Origin: Crateriforma conspicua
Lineage (GTDB): Bacteria; Planctomycetota; Planctomycetia; Pirellulales; Pirellulaceae
NCBI RefSeq assembly: GCF_007752935.1
Contig: NZ_CP036319.1
Coordinates: forward strand, 5,684,501-5,748,500
DNA length: 64,000 nt
Direction: 5' to 3'
The notes under the pieces are model-generated. The model was not told where the DNA came from. It saw only the letters and a program-made list of their open reading frames with translations, and did no database searches. This document shows, in pieces, positions 1 to 64,000 of this stretch; position 1 is the stretch's first letter; each line of letters opens with the position of its first letter. The translations under genes were made by a program, and so were the position numbers.

Positions 1-865
1 TCTGCAGATGCATCACCAGCGGCTGTCCGTCGTCCCCGTTCAGCATGACGCCAACCGCATAGGATGGCTGCGATCGCGACCCCACGTTTTCGAAATAGGT
101 GAACCCGTCCAGGAATTCGCCACAAATCAAATCCAGGTCGCCGTCGCCGTCGAAGTCAGCAAAGTTCGGACTGGGCCACCCAAAAACGTCGATCGGTGAT
201 CCACCGGCGGTGATCTTTCGTGGCCGTGCGTAGTCATCGCCGGAGATCCGTTCGATCAAATAAACATAGCCGTGAAGCGGCCCGTTTTGCCAGCGTCCTT
301 GCGCGTCAAAAGCTTGATCCCAGACGTAATCGGACCAGTCGCCAATGCCAACTATCAGATCTTGGTCGCCATCGCCTTCCCAATCCACATAACGCCACAT
401 CCGTGCCCTTGTCTTTCCGACATGAAAACTCGCGTCGGGATAGATGCTGCGTTGGGTGGAAAAGTCACCGTCGCGAAATGCGGTCAGTTCATTGTTTTCC
501 ACCAGCAATCGCGGTTGCCCATCGACGTAGCTGACCTGTGTGTTCGTTTTGGTCGGCCCCAACCGAACCCCGGCTTTGAAAACCGGCATTTTGACCGACG
601 GATCCTGTGTGGGGTTCTCAAAGTAATACACACCATTGGACGGCTTATCAGGACACGAAACCAACAGGTCCAGATCCCCGTCGTCGTCGTAATCCATGGG
701 CAGCGGCCAGGCCCAAAGCCCGACGCCCAAGTCCACTTGCAACCCAGGATGGTTGTACTTCAGCGGCTGCAACTTCCACTGATCGGGCTCCGCAGCCATC
801 GCTCGGCCGTAGGCGGAAACACCAAGCATGGAAAGAAGCAATGCGATCCGAAATGCGGTCATCAT
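1..865 (-). CDS. FG-GAP/VCBS repeat secreted protein, C-terminus outside the window
   Basis: Read on the minus strand from ATG at 865. A hydrophobic signal peptide (about residues 5-25, ending near AMA) is followed by repeats holding the calcium-binding Asp-rich loop of FG-GAP/VCBS propellers, for example DYDDDGDLD, DWEGDGDQD and DFDGDGDLD. These loops are spaced as blades of an extracellular beta-propeller. The frame stays open to base 1, so about 288 residues are visible and the 3' end is missing. Such proteins are abundant in planctomycetes and usually lack a known substrate. The gene is divergent from the GntR operon, with 77 bp between start codons, so a shared control region is possible. 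Family assignment is firm; function is unknown. Confidence 0.85.
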   Translation of the reverse strand, partial: MMTAFRIALLLSMLGVSAYGRAMAAEPDQWKLQPLKYNHPGLQVDLGVGLWAWPLPMDYDDDGDLDLLVSCPDKPSNGVYYFENPTQDPSVKMPVFKAGVRLGPTKTNTQVSYVDGQPRLLVENNELTAFRDGDFSTQRSIYPDASFHVGKTRARMWRYVDWEGDGDQDLIVGIGDWSDYVWDQAFDAQGRWQNGPLHGYVYLIERISGDDYARPRKITAGGSPIDVFGWPSPNFADFDGDGDLDLICGEFLDGFTYFENVGSRSQPSYAVGVMLNGDDGQPLVMHLQ

Positions 866-909
866 GTTGAGAGTCCTTTGACAGGCGTCAAGTTGGCCGT
901 ACAATCCTT

Positions 910-923
910 AAGTCTATAGACTT
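910..923. promoter_or_regulatory. Perfect 14-bp palindrome, candidate GntR operator
   Basis: AAGTCTATAGACTT is an uninterrupted palindrome 19 bp before the GntR start codon and 45 bp from the divergent FG-GAP gene. FadR/FCD-type GntR regulators bind short palindromes with GT...AC cores, and this core is GTC-TATA-GAC. The neighbouring regulator gene makes autoregulation the simplest reading. This is inferred from sequence and position only. Confidence 0.55.
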
Positions 924-942
924 CTATGGAGACTGCAAGCAG

Positions 943-1650
943 ATGCAGGAAACGAACGCCCAACGGGCCTATGACTATCTTCGAAGCTGCCTGGTCCAGG
1001 GCGAATTCCTTCCGGGCGCACGCATCCGCTACGGACCGGTCGGAAAAAAACTGGGAATCAGTGCAACGCCAGTGCGCGAAGCAATCGGCCAATTGGCCAA
1101 CGAAGGATTCGTCGAATTGGTTCCGCAACTCGGCGCGGTGGTTCGACAAATCAGTCGCGACGAAGTGATCGAGCTTTACGAATTGCGTGAAGCGATCGAA
1201 CCCTACGCGACGGCGCGAGCGGCCGAACGGATCGAACAATCGCAACTTGATCAGATCGGCAAGCAACTGGATCGCATGACCCAGTTGACCGAACGGACGC
1301 GTCAATCATCATCGAAAAGCGTACCCAAGAAGACCGTTCGCAGTTTTGAACAAGCTGACTTGGCGTTTCATATGCTGATCATCGAAGCAACGGGAAATCG
1401 CACGATGCTGCGAACCGTTGGCAATTCACACCTTTTGACGGGAATATTCTCGGTGGCCCGTCACGGATACGACGCGGGGGTGATGCAAGCGACCTGCGAC
1501 GACCACAAACGCATCCTAACGTCACTGCAACGCAAGAAACCCGACGCGGCCCGCGATGCAATGGCGGTGCATATCCGCAATGGCCTTGAAATTTCGCTCG
1601 CTGGGATCACCGACGACGACCATCGCTGGTGGGATGCTTCAAGTCGCTAG
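943..1650 (+). CDS. GntR-family transcriptional regulator, FCD (FadR) subfamily
   Basis: A 235-residue protein with an N-terminal winged helix-turn-helix (about 5-70), including LGISATPVREAIGQL, the typical GntR recognition segment. An all-helical FCD ligand domain follows from about residue 77. Asp139 and His143 in the QADLAFHMLI stretch match the first metal ligands of FCD domains. The ligand is not known. The next genes encode a sodium:solute symporter and a DapA/NanA-family aldolase, so the effector is probably a sugar acid or related carbonyl compound used by them. GGAG lies about 13 bp upstream of ATG 943. The palindrome at 910-923 is a likely own operator. Confidence 0.9.
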   Translation: MQETNAQRAYDYLRSCLVQGEFLPGARIRYGPVGKKLGISATPVREAIGQLANEGFVELVPQLGAVVRQISRDEVIELYELREAIEPYATARAAERIEQSQLDQIGKQLDRMTQLTERTRQSSSKSVPKKTVRSFEQADLAFHMLIIEATGNRTMLRTVGNSHLLTGIFSVARHGYDAGVMQATCDDHKRILTSLQRKKPDAARDAMAVHIRNGLEISLAGITDDDHRWWDASSR

Positions 1651-1738
1651 GTTAGTTTCAGCGCGACATCGCCCACACCCGCCCACACCCGCCCAAACGC
1701 TTTCGCCATCCGCCCGCCGGCAAGGAGACCATCTGTCG

Positions 1739-3355
1739 ATGCACACCCCATCGTTTTATCCCGCCGACTGGGTCGTGCTGTGCCTGTACTTCGTGGCGAC
1801 CATGGGTATCGGCGCATTCTTTTATCGAAAGACTCGCAACACCGAAGGCTTCACCGCGGCCAATCATGCGCTGCCGGGTTGGGTTTGTGGATTGTCGATC
1901 TTCGCGACGTTCCTTAGCAGCATCAGTTACCTGGCACTTCCGGGAAAATCGTTTGCCGAAAATTGGAACCCGTTCGTCTTTTCGCTTTCCATCCCGCTGG
2001 TCACATGGATCGCCGTCCGTTGGTTCCTTCCTTACTACCGAAACTCGGGGCAAGTATCAGCCTACGCGGCGTTGGAAACTCGTTTCGGCGTGTGGGCGCG
2101 TGTCTATGCCAGCGTTTTTTACTTATTGACACAAATTGCACGTATTGCGGTGGTGTTATACCTGATGGCCTTGCCCATGCAGGTTTTATTCGGATGGGAC
2201 ATACAAGTGGTTCTTGTCGTCACGGGGATTTGCGTGACCTTCTATGCGTTCATCGGCGGGATCCTGGCGGTGATTTGGACCGATGCGATCCAAGCCATTG
2301 TCTTGATGGCCGGTGCAGTCCTTTGCTTGGGACTGATGCTGGCGAACGTCCCTGGCGGATTGCCTGCGGTCATCGAAGTTGCCAAGAGCCGAGATAAGTT
2401 TTCGTTGGGGGATTTCGGATGGTCCACGACCACACCAACGTTCTGGGTGGTTCTGATCTATGGAATTGTCATCAATCTTCAAAACTTTGGGATCGACCAG
2501 AGCTATGTCCAGCGATACGTCGCATCGAGTTCAGACCGCGAAGCCGAGAAAAGTCTTTGGCTTGGCGGACTGTTGTACGTTCCGGTCAGCGCACTGTTCT
2601 TTCTGATCGGGACCACCCTTTACGTTTACTACGCCGCCGACCGACCGCAGGCATCCGATCGCATCGCGGCGGTGGAGAATATCGTTGCCAGACAACAAGC
2701 TCTTCAATCAGGCCTGGACGAGGGAACACCCGAATTTGACGCTTTCCAGTCAGAAACGGCGGTCGACCTGAAGCTTGCCGACATCGGAGACCGTGTTTTT
2801 CCGCACTTCATCGGAACGTCTTTACCACCGGGAATGACAGGACTGTTGATTGCGGCGGTCTTTGCGGCCGCGATGAGCACCGTGTCGACCAGCTTGAATT
2901 CATCGGCCACGCTGATCATGAGCGATTTTTACCGACGCTTTGTTTCGCCCCGAGCATCGGAGCAACAGCAAATGCGAGTCCTTTATGCCGGGACGATTCT
3001 GTGGGGTATCCTTGGCACGCTTCTTTCGCTGGTACTCGTAAGACTGACCCAAAGTGCGTTGGACATGTGGTGGACACTGTCGGGCATTTTTGGCGGCGGC
3101 ATGTGCGGTCTGTTTCTGCTCGGCATGATCAGCCGACGAGTCCAAAACACTGGGGCGATCGCCGGCGTCGTCGCCGGAGTGTCAATGATACTCTGGCTCT
3201 CGATCCCGCAACTGTCCGCAACGGCATCCGCGGCGGGTACGGACGACCGACTGCATGCATTCTTGATTCCTGTGATCGGCACGACCACCATCATTCTTGT
3301 CGGCTTTGCGGTCGGCATCTTCTTCAAAGGCACACCCAAAAATGAAGCGGCTTGA
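1739..3355 (+). CDS. Sodium:solute symporter (SSS family)
   Basis: A 538-residue polytopic protein with about 13 predicted membrane helices. It starts in the periplasmic-facing first helix ([17 protein letters not shown]) and carries the conserved early SSS region [18 protein letters not shown] and [16 protein letters not shown]. The family couples Na+ influx to uptake of sugars, sialic acid, proline or organic acids. ATG 1739 is chosen because AAGGAG lies 11 bp upstream and the protein then begins at the family start; the open frame extends back to 1556 inside the regulator gene. The stop overlaps the next gene by 14 bp, so import and cleavage of one substrate are probably coupled. The substrate itself is not determined. 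Confidence 0.9.
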
Positions 3356-4253
3356 GGGTATCATCCCACCCCTGGTAACACCGTTGCTGGATCGCGACTC
3401 TCTGGACCATGATGGGCTTAATCGCTTGGTCGAACATGTGATCGCGGGCGGAGTCAGCGGGATCTTTCTACTTGGAACCACGGGCGAAGCCCCGAACCTT
3501 AGTTACCGACTGCGTCGTGAACTGATCGACCTCGTCTGTCGTCAGGTCAACGGACGCGTGCCGGTTTTGGTTGGGATCAGTGACACCGCGTTTGTCGAAA
3601 GCGTTTCGCTGGCCAACAGCGCCGCCGAATCGGGTGCCGACGCACTTGTGCTGACGACGCCCTACTATTTTCCGGTTGGACAAACAGAACTGCTGGGCTA
3701 TATCCGTCGACTGACGCCACAGCTTCCATTGCCATTGATGCTATACAACATGCCGGCATTGACAAAGCTTCAGTTCGAAACGGAAACACTGCGGAAATTG
3801 GCAGAGGTCGATCAGATCATCGGCGTCAAAGACAGCAGCGGCGATATGGATTATTTCGCCGACTTGCTGACCCTGCGCAATGATCGGCCGGATTGGTCAT
3901 TCTTTCTGGGTCCCGAACACCTGTTGATCCCGGGCGTCCAGATGGGAGCCGACGGTGGAGTCAACGGCGGTGCAAACATCTTCCCACAGATCTTCACCCA
4001 GGTATTTCAAGCCGCTCGCGATGGCGATGAAGCCGCATGCGTCCGTCTGCAATGTTCGATTGATGATCTGCAACAGATCTACGAAATCGGCAAATACGCA
4101 TCGCGTCATATCAAGGCAACCAAGAGCGCCTTGTCCATCCTGGAAATCTGCAGTGACTTCATGGCCGAACCGTTCCATCACTTCAAACCGACCGAACGTC
4201 AAAAAGTGTCGACCATTCTGACGAATCTAGACGCACTCAGTCGCCACACGTAG
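3342..4253 (+). CDS. Dihydrodipicolinate synthase/N-acetylneuraminate lyase family aldolase
   Basis: A 303-residue class I aldolase of the DapA/NanA TIM-barrel family. Visible family residues are GTTGE (45-49), Tyr135 in LYNMP and the Schiff-base Lys163 in GVKDSSGD. The enzyme should cleave or form a 2-keto acid with pyruvate as one partner. ATG 3342 overlaps the symporter stop by 14 bp, which suggests translational coupling. Linkage to a GntR regulator and an SSS transporter argues for a catabolic lyase (sialic acid or a keto-deoxy sugar acid) over lysine biosynthesis, but the exact substrate cannot be read from the sequence. Confidence 0.88.
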
Positions 4254-4262
4254 GTCGAAAAA

Positions 4263-4313
4263 GAAACGACGGGCGAAAGTCCAGTGAACTTCCACCCGTC
4301 GCGTTTCGATTTT
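4263..4313. terminator. Bidirectional hairpin terminator
   Basis: GAAACGACGGG (4263-4273) pairs with CCCGTCGCGTTTC (4295-4307) with a 2-nt bulge, and the inner bases can extend the stem. On the plus strand it is followed by GATTTT; on the minus strand the stem is followed by a T-rich run (TTTCTTTTT). It sits between the convergent aldolase and porin genes and could stop both. Confidence 0.65.
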
Positions 4314-4374
4314 GCAATCAAGCATTACACCCAATGGCGTCGCCCGATTCGTAGCCTTAAGCCATCACTGCCGA

Positions 4375-6018
4375 TTAATAGCGGGTTTGGAATTGGGCGT
4401 AGAAGAAGTCCGCATCGGCATCGTCCGCCACGCCGGCGGGCAAGCCCATCGTCGTGTCGTAGTAGTCACCAGCGGAGAAGTGCGAGTACCCGACCAAGAT
4501 ATTGTTACGTGGATTCAGGTTGATATTGAATAGCACGTCAATTTCATGCCCAAGCTCTCGATCGCCCGCGGGAGACGTTGTGTTGTAAGGCGTCATAACA
4601 ACGCTGTACGGCGTTGTCGCTTCGGCCAAAGCAAAGTAGTGATACCAAAGGATCAATGAGACCTTGTCGTTCAGCGGCGTCAATGAAAACACGTTCAAGT
4701 CGTGCAAGTTTCGACGCCCGAACAAATCCATGAAGCCGTTGTACTTGTGGGCCAACGGGAACAGATGGTTGTACCCGTCGTCACCAGGTGCGGCATTGGC
4801 AAAATCATCATCACCACTGGCGTAGTCGTAATACAACCAAACCGTGGGACTCCATAACGCCGTGTTCACCTTGCGCCCCAAGCCGGCGGTGACGAAAGCG
4901 GCGGAGTGATCTGAGCCGTTGCTGTTTTCACCGAATTGGTACGCACTTTCGAAGTCATACAGGATTCCGCCATCGGAACTGCCACTGCTGCGACCGCCGA
5001 TGGTGTGGAACGAAAAATTCGCAGTGTCGTTGTCGTAGCCGAGGTAGTAACCTTCCAACTGCCCCAATGCGGTGTTCTTCTGGGTGCCGTAGACACCATA
5101 AAACTGCTGGTTGTTGTCCCCTTCATCACCATCACGCGGGTCGACAGGCACAAACTCCGTCCAGAATCCGTCCAATGACGTGTCATCGTTCTGGTACAGC
5201 AAACGAACACCTTCGAACGTTCGCCGTGTGTTGGCCCAATCCAAAGGCGATACCGTTCGCTGGGCACCATACAACAGCTCTTGGCGCCCCAAACGAGCCG
5301 TCAATTTACCGGCGTCACCGCTGAGCAGATTGACATCCACGAACAGGTTCAAGAAGTCCATGTTGTTGACTTCGATGGGACGAGCGTTGAATTGTTCGCC
5401 CATCGATTCCGCATGCAGGCCCTCGGCGTAAAACCGAACCATGTCGTTCAGCTTCCAGTCCGCGTACAACCGTTGACGGAACAACCAAAAGTTGTCGTCA
5501 CGACCGGTGATACCGACGCCTCGGTGGTTCCGCTCGTTGTGATAGCGAAAGCGTGTTTCGCCACCCAAACTTAACGTCCCCAGCGGCGTCGACATCCCCT
5601 TCAGACAATCACCGCAAAATGACGGACCGTCATAGCAGGGATCATTCAAATAGTCGAATTTGTTGGCATAGAAAACACCGGCGAATGCCGATTTCATCGC
5701 CTTCGTGGCGGCTTCTTTCTTCTCTTTGGTGCAACATGTCGTCTGACAGCAGTTGCACGACGCGGCGGGTGCAAATTCGTGAAACCCGACCTGGGCGTTG
5801 TACGCCTGCTCAGACTCCAGCGTTTCAAAATCCACCATCGGCTGGATGGATTCGCCGGCAATTTCTTCGCCCGACGTCTGGACGGTGACCGACTGCAGCT
5901 CGCCCTCCGACGCCAAGTAGTCATTCGCGTTGGCACCGGCGGCCATTAGCACCGCGGCCAATGGAGTGGCGATCCACCGCGAGTCCCAAAGCATCCGTGA
6001 AATTTTCGATCTATGCAT
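4375..6018 (-). CDS. Alginate-export-like outer-membrane beta-barrel protein
   Basis: About 547 residues. An N-terminal signal peptide (WIATPLAAVLMAAGANA) is followed by a short Cys-rich segment (ASCNCCQTTCCTKEKKE) and then an alternating aromatic/polar barrel. The stretch GETRFRYHNERN, LFRQRLYADWKLND and RLGRQELLYGAQR, with DWANTRRTFEGVRLLY, is typical of the alginate_export family (PF13372). It ends with an aromatic strand (YAQFQTRY), as barrels do. Such proteins are porin-like channels for anionic solutes or polysaccharides. The start is unsure: GTG 6030 and ATG 6018 are both in frame with weak ribosome sites. No partner gene is adjacent; it faces the aldolase operon across a terminator. 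The cysteine cluster before the barrel is unusual. Confidence 0.8.
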   Translation of the reverse strand: MHRSKISRMLWDSRWIATPLAAVLMAAGANANDYLASEGELQSVTVQTSGEEIAGESIQPMVDFETLESEQAYNAQVGFHEFAPAASCNCCQTTCCTKEKKEAATKAMKSAFAGVFYANKFDYLNDPCYDGPSFCGDCLKGMSTPLGTLSLGGETRFRYHNERNHRGVGITGRDDNFWLFRQRLYADWKLNDMVRFYAEGLHAESMGEQFNARPIEVNNMDFLNLFVDVNLLSGDAGKLTARLGRQELLYGAQRTVSPLDWANTRRTFEGVRLLYQNDDTSLDGFWTEFVPVDPRDGDEGDNNQQFYGVYGTQKNTALGQLEGYYLGYDNDTANFSFHTIGGRSSGSSDGGILYDFESAYQFGENSNGSDHSAAFVTAGLGRKVNTALWSPTVWLYYDYASGDDDFANAAPGDDGYNHLFPLAHKYNGFMDLFGRRNLHDLNVFSLTPLNDKVSLILWYHYFALAEATTPYSVVMTPYNTTSPAGDRELGHEIDVLFNINLNPRNNILVGYSHFSAGDYYDTTMGLPAGVADDADADFFYAQFQTRY

Positions 6019-6352
6019 TGCTCCATGCACTCATGCAAGAGGTAAGTGGTCGTTCCAAACACGGAACAGCGGGAATTGCTACCTCTTCCTCGGTGCATCG
6101 ATACGACCGAACGGGGCACCGCCGTTTGACAGCCACCCAATCTTTCCCGCCTGGCGCACAAAACCCTTCCGTGTCCACATGGATCTATCGACCGGTTGAA
6201 AGGCCACGGACCTAGAATTACAGGAAAGAAAATTCATTACATGCTGCCGGAAATGGCCCAACCCCTCCAGATCTGCTGCAATCGTTAAAGTCTGACAGGC
6301 CAATCGACATCAATGCGACGTCCGAGCACACACTGTCGGGTGGGCTTTACCG
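6019..6352. other. Non-coding stretch between porin and nitrate cluster
   Basis: No convincing gene on either strand. It should contain the promoter of the porin gene and the 3' end of the nitrate operon transcript. No clear hairpin terminator or recognisable operator was found. Confidence 0.5.
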
Positions 6353-7966
6353 CTAGTAGACATCGCGGTGGTATCGTCCGTCGGCAATCATCTGGTCGAC
6401 AAACTTGTCCACAGCTTCGGGCGACATCTGGCCTTCGTCCGCAATGATCTTACGCAGCGTTCGGTCGACGTCTTTCGCCATTCGCGATGCGTCACCGCAG
6501 ATGTAAAAACAAGCCCCGCGCTGCAACCATTGGTACAATTCCGACGCATTCTGTGCCATTCGGTCTTGCACATACAATTTCTGTTCGGAATCACGACTGA
6601 ACGCGGTGTCCAAACGGGTCAGCACACCATCGTCCTTGTACTGTTGGAGATCCTCGCGATACAGAAAATCGCTTGACTCGTGTTGGTCACCGAAGAACAA
6701 CCAATTCTCACCGGTTGCCTTGGTGGCGGCACGCTCCTGCAGGAACGCGATGAATGGGGCAATTCCGGTCCCTGGGCCGACCATGATCATGGGACATGCG
6801 GGGTCCGATGGAACCGTAAATCCGGCATGGTTCGGCTGCACAAAAACACGTACGGAATCGCCCTGTGGAACTCGATCGGCAAGCATCGTGCTGGCAACGC
6901 CTTTTCGGGTGCGACCGGTACGATCGTAAGTCACTTTGCCGACGGTCAAATGCACTTGGTCGCCGACCGCTTTCATACTGCTGGCGATGGAATATAGGCG
7001 CGGGTTCAGCGGTTCCAAACGTTCGATGAACTCACCGGAAGCAACACGCACGTCTTTCGCAATCTCCAACGCATCCAAAACATCAAACCCGTCGGGCACA
7101 CCGTCACGGATCAGCTGATTCAGTTGATCGCGAACCGAATCATCGACAACGCGACTGGCTAGCAACTCCAGCAATTCGTCACTGGGATCTTTCAGGCAAC
7201 AATCCTCGCAAAGCGATTGTGCAAAGGGTTTCATCCCACCCAGCGGAGATTCCACCGAAACATTCGGATCGGCCGCCAAAGTCCGTACGATCTGCTCGAC
7301 CAAATCACCGCAATTCGTCGGATAGACCCCCAACGCGTCGCCGACGTTGTACTTCATCCCGGACCCGACCAGATCAATAACGACATGCCGAGTGTCCTTG
7401 GCGGAACCTTCCAAATTCAGACACCGCGATTCCAGCAATTTCGCGGTGAACGGGTTCTTGCGACTGTACCCGGAATCGCCATTTTTCGCTGCAGTGTTCC
7501 CGTTGGACATCGCACTGCCATTTCCCGACGACGCCCCATTGGCCTCCGCGGGTGCATCGGCCAACAACCTTTTAATCATTTGTTTGGTTTCTTTGCCGCC
7601 TGGACTGCAGAGCGACAAATTCGATTCATCACCCGATGCAATAGCCTCGGCGTAAGATTCACATACATAGCCGCAAGACCCACAATCCAGTTGCGCCATC
7701 GCGGCCATCAGCTTTCGCTTCAACGGGCGATCCGCCGCCATGTCCATCCGATCAACGATCGGGAGCGAAGGATCATGCCAGGGACAATCATCATCCTGTT
7801 CCTCCACAGTTGCAGCGGTGATTGCGGCTTGGTCGACACCGGCAAGCACGGCTTGACCGGTCGCTCCAGCATCCCCCTGAATCCCCGTCAGTCCCGCGAA
7901 GAATCCATTTAACCAAGCACGCTGTTCTTCGTTAAAGGGCGCCGATTCAGGAATAAAGCTGGACAT
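6353..7966 (-). CDS. CysJ-like FAD/NAD(P)H reductase with extra Fe-S domain, nitrite assimilation
   Basis: A 537-residue flavoprotein that lacks a flavodoxin domain. Residues 11-26 carry a motif shared with NirA. Residues 95-120 hold C-x2-C-x3-C-x17-C (DCGSCGYVC ... LCSPGG), matching the PF04060-type 4Fe-4S domain. After a Gly/Ser/Asn-rich linker (about 140-170) comes a sulfite-reductase-type FAD domain with RLYSIASS and an NAD(P)H domain with GPGTGIAPF, FGDQHESSDFLY and YICGDASRMAKDV, ending in an aromatic residue. It probably takes electrons from NADPH and passes them through the Fe-S centre to NirA, replacing ferredoxin. It is the last gene of the nitrate cluster, 59 bp after nirA. The electron partner is inferred from context. 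Confidence 0.85.
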   Translation of the reverse strand: MSSFIPESAPFNEEQRAWLNGFFAGLTGIQGDAGATGQAVLAGVDQAAITAATVEEQDDDCPWHDPSLPIVDRMDMAADRPLKRKLMAAMAQLDCGSCGYVCESYAEAIASGDESNLSLCSPGGKETKQMIKRLLADAPAEANGASSGNGSAMSNGNTAAKNGDSGYSRKNPFTAKLLESRCLNLEGSAKDTRHVVIDLVGSGMKYNVGDALGVYPTNCGDLVEQIVRTLAADPNVSVESPLGGMKPFAQSLCEDCCLKDPSDELLELLASRVVDDSVRDQLNQLIRDGVPDGFDVLDALEIAKDVRVASGEFIERLEPLNPRLYSIASSMKAVGDQVHLTVGKVTYDRTGRTRKGVASTMLADRVPQGDSVRVFVQPNHAGFTVPSDPACPMIMVGPGTGIAPFIAFLQERAATKATGENWLFFGDQHESSDFLYREDLQQYKDDGVLTRLDTAFSRDSEQKLYVQDRMAQNASELYQWLQRGACFYICGDASRMAKDVDRTLRKIIADEGQMSPEAVDKFVDQMIADGRYHRDVY

Positions 7967-8025
7967 AGTATGTATTGAAGCTTGAGTAGAAAGATTTGAA
8001 TTCGAAATCGATTGGTCAATCGCAT

Positions 8026-9837
8026 TCAGGTCGCGGCCACGGCCATTCCTTTCAATTCATCATTCGTTTGGCGGGCGGCAAATTGATCGAACGATTCGCC
8101 CTCGTTTCGTTTTTCCATGTATGCGGCAATCACCGCGGCAACGACCGCCGGAACATTCTCAAAGGGGACGAATTCATAGATTTGCCTTGCGATCTTTTGC
8201 CGACTACCCCAACCACCGCCGATGACGATGTGATAGCCATCGACCATGTCATCGCCTTTCTCAACTTTGCATGCGATCAACCCGACATCACCGATGTAGT
8301 GTTGTGCACAACTGTGATGACAACCGGTCAAATGGATATTGATCGGAACATCCAAGTCGAATTGCGATTCCAGGAACTTTGCTAGTTCCATTGCATTGGC
8401 CTTGGTGTCAGCACCTGCAAACTTGCAACCCGCCGACCCAGTGCAGGCAACCAATCCTGCCCGGACCGAACTGGCCTGCCACTCCAATCCACAATCACGG
8501 ATCTGCTGCAAGACCGCGGGAAGATCGGCGTCGTCGATGTTCGGCAGGATCAGGTTTTGCCAAACCGTCAACCGGATCTCTCCATTCCCGTAGCGGTCCG
8601 CCAACTGGGCAAGAACCCTCGCTTGATCACTGGTCATTCGTCCCACGGGAAAGACGACGCCGACATAGCTTTTGCCGACTTGCCTTTGCGGGTGGACCCC
8701 CACATGCGCGAAGCGATCTTCATGGTCCACCGCCTCGACGCGGTCGTCGCTGATACGCCGAAGTTTTTGGCCCCATTCGGCTTCAACTTCTTCTAAGAAC
8801 TTGTCAAACCCCCAGTCATCCAATAGGTATTTCAAGCGTGCCTTCTTGCGGTCGGTTCGATCACCGTTCTTGACAAAGACACGGACAATCGCACCGGCAA
8901 CGGCCATGGTTTCATCACCCGTCAACAAGACCCCGGTGTCCCGTGCAAAATCGCAGTGCCCCGTGATACCGCCCAAGGTCAATTGAAAATAGACCCCCGG
9001 GGTCAGATCGGGCCCCGCGCTGGATTCCGGCACACGAACGGCGCGAAACCCGATGTCGTTGGTGTCGTCCAACGATGCAATGCGTCCACCGCCATCAAAA
9101 GCGATGTTGAATTTGCGGGGCAGGCCATACATCTCGCGATGATTCAAAATGTAGTGGTGCATTCGGCGGGCATAAGGAATCGTCTCCACCAATTCGTCAG
9201 GGTCAATTCCCGAAAGACAACTGGCCGTACAATTGCGAATGTTGTCTCCTCCGCTGCCGAGACTGACCAAATCCAGTTCGCGAACGCCGTACAAGACGCT
9301 GCGGGCTTGGTCAGCAGGGATCTCTCGCAGTTGCAGATTCGCGCGAGTTGTGATGTCCAAATAGCCGCCCGCAGATCGGTCCGACAAATCAGCCAGGCCG
9401 GTCAGTTGCCAACCGCGAAGCATGCCTCCGGGAATTCGCAAACGCATCATGTAGGCATCTTGGGCAGGTGTCACGTAGAACATGCCGTGGAATTTGTGAA
9501 GGAACACATCAGTTCCTTTCGGAAACTCTCCCGCGTCGCTGCGCGCGATGATTTCGTCCCACATATCCAACGGGTTCTTGTCCCGCTTCGCCTGCTCTTC
9601 TTTTGCTAACTTCTGCCCCGCAGCGGTGAAGCGATCCTGGGCCTCCAACGCCAACTGATCGGGTCCCGCAACCAGAGGTTGCCCATCAACTGACGCTCCG
9701 CCAGATCCGATACGGATTGCCGAAGTCGTCGCGCCACTTCCGGATACCACAGGCAAACCGTTGACGGCACGCGCGACGTCGCTGCCCATCGTAAAGCCGG
9801 CAAGGTACTGCTTTTGTTCTTCCGTAAAACCGTTCAT
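8026..9837 (-). CDS. nirA: NirA-family assimilatory nitrite reductase (sirohaem, 4Fe-4S)
   Basis: 603 residues with two nitrite/sulfite reductase ferredoxin-like half domains and sirohaem-binding halves. The 4Fe-4S/sirohaem ligands are C465 and C471 ([12 protein letters not shown]) plus C506 and C510 ([16 protein letters not shown]), the C-x5-C...C-x3-C pattern of the family. It should reduce nitrite to ammonium in the cytoplasm with six electrons. Sulfite reductase cannot be fully excluded by motif alone, but the neighbouring nitrate reductase and nitrate transporter fix the role. ATG 9837 lies 15 bp after the nitrate reductase stop. The N-terminus begins with [12 protein letters not shown], echoed in the downstream flavoprotein, a possible docking element. 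Confidence 0.93.
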
Positions 9838-9852
9838 GTTTGATATCGCGTC

Positions 9853-12120
9853 TTAGTCTTTCAAAGGTTCCAAATCGACGGCACAATCCTTATAGCTAGG
9901 CTGACGACTATGCGGATCGAAATGCGAAAGCGTCAGCACATTGGCTTCTTCATAGTGCATCGGCATGAATAGCTGCCCGGCGGCAACTGAGGTTGTCACG
10001 GCGGATCGCACAGTGACTTCCCCGCGTCGTGAACGAACACTGACAAGCCCACCGTTGGTGATCATCAACCGGGCCGCATCGCTCGGGTTGATTTCGATGT
10101 AGGGCTGGTTGGGATATAGCTTTCGCAGAACCGGGCTTTTGTCGGTGCGGGTTTGTGTATGCCACTGGCTGACTGAACCACGCCCGGTCAACAACCAGAA
10201 CGGATAGTCGTCGCAGGGCGTCTCGGGCGCTGGCGAAACCTGGTCGACGATTAGTTTTGCACGACCGTCGTCGGTACAAAATGCACCGTCGGCAAAAAGT
10301 CGCCGCTCTTGGTCGGGCGCACCGCGTTGGGAATCCTCGGTTGACCAAGGCCACTGGATACCGCCACATTGATCCAATTGATCAAACCCTTCGATACCGG
10401 TGATATCGCAAGGTCGGCCCGCACTGAGTCGTTTCATTATCTGAAAGACGCTTTCGGGATCGGTCCAACCACGAAACATGTCGCCGCATCCCCAAGCGTG
10501 GGCAATCGCTCGAAAGATTTGAAAATCCGCCAACGCCAGCCCCGGCGCTCGCTTCACCTTCTTGATGCGCCCGTACCGCCGTTCGCTGTTGATAAACGTC
10601 CCATCCTTCTCGCCCCAACCTGCCGCGGGAAGCACCAAATCAGCATGTGCCACCGTGTCAGTGTTTCGATACATGTCCTGAACGACGAAGAAATCCAACT
10701 GCCCCAACAATTCGCGCAGCTCGTTTCTTTGAATCCAACTGTGAGCCGGATTGGTCGCAATCACCCACAGCCCACGGATTTCGCCGTTTCGAATCCCATC
10801 AATGATTCGGTCGTAGGCCCAGCTTCCTTCCGTTGGAAGACGGCCGACATCAATCCCAAGGATGTCGGCGACGTCCATTCGATCTTGTTCGCATTCAAAC
10901 TTGCGATGCCCCAACAAATTTGTCGTGTTACTCCACAACCGTGACCCCATCGCATTGCATTGCCCCGTGATGCTGTTGGGACCTGTGCCAGGTCGTCCGA
11001 TATTTCCAGTCAAAAGTGCGATGTTGATGATGGCCTGTGCCGTTCGCACGCCCTCATAACTTTGGTTGACACCCATCGTCCACCACAACGACACCGCGCT
11101 GGATCGACCGATGGTCCGTGCAGCTTCGCGAATGCGTTCGGCTTCCAGCCCCGATTCTTCGGCAACCGATTCCACCGAGAAGTCCCGAACACAACGCACC
11201 AGATCGTCATATCCGCTGGTATGCGAGTTGACAAATTCATGATCAACGAATCCTTCGGCAATCAAAACATTCGTGATCGCATACAGGACCTTCAAGTCAC
11301 ATTTGGGTCGAAGTTGCAGGTGCTGCGTGGCTGCATTCGCGGTTTCGGTGCGTCGCGGGTCCAACACGATGATGTCAGGCTGATTGGGATTGCGAAGCAC
11401 GCGTTCCCACATGATCGGGTGACCGATGCACGGATTGGCCCCGACGAATACCAGGCAATCACTCTGTTCGAAATCCGCATAAGTGAAAGGTGGCGCATCA
11501 AAGCCGAACGATTCTTTGTACGCGGTGACTGCGGTCGCCATGCATTGACGCGTGTTCCCGTCACCATGTCGCATCCCCATCCCGAACTTGGCCAACGCAC
11601 CCAAGAACGCCATTTCTTCGCAAGCGATCTGGCCCGTCGATAGAAACGCGACGGATTCAGGCCCATGGTTCTGCTGAACCTTCCGAAATCCATCACAAAA
11701 CTTCTGAAGTGCTTCTTTCCAATCGGTCGTCACCAATTCCCCGGACGGATCACGCACCAGTGGATGTGTGGCCCGATGCTCCGAATCCAATACGCGCAGT
11801 GCCTCCCAACCCTTCGGACATGCCATCCCCATGTTGACCGGATAGTTGGTTTCGGGAGTCAAGCCAACAGCCTGCCCGTCACGAAGATGCAATCGCAATC
11901 CACATCCGGTCGCACAGTACCCGCACGTGGCGGTGGTGGTGGTGTCGGCAAGCAGCGAATCTGGTGTCATCCCCAGACCATGCTTTCCCGGTTGCAACAG
12001 CAGTTCGCGGGTCATCGCCCCGCTACGAGCTTGCAAAAACTGAGGCAACTGGAATCGGAACCCTTCGTCCGTTCCCTTTGTTAGGTCCGCCGAAGCGGAT
12101 TCCGGTGGCACTAGACTCAT
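9853..12120 (-). CDS. nasA: Assimilatory nitrate reductase, molybdopterin subunit
   Basis: 755 residues of the DMSO-reductase superfamily. The N-terminal 4Fe-4S site is [10 protein letters not shown] ... [11 protein letters not shown], followed by molybdopterin-guanine dinucleotide binding regions and a C-terminal ASKHA-type dinucleotide domain ([17 protein letters not shown]). There is no Tat signal, so the enzyme is cytoplasmic, as expected for NasA/NarB and unlike periplasmic NapA. It converts nitrate to nitrite for NirA. The start ATG 12120 has GGAGCG 7 bp upstream and lies 12 bp after the DmsBC-fusion stop. No NasC-like flavoprotein is adjacent; electrons may come from the DmsB-like subunit or the reductase at 6353. 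Confidence 0.92.
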
Positions 12121-12132
12121 CGAAACGCTCCG

Positions 12133-13941
12133 TTACCTATGAATTCCAGGCATCCGATCATGGACGACGGCCATGAAATACAGCAATCTTTCAATCATGT
12201 CGCCACCTGCCGCCCCAACAAAAGCGATCCCCAATGACAGCCCGACCAGTGGTGTGAGTGCACCAACCGTGGCAATCGCGATCGTCGCGACCAACAGGGA
12301 TACTGCTGAAAGACTGAATGTCAAAACACGGGCCAATCGCAACTGGGAAAGCGAGCGAATCGTCAATCGTCGTGAACGCAGATCGATCGCATCATCGGTG
12401 CTTCGTGACGGCCCCAATTGAATCCGCCATTCATAGACGAATTTTGCGATCACCAATCCCAACGCGACGATCGAGCCCAGCATCAATGCCACCGATGATG
12501 CCTCAACACCCGCATCATTTCTGGCAAGCTGCGTCAACGCGGCGACCGCCAAGGCCCCGATCAATCCTACGACGACAAAGGTACCGGCGAATCGAACCAT
12601 CGTTCGATCAAAACGCCACCAAATCCTGCCCGTTGCGATGTAAATCATCGCGCTGCAGTACAGCCCAACAATGCCCAAAGGCAAACTAGCCCACAGCAGC
12701 ACCGAGCCGGCCCAACTCGGAATGTAGTTTCCGACCGCTTCATTGATACTCTCAGGTAACCAGGCCTGGATTGACGGCAAGCCTAGCAACAGACACGCCA
12801 AAGCCAGGGCGCCGACGAACTTCCCCAACACCACGGCCTCGCGTGATAGCCAACTGGTTCGCAACCCCAGGAAAACTCTCCACGCGCGAAGAGGTTGCCC
12901 CAAATGCAGCGGAGCCAAGTTCAACCCGATTCCACTGACCAACAAGGCGACCAAGGCCAAAACTGGCGTTGCACCGCCCGAAATGTCATCGCCGGCAACA
13001 AGACTGATCAGGGCACCCACTCGGTCCCAAAAAACCATCCCGACACCGATCTGTGTTGCAACCAGCAGTGCCGCAAGCGGCCAGTGGCTTTCGGACACTT
13101 CATCAATGCCCAAATCCATCGCCGCGGCACCGTTCCATTCCGCTTGACTGACATACCGCGTGGTGGGAAGGGTCAGTGACGACGACGGAGCGCCAGCAAC
13201 CATCATTCGCGAACCAGCAACCTTTCGGTCGGCTTCGGTAAGGCTGCGGTCGACCAGACGAATCTTGATCGCTTCGTTGGGGCAAGACTGCACACACGCC
13301 GGCGCTTCCCCCACCGCCAAACGGTTGTAACACATGTCACATTTTCTAACGATTCCCAAACGTTTGCTGTACTTGGGAACTTCGTATGGACACATCATCG
13401 TGCAGTACTTGCAACCAATGCACTGATCGTCCAAGTGACGAACGATCCCTGTCACGGGGTCTTTGTCGTAGGCTTTGACAGGACACCCGTTCAAACACCC
13501 GGGATCTTCGCAGTGATGGCACGCGGTCGTGACGTGACGTACACCAATGGCAATCGGCAAGCCTTCGGTCGCCGAATCGGAACCCGATGCTGATTCGGTA
13601 GCGATCACACCACCGACTGATCGCCAAGTCTCATTTTCCTCGAGACCGTTCAAAGTGTGGCAGGCGACAACGCACGCCTTGCAACCGCTACAGGCGTCCA
13701 AGTCCACCTCGAAAGCGAACTGCTGCTCAGGCGTGGGCGATGACGCGGGTAGCAATGACCGATAGTATTTTGCTTGATCTGGGGCACGGTCTGCGGGCAA
13801 CTCGCATTGCCCACTCTCGTGACGGCGTGCAAACAGTTCGACCGCAGACAACTGTTGTTGTTCTTCCAACAACAAATCCACCAAATCGAAATTCGATTCG
13901 CTGGCTGTTTCCGGTTCATTCGTGACGTCTGTTGCGTGCAT
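12133..13941 (-). CDS. DmsB-DmsC fusion: four-cluster ferredoxin plus membrane anchor
   Basis: About 602 residues. After a 70-residue polar leader, residues of a DmsB/NrfC-type polyferredoxin appear (ACSGCKACVVACHTLN, CHHCEDPGCLNGCP, CIGCKYCTMMCPYEVPKYS, CDMCYNRLAVGEAPACVQSCP), enough cysteines for four 4Fe-4S clusters. The C-terminal half (from about 290) has about eight hydrophobic helices like DmsC, the quinol-oxidising anchor of DMSO reductase. The order and position suggest a quinol-linked electron donor for the neighbouring nitrate reductase. This is unusual for an assimilatory enzyme. ATG 13941 is preferred over TTG 13953; the gap to the upstream stop is 14 bp. Domain calls are firm, the partner is inferred. 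Confidence 0.85.
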   Translation of the reverse strand: MHATDVTNEPETASESNFDLVDLLLEEQQQLSAVELFARRHESGQCELPADRAPDQAKYYRSLLPASSPTPEQQFAFEVDLDACSGCKACVVACHTLNGLEENETWRSVGGVIATESASGSDSATEGLPIAIGVRHVTTACHHCEDPGCLNGCPVKAYDKDPVTGIVRHLDDQCIGCKYCTMMCPYEVPKYSKRLGIVRKCDMCYNRLAVGEAPACVQSCPNEAIKIRLVDRSLTEADRKVAGSRMMVAGAPSSSLTLPTTRYVSQAEWNGAAAMDLGIDEVSESHWPLAALLVATQIGVGMVFWDRVGALISLVAGDDISGGATPVLALVALLVSGIGLNLAPLHLGQPLRAWRVFLGLRTSWLSREAVVLGKFVGALALACLLLGLPSIQAWLPESINEAVGNYIPSWAGSVLLWASLPLGIVGLYCSAMIYIATGRIWWRFDRTMVRFAGTFVVVGLIGALAVAALTQLARNDAGVEASSVALMLGSIVALGLVIAKFVYEWRIQLGPSRSTDDAIDLRSRRLTIRSLSQLRLARVLTFSLSAVSLLVATIAIATVGALTPLVGLSLGIAFVGAAGGDMIERLLYFMAVVHDRMPGIHR

Positions 13942-13955
13942 GGCGGACGGCAAAC

Positions 13956-14849
13956 CTAAAACATCAAAACGATGAAACTGTGAAGCGTTTGTCCGTCAAA
14001 CCGAGGGATCGCGATTGCAGAATCCGGAAGCGTTTCACTGGCCCCCGCTTCACGCCCCGGATAGATCGTTCCAACGTCCAAACTAGACACCGCCGCCTTC
14101 GCATCGGACAACAACTTGGGCCATCCTTCATCATTCGCAATACGCACTGGACGATTCAGCGTCATGGAATCAGGAAACTCAGCGTATGCACCACCTAATA
14201 AGTCAAATCCGTCGGACGCCGCTTGCCATACTTCGACGCCACGAAAGATCGGCGACCGATGGGAACTGATCAACACGACACTGGAAATGAAATCCTGATC
14301 CACCACCGGTATGCCGACCGCGGTTTGCAGCAGGTCGGCGGATGCGCCAGCGGCCCGCAGGAACCCCGGGTGATTTCCCAGATCATCGTGAATCACCGCA
14401 GTCAGCTTTTCCCAGACTTGACCAGGCAAACCGGTACCGCGTTCGAAACGTACGAATGAACTGACATTTTCAAATCGTTCCATTCTTCCGTAGTAACCGC
14501 CTGACAGCGCCACTTCTTCGTACGGCCCCACGGGCTGCCAAACTTCAAACACACCGACGGGTTCGGGAACAACCGAATCTGCAGGCATCTGATCGCGGGA
14601 TGTCAGCATCACCAGCGACGTGATGCGTTGTTCCACAAAAACGGGGATGAAGACCGCTGACGCGACAGCGTCGGGCAAGTCCGACGGCTGTTTGACCACC
14701 AATGCATTGCGATCGGCAATGCACTTGGCCGCGGCAGCATCTAGTTTCAGGTCGCCAAAGGTACAAACACCCTCAGCCGAGACGTTCGCCACCACAGCGT
14801 CGGTTAGAAAGCTGTGTGGCGGCAACGACAAGGTTGCGACTTGGTTCAT
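13956..14849 (-). CDS. GAF-like protein within the nitrate operon
   Basis: 297 residues, no membrane segment and no signal peptide. The middle contains the pattern GTGLPGQVWEKL, typical of GAF domains, followed by AVGIPVVD. Two further segments (AVFIPVFVEQRITSLVML and DSAIAIPRFDGQTL) repeat the same terminal beta-hairpin, so the protein may be built of two or three GAF-type folds. There is no kinase, cyclase or DNA-binding domain. It sits between the transporter and enzyme genes, with GGGAGA 6 bp before ATG. A role as a small-molecule sensor or as an accessory protein for nitrate reduction is possible, but nothing in the sequence decides it. Confidence 0.6.
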   Translation of the reverse strand: MNQVATLSLPPHSFLTDAVVANVSAEGVCTFGDLKLDAAAAKCIADRNALVVKQPSDLPDAVASAVFIPVFVEQRITSLVMLTSRDQMPADSVVPEPVGVFEVWQPVGPYEEVALSGGYYGRMERFENVSSFVRFERGTGLPGQVWEKLTAVIHDDLGNHPGFLRAAGASADLLQTAVGIPVVDQDFISSVVLISSHRSPIFRGVEVWQAASDGFDLLGGAYAEFPDSMTLNRPVRIANDEGWPKLLSDAKAAVSSLDVGTIYPGREAGASETLPDSAIAIPRFDGQTLHSFIVLMF

Positions 14850-14892
14850 CGGGTGTCTCCCCCATTTCTCTCACGACTGACGAATCGGTGCA

Positions 14893-15744
14893 TCATCCCA
14901 CCGACGCCATCTGCTGTTCTTCCGACGCTTTAGCGTGCTCTCGCTTGGCAGCATCGGCCACCAATTTCTTATGATCCTGTTCTTCCAAGAATCCGATCAT
15001 GTCGCCACGCAAGTCGTAGTAATCAGGATGCTCCAGCACCTCAGTACGCACTCGGGGACGATCAAAGGGAACTTCAAAGATCTTACCGACACGTGCCCGC
15101 GGCCCGTTGGTCATCATCACTACGCGATCACTCATGAATAATGCCTCGTCGACATCATGCGTGATCATCATCGTGGTCACCTGATCCTTGACCAAGATCT
15201 CCAACAAAATTTCTTGCAACTCCATCCGCGTCAGCGAATCCAGCATGCCAAATGGTTCGTCCAACAACAGCATCTTTGGACGGAGCGCAAACGCTCGTGC
15301 GATCCCGACCCGCTGCTGCATGCCCTGACTTAGATCCGCCGCGCGACTGTGCAACGAGCTTCCCAGGCCGACCAGAGACAGGTAGTACGCAGCAATGTCG
15401 TGGCGTTCACTCTTTTTCGCATGGGGGTAGACCTGATCCACTCCCAACAAAACGTTATCAATCGCGGTCATCCACGGCATCAAGCAAGGTGATTGAAATA
15501 CCACCCCACGGTCGGGACCGGGGCCATCGATTTCACGATTGGCGATCACCACACCTCCGGTGGTGATCGAGTTCAAGCCTGCCACCATCGTCAAAACGGT
15601 GCTCTTGCCGCATCCACTGTGCCCCAGGACACAAACGTATTCACCCTGAGCCATCTTTAGGTTGAATTGCTCGACGATGACCGCCGGCCCATTGGTCGTA
15701 TCATATGTTTTTCCGAGATTGAAAATCTCTACAAATTCATTCAT
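14893..15744 (-). CDS. nrtD: Nitrate ABC transporter ATP-binding protein
   Basis: 283 residues with Walker [12 protein letters not shown]-loop, signature [14 protein letters not shown], Walker [10 protein letters not shown] and the switch His in [11 protein letters not shown]. The sequence is of the NrtD/SsuB/TauB class that powers uptake of nitrate, taurine or bicarbonate. It is one of two ATPases in this operon, so the transporter probably uses a heterodimer as in cyanobacterial NrtCD. It lacks the C-terminal solute-binding domain of cyanobacterial NrtC. The gap to the upstream ATPase gene is 14 bp. Confidence 0.9.
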
Positions 15745-15758
15745 CGGTGACCGCCTTT

Positions 15759-16727
15759 TCAGATGGGTGAATTCAGTATTGCTTTTCGAGGCAACGTCAG
15801 ATCCACCGGTTGGATGTCGGGACGCTGAATCTCCACAGCGCCGCCTTTCTGCGTTTCTCGGGATCGTGCCCTTTGCCGTACGGCGACCAAATAGTTGGTC
15901 ACTGCGTTTCGCAGGTGCTTGAACCGCTCGTTGTGATTTAGCTCGGTCTTATCTCGGGGCCGCTCCAAGCCAACGGTGAACGCCGGTCCCAAGCCGGCAT
16001 TAGGCCCCGGATTCAGTGGTACGATCCGGTCGGCCACCAAGATTGCTTCATCCACATCATTGGTAATCATCAGACAGGTCTGTTTCTCCTCCTGCCAGAT
16101 CTTCAAAATCTCATCCTGCATGACGCTTCGTGTCAGTGCATCCAACGCCGACAGCGGTTCGTCTAGCAACAGAACCTTTGGTTTCATGGCCAATGTCCGT
16201 GCGAGCGAAACGCGTTGTCGCATCCCACCGGACAACTCATGCGGCCGCCGATGAATTGCGTGTGTCAAGCCCACCAATTCAACAAATCGATCGACGTGCT
16301 CGCGGCGTTGCGTCTTGGACCAAGACTGAAAGACACGGTCGACCGAAAGCGCGATGTTCCCACGTACCGTTAACCAAGGAAGCAACGAATAATTTTGGAA
16401 CACCAACCCCCGTTCCGGCCCCGGGCCAGTGACCGGTTCGCCATCCATCGTGATCTCGCCGGAATCCGGCTTGACCAGCCCTGCCAATAATTGCGCAAGA
16501 GTGGTCTTTCCGCTACCGGAGAAACCCACGACAGCCAGAAACTCGCCTTCCCGCAAGTTCAGATTGATCCCGTTCAACACACCAACGCGTGTCGCGCCAC
16601 TTCCGTAGCCTTTGCTGACATTCCGCACCGCCATGATCGGCGCGGGTGCCGGAGGCTGCGTCTCGACGGACTTCGGAATGACAGCCAAGTGATCGGCCGT
16701 AATCTCCGAACTGGTTGCAATACTCAT
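15759..16727 (-). CDS. nrtC: Nitrate ABC transporter ATP-binding protein, second subunit
   Basis: 322 residues with Walker [10 protein letters not shown], signature [16 protein letters not shown], Walker [10 protein letters not shown] and the H-loop position occupied by Asn in [10 protein letters not shown], where His is usual. That substitution in one of two paired ATPases suggests an asymmetric heterodimer with one degenerate catalytic site. ATG 16727 is chosen because GGAG lies 5 bp upstream; the frame could start at GTG 16820, which would close the gap to the permease gene but has no good ribosome site. No fused solute-binding domain is present, so the symbol is by position and class only. 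Confidence 0.86.
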
Positions 16728-16826
16728 ACGTTCTCCGTCCAGCCATCTAGCAAAGCGACGCGGATGAAAGGTGTGATTGCCACTGGAAATCTTCAAATAA
16801 AACGGATAGCGGTTGCGCACAAGGCA

Positions 16827-17942
16827 TCATGCCGGGGAAGGATTCCCAAAGCTGACCATGTTTCGCAGACAGATCATGATGCGATCCAGGACCAGCCCGA
16901 TCACGCCGATGATGATCACGCTGAACGCGATTCGTGCATACGTTTGGCTGCTGCCATTTTGAAATTCATCCCAAACGAATTTCCCCAAACCAGGGTTTTG
17001 GGCCAACATGTCGGCGGCGATCAGCACCATCCAACCAACACCCAGGCTGATACGAAGCCCGGCGAACATCAACGGCAGACTGGCCGGGAGGATGATCTTG
17101 AACAATTGCTGTGACCACGAAAGCTTCAACACCTTCGCAACGTTCATGTAATCCTTATCAACGCTTGCGACCCCAAGGGTGGTGTTCACCAGCGTGGGCC
17201 ACAGCGAACACAAGGAAACCGTCACCGCAGAAATCAAGAACGCCTTCTCGAAAAACGTCTCTCCCGCTGTCGAACCCGAATACGCCCAGATAATGACCAG
17301 CCCCGCCAAGGGTAGCCAAGCCAGCGGGCTGACCGGCTTGAAAACCTGTATGAACGGGTTCATGGCCGCATTGAACCAGGGACTCATACCACACAACACA
17401 CCCAGCGGAACCGCGATCAAGGTTGCGATGGCAAAGCCGAAAAACACGGTCTTCAGGCTGGTAAGGATTTGATCCACAAAAGTTGGTGCACTGGAGGGTA
17501 CATAATTGGCCGCTCGAACGGCCTCCTGACGAAACGTCGTGGCAGACGCCAGGTACTTCTCCGCTTCTTCACCGCTGGACTTTGCCGCAGCCTCGTCCAT
17601 CAAGCGTGCCTTGGCCATCGCCACCACCGCTTGGTTCAGCTTTTCCTGACGCATCTCGGCATCGGCGGCCTTCTGCGTCTGATGCATTTCAAACAATTCC
17701 ACGCCGGCGTTCCATGTTGCCGCCGGACCGGGCAATTTGGCACTTCCGGTGACGATGGTTTTCGCTGCCAACGACCAGAGCCCCAAAAAGATGCCGACGG
17801 TCACGATGGGAAGCAGAATGAACTTGGCAATCCCCGCCATCTGCTCTTTCGGATCTTCGCCGGCCGCAAGCCGAACGAACGGTTCCAACACGGGCAACCC
17901 CGCAACGTTGCAAAATCGCAATGCGTTTCCGCGCCAATTCAT
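16827..17942 (-). CDS. nrtB: Nitrate ABC transporter permease
   Basis: About 371 residues, BPD_transp_1 permease with around six to seven hydrophobic helices and the EAA-type loop (VAKVLKLSWSQQLFKIILPASLPLMFAGLR). Between the first helix and the core lies a 100-residue insert rich in Ala, Glu and Lys, longer than in most NrtB proteins and predicted helical. Start choice is uncertain: ATG 17942 has AAGAAG upstream, while the frame is open back to 18068, only 9 bp from the nrtA stop. Operon position between the binding protein and two ATPases supports nitrate or nitrite import. Confidence 0.88.
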   Translation of the reverse strand: MNWRGNALRFCNVAGLPVLEPFVRLAAGEDPKEQMAGIAKFILLPIVTVGIFLGLWSLAAKTIVTGSAKLPGPAATWNAGVELFEMHQTQKAADAEMRQEKLNQAVVAMAKARLMDEAAAKSSGEEAEKYLASATTFRQEAVRAANYVPSSAPTFVDQILTSLKTVFFGFAIATLIAVPLGVLCGMSPWFNAAMNPFIQVFKPVSPLAWLPLAGLVIIWAYSGSTAGETFFEKAFLISAVTVSLCSLWPTLVNTTLGVASVDKDYMNVAKVLKLSWSQQLFKIILPASLPLMFAGLRISLGVGWMVLIAADMLAQNPGLGKFVWDEFQNGSSQTYARIAFSVIIIGVIGLVLDRIMICLRNMVSFGNPSPA

Positions 17943-18077
17943 CACTATCTTCTTATCTGTTGAAAGGTGGTCATCGAATGCGACCATCGTCGCTTTTTGA
18001 TCAGCCGCGATCCTTGCGGCACCAGACTTCCGTGACGACGAACAACGCGTGCCCGTCAAAAATCGCAACCGAACACG

Positions 18078-19592
18078 CTATTCTTTGTGACCGATCTCAA
18101 AGCCAGCCAAATATCCGAGCGGGTCTTTGCCGTCGTAGGATTTCCCATCAATAAAATCGGTGGACGCTGGGCGATATCCGTCATAGCCCGGCGCCGGGAT
18201 TTCCTTGGGATCCAGCTTTCCTTCACTGATCAGCAAATCTGCCGCCTGACGATAAATGTCAGGCCGATAGATTTTCTTCGCCATTTCGTCATACCACTCA
18301 GCCGACTTTGATTCGGTGATCTGACCCCAGCGACGCATTTGCGTCAGAAACCAAACGCAATCGCTGTAGTGCGGAAAAGTCGCGTTGTGCTTGAAGAAGA
18401 CGTTGAAGTCAGGCATGGGCCGAACGTCCGTTTTTTGAAACACGAACGTTCCCGTCATGCTGTTGTCGATCACATCAGCGTCTGCACCGACGTAGTCTTT
18501 TCGGCTTAAGATCTCGCAGGCTTCTTGGCGGTTCAGAAAGACGCCGTCCTCATCAACGGCATCCAGCCATTTGCCCGCTCGCATCAATGCCTTGACAACG
18601 GCGACGTGTGTGTTGGGATGCTGCTGATCCCATTGTTGCGTCACCCCGAACACCTTTTCTGGATTGTTTTTCCAGATGTCATAGTTGGTGGTGACGGGAA
18701 CACCAATTTCCTTGACAACCGCCTGCTGATTCCAGGGTTCCCCCACGCAGTAGCCTAAAATCGTGCCGGCTTCCAAAGTTGCCGGCATTTGCGGCGGCGG
18801 GGTAACCGAAAGCAACACATCGGCGTCCTGCACCCCCGTGATATCTTGGGCGGTGTACATGCCCGGATGAATTCCGGATGAAGCCAACCAGTATCGTATT
18901 TCATAATTGTGGGTACTGACCGGAAAGACCATCCCCATTTGAAAGTCTTTGCCGGCCTGCTTGTATTCTTCAACGATCGGCTTCAGCGAATCTGCCGTGA
19001 TGGGGTGCTCCGGTTGGTCGACAGCCAACTTCGGATCGTTCTCCTGCATCTTGGCCCAAATCTCATTGCTGACCGTGATGCCGTTTCCGTTATAGTCCAA
19101 ACTATAAGCGGTGATGATGTCGGCTTTCGTACCGAAACCAATCGTCGCGCCAATTGGCTGGCCGGCCAGCATGTGAGCTCCGTCCAACTGCCCGTCAATC
19201 ACCCGATCCAGCAGAACCTTCCAGTTCGACTGGGCTTCAATTTCGACATTCAATCCCTCGTCGGCGAAATAGCCTTTCTCCTTAGCAATCACCAGCGGCG
19301 CGCAATCGGTCAACTTGATGAAGCCGAACTTTAGGTCGGTCTTTTCCAAATCCAGCTTTGTCGAACTTTCTTGCAGCAACTGCTCGGCATCCAAATCGCC
19401 CAGATCGACCTTTGCCGCGGCAGCCTCCAAATCTTCCAATGTGACGCTATCGGGTGCACACCCGGACAACGCCAAGACCGTTAACGCGACACCGGCCTGC
19501 GTCATGCCCCTCCCGACGGTCGCTGTGCGCCACCGCTTTGCCGTACACCAGCGACCTAACTCTTCTAACTGACCCTTGATATTGCTTAACAA
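18078..19592 (-). CDS. nrtA: Nitrate ABC transporter substrate-binding lipoprotein
   Basis: About 504 residues from TTG 19592, or 475 from ATG 19505. The hydrophobic segment [11 protein letters not shown] ends in a lipobox, so the mature protein is a lipid-anchored periplasmic receptor. The body matches the NrtA/CmpA family ([19 protein letters not shown] near 90, then [15 protein letters not shown] and [12 protein letters not shown]). ATG 19505 has the stronger ribosome site (GGGAGG), but the peptide would then lack the usual positive N-region, so the longer form is kept. It is the first gene of the 13-kb nitrate operon. Ligand discrimination between nitrate and bicarbonate rests on the linked reductases. 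Confidence 0.9.
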
Positions 19593-19776
19593 CTCTTGTG
19601 CCTTGAAATTGATGCCGTCGCCCCAGAAACCGGAAATGCCTCCGGTGCAACGAGGCGCCCGAGACCGAAACGTGACTTGCTGACATCGCAGGCAGTGCGC
19701 CAGAACGTCGCGGTCTTCCGATTTCTCGAGCGAAGGCGGCGACGGCGATCGCTAAATCGACACAAGGTGGCCGAAG

Positions 19777-19791
19777 ACAACCGTAGTGCCA
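19777..19791 (-). promoter_or_regulatory. Possible sigma-54 promoter of the nitrate operon
   Basis: On the minus strand the bases read TGGCAC-TACGG-TTGT, giving GG-N10-GT where the sigma-54 consensus is GG-N10-GC. It lies about 185 bp upstream of nrtA, in the right orientation. The -12 C is missing, so this is a weak call; nitrogen operons in other bacteria often use sigma-54. Confidence 0.3.
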
Positions 19792-20030
19792 CGCCGAAAC
19801 CGTTTCTCAAAAGTTTCACGGGGGCCTCTGCGTGCGCAGTGCCTAAGCACCCCGGCCCAATTCACAGGCACGCTGTGTTTTTTTCACCCGCGGACAATGA
19901 GCATACCGATGCACAGATTGCTGCTGCAGGCAATCACATCGGAGAGATCCACGCCCCCCCTTCCACCCGTGCCCGCGTGTTGGGATCCCCAACGCAATCC
20001 AGACGCTGGACCGCGCACTCGCGGCCCGTC

Positions 20031-20067
20031 GTTGCAGCGCCGGTTGTTGCAGCGCCGGTTGTTGCAG
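20031..20067. repeat. 15-bp tandem repeat, 2.5 copies
   Basis: GTTGCAGCGCCGGTT occurs at 20031-20045 and 20046-20060, followed by GTTGCAG. It lies in non-coding DNA before nrfH. No function is evident. Confidence 0.8.
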
Positions 20068-20239
20068 ACTCAATCGGCCCAGGTCGCGGTTGCGATCGCG
20101 TGCGGCTGGTCAAGCCTTCTGTCCGATCCCTGACACGCAAAGACATTGGCGAGCCACAACGACTTGGATTCGCGACGGATCGCGTTGCTCGCAAAACCAA
20201 GGTATTCAGGCGTAAACTGGCCGCCGATCATCACGAAAC

Positions 20240-20253
20240 TTGACTTAGATCAA
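20240..20253. promoter_or_regulatory. Fnr/DNR-type operator upstream of nrfHA
   Basis: TTGACTTAGATCAA fits the Fnr-family consensus TTGAT-N4-ATCAA with one mismatch. It lies 140 bp before the nrfH start. Read in the same direction, the site between crp and hcp is TTGACCAAGATCAA, identical at 12 of 14 positions. A Crp/Fnr regulator with the matching recognition residues is encoded 2.5 kb away. Confidence 0.75.
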
Positions 20254-20393
20254 GCACGGCCTCGGTGACTGATGGAATCCAGCCGGCCGATTCGATAGAC
20301 TCTGCGTAGACCAGCGACCGACCTTGGGCGTACCAATCGTTTTGCAGCCCATTTCCAGGTCGCCATTGCCGAACGGGGCGGGAGACAGCGGTA

Positions 20394-20924
20394 ATGCAAT
20401 CCGATCAAGATGGAACATCGTCGGACTCCGATTCACCAGACGACCCCATGACAGCTAAGCCTTCGCGCAAGCGGCTGTTTGGGCCCGGCGCCTATCTGTT
20501 CGCAGGCTGTCTGGGACTTCTTGCCGGCGTTGGAACATTCACCTTCGGCTACGGCAAGGGAGCCAGCTATCTGAGCAACGATCCCAAAACGTGTGTCAAC
20601 TGCCACGTGATGCAGGGTCACATGGATTCATGGCAACAAAGCAGCCACCACCACGTCGCGGTTTGCAACGATTGTCACTTGCCACATCACCCCATCGGCA
20701 AATGGGTCACCAAAGCTGACAACGGGTTCTTTCACTCGCTCGCGTTCACAACGGGTGGATTCAAAGATCCGATCCGAATCAAACCCCGCAATCGCCGTGT
20801 CACACAAGGCACCTGCGTCCACTGTCACGAATCGGTCGTACACAGCATGTTGCCCGACGCCGCCGGCCGCGACATGCAGTCTTGTGTCCACTGCCATGCC
20901 GACGTCGGCCACGCGGGTCGCTGA
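20394..20924 (+). CDS. nrfH: NrfH tetrahaem cytochrome c, quinol dehydrogenase
   Basis: 176 residues of the NapC/NirT/NrfH family. A polar N-terminus and one membrane helix (about 31-53) precede four haem c motifs: C67VNCH, C91NDCH, C141VHCH and C164VHCH. The first haem is followed by a Met two residues after its His (CVNCHVM), as in NrfH. The protein anchors NrfA at the outer face of the cytoplasmic membrane and passes electrons from menaquinol to it. ATG 20394 has GGGAG 9 bp upstream. nrfA starts 66 bp downstream. The Fnr-type site at 20240 predicts induction by low oxygen or NO. Confidence 0.93.
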   Translation: MQSDQDGTSSDSDSPDDPMTAKPSRKRLFGPGAYLFAGCLGLLAGVGTFTFGYGKGASYLSNDPKTCVNCHVMQGHMDSWQQSSHHHVAVCNDCHLPHHPIGKWVTKADNGFFHSLAFTTGGFKDPIRIKPRNRRVTQGTCVHCHESVVHSMLPDAAGRDMQSCVHCHADVGHAGR

Positions 20925-20990
20925 TCCGCCGACCGAAGCAATTTGCCATCCACTGTTCTTTCTTCATCCCTTCACGAATCCAGCATCACC

Positions 20991-22574
20991 ATGTCATCGA
21001 ACACCCAACGCAGTTTCGGCTGGCTGGCCCTATTAACCGCGATCGTGGCTGCGGTCACGTTCGGCGTGGTCGCATTATTGGTGAACATTTTCGAGCGGAA
21101 ACAAGAAGCTCGAAATCCATTCGTGAAGGTGGCCGAAGTCACCGAGGTCAGCACCGACCCTAAACCCTGGGGCCTGAATTTCCCCCAGCAATACGAAGAT
21201 TACTTAAAGACGGTGAACGACGATTACACCGACTTTGGTGGCAACCACGCGTTGCCGCCCAGCAAGCTGGAAAAGCATCCTTGGCTGAAGCGGTTGTTCG
21301 CCGGATATGCGTTCAGCATTGACTATCGCGAAGCACGTGGCCATGCCCACATGCTGTCCGACCAAGAGGTCACCAAACGCGTCACCGAGGTTCAACAAGC
21401 CGGCGCTTGCCTTCACTGCCACGCATCGATCATTCCCACGTACCGACGAATCGGCTTGGAATCGATGGGCAAAGAAGCGACTGAAGAAGCGATGACCGAA
21501 GGCTACCAATGGGACGCGGTTTTGGCTGGGTTCCAAGCGGTCAGTCAAAAGAACTACGAAGAAGTTCACGCCGAACTGACCAAGACGCCCGACGGTGTCA
21601 CCAAAGCGGAAGACGGCGATCCGCACATGGGCGGCGCTCACCCGGTGTCATGCATCGACTGCCATGACCCGGAAACGATGTCGATTCGAGTGACCCGCCC
21701 GGGATTCATCTTGGGGATCGACAAATTGGCCAAAAGCGATGCTCCGGTCCCGCACCTGCCAAGCATCCAGGAATGGCGCGACAAGGGCAGCAAAGGCAAC
21801 TACGATCCAAACACCATGGCAACCCGCCAGGAAATGCGATCGTTTGTCTGCGGCCAGTGCCATGTGGAGTACTACTGTGCCAACAAGATGACGCTGACGT
21901 TTCCGTGGAGCAACGGCCTGAAAATGGAACAACTGGAAGCCGAATGGGATAGCACCGAATTTCCCGACGGCGGAAAGTTCTATGACTACGTCCACAAGGA
22001 AACGGGAACGAAGGTTTATAAGGCACAACACCCCGAGTTTGAGCTTTGGAGTCAAGGGATTCATGCCCGCAGCGGTGTCAGTTGCAGCGACTGTCACATG
22101 CCTTACGAAAAGAAGGGTGCGACTAAGGTCAGCAGCCACTGGGTCCGCAGCCCGATGTTGAACATCAACAAAGCGTGCCAGACGTGCCACAACATTCCCG
22201 AACAAGAGATCGTTGATCGCGTGGCCGTGATCCAAGACCGAACGGAACAATTGATCGATCGTGCTGCCGCAGCAATGACCGAGATGCTGGACGCGATCAT
22301 AGCGGCGCAGGAAGCCGGCGTTTCCGACGACGACTTGGCACCGGTTCGTGACCTGCAACGCAAGGCCATGTGGCGGCTGGATTACATCGCCAGCGAAAAC
22401 AGCAAAGGATTCCACGCCCGCCAGGAAGCCGCCCGCATCCTGGCCGAATCGGTCGACTACAGTCGCCAAGCAATCGCCATGTGCTACAAGCTGATGGGTC
22501 CGTCGGCACCGGCCGATGTGGCCAAGACGATCGACGAAGCTGACCGCTTGGCCAGCCTGGCGGAATCGAACTGA
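20991..22574 (+). CDS. nrfA: NrfA pentahaem cytochrome c nitrite reductase (ammonia forming)
   Basis: 527 residues. An N-terminal hydrophobic helix (10-33) is followed by [13 protein letters not shown], typical of NrfA. Five haem motifs are visible: C140LHCH, C221IDCH, C287GQCH, C365SDCH and C396QTCH. The first is CxxCH, not the classical CxxCK whose Lys binds the catalytic haem. Other active-site features remain: ARGHAH near 115-120, CGQCHVEYY with the conserved Tyr, and the catalytic-region His in [16 protein letters not shown]. It reduces nitrite to ammonium in the periplasm together with NrfH. Respiratory use and NO/nitrite detoxification are both possible. Confidence 0.93.
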
Positions 22575-22615
22575 GGCAGGTCAATCGACCACGTATTGCG
22601 GCCCTCTATGGACAT

Positions 22616-22637
22616 CACGGTTTCGCAGCAAACCGTG
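22616..22637. terminator. Hairpin between convergent nrfA and crp genes
   Basis: CACGGTTT (22616-22623) and AAACCGTG (22630-22637) form a perfect 8-bp stem with a 6-nt loop. A run of nine C follows (22640-22648) and no U-tract, so factor-independent termination is doubtful. Its place between two convergent stops suggests a transcript end or barrier. Confidence 0.4.
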
Positions 22638-22722
22638 TGCCCCCCCCCAATTCCAACGCACTCGCCGGCGAGCCCTGTTGGTCAAGCCGCACTGCGTCTG
22701 GACCAGCCGACCGGGCAGCCGC

Positions 22723-23418
22723 TTACTCTCGATGATCGCTGATGTCGCCCAAGGCATCCGCATCCAATACGCGAATCGTCCGACTTCCCTCCGATTCAAT
22801 CACCTGTTTTTCCATTAAACGACGCAACACGCGTGAAAACGTTTCACTGGTCAAGTTCAGGTGGTTGGCGATGTCTTTCTTTGACCCGGGCAGGGCGATC
22901 CTGCCGTTCGCGTCACAAGGCAGGTCACACAACAAACGGGTCACACGCGACATCGCGTCACGCAGGGCGATGTCTTCCACCAGCTGAACAAAGTGGCGCA
23001 CCCAAAACGCCATCCCCGTTAGCAATTGGTGGCACAACGCGTGATTGGACAACAACTCCGTTTGCAACCGATCTGTGGGAATCAATACACATTCGGTCGG
23101 CTCGGCGGCTGATGCGGATGCTGGTAATGGAAAACCACCGATGGCCGCGACTTCGGCGAACGTTTGGTTGGGGCCACAAAGGTGCAACACATGCTGTTGT
23201 CCGTTCGGGCCGCTGCGAAAGACACGCACCAACCCCCGATCGACAACGAAGATGCCGGGGCAGGGCATTTGTTGTTGAAATACAGTTTCACCGGCCCGAT
23301 ATCGGCACCGACGCCCCATGTCGCACAGCAACGACATCTGTTGATCATCCAGCCCCTGAAACAAACCACACGCGGCCAACACATCACGAACAGGCCGCGG
23401 ATCAGAAACTTCTTTCAT
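22723..23418 (-). CDS. Crp/Fnr-family regulator, DNR/NnrR-like
   Basis: 231 residues: an N-terminal cyclic-nucleotide-type effector domain (about 15-125), a dimer helix (130-165) and a C-terminal HTH (175-205). The recognition helix reads SETFSRVLRRL, with Glu192, Ser195 and Arg196 matching the Fnr residues that read TTGAT. The four N-terminal cysteines of oxygen-sensing Fnr are not arranged in that pattern, so this is more likely a haem/NO-type DNR or NnrR relative. ATG 23418 follows AGGGGG. It is divergent from hcp and next to nrfHA, both preceded by matching operators; the site at 23431 overlaps its own leader, suggesting autoregulation. Confidence 0.88.
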   Translation of the reverse strand: MKEVSDPRPVRDVLAACGLFQGLDDQQMSLLCDMGRRCRYRAGETVFQQQMPCPGIFVVDRGLVRVFRSGPNGQQHVLHLCGPNQTFAEVAAIGGFPLPASASAAEPTECVLIPTDRLQTELLSNHALCHQLLTGMAFWVRHFVQLVEDIALRDAMSRVTRLLCDLPCDANGRIALPGSKKDIANHLNLTSETFSRVLRRLMEKQVIESEGSRTIRVLDADALGDISDHRE

Positions 23419-23430
23419 CGCGTGGCCCCC

Positions 23431-23444
23431 TTGATCTTGGTCAA
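23431..23444. promoter_or_regulatory. Fnr/DNR-type operator between crp and hcp
   Basis: TTGATCTTGGTCAA, an almost perfect Fnr-family dyad. It begins 12 bp upstream of the crp start codon, where binding would block the regulator's own expression, and lies 74 bp before hcp. Confidence 0.8.
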
Positions 23445-23465
23445 GGACAAATCCAAAGCGGGCTC

Positions 23466-23471
23466 CATAAT
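23466..23471 (+). promoter_or_regulatory. Candidate -10 element of hcp promoter
   Basis: CATAAT, one base from TATAAT. With a start site about 7 bp downstream, the operator at 23431-23444 would be centred near -40.5 to -41.5, the classic class II activator position for Fnr-type proteins. Confidence 0.5.
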
Positions 23472-23518
23472 GGCCGCTGGGAACCTGATGCCATTCACCC
23501 TTCCACGGGAATCCAACA

Positions 23519-24841
23519 ATGTCGATGAATGAATTCCGACCGCCGCTGATGTGCGACCAATGCGAACAAACCTCCAAGGGGCGTGGATGCATGATTGCCG
23601 AACACCCGGGCGTGTGCGGGAAAGACGAGGATGTTCAGTCACTGCAGGAGATCTTGCTATATGGTCTCAAAGGCATGGCGTCCTACGCACACCACGCACG
23701 CCGCCTGGGAAAGACGGATGAATCGGTCAGCGAGTTTATCGAAGAGGCACTGTTTTCAACAGTGACGAACGTCAACTTCGATGTCGACAGCCTTCTGGAA
23801 CTCGTTCTGAAATGCGGGACCATCAACCTTCGCGTCATGGAACTGCTTGACAGCGGACACGTCGAAATGTTTGGCCACCCGCGTCCCGCGGAGGTGAAGC
23901 ATGGCACCGCCGAAGGTCCGGGAATTTTGGTGACCGGTCACGACATGTTGGACTTGCTGAATGTGTTGAAGCAGGTCGAGGGCACCAACATCAACGTCTA
24001 CACGCACGGCGAAATGCTGCCGGCGCATATGTATCCGGTCCTTGGCGATCACCCAAATTTGGCGGGGCATTTTGGTGGCCCCTGGCAAAAACAAAAGACC
24101 GAGTTCGCCGCATTCCCCGGACCGGTATTGGCCACAACGAACTGCCTGCTACTGCCACGTGAAAGTTACAAAGACCGTCTGTTCCACACACGCGTCACCG
24201 CCGTCCCCGAGGGTGTTCGTATCGACGGTGATGACTATGGTCCGGTCATCGAATCGGCATTGCGATGTGTTCCCTGTGATGACAACTGGGTCAGCACCAG
24301 CACCATCGGATTTCATCGTGAAGTCCTGTTGGATCGCGCCGCGGAGATTGTCGCCGCCTGTAAAGAGGGCAAGATCAGTCACTTCTTTCTCATTGGCGGG
24401 TGCGACGGCGCAGAACCCGGCAGAAACTACTACAGCGATTTTGCACAAGCCACGCCGCACGATAGCTTTATCCTGACCCTCGGATGCGGAAAGTATCGGA
24501 TCAATGGCTTTGATTACGGTACCCACCTGGGCCTTCCGCGCCTGATGGACATGGGCCAATGCAATGACGCATACGGCGCGATCGCGGTAGCATCGGCTTT
24601 GGCCGACGCATTCGATTGCTCCGTCAACGATCTTCCGCTGACGATTGTCCTCAGTTGGTTCGAACAGAAAGCGGTCGCCGTTTTGCTGACGCTGCTGTCG
24701 CTCGGGGTCACCAACATCCGCATCGGTCCTGCGGCGCCGGCATTCATCTCGCCCAATATCATGAAGCGATTGCAGGACACCTACAACCTGCAGCTGATCG
24801 GGCCCGACGGTGCAGCTGACTGTGCCGCATCCCTGGCTTGA
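23519..24841 (+). CDS. hcp: Hybrid-cluster protein (hydroxylamine/NO reductase), short form
   Basis: 440 residues, about 110 shorter than the usual 550. The N-terminal cluster cysteines are C12, C15, C24 and C33 (MCDQCEQTSKGRGC ... GVCGK). After TLFSTLTNVNFD-like sequence (here ALFSTVTNVNFD) the second helical bundle of classical Hcp is missing. The hybrid-cluster region is intact: GHDMLDLLNVL, YTHGEMLPAHMYP, CVPCDDN, GCDGAEPGRNYYSDFA, TLGCGKYRING and MGQCNDAYGAI. Hcp reduces NO to N2O or hydroxylamine to ammonium and protects against nitrosative stress, consistent with the adjacent nrfHA and the Fnr-type operator. The short layout resembles class III proteins from archaea and anaerobes. Confidence 0.92.
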   Translation: MSMNEFRPPLMCDQCEQTSKGRGCMIAEHPGVCGKDEDVQSLQEILLYGLKGMASYAHHARRLGKTDESVSEFIEEALFSTVTNVNFDVDSLLELVLKCGTINLRVMELLDSGHVEMFGHPRPAEVKHGTAEGPGILVTGHDMLDLLNVLKQVEGTNINVYTHGEMLPAHMYPVLGDHPNLAGHFGGPWQKQKTEFAAFPGPVLATTNCLLLPRESYKDRLFHTRVTAVPEGVRIDGDDYGPVIESALRCVPCDDNWVSTSTIGFHREVLLDRAAEIVAACKEGKISHFFLIGGCDGAEPGRNYYSDFAQATPHDSFILTLGCGKYRINGFDYGTHLGLPRLMDMGQCNDAYGAIAVASALADAFDCSVNDLPLTIVLSWFEQKAVAVLLTLLSLGVTNIRIGPAAPAFISPNIMKRLQDTYNLQLIGPDGAADCAASLA

Positions 24842-24924
24842 TTCGCCCACGAATGCCGCACCCGCCCCCGAGAACACATCAAGCGGTGATTTCAAAGCGG
24901 GACAGTTGGGCCGCCATCACGTGG

Positions 24925-27279
24925 CTATCGAATCTCGATCACGACCTTGTCGATCGAACCGACAAATTCGAATGGCGGCTGATAGTCCTTGGTCACGGGT
25001 TGTCCGGTATCAGCACCGATTCCAAACGTGTCGATCCCAAAACGGCCCCCAACGGTCGCCGACATGACGGCTGAATCGACCATTTGGTCACCGACCGAAA
25101 GCCGGACGGTCGCCCCCTTCCCGGCACCGCCGCCGTCATAATCAAAATCTACTCTGATCACTGATTTCCCATTCGGAACCGGACTATCACTTTGAATGAA
25201 CGTGTGCTCTTCAAAAAAGTTGTAGTCAAAAACCGGCACACCGTCTTTCAAGTAAAGCACCATTCCGGCGGCAACCCCACCGAATCCCATGATCACACCT
25301 TCGGCCGTCGACTCATTGACATCGATGTTGGCCGTCAACGACCAACTTTGGTTTTTCATGGGCGGAGCAGCTGGCTCAGCGATCCGGGTGGCTCCTGCGT
25401 AATAAATGTACGTCTTTGACTCTTGATCCCAGCCCGGAACCGATGGCTTGGGAATGGCCAATCGACCGGCACCGCGATCATCAAACGGATAAACCGAGTT
25501 CCGTTCCGCGACTGCATTAAAAAGTTCTTGCAATTCTTCGAGTTTCTGAGGCATCTTTGCCGCCAGATCATTTGCTTCCGAAAAGTCTGATTCCAAGTTG
25601 TAAAGCTCCCAACGGTCTTGATCCCAGTTCCCCGGTGCCAAGTCTTGTCGCCAGGGGATGGTGTGCTGGGCATTGGCTTTCCAACCGTCGGCATAAATCG
25701 ACCGGTTGGTAAAAATCTCAAAATATTGTTCTTGCCGGCCTTGATAGCTGGCATTGTCAAAACTTTCCACGAATGACTTACCCGCCAATGGAAGCTGCGT
25801 GATTCCATTGACCTGTTTTGGCATCGGGACGTTTGCGGCTTCCAGAATCGTCGGGACAACATCCACCAAATGCAGAAATGCATCGCGGGAACGTTCATCG
25901 GGCTGAATCTTCGCCGGCCAACTGACCACCATCGGGTTTCGGGTTCCGCCCAAGTGCGACGCCACTTGCTTGACCCACTGAAATGGGGTGTTGCCCGCCC
26001 ATGCCCAGCCGACGGGATAGTGCGGCTCCGACTCGGGGCCACCCAACAAATCCAGATGTTTTGCGACTTCGTCCAGATCCGTCGGTAACCCATTCAAGTT
26101 GCGAATTTCGTTCAAAGTTCCGTCGGGCCCACCCTCGGCTGATGCTCCGTTGTCGCCAACGATGTAGATCACCATGGTATTTTCAGCGTCGGGCAACTCC
26201 TTCACCGCATCCAACAACCGTCCGATTTCGTGATCCGTAAAGGCAAAGTAGCCAGCGAAATTCTCAAACAACGCACAGTAAACGCTTTTCTGTTCTTCAC
26301 TCAGGCTTTCCCATTCCGGCACCCACTCGGGACGTGGCGTCAACTGTGTTCCTTGGGGAACGATTCCCATCCGCAACTGGTTTTGGAACACCTGGTCGCG
26401 ATACTTCTCCCACCCCATATCAAATTTGCCTTTGAATTGGTCACGCCAAGACGCGGTGACGTGATGGGGTGCATGCATCGCACCGGGAGCGAAATACATG
26501 AAGAATGGCTTTTCCGGGGCAACCGACTTGGCAAGCTTCATCCGAGCGATTGCGCGGTCGGTCATATCGGTCATGAAGTGGTACCTGTCGTCGGGCGTCT
26601 TGTTTGGCTCGACAGGCACCGTGTTTTCAAAAACGACCGGGTAATACTGATGGGTCTCCCCGGCATTGAAGCCATAGAAGTACTCAAAACCCATCCCCGT
26701 CGGCCAGCGATCAAAAGGACCGGCAACAGTGGTTTCCCAGTCAGGCGTGTTGTGGTTTTTTCCATACCACCATGTGTTGTACCCGTTGTGCTTCAAGACC
26801 TCCGCGATGGTTGCCGTATTCTTTGGCAGCATCGTGGAATAATTGGGAAACCCAGTGGCCCACTCCATCAAGAATCCGTTTCCACATTGGTGGTGATTCC
26901 GTCCGGTCAGCAATGCCGCACGCGAAGGCCCACAAATTGCCGTCGTGTGGAATCGATTGTATTTAATGCCCTCGGATGCCAACTCGTCCAAATTCGGTGT
27001 CGGAATCAATCCACCGAACGTGGAAGTCTGGCCAAACCCCACGTCATCCAACAGGATCAACAAAACATTGGGGGCTCCTTCTGGTGCGGCAACGGGCCCT
27101 TGCCAGTCGGACACCGAGTCTTTGTAGGTCTTGCCGATTTCTCCTTCAAACGGAGTCAAACGCATCGGCACCTTGCTGCGATCCGGATCCGTTGCTTTCA
27201 GACGCTTTTCGCCAGCAGTCAACCATCCAATCAGCAAAACGACAAACGCGACACGCACCGCAGGCGAACGAGAAGACAT
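24925..27279 (-). CDS. Arylsulfatase, large secreted form
   Basis: 784 residues. A hydrophobic signal helix (about 8-24) precedes the sulfatase core with metal ligands in [14 protein letters not shown] and the formylglycine site [11 protein letters not shown]. The middle contains [10 protein letters not shown] and GAMHAPHHV, and [11 protein letters not shown]-like sequence ([12 protein letters not shown]) with the second metal site. The C-terminal 150 residues form a beta-rich domain ([10 protein letters not shown] ... DKVVIEI) seen in large AtsA-type arylsulfatases. It should hydrolyse sulfate esters in the periplasm after Cys oxidation by a formylglycine-generating enzyme, not encoded in this window. 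ATG 27279 is chosen over GTG 27282. Confidence 0.93.
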
Positions 27280-27783
27280 CACGAATCCCGATTCATGGAA
27301 GTTGACGACAGGCGGAAGTCACGCCACTGTAGCAGGCGTCCGATTGGTCCAAAACGCAACGGTGCTCGGCAAGCCAAAAATCTGCCGGCAATTTTGCACC
27401 AGTCCGGCGTGTGGCTGCATCCGAACCTCCGAAGACATGCGGTGTTCCACCGACGAATGGACGGCCCTATCCGGTCATTCTGACGGGATCACCACCGTCC
27501 GAAACGCCACGGACTGAACACGCGGTCGCTATACTACCTGGCGATAGAACGACTGAGCGTTTCCATCAGCGCGGCTCGGCCAGACCAGCGGTTGGTCTCC
27601 TTTGACATCGTGTCGTGCCAGGAACGATACAAGTGCGTCACACTGCACGCTCCGTCCCCCAGACGAGAGTCACATTGAGACTGGATCCTGCTTGGTGATT
27701 TGTTCGTCCAACGCGTGGAACGGAATTCATCTTTGAACTCAAATCGACCAACCCCAAGTCCATCCAAACAGAGGATCGTTCGC
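27280..27783. other. Non-coding stretch between divergent sulfatases
   Basis: The two sulfatase genes point away from each other across about 500 bp. The space should hold both promoters. No palindrome, repeat or small gene stands out. Confidence 0.5.
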
Positions 27784-29565
27784 ATGAAAATTGGTGATCA
27801 CCATCGCGTGCTTTTCCGCACCGCCATACTGACACTTACGTCGATTGCCTGGATGGCATCGGCGTTGGCACGTCCAAACGTCATTGTCATTATGAGTGAC
27901 GATCAGGGTGTCGGCGACTACGGATTCATGGGCAACGAAGTCATCAAGACTCCCGAATTGGATGCCTTGGTTCAGCATAGTGCGCTGATGAACCGATTCT
28001 ACGTCAGCCCGGTCTGTGCCCCGACGAGGGCAAGCTTGATGACCGGTCGATACAACTATCGGACCCGATGCATCGACACCTATGTCGGACGCGCAATGAT
28101 GGACCCGGTGGAAGTCACGATTGCAGAGTTGCTTCGTGACGCCGGTTATCAAACGGGAATCTATGGAAAGTGGCACCTGGGCGATAGTTACCCCTTAAGA
28201 CCGATGGATCAAGGGTTTCAAGACTGTCTGGTGCATCGGGGCGGCGGTATCGGACAACCGTCGGATCCAATCGGCGCCGAAGGCAAATACACCGACCCGA
28301 CGCTGTTGAAAAATGGGGTCGAAACCCCGATGAAAGGCTATTGCACTGACATCTACTTCGACGCCGCCATGTCGTTCATCGAATCGGCGGTCGCCGAACA
28401 GAACAGTTTCTTTGCGTACATCGCCACCAATGCGCCACACGGACCATTCCATGACGTCCCCGATGAGCTTTACAAGGAATACCTGACGGCCGATTTAAGC
28501 GAGATTTTCGTCAAGGATCTTCCTGCAAAGCGAGTGCCAGCGGAGGTCGACAAGCTTGCTCGGATTGCGGCGATGATCACCAACATCGACGAAAACGTCG
28601 GGCGGTTGTTGCGCAAGTTGGACGATCTAAAGATCCGTGACAACACGATTCTCATCTACTTGAATGACAACGGACCCAACACGCTGCGGTATGTCGGCGA
28701 CATGCGGGGCATGAAAACGCATGTCGATGACGGCGGCGTACGATCACCACTGGTATTCCACTGGCCGACTGCGATCGCCGTACCAATTGTACGAGATGAA
28801 TTGTGTGCCCACATCGACCTTCTACCGACGCTGATGGATGCGTGTGATGTGGACCTTCCATCGGATCTGCAAATTGACGGTCGTAGCTTTTTGCCGCTAT
28901 TGATGGACGAAGAAGCAAATTGGCCAAAACGGCAAGTCGTGATCCAAGCCCACCGTGGTGATGTCCCGCAACAGTATCATCACTTCTCGCTGCACGAAGA
29001 TCCGTGGAAGCTGGTCCATCCCAGCGGCTTCGGGAAAGAAACTTTTCCCGGTTCGCCCAAGCTTGAGCTTTACAACCTACGCGAAGACCCTCGACAGCAG
29101 CATGACGTATCCGACGAATTCCCCGATGTGAAAGCCCGATTGCAAAAGGCGTACGAAGCTTGGTTCGCCGACGTCAGCTCAACACGCCCGAACAATTATG
29201 CCCCGCCGCGGATCGTTATCGGAACTGACCATGAACCGACAACCGTCTTGACCCGACAAGACTGGCGTCACACCAAAGGCCGAGCTTGGGCGGCCGATTC
29301 CAACGGGTTCTGGCTGTTGGAAAGTATGAAACCCGGCACCTACGACGTTGAATTGGTTTTCACCGACGCGCAAAACTCCGGTCAGGCCACGATACGAGCA
29401 GGCGACCACGCAGAAAAACTAATCATTCAGCAAGGAAAACGACGCGGTCACAAAATCCGAATGGCTTTGCCTGGCGGGAAGTTCTCGTTTTCCGTTGACG
29501 TCGTCTTTGGTGCCACGAATCAGGGCCCCCATCAGGTGATAATCCAGCGGTTTAGCACACCTTGA
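27784..29565 (+). CDS. Secreted sulfatase
   Basis: 593 residues from ATG 27784; the frame is open back to 27700 but the shorter start gives a proper signal peptide (LFRTAILTLTSIAWMASALA). The mature protein begins RPNVIVIMSDDQGVGDYG, with both metal-binding Asp, and has the formylglycine motif CAPTRASLMTG, then YGKWHLGDSY and TNAPHGPFHDV. Thr replaces the Ser usual in CxPSR, a permitted variant. The C-terminal 120 residues are an additional beta domain ending in VIIQRF. Substrate is unknown; such enzymes in planctomycetes act on sulfated polysaccharides. Confidence 0.92.
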   Translation: MKIGDHHRVLFRTAILTLTSIAWMASALARPNVIVIMSDDQGVGDYGFMGNEVIKTPELDALVQHSALMNRFYVSPVCAPTRASLMTGRYNYRTRCIDTYVGRAMMDPVEVTIAELLRDAGYQTGIYGKWHLGDSYPLRPMDQGFQDCLVHRGGGIGQPSDPIGAEGKYTDPTLLKNGVETPMKGYCTDIYFDAAMSFIESAVAEQNSFFAYIATNAPHGPFHDVPDELYKEYLTADLSEIFVKDLPAKRVPAEVDKLARIAAMITNIDENVGRLLRKLDDLKIRDNTILIYLNDNGPNTLRYVGDMRGMKTHVDDGGVRSPLVFHWPTAIAVPIVRDELCAHIDLLPTLMDACDVDLPSDLQIDGRSFLPLLMDEEANWPKRQVVIQAHRGDVPQQYHHFSLHEDPWKLVHPSGFGKETFPGSPKLELYNLREDPRQQHDVSDEFPDVKARLQKAYEAWFADVSSTRPNNYAPPRIVIGTDHEPTTVLTRQDWRHTKGRAWAADSNGFWLLESMKPGTYDVELVFTDAQNSGQATIRAGDHAEKLIIQQGKRRGHKIRMALPGGKFSFSVDVVFGATNQGPHQVIIQRFSTP

Positions 29566-29663
29566 CGGTCGGGCTCGGCGAAACGCCTGGATCACGAACG
29601 TGCAAAGCTTGGATCACGCCAATTTCGCAATTGTGATTTTTGCTGTCCAAGCCGCGTGAACGG

Positions 29664-29903
29664 CTAGAGACGCGATTCGCGTTTGGCTTTTCCAAATTTT
29701 GCCGCAGCGATCAACCAAAAAGGTGCGATGATGATGCATCCGATGACCGCGGTCGCCGATCCCAGCTTGGACGCTCGTTCGGACAACTCACGATTGGATA
29801 GCCCCTGGCCGTCCAACCACATCATGACCAGGACGCCAACAATCAGCATCAATGGCAGGACGATCGCAGTGACGATCAACGGTAACTTGAAGAATTTTAC
29901 CAC
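29664..29903 (-). CDS. Small two-helix membrane protein
   Basis: 79 residues from GTG 29903, which has GAGGAGG 5-11 bp upstream. The protein has two hydrophobic segments (about 8-29 and 46-66), a short polar loop with Ser/Arg/Glu, and a basic C-terminus (KFGKAKRESRL). A longer TTG start at 29936 exists without support. I do not recognise the family. It stands alone between a sulfatase and an esterase gene. Codon use and a good ribosome site make it likely real. Confidence 0.6.
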   Translation of the reverse strand: MVKFFKLPLIVTAIVLPLMLIVGVLVMMWLDGQGLSNRELSERASKLGSATAVIGCIIIAPFWLIAAAKFGKAKRESRL

Positions 29904-30083
29904 CCAAGCCTCCTCAATAAACGAGACGGACTCCAAACGTGGCCTATCTTAACAATCTGGCCTGTGATCCGTGCGCCACACACACAAAAACCTGTGAGTT
30001 GGCCAGGTCATCAATAGAGAACGCTTTGGATCACCATCACCAGCGTGTGGTGACGAAGAAGGAGGTTACCGTCTTCGCGGTAG

Positions 30084-31196
30084 CTACTTGGCAGGCGATT
30101 CGCGTAGAAGAGAATCCATGAATGTAAGGACGGCATCGTTGTACGACGTCTCGTCGAATTTTTCGTCCCCGTGCACGGCTCCCTCCACGATCACCAAACG
30201 ACTTTGCACACCATGCTTTTGAAGTAATGACAAAAGCAACTCGGACTGGTCCAGTGGCACTCGCTTGTCCTGATCGCCATGGAAGATCAAAAACGGTGGC
30301 GATTCAGGATCGATATGCGTCGACGGCGATGCCAACCGCGCCGATTCAGGTCGAAGCCGCGGCGAATGCCCCAACAACCTTGCTTCGGGCGAACGATCGG
30401 AACTCAGGTCAACCGCATCTCGCTTGCCCTGCAATTTCAGCAAGTCAATGGGACCATAGAAATCAACGACACCCATAATGTGGACATCGGACGAATCGTA
30501 GCCGCTGGAAAAGCCGGGAATGCCCTTGGCATGAGTCACGCCGACCAGGGTCGCCAAGTGCCCACCTGCCGAAGATCCCATCAAAATGAGAGAGCCGACA
30601 TCAAGGTTGTACTGATCTCGGTTCCGGTGCAGAAAGGCGATCGCATCATTGCAGTCGACTACTTGTGCCGGGAACGTCGCTTGCCCCGAAAGACGATACT
30701 CGATGGAGACGAATGCAACGCCACGACGAAGCACGCGGGCAACCAATTGATCGAAGCGTCGAAGATCGCGGGCTTTATTGCCACGCATCCACGCACCACC
30801 GTGAATCCAAACAGCAACCGGTGTTTTTTCCAACTCGCTTTTCGCCGGCAAAAGCAAGTCAAGCTTTAACTCCAATCCATCCACTTCTTTGAACAACACA
30901 TCGGAAACGTAGCGGACGCCGCGAGGCAGTTTGCCTTCAATGAACTGCCGATCCAAAACTGTCGGCCCTTCGTCACTCCCTCCACCACCTCGACTCCTGC
31001 CACCTTCACGGGCGCCATTTCCCCTGGAACGACCGCGGAGCACCGGGCCGGTGTCACTGTTGTCATCGAATGACGTTTGGTCTGCGACTGTGATCGGCGG
31101 CGCGTTATCGGCCGATTGCGATGAACAGACCGTCGACGTCAGCGTGAAAAAAAGGCTGCCCAGCAAGGCGGACGAAAACCGGAAAGTCGATTGCAT
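30084..31196 (-). CDS. Secreted alpha/beta hydrolase (BD-FAE/carboxylesterase-like)
   Basis: 370 residues from ATG 31196. A signal peptide (about 1-25) and a low-complexity Arg/Gly/Ser/Asp segment (about 45-78) precede the hydrolase. Visible elements are HGGAW (132-136, oxyanion hole), nucleophile Ser209 in GSSAG, Asp308 or 310 in GDQDKRVP and His342 in VEGAVHG. This is the triad of esterase/lipase proteins such as acetyl-xylan or feruloyl esterases and kynurenine formamidase-like enzymes. Nearby sulfatases and glycosidase-like genes suggest a role in polysaccharide deacylation, but that is inference. The Arg/Gly linker is unusual. Confidence 0.88.
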   Translation of the reverse strand: MQSTFRFSSALLGSLFFTLTSTVCSSQSADNAPPITVADQTSFDDNSDTGPVLRGRSRGNGAREGGRSRGGGGSDEGPTVLDRQFIEGKLPRGVRYVSDVLFKEVDGLELKLDLLLPAKSELEKTPVAVWIHGGAWMRGNKARDLRRFDQLVARVLRRGVAFVSIEYRLSGQATFPAQVVDCNDAIAFLHRNRDQYNLDVGSLILMGSSAGGHLATLVGVTHAKGIPGFSSGYDSSDVHIMGVVDFYGPIDLLKLQGKRDAVDLSSDRSPEARLLGHSPRLRPESARLASPSTHIDPESPPFLIFHGDQDKRVPLDQSELLLSLLQKHGVQSRLVIVEGAVHGDEKFDETSYNDAVLTFMDSLLRESPAK

Positions 31197-31596
31197 GGTG
31201 GCTATTTGGCTTTGAAGGCAAGGCCGCGAAATTACTGAAGGCGACAAATACCGCGAAGTCGGTTGGGAGGGACAGCGACGTTAAAAACGCTGGGAAAAGC
31301 GCCAACTTGTCCCTGGGCCTGCTGCGATTTCACTGTTGGGAAAGTGACAGACGATGGTCGAAACGAAGAAATCCAAAGACGGGGCTTGTGTCCTAGGGTG
31401 AAAACCGCAATCTTGTTGAGAACGACTCGCAATAGCACCCAGCGAGAATGATCTTTAGCCAGCCACGGGCCCGTTTTAGGGTCTTTTAGCCAGCCACGTT
31501 ACGTTCGGCCTGAACGGGTGCCACGCTTCGATTCGGCAATTGCCGACAGGCCCTAACCACAAGTGCGCTACTCCTTTCACGAGGCTGGTCAATTCG
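31197..31596. other. Non-coding stretch before DUF1559 gene
   Basis: About 400 bp between divergent genes. It holds the direct repeat at 31453-31498 and presumably both promoters. No protein-like frame was found. Confidence 0.55.
31453..31498. repeat. Spaced direct repeat upstream of DUF1559 operon
   Basis: CTTTAGCCAGCCACG (31453-31467) and TTTTAGCCAGCCACG (31484-31498) match at 14 of 15 positions with a 31-bp period, close to three helical turns. They lie about 100 bp before the DUF1559 start. Either paired regulator sites or copies of a dispersed repeat. Confidence 0.7.
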
Positions 31597-32718
31597 ATGT
31601 ACCGTTTGCAAAGCAACCGATCGACGCTCCCCTGTTTCCCGTCCCCCGCTCTCACCGGGGAAAAAACACTTCAATCTTCGACTGTGGGTGTGAATCAATC
31701 GGGCTTCACTCTCGTCGAATTGCTGGTCGTCATTGCGATCGTTGGTGTCCTGGTGGGACTACTTTTGCCGGCGGTGCAATCGGCGCGTGAGGCGGCACGA
31801 TCGATGCAGTGCAGCAACAACCTAAAGCAGATCGGACTTGCCTTGCACAACTACGCCTCGGCGTTCAAAGGGGCCTTTCCGAACAACGGCTACTCTTGGC
31901 CCGGCGGCTATCCGAGCGATTATTCGCCCCATGCCAAGCTGTTGCCGTTCATGGAACAGTCCAATCTTCAAGACTTGATCGATTTCAACATCTACATGGG
32001 GCACCCTGCCCGCGCGGATTTACCCGTCGAGTTACACGTCGCGGCTGGTACGCGTGTCTCAACGTTCGAGTGCCCCAGCGATATTGGTTCTAGTTTGCAT
32101 GATTTGGAAATGCCCTCGGGCCAGACGATCCAAATCGCGGGTACCAGCTACAGCATGAACCAGGGCAGTGGCCTAGACGGCGTCTTTCACCCGGGAAACG
32201 GCACGCCTTCGGACGGACTGTGTTGGGTTGATGCTCGCGTTCGCTTTCGCGACATCATTGACGGAACATCCAATACCATCGTTTTTGCTGAATCAACCAT
32301 CGGGGCCGGTGCTGAATCGACCGATCCCACAGCGATGATGGACGTTCGCGGTTACCGCGCCGCCACCACCACTTCATTCAATGATTCATTGCTGGCTGCC
32401 GCTGAAGACAAAGACGATGAACTGATCACCGCATCGATCCGAAACTGGTCGGGCGATCGGAATCATTATTGGCTGCGTGGCAGCGTGCCTAACGGCCCGG
32501 TCATGAATGGATTCTTGACGCCCAACAGCGTGATTCCCGATCTGTCCTATCGATCATCCAAACTGACCGGCCCTCGAAGCTATCACACAGGACTTGTGAA
32601 GGTCCTAATGGCTGATGGCAGCGTCAACAACGTCACCGATTCCATTGACAAGGATGCCTGGCACGCAAGCTGGACGCGACACGGACGCGAAGTTCAAACC
32701 ATATCCTCAGCGCAGTAA
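31597..32718 (+). CDS. DUF1559 prepilin-type N-methylation protein
   Basis: 373 residues. The type IV pilin-like signal is GFTLVELLVVIAIVGVLVG, with cleavage expected after the Gly and methylation of the Phe. AREAARSMQCSNNLKQIGLA follows, as in nearly all DUF1559 proteins. The C-terminal H-x9-DG motif is HTGLVKVLMADG. These pseudopilin-like proteins are hugely expanded in planctomycetes and are of unknown function. ATG 31597 has GAGG 13 bp upstream and gives a 35-residue leader before the cleavage site; the frame could begin at 31540. The stop is immediately followed by the PepSY gene start. Confidence 0.9.
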   Translation: MYRLQSNRSTLPCFPSPALTGEKTLQSSTVGVNQSGFTLVELLVVIAIVGVLVGLLLPAVQSAREAARSMQCSNNLKQIGLALHNYASAFKGAFPNNGYSWPGGYPSDYSPHAKLLPFMEQSNLQDLIDFNIYMGHPARADLPVELHVAAGTRVSTFECPSDIGSSLHDLEMPSGQTIQIAGTSYSMNQGSGLDGVFHPGNGTPSDGLCWVDARVRFRDIIDGTSNTIVFAESTIGAGAESTDPTAMMDVRGYRAATTTSFNDSLLAAAEDKDDELITASIRNWSGDRNHYWLRGSVPNGPVMNGFLTPNSVIPDLSYRSSKLTGPRSYHTGLVKVLMADGSVNNVTDSIDKDAWHASWTRHGREVQTISSAQ

Positions 32719-33378
32719 ATGACCGCTTCGATTGGCACATCATCATTAGGCCCCGAGCCGTCTGGCAAAAAGAACTCCTCCATGTCCTGGTCACGTACCA
32801 TCATCGCATGGCATTGGATCAGTTCAGCCGTCAGCCTGTTCGGCATGCTGTTGTTTGCAATCACCGGCATCACACTGAACCATGCTTCGCAGATCGAAAC
32901 GACGCCGTCGGTTCGTCAGTCCCAACTCGAGCTGCCCCAAGACTTGCATGCGCTGCTTGCTGAACAGGACATCGACGGGGCTGCCGCAATTCCTCGGGAA
33001 ATTGCGGCATGGCTGCGAGATGAACTTGACGTACCGATCGGATCTCGCGCCGCAGACTGGTCTGATAACGAACTTTACTTGTCGATGCCCGGCCCGGGTT
33101 CGGACGCTTGGCTGGCCATCGATCGCGAAACTGGCGACGTCGAATTTGAACAGACCCAACGTGGTTGGATCTCATACTTTAACGACCTACACAAAGGGCG
33201 GAACACCGGCGCCGCATGGAAGTGGGTCTTGGATCTTTATGCCCTTGCGACGCTGGTGTTTTGCATTACCGGGCTGCTGCTTTTGTTACAGCATGCTCCA
33301 CGCCGGAAACTGACTTGGCCGATGGTCGGCTTGGGCATTGCTGCACCAATGCTTGTGGCCATCCTGTTGATTCATTGA
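32719..33378 (+). CDS. PepSY-associated TM protein
   Basis: 219 residues. One helix (about 30-50, [23 protein letters not shown]), a 110-residue periplasmic part with a PepSY-like end ([21 protein letters not shown]), then [36 protein letters not shown] and a final helix. His residues in the helices (AWHW, DLHKG) resemble haem ligands of PepSY ferric reductases such as PiuB. The ATG directly abuts the DUF1559 stop, so translation is coupled. With DUF2271, DUF4198 and flavodoxin genes downstream, a metal or haem reductase role is likely, by analogy. Confidence 0.85.
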
Positions 33379-33403
33379 TTCCCTGTTACCCCGTCGAGAT
33401 GTC

Positions 33404-33940
33404 ATGCCATCCATTCGATGCACCGCCATCCTGTTCTTACTCGCTTCACTGCCAAGTTATGCGGATGAATCCGGAGGCAAGTTCGCCGTTTCGATAGAAA
33501 TACCACGACTGAACGTCTCCGAGTATCACCGACCGTATGTTGCCGTCTGGATTCAGGACGAAAACAAACAGGCGGTTGCCAACTTGGCCGTTTGGTACCA
33601 AATGAAACGATCTTCCGAAGGGGGCGGAACCAAATGGTTGCCAGATTTGCGACAGTGGTGGAGACGATCGGGCCGAAGTCTGGACATGCCCGTTGATGGC
33701 GTTTCGGGGGCAACTCGCCCGGCGGGGAAGCATTCGATTGAATTGGCCTTGGACGAAAAACGGCTGACCAATCTGTCCCCAGGAAAATACAGCGTGATGA
33801 TCGAAGCATCGCGGGAAGTCGGGGGACGGGAACTCCTTGAACTACCGTTCGATTGGCCTGCGACGACCGGCCAATCGGCACAGTCAACAGGCAAAGAAGA
33901 ACTGGGCGTCGCCGCATTAAAAATCCAACCTTCGAAATAG
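33404..33940 (+). CDS. DUF2271 periplasmic protein
   Basis: 178 residues with a signal peptide ([14 protein letters not shown]). The body matches DUF2271 (PF10029): [19 protein letters not shown], then [25 protein letters not shown] and [19 protein letters not shown]2271 genes regularly accompany PepSY and DUF4198 genes in iron or flavin-linked operons. The molecular function is unknown. It lies 25 bp after the PepSY gene and 41 bp before DUF4198. Confidence 0.88.
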
Positions 33941-33981
33941 CGTTTTCCGTACTTTCTACCAGCAGTTTTCAGGAGCTTCTG

Positions 33982-34788
33982 ATGCATCGTTTCCTACTTA
34001 CCATTCTTGCCGCCGGATGCCTGATTCCAATCACAGCATCTGCACACAAGACATGGTTGCTTCCCTCGCAGACGGTATTTTCCGGCAATGATCCATGGCT
34101 TACCGTTGACGCCGCGGTATCCAATGACCTGTTCTATTTCAACCATTTCCCATTGGGGCTGGAAGGCTTGCAGATCACGGCACCCGACGGAAATTCCGTT
34201 GAACCTGAAAACGCTGCACAGCTGAAATACCGCAGCGTCTTTGATGTGCCACTGACTCAACGGGGCACCTATCGAATTGCACGCGTCAGCAATGGCGTCT
34301 TCGCCGGATACGAATTGAATGGTGAACGAAAGCGATGGCGTGGAAAGCCGGAATCCATGGCAACCGAGATCCCGAAAGAAGCCACCAATTTACGGGTGAC
34401 TGAAAGCGTTAGTCGAATCGAGACGTTTGTCAGCAACGGACCACTGACAACGGAAAATCTTCAGCCGACTGGCAATGGCATTGAATTGGTTCCCATAACA
34501 CACCCAAACGATTTGTTCGAAGGGGAACAGGCAACCTTTCGCCTGGTCGTCAACGCGGAGCCATCCAAAGGGCTGGAAGTCACCATCTTGCGTGGAGGAA
34601 CTCGTTATCGTAACGCACAGGATGAGATCCACGTGACCACGGACGCGAACGGTGAATTTCAAATCACGTGGCCGAAACCTGGCATGTACTGGATCGAAAC
34701 CAGCATCCAGGATTCACACACCAGTGTGGATCAAGCGAATTCGCGCCGCCTGGGCTACACCGCCACCCTGGAAGTCCTTCCACAGTGA
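33982..34788 (+). CDS. DUF4198 periplasmic protein
   Basis: 268 residues. The signal peptide ends ITASA and the mature protein begins [14 protein letters not shown], the typical His-containing start of DUF4198 proteins, which are linked to nickel, cobalt or iron uptake. The C-terminal half is an Ig-like fold ([20 protein letters not shown] ... GMYWIETSI). ATG 33982 has AGGAG 7 bp upstream. The N-terminal His of the mature chain may bind metal, an inference from family context. Confidence 0.87.
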
Positions 34789-34887
34789 TCGATCGAACTC
34801 ATTTAACGATGGAATCGTGATCGCACGCCATCCGTGGCATGCCGGACATTTTGTCTTCACAGCCGTTTCGAACTTCGTCTTTCGTCA

Positions 34888-35565
34888 ATGATGCTGTTTC
34901 ATTGGAATTCCAAACGAGTCAACGGTACCCTGTTGCTGATCCTATCGGTGATTGCACTGGGACTTGCCTATTGGAATGAAGGTCCATGGCTGGTCGCGAC
35001 ACCGATGTCCGACCGCATTTCGTTGGCCATTGGGGTTGCCGCGGTCTACCTCGCAACCCTTGGATGGTTCCTCGCCAGTTTTTCTTCGACACCATCCAAG
35101 GCCTCCGGTAAATTGGCCTTACAGGCTCGCGTGGACGCACGTGTCATCTATGCCACCGAAACCGGATTCGCAAAAGAACTATCTCAACAAACAGTTTCGC
35201 GGCTACGGAAAAGCTTTCCGAATTTGGAAATGCTACCCATCGATGCCGTATCTATTGATTCGCTTGCCAATGCGTCCACGGTTTTCTTTATTGCAAGCAC
35301 CGCGGGTGAAGGCGAACCGCCTGGGCATGCGGTCGACTTTTCTTTGGAAGTGATGGGGCGTCCCCAACCACTGACATCGCTGCGATACGCGTTGCTGGCT
35401 TTGGGTGACAGCAGTTACGACGAATACTGCGCCTTTGGTCGTCAATTGGATCAATGGCTGCAATCAAGCGGGGCAAGTCGCATGTTCAAGACCATCGATG
35501 TGGACGACGGCGACGACAAAGCTGTCAATCAATGGTTCAGCGAAGTCGCCAAGATTCACGCGTAA
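34888..35565 (+). CDS. Membrane-anchored flavodoxin
   Basis: 225 residues. Two N-terminal helices (about 11-29 and 44-68) tether a flavodoxin domain with the FMN phosphate loop YATETGFAKEL, the second loop ASTAGEGEPPGHA and the third ALGDSSYDEYCAFG. It looks like the flavodoxin half of CysJ or cytochrome P450 reductase, but no FAD/NADPH half follows. It would act at the cytoplasmic face, probably feeding electrons to the PepSY membrane protein of the same operon. It starts 100 bp after DUF4198; ATG 34888 or 34891. Confidence 0.85.
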   Translation: MMLFHWNSKRVNGTLLLILSVIALGLAYWNEGPWLVATPMSDRISLAIGVAAVYLATLGWFLASFSSTPSKASGKLALQARVDARVIYATETGFAKELSQQTVSRLRKSFPNLEMLPIDAVSIDSLANASTVFFIASTAGEGEPPGHAVDFSLEVMGRPQPLTSLRYALLALGDSSYDEYCAFGRQLDQWLQSSGASRMFKTIDVDDGDDKAVNQWFSEVAKIHA

Positions 35566-35772
35566 AGCGGCCAGGCTCCGGTTGCCGATCATTGCCAGCG
35601 GATCATTCGGTGGTTTGATGCGAAAACAAACCAAACGTGTCGGCCAGAACGTGACACCAACGTTCCCGCGGCCACGCACTGTAGGGCTGGTATCCCTCCA
35701 TCTTTAGCCGTCCGGAACGGATACAATTAGTGGGCTTAACATTGATCCCACGCTATCGTTCAGGTCTGCTCC

Positions 35773-37629
35773 ATGGTCGTGACTCGTTCCTATTTGTCCA
35801 AGCTTGCGTTACTTCTTGGTGTCTTTGTCCAAACCGGATTGTCGCACGGACAAGCGTCCGATTCCGTGTTGGATGCCAAAACCCTGGAAACCATCACACT
35901 AACGTTTCGGGGCCCCGATACATCCGAAACAGCCGAAGAGAACCCGTTCACCGATACACGCTTGCTGGTCAAACTAAAACACGAAGACCAGGAGTTGATC
36001 GTCCGGGGCTTCTATGCGGCGGACGGAACTGCCGCAGAAACGAGCGCTGACAGCGGGCGAATCTGGCAATGCCGCGTCGCCTTGGACCAACCGGGCGACT
36101 GGACCTATGAAGCCAGTTTACGGCGGGGTGATTGGATCGCGATCCGATCCGATCCCGATACCGGCACGGAGTTGCCGTTGGATTCCAGCAGCGGTCGAAT
36201 TCGGGTTTCCGATTGGCCGACCGATGACGACGTCGATTTTCGTCGCCGTGGCCGCATCGTTGCCGACGGTCACTATTTCCGAATGTCCCCCGGCGGTGAG
36301 GTCTTTCTGAAGTGCGGTGCAAATTCGCCGGAAAATTTGTTGGCCTACGCGGACTTTGATGACACCTATCGGATGGCAAAAAGTGAAAACCGTGGCGAAG
36401 CAAAGACGACCAAGGACCTGCATCAATTCACGGCACACTTGACCGACTGGAACTCAGGGGACCCGACCTGGCAAGACGGCAAGGGGAAGTCACTGATCGG
36501 CGCGTTCAATTACCTGTCCCAGGTGGGAATGAATTCGTGCTACTTCCTAACAATGAACATCGGCGGCGATGGGAAAGACGTGTGGCCCTACCGTTCACCG
36601 GACGACTTTTCACGCTTTGACTGTAGCAAGTTGGACCAGTGGGAGATTGTCTTCGAACACATGCAACAAAAAGGGATTTTGCTGCACATCGTTACCCAAG
36701 AAACGGAGAACGAGACCCTGCTTGATGAGGGCGACACCGGACAATTTCGACAACTGTATTACCACGAATTGATCTCTCGCTTTGCCCATCACCCGGCGGT
36801 TGTCTGGAACCTGGGTGAAGAAAACGGCCCGGCAAACTTTTCGCCGATCGGGCAAACGACTCAACAAGAAATGGCAATGTCCGACTTTTTCGCCGGTGCG
36901 GATCCCTATGACCACCCGGTATTGATTCACTCGCACGCCGCCCGCGATGCCCAGGAACACATCCTGAAACCACTGTTGGGTCATGACACGCTTGACGGCG
37001 TTTCGTTGCAAGTAAGCGATCCCCAACGGGTCCATTCGGATGTATTGAAATGGCGACGTTTGTCGACCGAGTCAGGACACCCATGGATTCAATCCATGGA
37101 TGAAATCGGCCCTGCTAAACGAGGTGCCGTTCCCGATGCCGACGATCCAATGCACGACCAAGTACGCGGCCCTGTACTATGGGGGAGCCTGATGGCCGGT
37201 GCGTCCGGCGTCGAATGGTACTTCGGCTATGAATACGACCATAACGATCTGATGGCGGAAGATTGGCGTTCACGGGAATCCCTATGGCAACAGACCCGAA
37301 TTGCTAAAGAGTTTTTCGAATCCAAACTCCCGTTGATGGATTGTTCCAACGACGATGCCTTGATCGTTCGAGGCAACGGTTACTGCCTGTGCAAACCGGG
37401 AGACCTTTACGTGATCTACCGACCGGCCAAGGAATCTGAACCGGAGTTGGCCATCGACCTTCCCGATTCGGAACACTCCTACCGTATACAATGGTTGGAT
37501 CCGCGAAACGGTGGCAAATTGCAAACCGGAACCGTCAAATCTGTCGAAGGGGGCCAGTCGCAAGGCATCGGCCTGCCACCAAACCAACCTGATCGGGATT
37601 GGGTGATCTTGGTTCGACGAGACGCCTGA
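35773..37629 (+). CDS. DUF5060/glycosidase-like secreted protein with collagenase-type C-terminus
   Basis: 618 residues with signal peptide ending SHG. An N-terminal beta-sandwich (about 35-150, DUF5060-type) precedes a TIM-barrel-like body (GGEVFLKCGANSPENLLAY, NYLSQVGMNSCYFLTMNIG, AVVWNLGEENG, WIQSMDEIGPA). E355 or so in LGEENG and E in DEIG sit where family glycosidases have their two acids. The C-terminal 110 residues fit PF12904 (putative collagen-binding domain; YRIQWLDPRNGG). Substrate is unknown; polysaccharide cleavage is the likely role. Confidence 0.82.
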   Translation: MVVTRSYLSKLALLLGVFVQTGLSHGQASDSVLDAKTLETITLTFRGPDTSETAEENPFTDTRLLVKLKHEDQELIVRGFYAADGTAAETSADSGRIWQCRVALDQPGDWTYEASLRRGDWIAIRSDPDTGTELPLDSSSGRIRVSDWPTDDDVDFRRRGRIVADGHYFRMSPGGEVFLKCGANSPENLLAYADFDDTYRMAKSENRGEAKTTKDLHQFTAHLTDWNSGDPTWQDGKGKSLIGAFNYLSQVGMNSCYFLTMNIGGDGKDVWPYRSPDDFSRFDCSKLDQWEIVFEHMQQKGILLHIVTQETENETLLDEGDTGQFRQLYYHELISRFAHHPAVVWNLGEENGPANFSPIGQTTQQEMAMSDFFAGADPYDHPVLIHSHAARDAQEHILKPLLGHDTLDGVSLQVSDPQRVHSDVLKWRRLSTESGHPWIQSMDEIGPAKRGAVPDADDPMHDQVRGPVLWGSLMAGASGVEWYFGYEYDHNDLMAEDWRSRESLWQQTRIAKEFFESKLPLMDCSNDDALIVRGNGYCLCKPGDLYVIYRPAKESEPELAIDLPDSEHSYRIQWLDPRNGGKLQTGTVKSVEGGQSQGIGLPPNQPDRDWVILVRRDA

Positions 37630-37717
37630 TAGAAGACAGCCGTGTGCATGGGCATCGAACAGCACCGGCAATCCATTGCGGGACCACCATTCCGGGAATC
37701 TGCCCCCAAAGAAAGCC

Positions 37718-39178
37718 ATGATGAAACGATTGCCCAACCGTCGGCCGATCTTTTGGATTGCCTGCTGCTTCCTGTTGGCGATCATCGCACCGACGCTGTT
37801 GGCGCAGGAGGTCGTTTTCCGGCCGGTCGCTTATCCCCGTGCACTTCGAAATCCGTTGAAAGGATTCACTTCAGGAAGCGAATGGCAGACGTTGCAACAC
37901 ACCTACATTCGTTGGAACGAGTTGGAGGATGATGAATCGGACGGCATCGATCGGATCATTGCGATATCGAATCAAAAATGGGATGGCTTTGAGGAAAAGA
38001 ACATCAAAGCGATTCCACGGGTTTACTTGCACTGGGAAAAGGAAGACCAGTACTTTTGGCCCTCCGACATGTCCGCCGGTGACTACACCAGTCCGCAGTT
38101 TGAAAAGCGACTCCTGCGGCTGATCAAGCGGTTGGGTCAGTGCTGGAACAACGATCCACGAGTCGCATTCGTCGAACTGGGAATCTTTGGAAAATGGGGC
38201 GAGCAACATTCCCCATCCCCCACGTCCAGAATGCAATCAATCGCGGCGGACGCCTTTCGAGAAGCATTTCCGGACAAATTGGTATCGGTCCGACATCCCT
38301 GGTCGGAATTTCAAAGCCAACCGTTCGGTGCGTACTGGGATTCGTGGGCGCACATCCAACAAATGTGGCCGCACGGAAACGCGATCGCAAAGCTAAATCA
38401 GAATGGCCGATGGAAACACGCCTACATTGGTGGCGAGGTGGCTTACAACTGGGGCGACTACCAAAATCAACCGGGCAGTTCGCCCACCGATTCAGTGGTC
38501 GATCCGATTCACCGCAACCACGTGATCAACAGCATACGTTGGCTGCATTGCACCCAACTGAAGTGGATTGCGAAGTATGATCCCGACGCCCCGGGGGCGA
38601 ACGCCGGTGCTGAAGAAGTTCAAAAGGCACTGGGCTATCGTTTCGTCATCGAAGAAGCAAGTTTTTCCGTCGCGGGCGCTCAACTGGACGTTTCCCTAAA
38701 GGTGCGCAACGAGGGCTCCGCTCCCTTTTACTACGCTTGGCCATTGGAAATCTCGCTACTTGATCTGAATACCCAAAAGCCTGTTTGGAAACAAATTTTT
38801 ACGAACGTCGATCTGCGGTCGTGGCTCCCTGGGGATCAATGGACGCCTCCGATCTGGAACACCAGCGACGATTGGCCGGGAGTTGCTGGGACCTGGGAAT
38901 CGAAAACGACCCAATGGAAAATCCCACCAAAGACGATTCCCGTGAAACAGACGTTTTCACTTCCTGCGACGACGGGGTCGTATGCCCTGGCGATAGCCAT
39001 TTTGGATCCCGCAAATGGTGAACCAGCGGTCCGCTTCGCCAACACAAATCACTGGGTCGGCGGAAGACATCCCCTGGGCATCATCGACTTGGATGATCGA
39101 AAAGCGAAGCCACTAGCCATCGAAACACCGTTCGATGACCCTTACTACGACCACAGCCTTCACTACGCCCAACCATAA
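37718..39178 (+). CDS. DUF4832-type secreted protein
   Basis: About 486 residues. A signal anchor (RPIFWIACCFLLAIIAPTLLAQ) precedes PRALRNPLKGF, the beginning of the DUF4874/DUF4832 pair. The barrel part includes AIPRVYLHWEKEDQY, RVAFVELGIFGKWGEQH and YIGGEVAYNWGDY, which place conserved Glu and Trp as in glycosidase barrels. The C-terminal half is beta-rich (VRNEGSAPFYYAWPLEIS ... GSYALAIAILDP). It follows the DUF5060 gene by 88 bp and is probably co-transcribed. Enzymatic activity has not been shown for this family, as far as I know. Confidence 0.82.
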   Translation: MMKRLPNRRPIFWIACCFLLAIIAPTLLAQEVVFRPVAYPRALRNPLKGFTSGSEWQTLQHTYIRWNELEDDESDGIDRIIAISNQKWDGFEEKNIKAIPRVYLHWEKEDQYFWPSDMSAGDYTSPQFEKRLLRLIKRLGQCWNNDPRVAFVELGIFGKWGEQHSPSPTSRMQSIAADAFREAFPDKLVSVRHPWSEFQSQPFGAYWDSWAHIQQMWPHGNAIAKLNQNGRWKHAYIGGEVAYNWGDYQNQPGSSPTDSVVDPIHRNHVINSIRWLHCTQLKWIAKYDPDAPGANAGAEEVQKALGYRFVIEEASFSVAGAQLDVSLKVRNEGSAPFYYAWPLEISLLDLNTQKPVWKQIFTNVDLRSWLPGDQWTPPIWNTSDDWPGVAGTWESKTTQWKIPPKTIPVKQTFSLPATTGSYALAIAILDPANGEPAVRFANTNHWVGGRHPLGIIDLDDRKAKPLAIETPFDDPYYDHSLHYAQP

Positions 39179-39237
39179 ATGCCATCGATTGGAAAAGCCG
39201 ATGGGTGCGATTTCGACCAAAGGCGACAATGCCAGCC

Positions 39238-40356
39238 CTAGCGTTGAAACTGGCGGATGAAACCTCGATCAATTCGATTTTTCAGCCACAAGCACCATCG
39301 GGAATGAATCGTCCAACCGCGATACTCCAACATTGCTTTCCCGTCGCCGGTATTCAACAGCTTTAAGAAATCATTCTGCGGCTGAAATTCCTTCAGAGTG
39401 TGGCCGCCGAGAAAAGCGCGGATGTTGTGCCACAACACCGGACTCTGCCGGACGGCATAGACACCAGCCTTGGGATGTGGCGAATCCACCACGGTTCCAC
39501 AATCCCCCACGGCAAACACGGCAGGGTCGCCCGTTGATTGCAGAGTCTTCTGGGTGGAAATGAAACCTCGCGAATCGGTTGGAAGCCCCAGCGATCGAAT
39601 GACGTGAGGCGGCGCGGCCCCGGTCGCCCAAACCACAATGTCGGCGTCAAAAGGACTTTCATCATTTACAACGACTTTGCCGGTCTGGACATTGGTCACC
39701 CGAGCGTTGGCGACGACATTAATTCCACGATTCGCCAGCAACACTTCCAATCGCTTGACGCTCTGCCGCGACATTCCGCTTGCAACGTGTTCATCGGCAC
39801 AAAAGATCTGAAGTTGTGCCGACGATTGGGACGAACGCAAACGTATCCACTGGTCAAGGCAGAAGGCGATTTCCACACTCGCAACTCCGCCACCAACGAT
39901 GGCGATCGATGGCGTCCTTGCAGCACGATCAAGGTCCAGTGCCCGGTGCAAGCGAGACAGAAACGTCTGCATCGGTTTGATGGGAACAAAGCCCGACACA
40001 TCCGTGTAGTTTTCACACCCCGCCGGGATGGAACCAACACCGATCGACAGCACGTCGTAACGCAAACGATCTCCACCGTCCAACTGCAACTCTTTTGCTA
40101 TCGCGTCCATCGCGACCACGTTGCCGACGACCAGACTACCCCCAGCATCGTCCACCAAACGACGCAAATCGATTTGCATCTGATCAGGGCGGAATTGCCC
40201 ACCCAAGGTTCCGGGCAGCATTCCGGAGTACGTCGCTTGGTCAAACTTTGAAACGCAGACCAATTCCACGTCGGGCAACGGATGATCCATCCAATGCCGG
40301 ACGAAATCGGCATTGGTGTGACCGATGCCCAACAAAACAATCCGGCGAACAGTCAA
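39238..40356 (-). CDS. NDH-2-like FAD pyridine-nucleotide oxidoreductase (SelD-fusion type half)
   Basis: 372 residues from TTG 40356. FAD site IVLLGIGHTNADFV, then SKFDQATYSGMLPGTLGG, NAD-binding IAIVGGGVASVEIAF, and FAVGDCGTV. YSGMLPG is characteristic of the NADH dehydrogenase half that is often fused to selenophosphate synthetase SelD; here no SelD domain follows. It may oxidise NADH with quinone or supply a sulfur/selenium reaction. It is the last gene of a minus-strand group with cytochrome c peroxidase and persulfide dioxygenase genes. The gap of 104 bp leaves co-transcription open. Confidence 0.82.
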   Translation of the reverse strand: MTVRRIVLLGIGHTNADFVRHWMDHPLPDVELVCVSKFDQATYSGMLPGTLGGQFRPDQMQIDLRRLVDDAGGSLVVGNVVAMDAIAKELQLDGGDRLRYDVLSIGVGSIPAGCENYTDVSGFVPIKPMQTFLSRLHRALDLDRAARTPSIAIVGGGVASVEIAFCLDQWIRLRSSQSSAQLQIFCADEHVASGMSRQSVKRLEVLLANRGINVVANARVTNVQTGKVVVNDESPFDADIVVWATGAAPPHVIRSLGLPTDSRGFISTQKTLQSTGDPAVFAVGDCGTVVDSPHPKAGVYAVRQSPVLWHNIRAFLGGHTLKEFQPQNDFLKLLNTGDGKAMLEYRGWTIHSRWCLWLKNRIDRGFIRQFQR

Positions 40357-40460
40357 TGCAAACGTACTCTTGAAGCACAGGGACCAACGAAGTCTCGTTC
40401 ATTGTATCCGGTACAAATGGGACCGGATTCAACACGCCGACACACGCTGCTTTGGACTGA

Positions 40461-41534
40461 TCAATCCTTGACGATCGATTGGCCCGACAACGATGGCAGC
40501 CTTGGAAGACTGATTTCCGGAAACGGCCCCTCGGTTGCTTCCAAGAAGCGTACCAAGTCGGTGACGTCCCGTTCGTCCAAATCCATATCCAACTGACTTA
40601 CAGCCATCACACGAACGGCCTCAGCCAACGTCGGCACTCGACCATTGTGCATGTAAGGGGCTGTCAGTGAAATATTCCGCAGCGTCGGTGTTTTGAACAT
40701 ATTTTCGTCCAACGCCTCCTCGGTCAGTGCGCCACGCCCTGTGTCGGAAGCCAAGTCATACTTTGTCACCAGCGGCGAATCGACATACCGCGGAAACTCC
40801 GCGTATTCGATCTCTTCGCCGGGGGTCCATCCGTTAAGGGCGGGTCCGCCATGGCACTCGGTGCACCCGACGCCATCGAACAGTTCCATGCCGCGTTTTT
40901 GGGCGGGCATCAACGCGGTTGCATCGCCCTGTAGGTATCGGTCCAGGGCAGAGTCTGGGGTGATCAACGTACGCTCGAATGCTGCGATCGCATCCACCGC
41001 TAATTCAATGGTGACACCTTCGTCGGATCCATACACGCTGGCAAATTCGTCGACGTACTGCGGTATCTTACGAATACGCTGAAGCACTTGATCATGGTGT
41101 GCCATGCCCATTTCAACGTCCGCAACCAGCGGACCTTTGGCCTGTTCTTCCAGCGTCGGGGCTCGACCGTCCCAGAACTGCGCTTCTTGAAAAGCCGAAT
41201 TCCAAACCGTCGGCGCATTTCTTGCTCCGGTCAGCCCGTGCACGCCCATGGAACTGATGCGACCGTCATCGCCACCTTCCATCAGATTGTGGCAAGTATT
41301 GCAAGAAACGGTACCGGTCACCGACAGACGCGGATCAAAGTACAGTTTCTTTCCCAGTTGCACTTTCGCAACGGTATCTGATGATAAGGCTGCGGAATCG
41401 GGCAGCGGTTCTAAGTCTTGGGCAAAGGCTGCTGTGGAAAAAGCGCCCGCCATCAAAGCCAAACCACAATACGCCACGGCGCGAACGGACATGCACCGAG
41501 CCAAGGTTTCCATCGTTTCTTTTTCTTTCATCAT
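40461..41534 (-). CDS. Di-haem cytochrome c peroxidase (MauG/CcpA family)
   Basis: 357 residues from ATG 41534 (TTG 41537 also possible). A signal peptide ends AAFA. Two haem c motifs are present: CNTCHNL near residue 80 and CTECHGG near 225. The conserved motif WDGRAPTLEEQ and the C-terminal TLRNISLTAPYMHNGRVPTLAEAV are typical. The enzyme reduces hydrogen peroxide in the periplasm with cytochrome electrons; some relatives oxidise other substrates. It precedes the NDH-like gene and follows the persulfide dioxygenase gene by 47 bp. Confidence 0.9.
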   Translation of the reverse strand: MMKEKETMETLARCMSVRAVAYCGLALMAGAFSTAAFAQDLEPLPDSAALSSDTVAKVQLGKKLYFDPRLSVTGTVSCNTCHNLMEGGDDGRISSMGVHGLTGARNAPTVWNSAFQEAQFWDGRAPTLEEQAKGPLVADVEMGMAHHDQVLQRIRKIPQYVDEFASVYGSDEGVTIELAVDAIAAFERTLITPDSALDRYLQGDATALMPAQKRGMELFDGVGCTECHGGPALNGWTPGEEIEYAEFPRYVDSPLVTKYDLASDTGRGALTEEALDENMFKTPTLRNISLTAPYMHNGRVPTLAEAVRVMAVSQLDMDLDERDVTDLVRFLEATEGPFPEISLPRLPSLSGQSIVKD

Positions 41535-41581
41535 CAATCAAAGTTGTCAGGTTTGTTCTGTCGGTGGGTAAGCCCTGACGA

Positions 41582-43006
41582 TCACACGGGCACAGATTTG
41601 TCTTGTGTGGTTGTGGGCAAGCCCGCGGATTTCCAAGCCATGTAACCACCTGTTAGGTTCGTCACCTTTTTAATCCCCGCTGCTTGCAGCACGCTCGCGG
41701 CGATCGCAGATCGGGCCCCGCTGCGACATTGCACCACGACAGGCTGATCCGCCGAGACGGATGTGACCGTGTCCGGCAAGCGTCCTAGAAAATGATGGCG
41801 TGCGTTTTCAATGTGACCGGCATTCCATTCATCCGCCGATCGCACATCCAGCAAAGTGACCTTGCCGGACAACACCGCTTCGCTCAGTTGATCAACGGAT
41901 TGATTGCGATAGGATTCCGAAGCGTGCCCGCCGACGATCAACTCTCTTGCATCAAAACCACCGGCGATCTGATCGCATCCGATCTTGTGTAATACCCTGG
42001 CGGCTTCCTCAAGCGTTTCTTCGCCGGTGATCAAATAGGTCGGCTTTGCATAGTCCAACAACCACCCCGCCCATCCCGCAAGCATGCCGACGGGAATGTT
42101 GATTGATCCAGGAACGTGTGCTTCGGCGAAGGCATCGGCGGAACGCAGATCGACCACATTTCCCGTTGCAATGGCGTCTTCTATCTTGGACGCCGACAAC
42201 ATCTGATGCCGGTGGTCAGGGCCAAGAACTTTCGGGCCTTCTTTGTTGACGCGTTTCATTACCGCAAAGTACTTTGGCGCCTCCGGTTGATCCGCCAGGA
42301 TGTACCGTACGAATTCCTGTTCGTCTTGATACTGCAGCGCCGGATTGAACCGTTTTTCGTACCCGACGGTCGACGACGGGATCGCGCCCAATCCTTTTCC
42401 GCAAGCGCTGCCCGCCCCGTGTGCCGGCCATACCTGCAGATAGTCGGGCAATGCACGAAACCGTTCGATCGATGCGAACAGATCACGAGCACCGGGTTCC
42501 GCGGTGTCCGCGATTCCTGCGGCTTCCTCCAAAAGATCGGGCCGTCCGATCGACCCCACGAACACGAAATCCCCGGTGAAAATCCCCATCGGCAGATCAG
42601 CCCCACCGCCCATGTCGGTCAGCAAAAAGGACAGACTTTCGGGCGTGTGTCCGGGCGTGTGCATGACTGTGAACTTCAGATTGCCGATCAAAAATTCATC
42701 GCCGTCGTGAAGCAGTTGATGGTCATACTGGGAAGCGTATTGATACTTCCAATCGCTGGGCCCTTCGTCGGAAACGTACAGCTTCGCATTGACTCGTTCC
42801 GCAAGTTCACGCGCGCCCGAAACATAGTCCGCATGGATGTGCGTTTCGGCGATCGCCGTGATCTCCATGCCCTCGGATTTGGCAGCGGCCAGATACTGTT
42901 CGATATCACGCCCTGGATCGACAATCAGAGCAACGTTGGCTCGTTGACACCCGACCAGATACGAGGCATGAGCCAGCTTGTCATCATAAAAATATTTCAA
43001 CAACAC
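41582..43006 (-). CDS. Persulfide dioxygenase fused to two rhodanese domains
   Basis: 474 residues. The N-terminal metallo-beta-lactamase domain has ETHIHADYVSG, HTPGHTPESLS and FTGDFVFVGSIGRPDL, the ETHE1/persulfide dioxygenase pattern. Its metal motif reads HxHxDY, with Tyr for the His of beta-lactamases, as allowed in mononuclear-iron relatives. A first rhodanese domain (about 260-360) lacks the active-site Cys (TYLITGEETLE). The second (about 370-465) has it in VVQCRSGARS. It should oxidise glutathione or other persulfides to sulfite and move sulfane sulfur. GTG 43006 is chosen because AGGAG lies 8 bp upstream. TauE is upstream in the same operon. Confidence 0.9.
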   Translation of the reverse strand: MLLKYFYDDKLAHASYLVGCQRANVALIVDPGRDIEQYLAAAKSEGMEITAIAETHIHADYVSGARELAERVNAKLYVSDEGPSDWKYQYASQYDHQLLHDGDEFLIGNLKFTVMHTPGHTPESLSFLLTDMGGGADLPMGIFTGDFVFVGSIGRPDLLEEAAGIADTAEPGARDLFASIERFRALPDYLQVWPAHGAGSACGKGLGAIPSSTVGYEKRFNPALQYQDEQEFVRYILADQPEAPKYFAVMKRVNKEGPKVLGPDHRHQMLSASKIEDAIATGNVVDLRSADAFAEAHVPGSINIPVGMLAGWAGWLLDYAKPTYLITGEETLEEAARVLHKIGCDQIAGGFDARELIVGGHASESYRNQSVDQLSEAVLSGKVTLLDVRSADEWNAGHIENARHHFLGRLPDTVTSVSADQPVVVQCRSGARSAIAASVLQAAGIKKVTNLTGGYMAWKSAGLPTTTQDKSVPV

Positions 43007-43021
43007 CTTGGACACTCCTGT

Positions 43022-43858
43022 CTATAGGGACATTTGCAAGACGATCTGTTTCGACACGATAAAGACGGCAACCAACACGATTGCGACGGCAAAGACCTTC
43101 TGCAGTGACGCGGCGGGTAAGTGCTTTCCGACCGCCCCTCCCAGCCACATGCCGGCGAAACCACCAACGATGAACAGCGATGTGATCGAGAGAGAGATGT
43201 GATTGCCCCCGGCGAGGTGTGACGTGACGCCACTAACACTGATCAAGACGATGACCAACAACGATGTCCCGACGGCTCGGTGGATCGACATACCGCTGGC
43301 CAAGACCAATGCCGGGACGATCACAAACCCGCCGCCGATCCCAAAGATTCCGGACAAGAAACCCGTCATCAGGCCGATCAGCAGCAACAAGCGTGCGCAC
43401 CGGGAAGTCAAACGAAGCTGACCATCGGCATCCCGCTGACAACGTCGACGATCAGTTTCACCGTCTTCCGACTGGCAATTGTTTGGGGCGACATCGGGTG
43501 CATGATTCGCCTTGTGCCATAGTTGCCAAGCCACCACCAGCATCAAGATCGCAAACAACACCAACAGCAACCCGCCCGGCAACCGCGTTGCAACAAAAGC
43601 ACCAACCGGGGCGCTGACCATACCGGCGACGGCGAAAAGGATTCCCGTTCGGAACTCCACTTCGTGCCGAGCGACCCTTTGAACGACGCCCAGCAATGCG
43701 GTTCCCCCCACCGCCGCCAGAGAAATCCCCACGGCTTCCCTGGGTGAAACCGACAACCCATAGACCAGCAAGGGAACGGCGAATATTCCGCCCCCACCGC
43801 CGGTCAGCCCCAGAGCCAAACCGACGATCGCACCGAACGCGACTGCCAGCGGATCCAT
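43022..43858 (-). CDS. TauE/SafE sulfite exporter family permease
   Basis: 278 residues with about eight membrane helices in two repeats, each starting with the family motif (GLALGLTGGGGGIFAVPLLVY and GFLSGIFGIGGGFVIVPALV). TauE/SafE proteins export sulfite, sulfoacetate or other sulfur compounds. The gene lies 15 bp upstream of the persulfide dioxygenase gene, so the pair would detoxify sulfide and remove the sulfite produced. ATG 43858 has TGGAG 7 bp upstream. A 7-bp dyad lies 28 bp before it. Confidence 0.9.
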   Translation of the reverse strand: MDPLAVAFGAIVGLALGLTGGGGGIFAVPLLVYGLSVSPREAVGISLAAVGGTALLGVVQRVARHEVEFRTGILFAVAGMVSAPVGAFVATRLPGGLLLVLFAILMLVVAWQLWHKANHAPDVAPNNCQSEDGETDRRRCQRDADGQLRLTSRCARLLLLIGLMTGFLSGIFGIGGGFVIVPALVLASGMSIHRAVGTSLLVIVLISVSGVTSHLAGGNHISLSITSLFIVGGFAGMWLGGAVGKHLPAASLQKVFAVAIVLVAVFIVSKQIVLQMSL

Positions 43859-44254
43859 CAGAACACTCCACAAAGCAAAAACATCGCGACATCACGACAT
43901 GTCGCACATTCAGTCAATCAATGACCGGAAAGAAGATCGTTCCGCCAAGACGGTCAAAATGCGGTGGCGGTCACAGCAGTGCCCTGTGCCAGCGAGCGTC
44001 GCGTGCCGAACGACCAACTTGCACCATAGCGGCTTTCACACCGAAATCGGCCATGCGGTGGCTGACGCAAATCGTCGCAGTCGCCACCTTTGGAAACGAC
44101 TTACCCACCCGTCGCAAGAGTCGACACGAGAACAAACACCGCAGCGGTTTGCGTCGGTGGAACCAACAACGCTTGACTCCGGAGTCGGTATCTCCGAGCC
44201 CGCGTTTTATAAATCCCTCAGCACTGTCCGGTGATGAAACCCAAACAGTCGTGA
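43859..44254. other. Non-coding stretch upstream of sulfur operon
   Basis: About 400 bp between TauE and the cNMP-TrxR-like gene on the same strand. It should hold the TauE promoter. Apart from the dyad at 43886-43905 nothing was recognised. Confidence 0.5.
43886..43905. promoter_or_regulatory. Inverted repeat, possible operator of TauE-persulfide dioxygenase operon
   Basis: GCGACAT-CACGAC-ATGTCGC has perfect 7-bp arms and a 6-bp spacer. It lies 28 bp before the TauE start codon, a place suited to repression. No ArsR or Fis-type sulfide regulator is adjacent. Confidence 0.45.
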
Positions 44255-45922
44255 TCAGTTCGGGTGATCCGAAGTTGCCGAGTGTTCGACATGGTTTTGA
44301 AGGTATTGGTGAACACAAGTGATTCCCAGTGCGCCGTCGCCCGCGGCAAACGCACAACGTTTTGTCGTTCCGCTGCGGACATCACCGGCGGCAAAGATTC
44401 CCGGTCGGCTGGTTTCCAATTCGCAGGGTTCACGCGACACCGGCCACGCGTCCGCCTGTCGCAAAGCAGGCCCCGTCAAAATGAAACCACGACGATCCAG
44501 TGCCAGCGTTTCCCCCAGCCAATCGGTGTGCGGCTTGGCGCCGACAAAAACGAAAACGGCCTGGCAGCCGAGTGTTTGGGATGATTGATCTTGGTTGTTG
44601 CGAACCACAATATGCTGGACGCAATCTTCACCATCCAACCGATCGATTTCCGTATTCAACATGACGTGGATGTTTGCGTTGGATTCGATTCGACGCGCAA
44701 GGTAGTCCGACATGCTCTTGCGCAGATTGTCACCGCGAATCAGCAATCGAACTTCGCTGGCATGCCCCGACAAATACATCGCTGCTTGACCAGCGGAATT
44801 TCCGCCTCCCACCACCACCGCCATCGAATCCCGACATGACCGCGATTCGACGGTGGTCGCGGAATGGTAGAGCCCCGATCCTTCGAAACGATCGGCACCA
44901 TCGACGGGCAACCGTCGGTAAGAAACGCCGGTGGCGATCAGGATCGTTTTGGTCCTGACCGATTGTCCCGTACAAAACTGCACCTGATGCATGCCGTCGG
45001 ATGTCGGAGTGACCGAGGTGACGGAAACGGGAGCTAAGAAATCAGCATTGAATTTCATGGCCTGAAGAAACCCGAGATTGGCTAACTCGGTTCCCGGCAA
45101 ACCGGCCGGAAACCCCATGTAATTTTCAATACGTGAACTTTGACCCGCTTGACCGCCGGGTCCGACACTATCGACCAGCAACGTTTCTAAACCTTCGGAG
45201 GCACCGTAAACCGCTGCTGCCAAACCGGCCGGCCCGGCCCCGACGATGACCACATCGTAGGGACGACTGCGGACATCTCTGGCGATCCCCAAGCATTCGG
45301 CGACCTTTGCAAGCGACGGTCGCGGAATGACATTCTGGCTGCATGCGATGACCGGTGTTTGCTCGTTCTCGATGCCCCAATCCTTGATCGCTGATTGCCC
45401 TTGGGGACTGGCCACATCAATAAATGTGTAGGGCACTTTGTTTTTGTAAAAGAATTCACGAAAGCGTAGCGTTTCACCAGAATTGGCCGCGCCGACGACT
45501 CGGATTCCCAAAAATCCCGAATCCTCCAACATACGGCGTCGTACCTGAAAGGCGTCCAACAAACGGTCGCTCAGTTCCGGCAGATCCGCAATCATCTGGC
45601 GGACTTGGCAATACGGCACTTCGATCAACTGGCAATTCCCGACCGCAACGGCCGTTACAACCGAAGGGCGATTGGTCAACATCGATACGTCGCCGGTAAA
45701 CTCGCCGGGGCCGTGAACCGCGATTTCGTTTGGACTTCCCGACGACGCCTCGGTGATGCGGACGGTTCCTTCGCGAACAACGAAGAAAGAAAACTCACGA
45801 TCACCTTCGCGAAAAAGCACACGCCCATCGGCAACGTCACGAAGATCCCCGATTTCGGACACGATCTCCATCTCACGCTCGTTCAGCTTTGGAAACGCCG
45901 TCTCGGCTGTGCTTGCTGCCAT
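44255..45922 (-). CDS. Cyclic-nucleotide-domain/thioredoxin-reductase-like fusion
   Basis: 555 residues from ATG 45922. Residues 25-130 form a cNMP-binding-type domain (VLFREGDREFSFFVVREG ... GEFTGDVSMLTNRPS). Residues 138-215 are a glutaredoxin-like segment (VVGAANSGETLRFREFFYK). From 220 comes a TrxR-type FAD/NAD(P)H module with GAGPAGLAAA (228-237), GQAGQSSRIENYMGFP, GGGNSAGQAA (372-) and FAAGDVRSGTTKR. The redox CxxC of thioredoxin reductase is absent: SATTVESRSC stands there. So it probably reduces another partner. Such fusions are known in several phyla; the ligand and substrate are undefined. Confidence 0.87.
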   Translation of the reverse strand: MAASTAETAFPKLNEREMEIVSEIGDLRDVADGRVLFREGDREFSFFVVREGTVRITEASSGSPNEIAVHGPGEFTGDVSMLTNRPSVVTAVAVGNCQLIEVPYCQVRQMIADLPELSDRLLDAFQVRRRMLEDSGFLGIRVVGAANSGETLRFREFFYKNKVPYTFIDVASPQGQSAIKDWGIENEQTPVIACSQNVIPRPSLAKVAECLGIARDVRSRPYDVVIVGAGPAGLAAAVYGASEGLETLLVDSVGPGGQAGQSSRIENYMGFPAGLPGTELANLGFLQAMKFNADFLAPVSVTSVTPTSDGMHQVQFCTGQSVRTKTILIATGVSYRRLPVDGADRFEGSGLYHSATTVESRSCRDSMAVVVGGGNSAGQAAMYLSGHASEVRLLIRGDNLRKSMSDYLARRIESNANIHVMLNTEIDRLDGEDCVQHIVVRNNQDQSSQTLGCQAVFVFVGAKPHTDWLGETLALDRRGFILTGPALRQADAWPVSREPCELETSRPGIFAAGDVRSGTTKRCAFAAGDGALGITCVHQYLQNHVEHSATSDHPN

Positions 45923-46197
45923 CAAAGTTACCCTTGTCGTCCGAATTTCCCGGCGAATCACTGAAACGAGCAGTTAATTGTATCGCTTCGGCGATCCATC
46001 GCATCGGCCATACCCGCAGCGACCGTAACCACTCGGAACGCGGCGGCATGCCGATTCCTGACGCCAACCTCCGTGAAACCATGAAGATTGCGTAAGAAGT
46101 CGTTGTTCCGTCATTTGGCAGCGGACAAACTCAGAACGACCTCCAATGTCGTCGTGATCAACGCGCCGATCCTTCCCAGACGAAGAGCTTCCAACAC

Positions 46198-47115
46198 ATG
46201 CAGTTCCCAGCACTCTCGCGGCGTCGATTGTTCCCCATGCTTGCGGCCGGCGGCATCACGATTGCATCATCCGCCTTGTCCGAAATACCGGTTGCCGGTC
46301 CCCCGGTCACCTTTGGATTGATCGCCGACCCGCACGTCGGGTTGGCGAAAGATGCTCAAGATCGCCTGGGTGTGTTTCTGGACCGAATGTCCACAGCGTC
46401 GCCCGATTCGCTGATCCAGTTGGGCGATTTTGCCTTTCCCGAGCCACGCCATCAGCGGTTGGTCGATTCGTTCAACCAGATCACCAAACACCCGATTCAC
46501 GTGATCGGAAATCACGATCTGGATTTCGGACATACGCCCGATACCTGTGTCGAATCGTGGGGAATCCCCCGGCGTTTTTACCGTCATGACGTTGGCCCCC
46601 TGTGCGTGCTTGTGCTGGACGGCAATGACAAGGGTTCTCCGACACACGATCAACATGGTGGATACCCAAGCTACGTCGGGCCCGAGCAACTGGAATGGCT
46701 GGACCAAAGTTTGGCTGACGCCGACCGGCCCGTCTTTGTTTGCTGTCACCAACCGCTTGCGGGGCGGGCTGCCGTCGACAATGCCGATGCTGTTCGTGAA
46801 ATTCTTGAAGCTCACCGTCGCAAAATCGTGTTGTGCTTGAACGGACACACGCACATTGACCAACTGCTGGAGATCAGCGGCATCCCATACATGCACGTAA
46901 ATTCGGCCTCGTATCATTGGGTGGGAGGACCACGAAAATGGGTCAGCTACGCAGATCCGTTGTTTGCCACCATGGTCGTCAATCTTTCAAAACGACAAGT
47001 CACAATCCAAGGCCGGTCGAGTCACTGGGTGGGTGCTCCTCCCGCCGAAGCGGAACAGGATTCGTCGGACGTGATCGTTCCGCAGATCCGATCACGGTCG
47101 ATCATCACGGGCTAG
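46198..47115 (+). CDS. Secreted metallophosphoesterase (calcineurin-like)
   Basis: 305 residues with a Tat-like N-terminus (LSRRRLFPMLAAGG). Metal-binding motifs in order are D44-P-H46, QLGDF, GNHD, CCHQPL and NGHTH, the full calcineurin-type dinuclear site. It should hydrolyse phosphoesters outside the cytoplasm. Substrate may be a nucleotide or phospholipid; the next gene is a GDPD-like protein, 520 bp away. The segment after GHTH (HVNSASYHWVGGPRKW) is typical of the Icc/3',5'-cAMP phosphodiesterase group. Start ATG 46198 is fixed by the Tat motif. Confidence 0.88.
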   Translation: MQFPALSRRRLFPMLAAGGITIASSALSEIPVAGPPVTFGLIADPHVGLAKDAQDRLGVFLDRMSTASPDSLIQLGDFAFPEPRHQRLVDSFNQITKHPIHVIGNHDLDFGHTPDTCVESWGIPRRFYRHDVGPLCVLVLDGNDKGSPTHDQHGGYPSYVGPEQLEWLDQSLADADRPVFVCCHQPLAGRAAVDNADAVREILEAHRRKIVLCLNGHTHIDQLLEISGIPYMHVNSASYHWVGGPRKWVSYADPLFATMVVNLSKRQVTIQGRSSHWVGAPPAEAEQDSSDVIVPQIRSRSIITG

Positions 47116-47635
47116 TGTCGTTTGGCTAGAACGCTGCTCGGAAACTTGCGGTTCGCGATCCGCCTAATCGTTCCAAACCGTCACGTGGTGGCCGACGCCA
47201 CAGTATTTTTGCCATGTTCGCCCATGGGTCGTCCCATGAAACATCGCAGCGGCAATTAGTCTGAATGGCTCATTCGAGTCGGTCGCGTGCGTTTCGATGC
47301 ATTCGGCGTGGATCTGTTTTCTGTTCACCCACGCCGTCATGATCACACCGGACGAAAACTCGTCGCGTCATCACTCGGATGCCTTGGAACATCGGGTGGT
47401 GGGTTGCCGGTGACACGACTCGCATGTTCTCTTTCAACAAACGACAAGTTGCCTTTGGCGACCCGCTCGTGCCCAACCGCGTGTGGCATCACCGAACAGT
47501 CAAAAAGCTTGTGAACATCCGCGCCCGATCGCACATCCAATCGGCAACCGCTATGGTGCCGATCGATGTCATCAACCGCGTGTTTTGTCGGTAAAGTGAC
47601 ATCATGTGATCATTTCATGAAGCAAAGACTGTTCG
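47116..47635. other. Non-coding stretch between phosphoesterase and GDPD-like genes
   Basis: About 520 bp with no frame of protein-like composition. It should hold the promoter of the GDPD-like gene. No terminator hairpin was recognised. Confidence 0.5.
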
Positions 47636-48457
47636 ATGAAAACTCGATTGATTTTGTCGTGGTGCGTTGCCTTGATCGGAACGTCACCGAACGCCGAATC
47701 GCAATCGCCGGACCGTGTCTATCCGGCGGCACATTCCCACAACGATTACACGCGTCCACAGCCGTTGACGGATGCCCTGGCCAACGGATTTCGCAGCGTG
47801 GAAGCGGACATCTTTCTGCGCGATGGTGACTTGGTGGTGGCCCACGAAGCCGATCAAATCAGACCCGAGCGAACGCTGAGGTCAATGTATCTGGATCCAC
47901 TGAGTCGCCGCGTCCGGAAATTTCAAGGATCGGTCTATCAGCAACCCATCGAATTCATCCTGCTGGTCGACATCAAAGACGATGGCGAAACGACCTATGC
48001 GGCGCTGCATGAATTGTTGTCCGAGTACGCTTCCATGTTGACTCACGTCAAAGACGGAAAGCAAGTCTCCGGTGCAATCAGCGTTGTTATCAGCGGCAAC
48101 CGCCCCATCGAAATGATGTCCGAACAATCGACGCGTTACGCCGGAATTGATGGTCGGCTGAGTGATCTTGATTCCGACATGCCAGCCCACCTGATGCCAA
48201 TGATCAGTGATCGCTGGACCAGTCACTTCGCCTATCGGGGAGCAGGGCCCATCGCGGATGCCGACAAACTAAAGCTGCGGCAAATCGTTGCGAAGGCTCA
48301 TCGTGCGGGTCGCGTGCTCCGATTCTGGGCCACTCCCGAAGACCAGAACCTTTGGCAAGTTCTTGTCGACTTGGACGTCGACTTGATCAACACCGATCAC
48401 TTGGCACGCTTGCGAGCATTTCTGGCATCTCAGGAATCGGCACCGTCGTTCGAATGA
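47636..48457 (+). CDS. Secreted glycerophosphodiesterase/PI-PLC-like protein
   Basis: 273 residues. A signal peptide (LILSWCVALIGTSPNAESQ) is followed by PAAHSHNDYTRPQPL, with the catalytic-type His-Asn pair, then SVEADIFLRDGDLVVAHEADQ (Glu/Asp metal ligands), and LLVDIKDDGE. This is the layout of GDPD/PI-PLC TIM barrels and of the AIM6-like group (HSHNDY start). It ends in LINTDHLARLRAFL. It likely cleaves phosphodiesters of lipids or sugars outside the cell. It faces the eight-gene redox operon with only 4 bp between the stops. Confidence 0.85.
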   Translation: MKTRLILSWCVALIGTSPNAESQSPDRVYPAAHSHNDYTRPQPLTDALANGFRSVEADIFLRDGDLVVAHEADQIRPERTLRSMYLDPLSRRVRKFQGSVYQQPIEFILLVDIKDDGETTYAALHELLSEYASMLTHVKDGKQVSGAISVVISGNRPIEMMSEQSTRYAGIDGRLSDLDSDMPAHLMPMISDRWTSHFAYRGAGPIADADKLKLRQIVAKAHRAGRVLRFWATPEDQNLWQVLVDLDVDLINTDHLARLRAFLASQESAPSFE

Positions 48458-48461
48458 TTGT

Positions 48462-50078
48462 TCATTCGGATTCCGTCTTTGATTCGCCCAAATCCACCAC
48501 ATCGACATCGCGCCAGCGAAAATAGATGGCACCCGTCGGACAAGCATCGACGCATTCCCGGGCGACCGAGTGAACGGCATCTTCCCATGAACGGTCGAAC
48601 GGAACGCCGACGCGAACATCAAAGCCACGACCGACGAATGACAGCCCAAGATCTGACTTGGATTTTGAAGCGATCTGAATGCATAACTCGCACTTGATGC
48701 ACTTCCCGGGTTCGAACAAGACGTCACCACCGCGGCCAACCACTTCGTAAGTCGCTTGACGAGACCCGAATCGTCCCGGGTCGGCATTGTATATCGATGC
48801 CCAATGTTCCAATCGACAGTTGCCGTGGGCCACGCACCCACAAGCCAGACAACGGCCGGACTGTTTGGCGGCTGTGACGGAATCCACACCGCCGGTCGAT
48901 TCGTCCACCACCAATTGTGCCGTGGCCAACGGTGCGTGCCCGGCGTCTTGTACAAACTGATCCAGTTCTTGAGGTGCGACCTTGCCCATCCGAGATGAAA
49001 ACGCTCGAGAAATTCCCGTCATTTTTCCCTTGGTCAGGTACTGGTCGATGCAAACAGCCGCTTCTTTCCCGTCCGCCGTGCTGCGTACAAAGAGTGCGTT
49101 TCCACGAACGGCGTTTCCCGCAGCAAATACCTGATCGACATCCGTGGCGTAGGTCGCACGGTCCACCTGGATGCCTTTTCGGTTCGTCTTTAATCCCCAC
49201 TGCTGTGCCGCCTGCATCTGGTCTTCGCCCCAAGCCACGAGGACCGCATCAAAGTCTTCCAACAGGTTCTCAAATTCATCCTTCGACTGGACCGCTCGAT
49301 CACAGGTCAATTCGAAACCGACCTGACGAACTCGCTGAATCTCTGATGCCAGAACCGCTGGCGGCAAAGCATCGCCCCCCAATGCGTGCAGCCGACCACC
49401 AGGCTGCGACGCCTTCTCTAAAACTTGGCATTGATGCCCCAGCCGAGTCAGGTAGTAGGCTGCCGACAGACCGGTTAAACCGGCGCCAATGACGGCAACG
49501 CGTTTCCCAGATGCGTTTGTTGGTTCGGGTTGATAACCGTCACCGGTCGCCAAGTCTTTATCGGCAACCACTTGCTTCAATTGGCACACCGCGACCGGGT
49601 CATCTGCAGCGTTTCTTCGACATCCCTTTTCACACGGTTTGGTACAAATGCGTCCCAGAATGGCTGGAAACGCGATGTCGTTCTTGATCGTTTCGATCGC
49701 TGCGGACCATTCCTGATCACCGATCTGACGCAGCATCAATGGAATGTCCATGTGCGCGGGACAGGCGAAGTGGCACGGCGCCAGACAGTCCCCCACGTGC
49801 TCGCTAAGCAACAATTCCAGTGCCGTTCGGCGCGCCGCGTGGACTTCATCCGACTCACTCTCGATCTGCAGACCATCCGTCGCAGCGGTGGCACAACTGG
49901 GAACCATCCGCCCGGTCGCGACATCACGCACCAGACAGACTTGGCACGACGCCGATGGGTCATAGCCCTTCAGATAGCACAGCGTGGGGATTTCGATCCC
50001 AACCGACAGGGCAGCTTCCAGGACAGTCGTGCCGGGATCGACCACAACATCCGTCTGATCAATGCGTATCGTTGGCAT
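48462..50078 (-). CDS. 2Fe-2S/4Fe-4S flavoprotein, GltD-like but without NAD(P)H domain
   Basis: 538 residues. Residues 1-75 are a NuoG/HydA-type 2Fe-2S ferredoxin (C34, C45, C48, C62). H94-x3-C98-x3-C102-x3-C106 resembles the His-Cys3 cluster. C145, C149, C153 and C165 match the GltD N-terminal cluster region. One Rossmann FAD site, GAGLTGLSAAYYL (198-), ends at VFAAGNAV (317-324). The second, NAD(P)H-binding Rossmann domain of GltD is missing. The C-terminus has Cys at 410, 413, 415, 421, and C460-x2-C463-x2-C466...C513-P. It is probably an electron carrier working with the NADH-oxidising subunit encoded 99 bp upstream. The reaction is unknown. Confidence 0.82.
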   Translation of the reverse strand: MPTIRIDQTDVVVDPGTTVLEAALSVGIEIPTLCYLKGYDPSASCQVCLVRDVATGRMVPSCATAATDGLQIESESDEVHAARRTALELLLSEHVGDCLAPCHFACPAHMDIPLMLRQIGDQEWSAAIETIKNDIAFPAILGRICTKPCEKGCRRNAADDPVAVCQLKQVVADKDLATGDGYQPEPTNASGKRVAVIGAGLTGLSAAYYLTRLGHQCQVLEKASQPGGRLHALGGDALPPAVLASEIQRVRQVGFELTCDRAVQSKDEFENLLEDFDAVLVAWGEDQMQAAQQWGLKTNRKGIQVDRATYATDVDQVFAAGNAVRGNALFVRSTADGKEAAVCIDQYLTKGKMTGISRAFSSRMGKVAPQELDQFVQDAGHAPLATAQLVVDESTGGVDSVTAAKQSGRCLACGCVAHGNCRLEHWASIYNADPGRFGSRQATYEVVGRGGDVLFEPGKCIKCELCIQIASKSKSDLGLSFVGRGFDVRVGVPFDRSWEDAVHSVARECVDACPTGAIYFRWRDVDVVDLGESKTESE

Positions 50079-50177
50079 CCCTAATCTCCTGCATCGCTGT
50101 TTGCACCGCGTGTTCCCAAGACCGACGTCTCGATGAAGTCACCACCGGATTGTCGATCAAACAAGTGCCAGTGTTTG

Positions 50178-52589
50178 TCATCGCGATTCACCTTTCGGGC
50201 CCGACACAATTCGAATGGCATCTTCGGGACAGATCGTTCGACACGCGTCACATCGTGTGCATCGACTGTCATCAATCGAGTGAATGCGATAGGGCGTCAT
50301 TGGAATCGCATCCACCGGGCACTGTTGGCTGCAAAGCGTACATCCGATGCAATTGTCTTGAACTTGGTATGAGATCAAGTTTTTGCATCGCCCCGAGGGA
50401 CACACGCCACGAAGGTGCGCTTCGTATTCATCTCGGAAATACTTCAGCGTCGAAAGAACGGGATTGGGGGCGGTTTTACCAAGTCCACATAAGCTGCCTT
50501 GGGAAACGCTTTCGCAAAGCGATTCCAAGGTGGCCAGATCAGCCTTCTTTCCCTTCCCCTCGCACATGCGATCCAGGATCTCCAGTAAACGCTTGGTCCC
50601 CACACGACAATACGTACATTTGCCGCATGACTGGTCCTGGGTGAACCGCAGGAAGTACCGGGCGATATCCACCATGCAGTCGGTGTCGTCCAAAACAACC
50701 AAACCACCACTTCCCATGATCGCGCCGACACCACGCAATGCCTCATAGTCCACCGGCGTGTCGGCCAATTCTGCAGGAATGCATCCACCTGATGGGCCGC
50801 CGACCTGCACCGCTTTGAACGTCCGGCCTTCGGGGACACCACCACCGATCGAGTTTACGATTTCGCGAATCGTGATTCCCATCGGGACTTCGATCAGCCC
50901 TCCGCGTTGCACCTTTCCGGTCAACGCGAACACTTTGGTTCCTTTGCTGGATGGTGTTCCCACGGACGCGTATTGTTCGCCGCCGTGACGCAGAATCCAT
51001 GGCACCATTGCCAGGGTTTCAACGTTATTGATCAACGTGGGCTTTTTCCAAAGTCCCGACTGGGCAGGGTAGGGCGGACGTAAACGCGGCGTTCCACGAC
51101 CGCCTTCGATCGAATGAATCAGCGCGGTTTCTTCACCACAAATGAACGCACCGGCGCCCTCTTTGATATCAAATTCCAGCGAATGATTGCTTCCCAGAAT
51201 GTTCGGCCCCAAAATTTTCGCTTCCTTGCACCGCTCAATCGCTTCGCCAATACGCGTCACCGCAAGTGGGTATTCCGCGCGGATGTAGAAGTATCCTTGC
51301 CGAGCCCCGACAGCCAGCGCGGCGATCGCCAATCCTTCGATCACGCGATAGGGAAAGGATTCCAGCAGCATACGATCCATGAACGCGCCGGGATCGCCTT
51401 CATCCCCGTTGCAGATGACGTACTTCTGGTCGGATTGCGTGTCCGAAACGATTTGCCACTTCGCAGCCGATGGAAAGCCGCCGCCCCCACGCCCTCGCAA
51501 TCCAGACACACGAATCTGGTCAATGATCTCTTGCGGCAAACGCTCGTGAGCACAGCGTCGCAACGATTGAAAACCGCCGAACCGTTTGTACTCCGCAAGA
51601 TCCAAAGGATCGATGGCACCACTGTTTTCGGTGGCGATTCGTTTCTGCGGTCCCAGAAAATCGCAAACCGGACCACATTCGGTTTCCAGCGGTGTCGTCG
51701 CGTCGTCGGACGGCGGCTGTCCTTCGTAAACGACATCCAACAGGTGATTTGCAGCCGATGCGAATCGTGAAATCCAGCTTTTTCGCGGAAAGCTTGAACG
51801 CAAGATTCGATCGACGTCCGATTCAACGACTCGTGCGAATGTTTCGGTCGTCCCGTCGCGTTTGCAGACTTCCAGCAGCGGCGTCTGGTGACACATTCCG
51901 ACGCATCCGACGCTTTTGACTTTGGCATCCACGCCCAGCTCAGACGCAGTCGCGGCGGCTTTGTCGAACACGCGTCGACTGCCCTGCGCGACACAGCATG
52001 ACCCCAAGCCGACGCGAATTTCGCCGGCACCCTCGGGCATACGACGCGGCATCGCAATCGAGGTCTTTGGTCCGGACACTCTGGTGTCGACTGATCGAAC
52101 CTTCTTGGCCACTTCGGCAGGTGCGAGCCGCCCGAAGACTTGGTCGTCGACTTGTACCACCGGTGCAAGGGTACAACATCCCAAGCATGCCACCGGTTCA
52201 ATCGTGAACTGTTGATTTGGATCGGTATCCTGCGTCGGATCCATCCTCAAATCAGTTCGAAGCGTTTCGATCAATAGATCGGCCCCCTTCACGTGGCATG
52301 CCGTTCCACAGCAAACCTGAACGTGATGGCGTCCCATCGGCCGATGCCGAAACTGGGTATAAAACGTGGACACTCCGGCGATCGAAGCGGGGGTGATATC
52401 GGTCAATTCACAGACACGCTCAAGCGCCGACGATGGCAGATAGCGATAATGTTTTTGAATAGACTGCAGCAGCGGAACGACGGCATCCGGTGTCCGTCCG
52501 ATGCGCCGCACGGCATCGTCGACGAAGGTCAAATCCACGTCCGTCGTTGGCGAATCCGCCCCAACCGTTTCCTTGACAACCGCACTCAT
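50178..52589 (-). CDS. NuoE-NuoF (HydC-HydB-like) fused NADH dehydrogenase subunit
   Basis: 803 residues. Order: NuoE-like 2Fe-2S domain (20-165; C94, C98, C135, C139); second thioredoxin-like 2Fe-2S domain (190-265; C198, C199, C229, C233); NuoF core (330-650) with FMN/NADH motif GLRGRGGGGFPSAAKW (364-379) and NGDEGDPGAF; 4Fe-4S C655GKC658TYC661 with C701; and two C-terminal 4Fe-4S clusters (C747/750/753/757 and C777/780/783/787). This equals HndA plus HndC, or HydC plus HydB, of electron-bifurcating hydrogenases in one chain. No hydrogenase or formate dehydrogenase subunit is present. The start ATG 52589 overlaps the upstream stop as ATGA. Confidence 0.9.
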   Translation of the reverse strand: MSAVVKETVGADSPTTDVDLTFVDDAVRRIGRTPDAVVPLLQSIQKHYRYLPSSALERVCELTDITPASIAGVSTFYTQFRHRPMGRHHVQVCCGTACHVKGADLLIETLRTDLRMDPTQDTDPNQQFTIEPVACLGCCTLAPVVQVDDQVFGRLAPAEVAKKVRSVDTRVSGPKTSIAMPRRMPEGAGEIRVGLGSCCVAQGSRRVFDKAAATASELGVDAKVKSVGCVGMCHQTPLLEVCKRDGTTETFARVVESDVDRILRSSFPRKSWISRFASAANHLLDVVYEGQPPSDDATTPLETECGPVCDFLGPQKRIATENSGAIDPLDLAEYKRFGGFQSLRRCAHERLPQEIIDQIRVSGLRGRGGGGFPSAAKWQIVSDTQSDQKYVICNGDEGDPGAFMDRMLLESFPYRVIEGLAIAALAVGARQGYFYIRAEYPLAVTRIGEAIERCKEAKILGPNILGSNHSLEFDIKEGAGAFICGEETALIHSIEGGRGTPRLRPPYPAQSGLWKKPTLINNVETLAMVPWILRHGGEQYASVGTPSSKGTKVFALTGKVQRGGLIEVPMGITIREIVNSIGGGVPEGRTFKAVQVGGPSGGCIPAELADTPVDYEALRGVGAIMGSGGLVVLDDTDCMVDIARYFLRFTQDQSCGKCTYCRVGTKRLLEILDRMCEGKGKKADLATLESLCESVSQGSLCGLGKTAPNPVLSTLKYFRDEYEAHLRGVCPSGRCKNLISYQVQDNCIGCTLCSQQCPVDAIPMTPYRIHSIDDSRCTRCDACRTICPEDAIRIVSGPKGESR

Positions 52590-54373
52590 GACTGGAGTCC
52601 CAAACAATAAAGGTGTTCACGACCTCGCAGGAAGATCTTTCCGTTGGCGACGGCGGGGCTGGTCACACAATCTTCGCCCAAATTCGATTCCGTGATTGTT
52701 TCGCACCCGTCTTCGCTGGGACGAACCGTCCAGCACAATCCTGTTTCACCGACCAGTAGGACGTCGTCACCAAAACACGTGGGTGAAGCCTGGAAATTGT
52801 CCTCGTAATCGGTCTCCCATAGGGGGTCGCCACCGCTGTCGGCATCGTATGCCGCAAGGGTTCCATAGGACGTCAGCATCAAGACAAGGTCGCCGACGAT
52901 CAGCGGGCTGGTTGTATCCGGAATGCTGAATTCCGCTGTCCAATCGACATGCGTTTCCGTCACATCCCCAGTGCCTCCCCAACGAACCGCCGTCGCTCCG
53001 GGCGATTCGTTTGCCACAATCACGTGCTGGTCCGAAAAAACAGGAGACGGACCGACATCTTGACGAAGTGCTGCACAACGCCAGCGTTCGGATCCATCGC
53101 TCAGGTTGTAGGCGATGACCCAAGGATCGGCACAAGCAATCAAAACATCCTGTCCGTCTCGATTAGCGACGATCGGGGTCGACCACGACGCGGGCACCTC
53201 TCGTGCAATGGAATAAACCGCATCGCCTGTGGCAACGTCCAACACGTCGATTCGTGATGCATCGTCGGACTTGCTGCCTTGGTCCAACTGCACGATCAAT
53301 CGATCACCCGACAGCACCAAGGAAGAAGCGTGCCCATAGATGTTTTCCAGTGGGCCCAAATCCCTTAACCACACTTCATTGCCATCACGATCCAGTGCCA
53401 CCAACAAGCCATCCGCGAAAATGGCGAAGGCCAACTGGCCATTGGTGGTCATCGTCGACGCGGCGTACCCCGTGTCTTCACTGACTTCGACCGCGGGACG
53501 CGTGGGATCCGGATGCTCCACCTCTTTCGTCCAAAGCAGCGTCCCATCGGTGACCGAAAAGCTCTGGACGCAACGTCGCGTTTCGTCCGCCGACGCCAAA
53601 AACACACGGTCACCCCACACCACCGGGGATCCATTACCGGGACATTCGACCGGCACCTTCCACAGGATGCCTTCGCCGGTATCTGCATCCCAGCGAAAAT
53701 CCAAGGACGACATTGCACTGGTTCCATCACCCCGTGGCCCACGAAATCGATACCAGTTGCTCGCAAATTCTTCAGCCGAAACCGACGCCATTACACTCTG
53801 GATCTCGGGAGGGGCGGTGGCAGCCTCCCCACCGTCGGCTTGATTGCGTTCGACAGCAGAATCCTCGATCGCACGTGACGCAGCGAGGGCCGCTGACAGG
53901 TCTTGTTGGCCATTCCTTTGCAACAACACCGCCACCATCAGACACGCCGCAACCAGAACGGTGACAGCGGACATGCCCCAGGTGGATTTGCGATGAAAGT
54001 CACTTGGTTCTGGATCACCACTCCGAATTTGCATTTGCGATGGGTCGGACATTGGTCCCAAACGCCGCGATGCCAGGAAGACGATCACCGCACCGACCAA
54101 ACACAAACGCGCGCCCCACCAAGTGAACGCCTTTCGACGAAAATACTGTTGTCGTACCTGTTGATCGCGTTGGCGGATCTGCTGTTTTAGCGAATCGTCA
54201 TTGGGTTGTTCACGCAATTCAAGTTTCAATTGCTGCAACGTCGAATCGCTATACGGGTCGATGATTCGACCGCCGAAATCGAAGAACAACGCTACTCCGA
54301 CGAACAACAGAAACCAGGTGGCAACCACCGATAATCCGTTGCGGTTTCGATAGAACAGTTGAAACAGATTCAT
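52586..54373 (-). CDS. Membrane-anchored PQQ-like beta-propeller protein
   Basis: 595 residues. The N-terminus has three hydrophobic helices (about 14-33, 84-100, 128-148) separated by a Gln/Arg-rich helical segment. From about 200 follows a PQQ-dehydrogenase-like propeller (WYRFRGPRGDGTSAM, then repeats of the type DGTLLWTKEV and GSERWRC). PQQ cofactor ligands of true quinoprotein dehydrogenases are not obvious, so it is more likely a structural or binding propeller. It overlaps both neighbours by ATGA (54370-54373 and 52586-52589), tying it to the iron-sulfur proteins of the operon. Confidence 0.85.
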   Translation of the reverse strand: MNLFQLFYRNRNGLSVVATWFLLFVGVALFFDFGGRIIDPYSDSTLQQLKLELREQPNDDSLKQQIRQRDQQVRQQYFRRKAFTWWGARLCLVGAVIVFLASRRLGPMSDPSQMQIRSGDPEPSDFHRKSTWGMSAVTVLVAACLMVAVLLQRNGQQDLSAALAASRAIEDSAVERNQADGGEAATAPPEIQSVMASVSAEEFASNWYRFRGPRGDGTSAMSSLDFRWDADTGEGILWKVPVECPGNGSPVVWGDRVFLASADETRRCVQSFSVTDGTLLWTKEVEHPDPTRPAVEVSEDTGYAASTMTTNGQLAFAIFADGLLVALDRDGNEVWLRDLGPLENIYGHASSLVLSGDRLIVQLDQGSKSDDASRIDVLDVATGDAVYSIAREVPASWSTPIVANRDGQDVLIACADPWVIAYNLSDGSERWRCAALRQDVGPSPVFSDQHVIVANESPGATAVRWGGTGDVTETHVDWTAEFSIPDTTSPLIVGDLVLMLTSYGTLAAYDADSGGDPLWETDYEDNFQASPTCFGDDVLLVGETGLCWTVRPSEDGCETITESNLGEDCVTSPAVANGKIFLRGREHLYCLGLQS

Positions 54374-55677
54374 GGACGATGTTCCCCCTGAATCGTTGGC
54401 AATCCCACGACGCCTTGTTTGGCATGTTCGACGGGACAATATTCAAAGCAACGCCCACAGGAAACGCATGCCGATCGATCGGCAACAAATTCGTCTTGTT
54501 GTCGACGGCGACACAAAGAAACCGATTTGCCAACGACGACCAGTGCAATCCAAACGCCAAGCCCCACACCGGCGTAGCGATACCGATGCTGTGTTGCAAC
54601 CGCGTCCAATAACAACTGATCGGCGTCGCCCTGTGCGGCGCGAAAAGCATCGCTGGCGTCGTTGGTTGGCCACTGGGGATCAACCGCTTCATGCTGCAAC
54701 TGACTTGCCAGCTGCACATCGAATTCCAAGCCCGAAAGAGCTGGTCCAAGGCGATAGCCCACAATTGCCAAGCCAATGATCAGCACAGGGGTGGCGGCGA
54801 AGACAATCATCAGACGTCGTTTCCCCGAAACAGCCTCTTGATCGGTGGCCGTTTCGGTAGGTGGCTCGATCGCACCATAGGGACAAGCGTCCCGACAAAG
54901 CCCGCAACGGATGCAGTCGCCCGGTGGAATCCGCACGTTCGATCGCGAAACTCCGGAACACGCGGACAACAACGCACCGTACGGACAAAGAAAGCGACAA
55001 TACGGTCTTCCGACGAACACACCGACAAGCAGCAGGAACGTTCCGAACAGAATCATTCCGGCATTTCCGTTGAATCGAAAGAAGCCGACGAACGGATCGT
55101 AACGACAGATCAAAAACATGCCTCCGCTGGCTGCAAAGATGACCGCGGCTCCCAGATAGATCCACGGCACCAAACCCAAACCATGATCGATCCATTTGGG
55201 GATTTGAACGTTTCGGACAGCCACCATTTCTTGGATCGCCCCCAAGGGGCAGACGCCCGAGCAAAAGACACGCCCAGAATAGAGAGCGAACAGAATCGGC
55301 AAACAGAAAAACCCGATCACTGTTAGCGGAACGGCATAAGACGCGTTGGTCATCGCATAGGCAACATTCTGTACCGAACCCACCGAACAAACGCAGCCTT
55401 GACGAATGAATCCGAACCAGACCAACGAAAATGCGGACAACCAAAACAGCGACCGACGCGATCGAACGACCAGGGCGAAATAGCTGGCGAGGACTAGCGC
55501 GACCAAAAGGAGCCCCAAGTCCAGGCACTCCCACCAGAAACCGCTGGCTGCCGGTTGTTCCGATACCGGAATCGCGTGATCGGAAAACTGGGGCGTCGGA
55601 ATCAGATTTCCCAGCATGAATCCGCACAACGCCGCCGACGATTCACAAATGCCCGCCACACACACCGTTTGAATCAT
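54370..55677 (-). CDS. NapH/NosR-like membrane polyferredoxin
   Basis: 435 residues with about six membrane helices. Two NapH/NosR-type CxxxCP motifs lie at C139-C143-P144 (RVFCSGVCPLGAIQE) and C227-C231-P232 (RPYCRFLCPYGALLS). A 4Fe-4S site is at C255/258/261/265 and another near the C-terminus at C404/407/410/414. An additional GCVCSVGSVQN (C95, C97) occurs in a helix end. Such proteins pass electrons between quinol and periplasmic or cytoplasmic iron-sulfur partners. Starts and stops overlap by ATGA with the genes on both sides. In NapH and NosR the equivalent clusters face the cytoplasm; the same is assumed here. Confidence 0.87.
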   Translation of the reverse strand: MIQTVCVAGICESSAALCGFMLGNLIPTPQFSDHAIPVSEQPAASGFWWECLDLGLLLVALVLASYFALVVRSRRSLFWLSAFSLVWFGFIRQGCVCSVGSVQNVAYAMTNASYAVPLTVIGFFCLPILFALYSGRVFCSGVCPLGAIQEMVAVRNVQIPKWIDHGLGLVPWIYLGAAVIFAASGGMFLICRYDPFVGFFRFNGNAGMILFGTFLLLVGVFVGRPYCRFLCPYGALLSACSGVSRSNVRIPPGDCIRCGLCRDACPYGAIEPPTETATDQEAVSGKRRLMIVFAATPVLIIGLAIVGYRLGPALSGLEFDVQLASQLQHEAVDPQWPTNDASDAFRAAQGDADQLLLDAVATQHRYRYAGVGLGVWIALVVVGKSVSLCRRRQQDEFVADRSACVSCGRCFEYCPVEHAKQGVVGLPTIQGEHRP

Positions 55678-56318
55678 CGCAGCGTCACCTGATGCAGAAG
55701 GGCCTTCGATTGATTCGTCGGTGTCGGCCTATTGGTCAACAATTCCTGTGCCTGGCGTTTCAACAGATACGGCCGTTCGGCGGGGACTTGCAGGAATGCC
55801 TCGGTGGGACAGGCGCGACTGATCGCACATTCGTTGCAATTCACGCATTTGTCCTGCATGACCTGCAGGTACAGCGAACCGTTCATCAACGCACAGCCTT
55901 TCACGCACTTTCCACAACCAATGCAGGCTTCGGGGTCGATGGTGTATTCGTAAAACTTCTGGCCCGCTTTTTCTTCAACGAATCGACGTTCGATGGCCGC
56001 AGTCGGACAAAGTTGGTTCTCCGCGGCCGTGTCGACGGCGGTGTAGTTGGGGTCCAGGTAACCCGTGCAGATGTCGCAATACCCACACATGTCAAAGCAC
56101 TGAACACACTTGACCGCGGATTCATCCAGAACGCATTCGGTTGCACATCGGCTGCATCCCACACAGCGATCCGGGTCGATCTGCCAACGCATTTCTTGTC
56201 CGACCGCTGAGCGTCCGGCCACTCCCCCGGCAACGGCACCAACCGCCAAAACGCCGACAGCCCGAGTCATATCACCGACAAATTGACGCCGTGATTCGCG
56301 ATGATCCGCGTTCATCAT
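55674..56318 (-). CDS. Tat-exported polyferredoxin (NapG-like)
   Basis: 214 residues. The Tat motif SRRQFVGDM and a hydrophobic stretch (20-40) precede four 4Fe-4S-type groups: C52/55/58/62, a dense run C71/74/78/81/84 with C104, C132/135/138/142 and C158/161/164/170. Its place before the NapH-like gene matches the napGH arrangement, where NapG is a periplasmic partner of NapH. Here the cysteine run at 71-84 is denser than in NapG. ATG 56318 overlaps the upstream stop by ATGA and has AAGGA 7 bp upstream. Confidence 0.85.
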   Translation of the reverse strand: MMNADHRESRRQFVGDMTRAVGVLAVGAVAGGVAGRSAVGQEMRWQIDPDRCVGCSRCATECVLDESAVKCVQCFDMCGYCDICTGYLDPNYTAVDTAAENQLCPTAAIERRFVEEKAGQKFYEYTIDPEACIGCGKCVKGCALMNGSLYLQVMQDKCVNCNECAISRACPTEAFLQVPAERPYLLKRQAQELLTNRPTPTNQSKALLHQVTLR

Positions 56319-56575
56319 CGTTGCTTCCTTGGACGTGAATCCGACCGCGACGGTTGGCGAATCTGACATGCCACGCTTAAGCGACACTGGTCACAGCCCG
56401 TTCCCTGGTCGATACAGCGTCCCGACATTCTTCGCTGCACAAGAAAGTACGCGATCAGTGCAATCACCAACGTCGTACCACCACGCATCCATTGTCGGAA
56501 CCATTCCCGGCGATCGATGAATCGCCTGTTCGGATGATTGCTCGTTTGCCGTTTGGGATCGTTCATGGGAATCAT
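56315..56575 (-). CDS. Small one-TM protein with C-x6-C-x2-C-x5-C motif
   Basis: 86 residues. A basic N-terminus, one membrane helix (33-47), and a C-terminal tail with C54, C61, C64 and C70 and many Arg/Lys. It is co-translated with both neighbours (1-bp gap before, ATGA overlap after), so it is likely a component of the redox assembly. The four cysteines could hold one iron-sulfur cluster or a metal. I do not recognise the family. The start may also be ATG 56566. Confidence 0.7.
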   Translation of the reverse strand: MIPMNDPKRQTSNHPNRRFIDRREWFRQWMRGGTTLVIALIAYFLVQRRMSGRCIDQGTGCDQCRLSVACQIRQPSRSDSRPRKQR

Positions 56576-56576
56576 C

Positions 56577-57641
56577 TCAGTTGCCTGCAAGTTCCAAATC
56601 GTCGGCCATGCGTGCCTGGGCAAAGACGCGGACACAGTGCTGCAGCGGATCGAGAACCAAGATTTCGCCGGCGGAGTTTGATGCGACGTCGAAAATGGCC
56701 GGCGTCATGTCGGTACGTGGATCGCCCAAGCGACTGGAATCCACCTGCAGGTCCTCCGACGCGGCCACCAATCCATCGAACTGCCCATCGGCGGTATAGA
56801 CCTTGATGCGCGGGATGCCTTTTTCGCTGGTCAAGAACCGGCCGTCGGGCAGACGGGATAAATGGACGGGGTTGCAACAACCGAAAAAGCTTTCGACATC
56901 GACACCGCTTTCGCCCCAGGCCAGTTCAAACTTCCCGTCCGACGAATAAGTCTCCACGCGATGAAGCCCCGGATTGACGACGTACAACAAACCGTCGTCG
57001 GAGGAAAGCAATTCGAAATGATTGCTGGGAACGTTGAAACGCCGTCCATCGGGAACTCGATCAGATCCATTCCATTGGTTCATCAGCCCCGCGGAATGAT
57101 CAAAATGATGAACCAAACGTTGCCCCGCATCGGCTAGATAGACACCGGCATCGGACATCGCGATGGCGGTGATAATCGCGTCGGCCGACATCGAAGCCCA
57201 CGGTGTCACTTGACGTGATGCGAAATCGACGCGATGCACCTGGTTGGCCGATGCCACCAGAATCGATGGCACTTCGCCGGACGCAGCGGAATCGATTGTC
57301 GCGCATTGTGGAACGAATGACAGTTCCATTGCCCCGTGTACTTTGCCATTCTGATCCATCCATACCACGTCGCCTTGCTGATCCGATCGACGCCCCAGGA
57401 CCAGAATGAAGTCGGCACTGGAAACCTCGATCGCAATGGGGTCCTGCAACGCCAATGAAATCTCTCGGACCTGTTTCCACTCGAATGAATCAGCGTTGGG
57501 ACGCAGATGTGGATCCAAATCTAGCTGAAACGCGGAGCCCGGAATGTCGGGATTAACGCGTCGATCAACCACCAAGTAGCCTGCAGCACCGATGATCGCG
57601 ATGGTCGCGACAACGATCGGGATAGCATGCATTCGATTCAT
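56577..57641 (-). CDS. Membrane-anchored NHL-repeat beta-propeller
   Basis: 354 residues. A signal anchor (HAIPIVVATIAIIGAAGYLVV) precedes a propeller of NHL-type blades (RVDFASRQVTPW, YVVNPGLHRVETYSSDGKF, PRIKVYTADGQFDG, ILVLDPLQHCVRVF). A Cys pair (GCCNPVH) sits in the fourth blade. It is probably a periplasmic scaffold or binding module for the adjacent electron-transfer proteins. NHL proteins lack intrinsic catalysis in most cases. The gene lies 15 bp after the PQQ-like gene and 1 bp before the small Cys protein. Confidence 0.82.
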   Translation of the reverse strand: MNRMHAIPIVVATIAIIGAAGYLVVDRRVNPDIPGSAFQLDLDPHLRPNADSFEWKQVREISLALQDPIAIEVSSADFILVLGRRSDQQGDVVWMDQNGKVHGAMELSFVPQCATIDSAASGEVPSILVASANQVHRVDFASRQVTPWASMSADAIITAIAMSDAGVYLADAGQRLVHHFDHSAGLMNQWNGSDRVPDGRRFNVPSNHFELLSSDDGLLYVVNPGLHRVETYSSDGKFELAWGESGVDVESFFGCCNPVHLSRLPDGRFLTSEKGIPRIKVYTADGQFDGLVAASEDLQVDSSRLGDPRTDMTPAIFDVASNSAGEILVLDPLQHCVRVFAQARMADDLELAGN

Positions 57642-57656
57642 CACTTTGTCCCGTGT

Positions 57657-59081
57657 TTAGTTCTGAGGTTCGGATGCCGGCAGAAGGTCCAAACACGCCA
57701 TCCGAGTCATTTCACGCAGAATCAATTTTCCATCCACGATTGCCATCGGCCCCCAAGCGTCATGTCCATCGGGAAAGATCTCGGCCTGCGCGATGGGTTC
57801 GTAGGATTTGGTATTGGCTTGAACCGCCGTCAACGTGCCATGATCATCCAATAACCAAATTTTGTTGTCCGCAATCAGATAAGGTCCGTGCCCGAATCGA
57901 TCCCGCCCGCTGGACCAAACTTCGTTTCCATCCAAATCCATACAGACCAACACGCCGCCACCTCGTTTGCGAACTCCAAAGATGTGTTGTTGGTACACGA
58001 TCGGTGTTTGCTGTTCGGAATTGAATTCTTTGGGAGTGAATTCCTTCACGATGTCGACGCCATCGACGGTATCGGATACCTGGAACAAGATTGCACCGAC
58101 CTTGGATCCGTAACCACTGGACACCAAGAATCGACCGTTCGGCAGCACCAGGGGCGATGGGGCGTGGGCGAATTGGACCGGCCAGGATGTCGTGTCCCAC
58201 AGAATCTTTCCCGAATCGGCGTCCACTCCCGCGATCCCGCCACTGCCGCAGTAGACGTACATGTGTGTTCCGCCGACGTTCATTGGCACAACGCTGGAAT
58301 GCGTCATTTCCCACTGACGCGGATTGGCTGATTCCCAGATCACATCGCCGGTTTTGATATCCAAAGCGACAAGCAATGCGGTTCCGCCCACACCAAGAAT
58401 CAGCTTTCCTTCATCCACCAAAGGGCACTGCCCGACGTACCAGCGGGGTTCGACAGCCTGGTAATCAGCCACCAAGCTTTTCAGCCAAAGATTCTTGCCC
58501 GTGCTTGCATCCCAAACGGCCAAATGACATCGGGGCCCCAGCGTGATGACCAACCCGCCGGCGATCGTGGGGACGGTTCGTGTGATGCCATGGTTTCGCG
58601 TCACCGGGACCGGATAGCTGTTCCGCCAAATCTCTTGTCCATCCGCCAACGACAAGCAGCGCAGCACATCGGATTGAACCGTCTCGTCATAGTCCAACAC
58701 GTACACACGACCGTTGGAAACCGCCGCACCGGCGTATCCTTCACACAAGGTGATTTCCCATTGCTTGCCCGGTCCATCAGACGTCCAGTCGGTCCGCAGT
58801 GTCGGTGTTTCAGTGACGACATTGCCACCATTCGGCCCGCGGAATCCCATCCACGTTCCATCGGTCACGCCCGCCACACCGGCACCCGCAACCGGTTGCC
58901 CAGGAATCGGAACGGCGACAGCATCACTTTTTAGACTGACCGTCGCGGGTGCGCCGTCTTGTCCCGGCAATCGCATGCGGACCTGCTGCGTTGGCCGGAC
59001 ACTGATCCATCCAACAGCAACGACAACGGCGATTAGAGCCACCAAGCCCAACGTTCCACGATCTACGGCGGAGGCTTTCAT
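57657..59081 (-). CDS. PQQ-like beta-propeller with membrane anchor, first gene of redox operon
   Basis: 474 residues. One N-terminal helix (LGLVALIAVVVAVGWI) anchors a propeller with PQQ-like blades (GQEIWRNSYPV, TGKNLWLKSL, TGDVIWESANP, SGKILWDTTSW, GNEVWSSGRDR). Blade motifs are those of BamB and quinoprotein-like domains, and no clear PQQ active site is seen. The gene begins the eight-gene minus-strand operon, 586 bp from the divergent PQQ gene at 59668, which encodes a second, non-anchored propeller. Confidence 0.85.
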   Translation of the reverse strand: MKASAVDRGTLGLVALIAVVVAVGWISVRPTQQVRMRLPGQDGAPATVSLKSDAVAVPIPGQPVAGAGVAGVTDGTWMGFRGPNGGNVVTETPTLRTDWTSDGPGKQWEITLCEGYAGAAVSNGRVYVLDYDETVQSDVLRCLSLADGQEIWRNSYPVPVTRNHGITRTVPTIAGGLVITLGPRCHLAVWDASTGKNLWLKSLVADYQAVEPRWYVGQCPLVDEGKLILGVGGTALLVALDIKTGDVIWESANPRQWEMTHSSVVPMNVGGTHMYVYCGSGGIAGVDADSGKILWDTTSWPVQFAHAPSPLVLPNGRFLVSSGYGSKVGAILFQVSDTVDGVDIVKEFTPKEFNSEQQTPIVYQQHIFGVRKRGGGVLVCMDLDGNEVWSSGRDRFGHGPYLIADNKIWLLDDHGTLTAVQANTKSYEPIAQAEIFPDGHDAWGPMAIVDGKLILREMTRMACLDLLPASEPQN

Positions 59082-59667
59082 GTCTCCGCCTTGAAATCAC
59101 TGAAGGACTGACGAAGCGACACGTTGCTTTGACCCCACAACCATTGCCGTGCAACATCGAAGGCATGCGATCGGCGCGTCGGCGACCGCATTTCAAGCCC
59201 ACGGTCAGCGCATTTCGACGTCCGACCGTTGTCAACGTGTTCGATAAACTGAATGCATGGTTTCACGGTTCCAGTTCCGCTGTGGGTGCAACACGATTCC
59301 GCCGGAGACCAGGAACATCCTGACATTCCAGGACTCGATTCGAATCGCTCGGCGGTGATCCTTCCCGCTGTCTTATCTTTCGGGCGATTATGGGCGGATC
59401 GTCGCAACGTGTGCCACAGACGAACAGTCGCACGTGCAACGGGCTGTGCGTTGAAAGCACGCTAATCGCGGTGTTTTGAGAATTCGCACCTACGATCCGC
59501 GACGATACGACGCACTGCAAAACGGTGCATTTCCGATACACAACGTGCGGTCGCGTCTCGGTATGATCAATCACTACCGAGACGACAGCGGAAGCATTGC
59601 AAAGCAAGTTTGCCTTCGGTCATTTGTCTTCCGCCCCCCTTAACGCCCTCCTTCCACAGCAGCCCTC
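59082..59667. other. Control region between divergent PQQ genes
   Basis: About 590 bp without a credible gene. It should hold the promoter of the redox operon and that of the PQQ gene at 59668. It contains the 10-bp inverted repeat at 59554-59584. Confidence 0.55.
59554..59584. promoter_or_regulatory. Perfect 10-bp inverted repeat upstream of PQQ gene
   Basis: CGTCTCGGTA (59554-59563) and TACCGAGACG (59575-59584) are exact complements around an 11-nt spacer that contains TGATCA. It lies 83 bp before the PQQ gene and 473 bp before the redox operon. Operator or leader hairpin; no regulator gene is adjacent. Confidence 0.5.
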
Positions 59668-60924
59668 ATGTCCAGAACATTCCCACGTATCTTTGGCGTT
59701 TGGATCCTATTGTTTCACGGTGCGTTGGCATGGTCCGACGACTGGCAACAGTTCCGCGGCGACGATGGTTCGGCGACCACTTCGCAAGGTTCCTTGCCTG
59801 TTCAATGGGATGCGGCCACTTCGGTTCGATGGAAAACGGACCTTCCAGGACCAGGCGGTTCTTGTCCCATCGTTTTGGATGACTTGGTCGTCGTGACGTA
59901 CTACGACGGATACGGAATCGACGAAGATTCGCCAGGCAACATCCAGGATCTATCACGACATCTTGCGGCGTACCGTCGATCGACCGGCGATCACGTGTGG
60001 ACCGTTGACTTTCCATCCGATGGTGGTGACAAACCGTTCGAAGGCTTCCAAGCGTTGCATGGTTATGCATCATCGACGCCAGTCACCGACGGCCAAGACA
60101 TCTACGTTTTCCTTGGACGCTCCGGCGTAGCAGCCGTTTCGAAAGACGGTCAGAAACGTTGGCAAGTCAGTGTCGGCGACGGTGTTCATGGATGGGGATC
60201 AGGAACATCCCCTGTGTTGTTTGACGATCTGGTGATCGTCAACGCCAGCGTGGAAAGCAGCAGCATGGTCGCGTTGAACAAAAGCGACGGAACCGAAGCC
60301 TGGCGTGTCGATGATGTCCAAAGGTCTTGGAGCAGCCCATTGTTGGTCGATGTCGCATCGGGCCCCCAGGAGTTGGTACTCGCCGACAAAGGTCGCTTGC
60401 GTGGATTTGATCCGGCCACCGGCAAGACGCTTTGGACGTGCCCCTTTGTCGACGACTATATCTGTCCAACGCCCATCAGCCATGACGGAGTCGTGTATGC
60501 CATTGGCGGCCGTCGGAACACCGCCGTCGCCGTCAAAGCAGGCGGACGTGGCGATGTCGAACCGCTTTGGGAAGCACGTGCGGGCGCGAACGTTCCATCG
60601 CCGGTCTATCACGACGGGCATCTTTATTTTCTGAATGAGCGCAGCGGTTTGGCGTTTTGCTTGAACGCCGAAGACGGCGATATCGTCTATCGCGAACGTC
60701 TGTCACCTCGCCCCGGCACCGTGTACGGATCACCGCTGTTGGCGGAAGACCAATACTATGTCGTGACCCGCGACAGCGGGACATTCGTGATCGCCGCGAA
60801 GCCGGAATTTCAGATGCTTCAACACAACGATGCCTTGGATGACAGCCGCGTCAACGCCAGTCCCGTGCCGGCAGGATCCGAGATTCTGGTGCGGAGCAAC
60901 GATGCACTGTATTGCTTGCAGTGA
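59668..60924 (+). CDS. Secreted PQQ-like beta-propeller protein
   Basis: 418 residues with a signal peptide (VWILLFHGALAWS) and immediate start of the propeller at DDWQQFRGDDGSATTSQG, a planctomycete PQQ-like opening. Blades include TGDHVWTVDF, DGQKRWQVSVG, DGTEAWRVDD, TGKTLWTCPF and GDIVYRERL, ending in SNDALYCLQ. No electron-transfer domain is fused. It is divergent from the operon starting at 59081 that encodes a related propeller, so both may respond to the same signal. Function is unknown. Confidence 0.85.
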   Translation: MSRTFPRIFGVWILLFHGALAWSDDWQQFRGDDGSATTSQGSLPVQWDAATSVRWKTDLPGPGGSCPIVLDDLVVVTYYDGYGIDEDSPGNIQDLSRHLAAYRRSTGDHVWTVDFPSDGGDKPFEGFQALHGYASSTPVTDGQDIYVFLGRSGVAAVSKDGQKRWQVSVGDGVHGWGSGTSPVLFDDLVIVNASVESSSMVALNKSDGTEAWRVDDVQRSWSSPLLVDVASGPQELVLADKGRLRGFDPATGKTLWTCPFVDDYICPTPISHDGVVYAIGGRRNTAVAVKAGGRGDVEPLWEARAGANVPSPVYHDGHLYFLNERSGLAFCLNAEDGDIVYRERLSPRPGTVYGSPLLAEDQYYVVTRDSGTFVIAAKPEFQMLQHNDALDDSRVNASPVPAGSEILVRSNDALYCLQ

Positions 60925-61011
60925 TCAACGGGATTCCCAGCAGCATGCCATCGGTCACCGGTTCTCGAGCGCTGGCATCGCCTGATCGGTTCACCTAACG
61001 AATTAAAAACC

Positions 61012-61046
61012 AAAACCCCGGTCGCATCGGATGCGACCGGGGTTTT
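61012..61046. terminator. Strong bidirectional terminator
   Basis: The bases from 61012 to 61028 (AAAACCCCGGTCGCATC) are exactly complementary to 61030-61046 (GATGCGACCGGGGTTTT), with the centre forming the loop. T-runs follow the stem on both strands. It lies between the convergent PQQ-like gene and the Gfo/Idh/MocA gene and can stop both transcripts. Confidence 0.92.
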
Positions 61047-61098
61047 TTGTTCGATTGATCCTGATGCGTTCGGTTTCAAACGCATTCAAGAAACGTAA

Positions 61099-62427
61099 TT
61101 AGGCAAACGGGTTATAGCTGCCGGGGACCGGAATCGGATAACGTCCTTCATCGTCGGGACGTGCACTTTCCGGCACCTGTGATTCCAGGGTCAGATCGTC
61201 GATGTTGGGTGCCAAGTTGCGTCCATTTTCCAGCAACTCGTCCCACTTCAAAACCTTGCCGCTGTAGCAGGCTTCGCGGCCCAAGATTGCGGTGAACGTG
61301 GACAGAGCACCGTATTCACCTTCGTTGTAGATGTCGCCTCGCATCAACGCAGCGATCAAATCGTGCTGTTCTTGTTGGTGGCCGTTCAGATTCGGGCCAT
61401 CGAACTTCCACTCGTTCGCACCCGCCAACCAACCACTCGGGTCGGCCGTTCCCTTAGAACCTTGCACATGTTCGCCGACGTGGGTCCAAGCACCTTTCAG
61501 GTGACGACCTTGGCTGAACATCTTGCTGCCGTCGGCGAAGGTGAATTCGCAGAACGTGTGATCGTTGATCTGTGACTTGGTGGGATCACCGTCCATTCGT
61601 TGCCCACGACCGCCCATGCCGTTGCATTCGACCGGGTATTCACCCTTGACCCAGCAACCAATGTCCAGGTTGTGAATGTGTTGTTCACAAATCTGGTCGC
61701 CCGAAAGCCAGTTGAAGTGGTACCAGTTGTTGCACTGGAACGCCATTTCGTTTTGATCATCGGTACGGTTGCGGTACCAGATCCCGCCGCCGTTCCAATA
61801 AACTTGCTGGGAGATCACGTCGCCGATTTCACCATCGTGGATGCGACGAACGGTTTCCAGATAGTTGGGTTGGTGACGTCGTTGCAATCCGATCGCGACC
61901 AACAGATCTTTCTTCTTGGATTCCTTGACGGACTCCAGAACACGACGGACGCCGGGTGCATCGGACGCGACGGGTTTTTCCATGAACACGTGCCGGCCTT
62001 TCTTGACCGCATGTTCAAATTGCTGCGGCTTGAAGGCGGGCGGTGTCGCGATCACAACAAGATCGCATTCAACATCCATTGCGGCCTTGTAACCGTTCAG
62101 ATCCGTGTAAATGTTTTCCGGAGTCACTGCGACCTTTTCGGCATACTGTTTACGCTTGCGAAGCGAGTTCAGCAGACCTTCAGCCTTCTGCGGAAAAGCG
62201 TCGGCGACGGCAACCAGTTTGACGTTGCCTTCGGTGTTGAACAGGTTGACGATGGCACCGCTTCCGCGACCGCCACAACCGATCAAAACGACTTTGATTT
62301 CGTCCAGACCTGCCGCGTGCGCGGTGCGTGCCACCGAGCCGGCCAAAGCGGCTCCGGTTGCGGCGACCGAGGTGGTCTTCAAAAAGGATCGCCGATCCGA
62401 CGATTTGGATGCGTTATCTTTGGTCAT
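61099..62427 (-). CDS. Gfo/Idh/MocA-family oxidoreductase with Tat signal
   Basis: 442 residues from ATG 62427. The Tat signal is SDRRSFLKTTSVAATG, followed by VVLIGCGGRGSGAI (NAD(P)-binding Rossmann), VIATPPAF and the catalytic-type Lys in FMEKPVA. The C-terminal domain includes WYHFNWLSGDQICEQHIHNLD, a planctomycete Gfo/Idh/MocA hallmark, and GAWTHVGEHVQGSKG. It likely oxidises or epimerises a sugar in the periplasm with a tightly bound cofactor. Substrate is unknown. It is followed downstream by the terminator at 61012 and preceded by the sulfatase gene on the same strand. Confidence 0.92.
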   Translation of the reverse strand: MTKDNASKSSDRRSFLKTTSVAATGAALAGSVARTAHAAGLDEIKVVLIGCGGRGSGAIVNLFNTEGNVKLVAVADAFPQKAEGLLNSLRKRKQYAEKVAVTPENIYTDLNGYKAAMDVECDLVVIATPPAFKPQQFEHAVKKGRHVFMEKPVASDAPGVRRVLESVKESKKKDLLVAIGLQRRHQPNYLETVRRIHDGEIGDVISQQVYWNGGGIWYRNRTDDQNEMAFQCNNWYHFNWLSGDQICEQHIHNLDIGCWVKGEYPVECNGMGGRGQRMDGDPTKSQINDHTFCEFTFADGSKMFSQGRHLKGAWTHVGEHVQGSKGTADPSGWLAGANEWKFDGPNLNGHQQEQHDLIAALMRGDIYNEGEYGALSTFTAILGREACYSGKVLKWDELLENGRNLAPNIDDLTLESQVPESARPDDEGRYPIPVPGSYNPFA

Positions 62428-62633
62428 CACAGGGGTCTTTCAACGGGAAGGAAAGAAAGGTGGGTTTGCCACGACGCGATCGTTCACGCCAGCGGGTTTC
62501 AGCCTGGCGCGTCCGCTGTTGGGTGCTTCGCCCGATGGATTCCACCGGACTGAATTTACGATCGGTCGCCTAGGCCCACTAGTTTAACCAAGAAAACGCG
62601 ACTGGGTGGTACGCGTTGGCGGTAGCGAACGAC

Positions 62634-64000
62634 TTAGCGAGCCGCATCCGGCACGTAGGTTTCCGCGTTCCGGCGTCGGGTGATCTGCCAAGCCGCTTTT
62701 TCCCGATCCACCCGGTGTTGCGTTTTTCCACTCAGCGGCCAATGAGGACTTTCGCGATGTGCTTCGGAAAAAATTTCCGCGGCGTTCGCTACGAGATCCG
62801 GCCGACTTTCGGCTAAATCGTTTGATTCGGCGGGATCCTGGGCCAAGTCATAGATCTCAATTGGGCGATCCACCCCCAGACGTACCGCTTTCCAGTCACC
62901 GAACCTCGCCGCCTGGATCGGACGACCGCCGTGCAGTTCCCAGTAAAAGTAATCGCGTTTGGGTGCGTCGCCGCCGCGCAAAAAGTCCACCAGCGAATGC
63001 CCGTCGGTTTCGTACCCCTCAGGTGGTTCCGCCCCGGCCATTTCAACAAAGGTCGGCATCACATCCCAAAACGCCCAAGGCTGATCGGTCACCCGACCGG
63101 CGGGCACGGTGCCGGGCCACCAAGCGATGGCCGCTTGGCGGAGCGCCCCTTCGTACATGCCACGCTTGAATCCGCGCAAACCGTTGGACGCTTGTTCAAA
63201 TCGTTTTCCCATGGCGGAATCGGGACTGAACGATGAACCGTTATCGCCGCTGAACAACACCAACGTGTCATCGTCGATCCCTTTCTCTTTCAACACAGAC
63301 AACAGTTGTCCCATGTCGCTGTCCAACCGGCTGACCTGGGCCGCATAGGACTTTTCCTTCAAGCTCCACGGCTTAGCCGCATAGATCCCAAGATCATCGA
63401 TTTCGTTTCTGCCGTGCGGCAAAGTCACCGCGTAAAACAAGAAGAATGGCTGGTCGGCGTGATCACGAACCCACCGGATCATGTCTTGCTGAATCAATTC
63501 TTGCGCATACGTTTGACCGACCGTCCGCCCATCGTTGCCGGGCAAACGAAACGGCTGGTCATCGTTGAATAGATACGTCGGAAAATAGCTGTGCGCGTGT
63601 CGCTGGCAGTTGTAGCCATAGAAGTGGTCCACACCCTGGTTCATCGGGCTGCCAGTCGTGTCGAAAAATCCCATGCCCCATTTCCCGAAGGTTGCCGTCG
63701 CATAGCCGGCGGCCTTGGCCACCTCGGCAATCGTCACCGTTTCGTCAGGCAATGGAAACTGTCCCTCCGGTGGCATTTCGTAGTTGCCGCGGACCGGACA
63801 ATGGCCGCAATGCAGGCCGGTAAAAAATGACGATCGGCTGGGGGCACACACGCTGGTACCACAATAGGCTTGCATGTATCGAGTACCTTCGGCCGCCATC
63901 TGATCCAAATGGGGTGTTTGAATCAGTTGTTGTCCGTAGCAGCCAAGATCACCCTGAGCGACATCATCGCTGAGCACGAAGATCAAATTGGGACGACGCG
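62634..64000 (-). CDS. Sulfatase, N-terminus outside the window
   Basis: About 455 residues are visible; the reading frame continues past base 64000. Near the visible start are the metal-binding Asp pair ([18 protein letters not shown]) and the formylglycine motif [11 protein letters not shown]. Further on are [19 protein letters not shown] and [12 protein letters not shown], the second metal site. The C-terminus is short and basic ([14 protein letters not shown]). It belongs to a third sulfatase subfamily of the window. It is 206 bp from the Gfo/Idh/MocA gene on the same strand; both may belong to a sulfated-sugar pathway. Confidence 0.9.

Follow-up and report, generated by a model that had tools for sequence, protein, structure and literature searches.

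What becomes of a flavoprotein of the GltD type when the domain that binds its pyridine nucleotide has disappeared, and with which partner would it then exchange electrons? This question is raised by a 538-residue open reading frame on the minus strand at positions 48462..50078 of the analysed window, a 64,000-nucleotide stretch of the Crateriforma conspicua genome. Its product reads as a variant of the StnC/NfnA subunit within the Bfu family and is referred to here as the window BfuA. Taken together, the observations described below suggest that an enzyme changed its wiring, with the cell membrane taking the place of NADPH. Published systems are cited by accession, and what is said of them pertains to the passages of each paper that were covered.

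The NADP(H)-binding domain is missing from BfuA

The first-pass annotation had noticed that the protein contains a single Rossmann motif followed after some 120 residues by the FAD end motif, which leaves no room for an NADPH domain, and that a NuoG-like [2Fe-2S] domain precedes the GltD-like part. Both observations hold, and the coordinates given for them are correct. G198 and G321 are 123 residues apart, and in a phmmer comparison with the NfnABC chain 9bov_A, residues 4-284 of BfuA correspond to residues 6-286 of the chain and residues 272-519 to residues 422-672, such that residues 287-421 of the chain are skipped and have no counterpart. Given the domain order in GltD and StnC, the skipped segment is the NADP(H) domain, which is confirmed to be gone as a whole; the domain that defines the Nfn-Bfu and Stn types is thus missing. 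At the N-terminus, Pfam detects Fer2_4 at residues 3-76 (54.7 bits against a cut-off of 22.8), the [2Fe-2S] domain expected of BfuA (IPR001041), followed by a match to NADH-G_4Fe-4S_3 below its cut-off at 83-99 and by Fer4_20, the N-terminal 4Fe-4S domain of DPD and GltD, at 99-177. The dinucleotide-binding matches begin at residue 193, and the FAD-type Rossmann remnant occupies residues 193-350. Further downstream, the models for the ferredoxin-type domain (IPR017896) stay below threshold (Fer4, 15.5 bits against 21.1; Fer4_Nqo3, 21.6 against 27), despite which the cysteines of this site are almost perfectly conserved (see below).

The AlphaFold2 model of the window BfuA, built from 66 sequences (pLDDT 90.9, pTM 0.88), finds its best whole-chain match in NfnABC of Caldicellulosiruptor saccharolyticus (9bov_A; Z 40.9, 515 residues, 2.5 A), with NfnABC of Thermococcus sibiricus (9n5u_A, Z 40.0) and StnABC of Sporomusa ovata (8oh5_C, Z 39.4) among the further matches. 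Residues 97-350 of the model superpose on NfnL (5jfc_L) over 253 residues at 1.8 A, the matched part of that chain spanning residues 46-472. The curated NCBIfam models of GltD score far below their thresholds (TIGR01316, 136.5 bits against 471.75; NF009454, 367.5 against 916), and these scores, along with the absence of the second Rossmann domain, argue that BfuA is not the small subunit of an NADPH-dependent glutamate synthase. Because the pyridine-nucleotide domain is lost, the protein should not act as an NADP(H) reductase of the GltD, NfnB or StnC type.

Spread of the short form

Could the short form be a peculiarity of a single strain? A scan of the GTDB species genomes yielded 266 relatives, the best 80 of which were kept as loci. 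In pairwise alignments, 76 of these 80 have a spacing of 121-126 residues between the equivalents of G198 and G321, the outliers being L096 (100), L070 (130), L077 (132) and L056 (150); a regular-expression count, which reached 70 of the 80, gives a motif-to-motif distance of 117-146 for the short form. As a control, the GltD-type paralogues of related genomes, measurable in 19 of 21 loci, show a motif-to-motif distance of 264-299, and the GD aspartate is kept in all 19. A genome of the same genus carries the same BfuA gene at 95% identity, and so the form seen in the window is no frameshift artefact. Among 60 related genomes, nine including that of the window encode the full-length short form (43-100% identity), and 65 further aligned relatives from the best 80 of 266 have the same architecture at 39-60% identity. 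A local deletion or a sequencing artefact is thereby ruled out, and with it the possibility, left open by the first-pass annotation, of a loss confined to one strain.

The best 80 of 266 loci come from Planctomycetota, Verrucomicrobia, Aminicenantes, KSB1, Caldithrix, Neomarinimicrobiota, Bacteroidales, Acidobacteriota and other groups, many of them represented by metagenome-assembled genomes in which binning errors are possible; the named hosts include strains of Rhodopirellula and Stieleria. Among 392 Planctomycetota genomes, drawn evenly, a BfuA match at an E-value of 1e-50 or better occurs in 91, and in 22 a single uninterrupted match covers at least 95% of the model. The remaining matches are partial, and in many of them a longer frame is matched by its GltD-type N-terminal part. 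Of the 392 genomes, 37 encode the Tat-type ferredoxin described below as part of the gene set.

The ligands of the iron-sulphur wire are kept, most flavin-side residues are not

The conservation of individual residues was assessed in an alignment (A2) of 66 rows, namely the window and 65 of the best 80 of 266 loci; the other 15 (L046, L049, L052, L053, L054, L057, L062, L064, L066, L069, L072, L085, L104, L108 and L112) were removed by hand, being fragments, closely related to a retained row or interrupted by a stop in range. Of 19 cluster residues, 17 are invariant in all 66 rows: C34, C45, C48 and C62 of the N-terminal [2Fe-2S] site; H94, C98, C102, C106, C145, C149 and C153; C410, C413 and C415; and C460, C463 and C466. 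The two exceptions, C421 and C513, are each present in 65 of 66. Aligned with StnC (PMC10482914), C34/C45/C48/C62 would bind cluster C4; H94, C98, C102 and C153 would correspond to C6; C106, C145, C149 and K168 to C7; C410/C413/C415/C421 to C5; and C460/C463/C466/C513 to C3. Judged by these ligands, the window BfuA appears to keep the whole C7-C6-C5-C4-C3 wire of the Nfn-Bfu and Stn type, which in StnC forms a linear path, FAD-C7-C6-C5-C4-C3, connecting the FAD site to the FMN at which bifurcation occurs (PMC10482914). The ligands of the second ferredoxin-type cluster (C2 of StnC, A4 of Bfu) are lost in the rows of A2, and the FdhF-like tail with C1 is missing from the window protein. Thus, the 4Fe-4S sites that had been annotated behind the flavin domain are real, but only one of the two ferredoxin-type clusters retains its ligands.

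The equivalent of StnC K170, a ligand of C7, is K168 in the window; this position holds Lys in 54 rows of A2 and Glu in 12, and it co-varies with position 165 (C with K in 53 rows, R with E in 12, R with K in one). A glutamate is found at the equivalent position of NfnB (PMC10482914).

What, then, is the state of the Rossmann remnant? The GxGxxG motif and the GG are present in all 66 rows of A2 and an Asp or Glu at position 221 in 65, so that the ADP half of the signature is nearly invariant. FAD-binding motifs of the glutathione-reductase type comprise GxGxxG, an acidic ribose-binding residue and the GD aspartate. On the flavin side, the GD aspartate is found in seven of the 66 rows and an arginine at the position of StnC R239 likewise in seven; most rows, including the window, have neither. 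Positions 322 and 232-237 are variable, and R231 alone is frequent there (53/66). Since a pure vestige should drift faster than this near-invariant ADP half, nucleotide binding seems to be still under selection in most members, and in the majority of them the remnant probably binds a nucleotide of the ADP type, FAD being the likeliest.

This pattern bears on the proposal, made in the first-pass annotation, that the loss turned a pyridine-nucleotide reductase into an internal FAD relay, which in its explicit form would make bound FAD the obligatory hop between C7 and an external one-electron partner such as a ferredoxin domain of the NapH-like protein encoded nearby. The conservation of the ADP half is compatible with such a relay, as are the superposition of the modelled FAD region on NfnL at 1.8 A and the presence, at the fourth-ligand position of C7, of the same two residues that occupy it in StnC and NfnB (PMC10482914). 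It is harder to reconcile with the flavin side of the site, given that both the aspartate and the arginine persist in only 7 of 66 rows, that the R239A variant of StnC has an activity of 0.03 U/mg against 1.08 for the wild type (PMC10482914), and that, as described below, relatives with the same gene set keep the wire without any FAD domain. Accordingly, the first half of the proposal, the loss of the pyridine-nucleotide domain, stands, and the second, FAD as a relay, is not established; we consider the relay rather unlikely, and plausible for some members, such as L169 and L170, which lack the NADPH domain and keep both flavin-side residues.

It is also conceivable that the flavin, exposed by the loss of the domain that would cover its isoalloxazine ring, became a new active site for a quinone, a thiol or another small molecule. 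The conserved ADP half would fit such a site; the absence of strongly conserved new residues at 322 and 232-237, where R231 is the one frequent residue, and the lack of the FAD domain in some relatives make it very improbable.

The adjoining NuoE-NuoF fusion as a putative bifurcating core

Directly upstream of BfuA lies the gene of an 809-residue NuoE-NuoF fusion (50178..52607, minus strand), which would correspond to BfuC and BfuB. It comprises an NADH/FMN site, the [2Fe-2S] site of the NuoE part, a second, thioredoxin-like [2Fe-2S] domain, the [4Fe-4S] site of NuoF, a Zn/B-site (H731, C736, C741 and H776) and a C-terminal 2[4Fe-4S] ferredoxin domain, and thus has an iron-sulphur chain of its own. 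Complex1_51K, NADH_4Fe-4S, Fer4 and 2Fe-2S_thioredx all score above their Pfam cut-offs, which are the domains by which BfuB and BfuC are recognised (PMC9304861); SLBB, a domain of BfuB (IPR019554), is matched where it should lie, at residues 559-608, with scores below the cut-offs of 27 (PF10531, 22.7 bits, and PF22461, 23.1 bits). In the PDB the fusion matches best the BfuB subunits 9bov_B, 8oh5_B and 9n5u_B.

Among 57 sequences of the fusion (the window and those 56 of the best 80 of 266 loci that had 90% coverage and were free of stops), every sequence has the putative Fe-S and Zn-site ligands, including C205, C235, H731, C736, C741, H776 and all eight ferredoxin cysteines, with the exception of C204 and C239, each found in 52; five sequences lack the former and five the latter, and the window fusion keeps all ligands. 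The ligands of clusters B2-B5 and C1 of the Bfu family are thus present, provided that the mapping of the B numbers by alignment is correct. Clusters B2-B5 are absent from non-bifurcating homologues (PMC9304861), and the retention of these extra ligands accordingly marks the fusion as a Bfu core by anatomy.

An origin as a fragment of complex I was considered and rejected: PF01512 has only two matches in the genome, the fusion itself and a 477-residue frame adjoining genes of the Rnf-Nqr family. The presence of Rnf/Nqr-family genes also makes a ferredoxin pool plausible. Rhodopirellula and Stieleria, which are among the hosts, are known as aerobes. Should one therefore think of a plain, non-bifurcating NADH dehydrogenase that feeds a NapGH-like module without ferredoxin? 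A fused NuoE-NuoF could work like the NADH module of complex I, and both the aerobic life of some hosts and the loss of C204 or C239 in a few sequences would sit well with such an enzyme. However, the second [2Fe-2S] domain, the Zn/B-site and the C-terminal 2[4Fe-4S] domain are kept in all 57 sequences (C204 and C239 in 52), contrary to what is seen in non-bifurcating homologues (PMC9304861), and the plausible ferredoxin pool points the same way. On balance, we deem the plain dehydrogenase unlikely.

A conserved gene set with a NapH-like membrane protein

Five further genes on the minus strand lie upstream of the fusion. Nearest to it is a PQQ/BamB-like beta-propeller with three hydrophobic segments, probably membrane-anchored (PQQ2; 52586..54439). 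It is followed by a NapH/NosR-like polytopic membrane iron-sulphur protein with two CxxxCP and two 4Fe-4S motifs (54370..55677), a NapG-like, Tat-type and probably exported ferredoxin with about four [4Fe-4S] sites (55674..56387), an NHL/propeller-like protein with one N-terminal hydrophobic segment, read from the sequence with no Pfam match (56577..57644), and a second PQQ/BamB-like beta-propeller with an N-terminal hydrophobic segment, the first gene of the set (PQQ1; 57657..59081). We infer that the set is transcribed as a single operon. Because the polytopic protein scores 53.1 bits against the NapH/MauN model TIGR02163, whose cut-off is 213.05, it is to be called NapH-like rather than NapH. 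The flavinylated NapH-like systems of an eLife survey were considered as a counterpart and rejected: Pfam, applied to the window's NapH-like protein, detects no FMN-binding domain in it. The twin-arginine motif of the ferredoxin, defined by a loose pattern, is present in all 52 homologues.

How constant is this arrangement? Neighbours were counted, one gene per place, at those of the best 80 of 266 loci with enough upstream DNA. The NuoE-NuoF fusion is found upstream of BfuA in 63 of 65 loci, so that the same deletion recurs next to the same fusion, as the first reading had led one to look for; PQQ2 in 52 of 57, the NapH-like gene and the Tat-type ferredoxin each in 48 of 51, the NHL-like gene in 46 of 50 and PQQ1 in 40 of 49. 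Where at least 9.9 kb of upstream DNA is available, the fusion, the NapH-like protein and the ferredoxin occur together in 46 of 49 loci and all six genes in 39. The NapH-like gene and the ferredoxin were not found in the available upstream DNA of L042, L073 and L113, nor was the fusion at L060 and L064. These neighbourhoods also bear on the idea that a separate protein supplies NADP(H) binding in trans in place of the lost domain. Nothing speaks for it beyond its being conceivable, and the clusters of neighbouring frames (at least 90 residues, shared by at least six loci of the best 80 of 266, named by eye) contain no evident small Rossmann protein; we give it hardly any credence.

A graded series of reductions

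Within this gene set, BfuA occurs in several states of reduction. In L152 (PQQ1-NHL-TatFeS-NapH-NuoE/NuoF-BfuA) and L153 (NapH-NuoEF-BfuA, the set being cut by the contig end), BfuA has about 700 residues and an intact NADP(H) Rossmann motif. In L154, which has PQQ2 and the fusion, and in L155, where BfuA is alone on a short contig, the protein has about 715 residues and a decayed motif, with GD changed to GE. L169 and L170, with the NADP(H) domain lost and the flavin-site arginine and aspartate kept, come next in degree, followed by the majority of A2. Finally, BfuA is found without any FAD domain in L149 (341 residues, whole gene set), L151 (372 residues, same gene set) and L150 (342 residues, next to the fusion on a short contig). 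No wire cysteine or histidine is missing from these three; the K168 position is not kept. In L166 the FAD motif is decayed and the C7 ligands are lost, and in L165 the gene set is accompanied by a 200-residue BfuA with no GltD part at all, which again argues against an obligatory FAD relay. FAD looks dispensable in some relatives.

A quick tree of the wire (304 columns, with the FAD/NADPH region excluded), rooted with four proteins of the Stn type (L159-L162), has L169 and the two NADPH-bearing rows as its basal branches and the decayed pair next (support 88), with all others inside (94). The FAD-less forms are nested twice, and the tree requires two changes for the NADPH domain and two for the FAD-less state. 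The branches with supports of 88 and 94 are unstarred, and L151 and L166 sit on long branches; the tree is without L167, which a contig end truncates, L163 (no BfuA in reach) and, on purpose, L165. This topology suggests that the NADPH domain was lost first and the FAD domain later. In the NuoF tree the operon clade is set apart from the Stn-type proteins (99, starred), with weakly supported deep branches inside and a very long branch for L165; this tree nests the NADPH-bearing rows among the short forms and requires three changes between presence and absence, so that a regain or several losses of the NADPH domain are possible.

A proposed route from the core to the membrane

The interpretation that we favour, as somewhat the better bet, is that BfuA and the BfuC-BfuB fusion, as wire and core of a Bfu complex whose NADP(H) port was dismantled stepwise, exchange electrons with the membrane or periplasm via the NapH-like protein. 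BfuA would be the input subunit, and the fusion the bifurcating core that handles NAD(H) and ferredoxin. The complex would first have joined the NapH-like membrane protein and the NapG-like ferredoxin, and the port would then have been lost step by step, while selection preserved the wire, the electron path in StnC from FAD to the bifurcating FMN or back. In StnC this wire, C3-C4-C5-C6-C7, leads to the site where NADPH donates a hydride; here, the wire and the NapH-like protein might link the core to the quinone pool or to an exported redox partner, with electrons moving in either direction. The residual Rossmann domain would be no hydride port and not essential to the electron route. With the port gone in most members and the gene set nearly always including an iron-sulphur protein of the membrane together with a Tat-type ferredoxin, transfer between wire and NapH is the most economical reading, and the NapH/NapG-like module is most likely the third partner.

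That one gene set occurs with NADPH-bearing, decayed, NADPH-less and FAD-less BfuA, all of them with a complete set of wire cysteines, supports this scenario. Against it stand the seven rows of A2 that keep the GD aspartate and the pair L169/L170 with both flavin-side residues, the near-invariance of GxGxxG, the acidic residue and GG, the three loci that appear without the NapH-like gene and its ferredoxin and the two without the fusion, and the few fusions without C204 or C239.

A more far-reaching version, to which we would give a little less than an even chance, holds that the gene set defines a widespread and so far undescribed class of membrane-bound bifurcating enzymes in Planctomycetota, Verrucomicrobiota, Aminicenantes, KSB1, relatives of Caldithrix and others. 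In such a class, a fused BfuC-BfuB, a BfuA without the NADP(H) port and sometimes without the FAD port, a NapH/NapG-like transmembrane module and exported beta-propellers would link NADH and ferredoxin with quinone or an extracytoplasmic electron partner, and extant organisms would still show intermediate stages of the change from NADPH to the membrane.

Bfu enzymes are modular, with one core and many third substrates, and 17 BfuB clades are without an assigned partner (PMC9304861). In the NapH/NapG-like transmembrane module, the gene set provides a Bfu partner of a new kind that is concrete and testable, strains of Rhodopirellula and Stieleria being among the hosts. From the graded series one can read, in proteins that exist today, how a substrate port may be lost one domain at a time with the electron wire of the enzyme left whole, and this makes it possible to ask which cofactors StnC-type subunits need at all.

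Comparison with known systems

In the open-access full texts of PMC, to which the search was confined, no description of the gene set was recognised. The third-substrate types in the covered passages of PMC9304861 include no partner of the NapH type, and the words NapH, NapG, NosR, PQQ and propeller do not occur in that paper, whose unassigned Bfu clades may include the gene set; nor do NapH and propeller occur in PMC11406978 and PMC10482914. PMC8238504 describes NapH-like systems, and NuoF alongside MsrQ-like ones, with PQQ absent from the passages covered. The NapH or Nuo genes of PMC5317091, PMC9012536 and PMC8805022 belong to other contexts in the parts concerned, 'NapH' in the last being naphthoquinone.

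Which of the known systems, then, comes closest? StnC of Sporomusa ovata StnABC (8OH5; PMC10482914) shares with the window BfuA the order of NuoG-like N-terminal [2Fe-2S] domain, GltD-type Fe-S/FAD part, CxxCxC cluster and ferredoxin-type cluster, and the C7-C3 wire with its adjoining HydBC-like core is common to both sets (PMC10482914). With 1172 residues, however, StnC also has the NADP(H) domain, the C2 ligands and the FdhF-like domain with C1, all lacking from the 538 residues of the window protein; the window, in turn, has BfuC and BfuB fused and the NapH-like protein, Tat-type ferredoxin and beta-propellers in its gene set. NfnABC of T. sibiricus (9n5u/9n5v) and of C. saccharolyticus (9bov) have the same subunit fold. 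NfnA of T. sibiricus likewise lacks the A4/C2 ligands, according to PMC9304861 and our alignment, but its Nfn-Bfu uses NADP(H) (PMC9304861) and the NfnABC chains hold the domain that is absent here; no NapH module is described for either enzyme in the passages covered. In the quinone-linked Nuo-Bfu enzymes (Bfu type 3), too, a Bfu core is proposed to act on the quinone pool, there through the membrane subunits of complex I (PMC9304861), instead of which the window set has the NapH/NapG-like module and the propellers. NapGH quinol dehydrogenase and other NapH-like systems (PMC8238504) also combine a polytopic CxxxCP iron-sulphur membrane protein with an exported ferredoxin, whereas the module of the window adjoins a cytoplasmic Bfu core and its NapH-like protein shows no FMN-binding domain in Pfam. 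Finally, GltD, NfnL and DPD share with the window BfuA the Fer4_20 domain and the FAD Rossmann domain, and the window BfuA differs from them in missing the NADP(H) Rossmann domain.

BfuA, the StnC/NfnA-type subunit without an NADP(H)-binding domain, lies in a conserved gene set. In the NapH-like protein (window 54370-55677), C95, C97 and C191, which are additional to the CxxxCP and 4Fe-4S motifs, are invariant in 50/50 rows of the alignment; they may belong to an additional membrane-embedded site that binds a metal or a cluster. The NuoE-NuoF fusion is not matched in the available flank of the BfuA form without NADP(H) domain at three loci, all on Thermoguttaceae/Blastopirellula MAG contigs (L060, L063 and L064; upstream flank of L063, slightly less than 2.6 kb), and this absence could reflect either assembly limits or a different partner. 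Among the best 80 of 266 loci encoding BfuA relatives, a gene group recurs 3' of BfuA, at median offsets of about +2.8 to +4.7 kb with wide ranges; as named by sequence reading, it comprises an ABC-type ATPase (21 loci), a long FtsX-like permease (14) and a glycosyltransferase-like protein (17), and is absent beside BfuA in the window. Outside the gene set, the window also encodes a thioredoxin-reductase-like protein (44255-45961, minus strand) with a cyclic-nucleotide-binding-like N-terminus and a glutaredoxin-like middle, all three assignments being made by sequence reading.

At locus L165, which has the same gene set, BfuA (10577-11167) consists of a 200-aa NuoG/HoxU-like protein that lacks the GltD-type part, possibly a replacement instead of further reduction. 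Across the family (66 alignment rows), positions 165 and 168 of the window's BfuA co-vary: Cys165 is paired with Lys168 in 53 rows and Arg165 with Glu168 in 12, the combination Arg165 and Lys168 occurring once; 11 of the 13 rows with Arg165 are Verrucomicrobia, as labelled in the sequence records. Window K168 corresponds to StnC K170, and PMC10482914 reports Lys (StnC) and Glu (NfnB) as alternatives at the FAD-proximal cluster.
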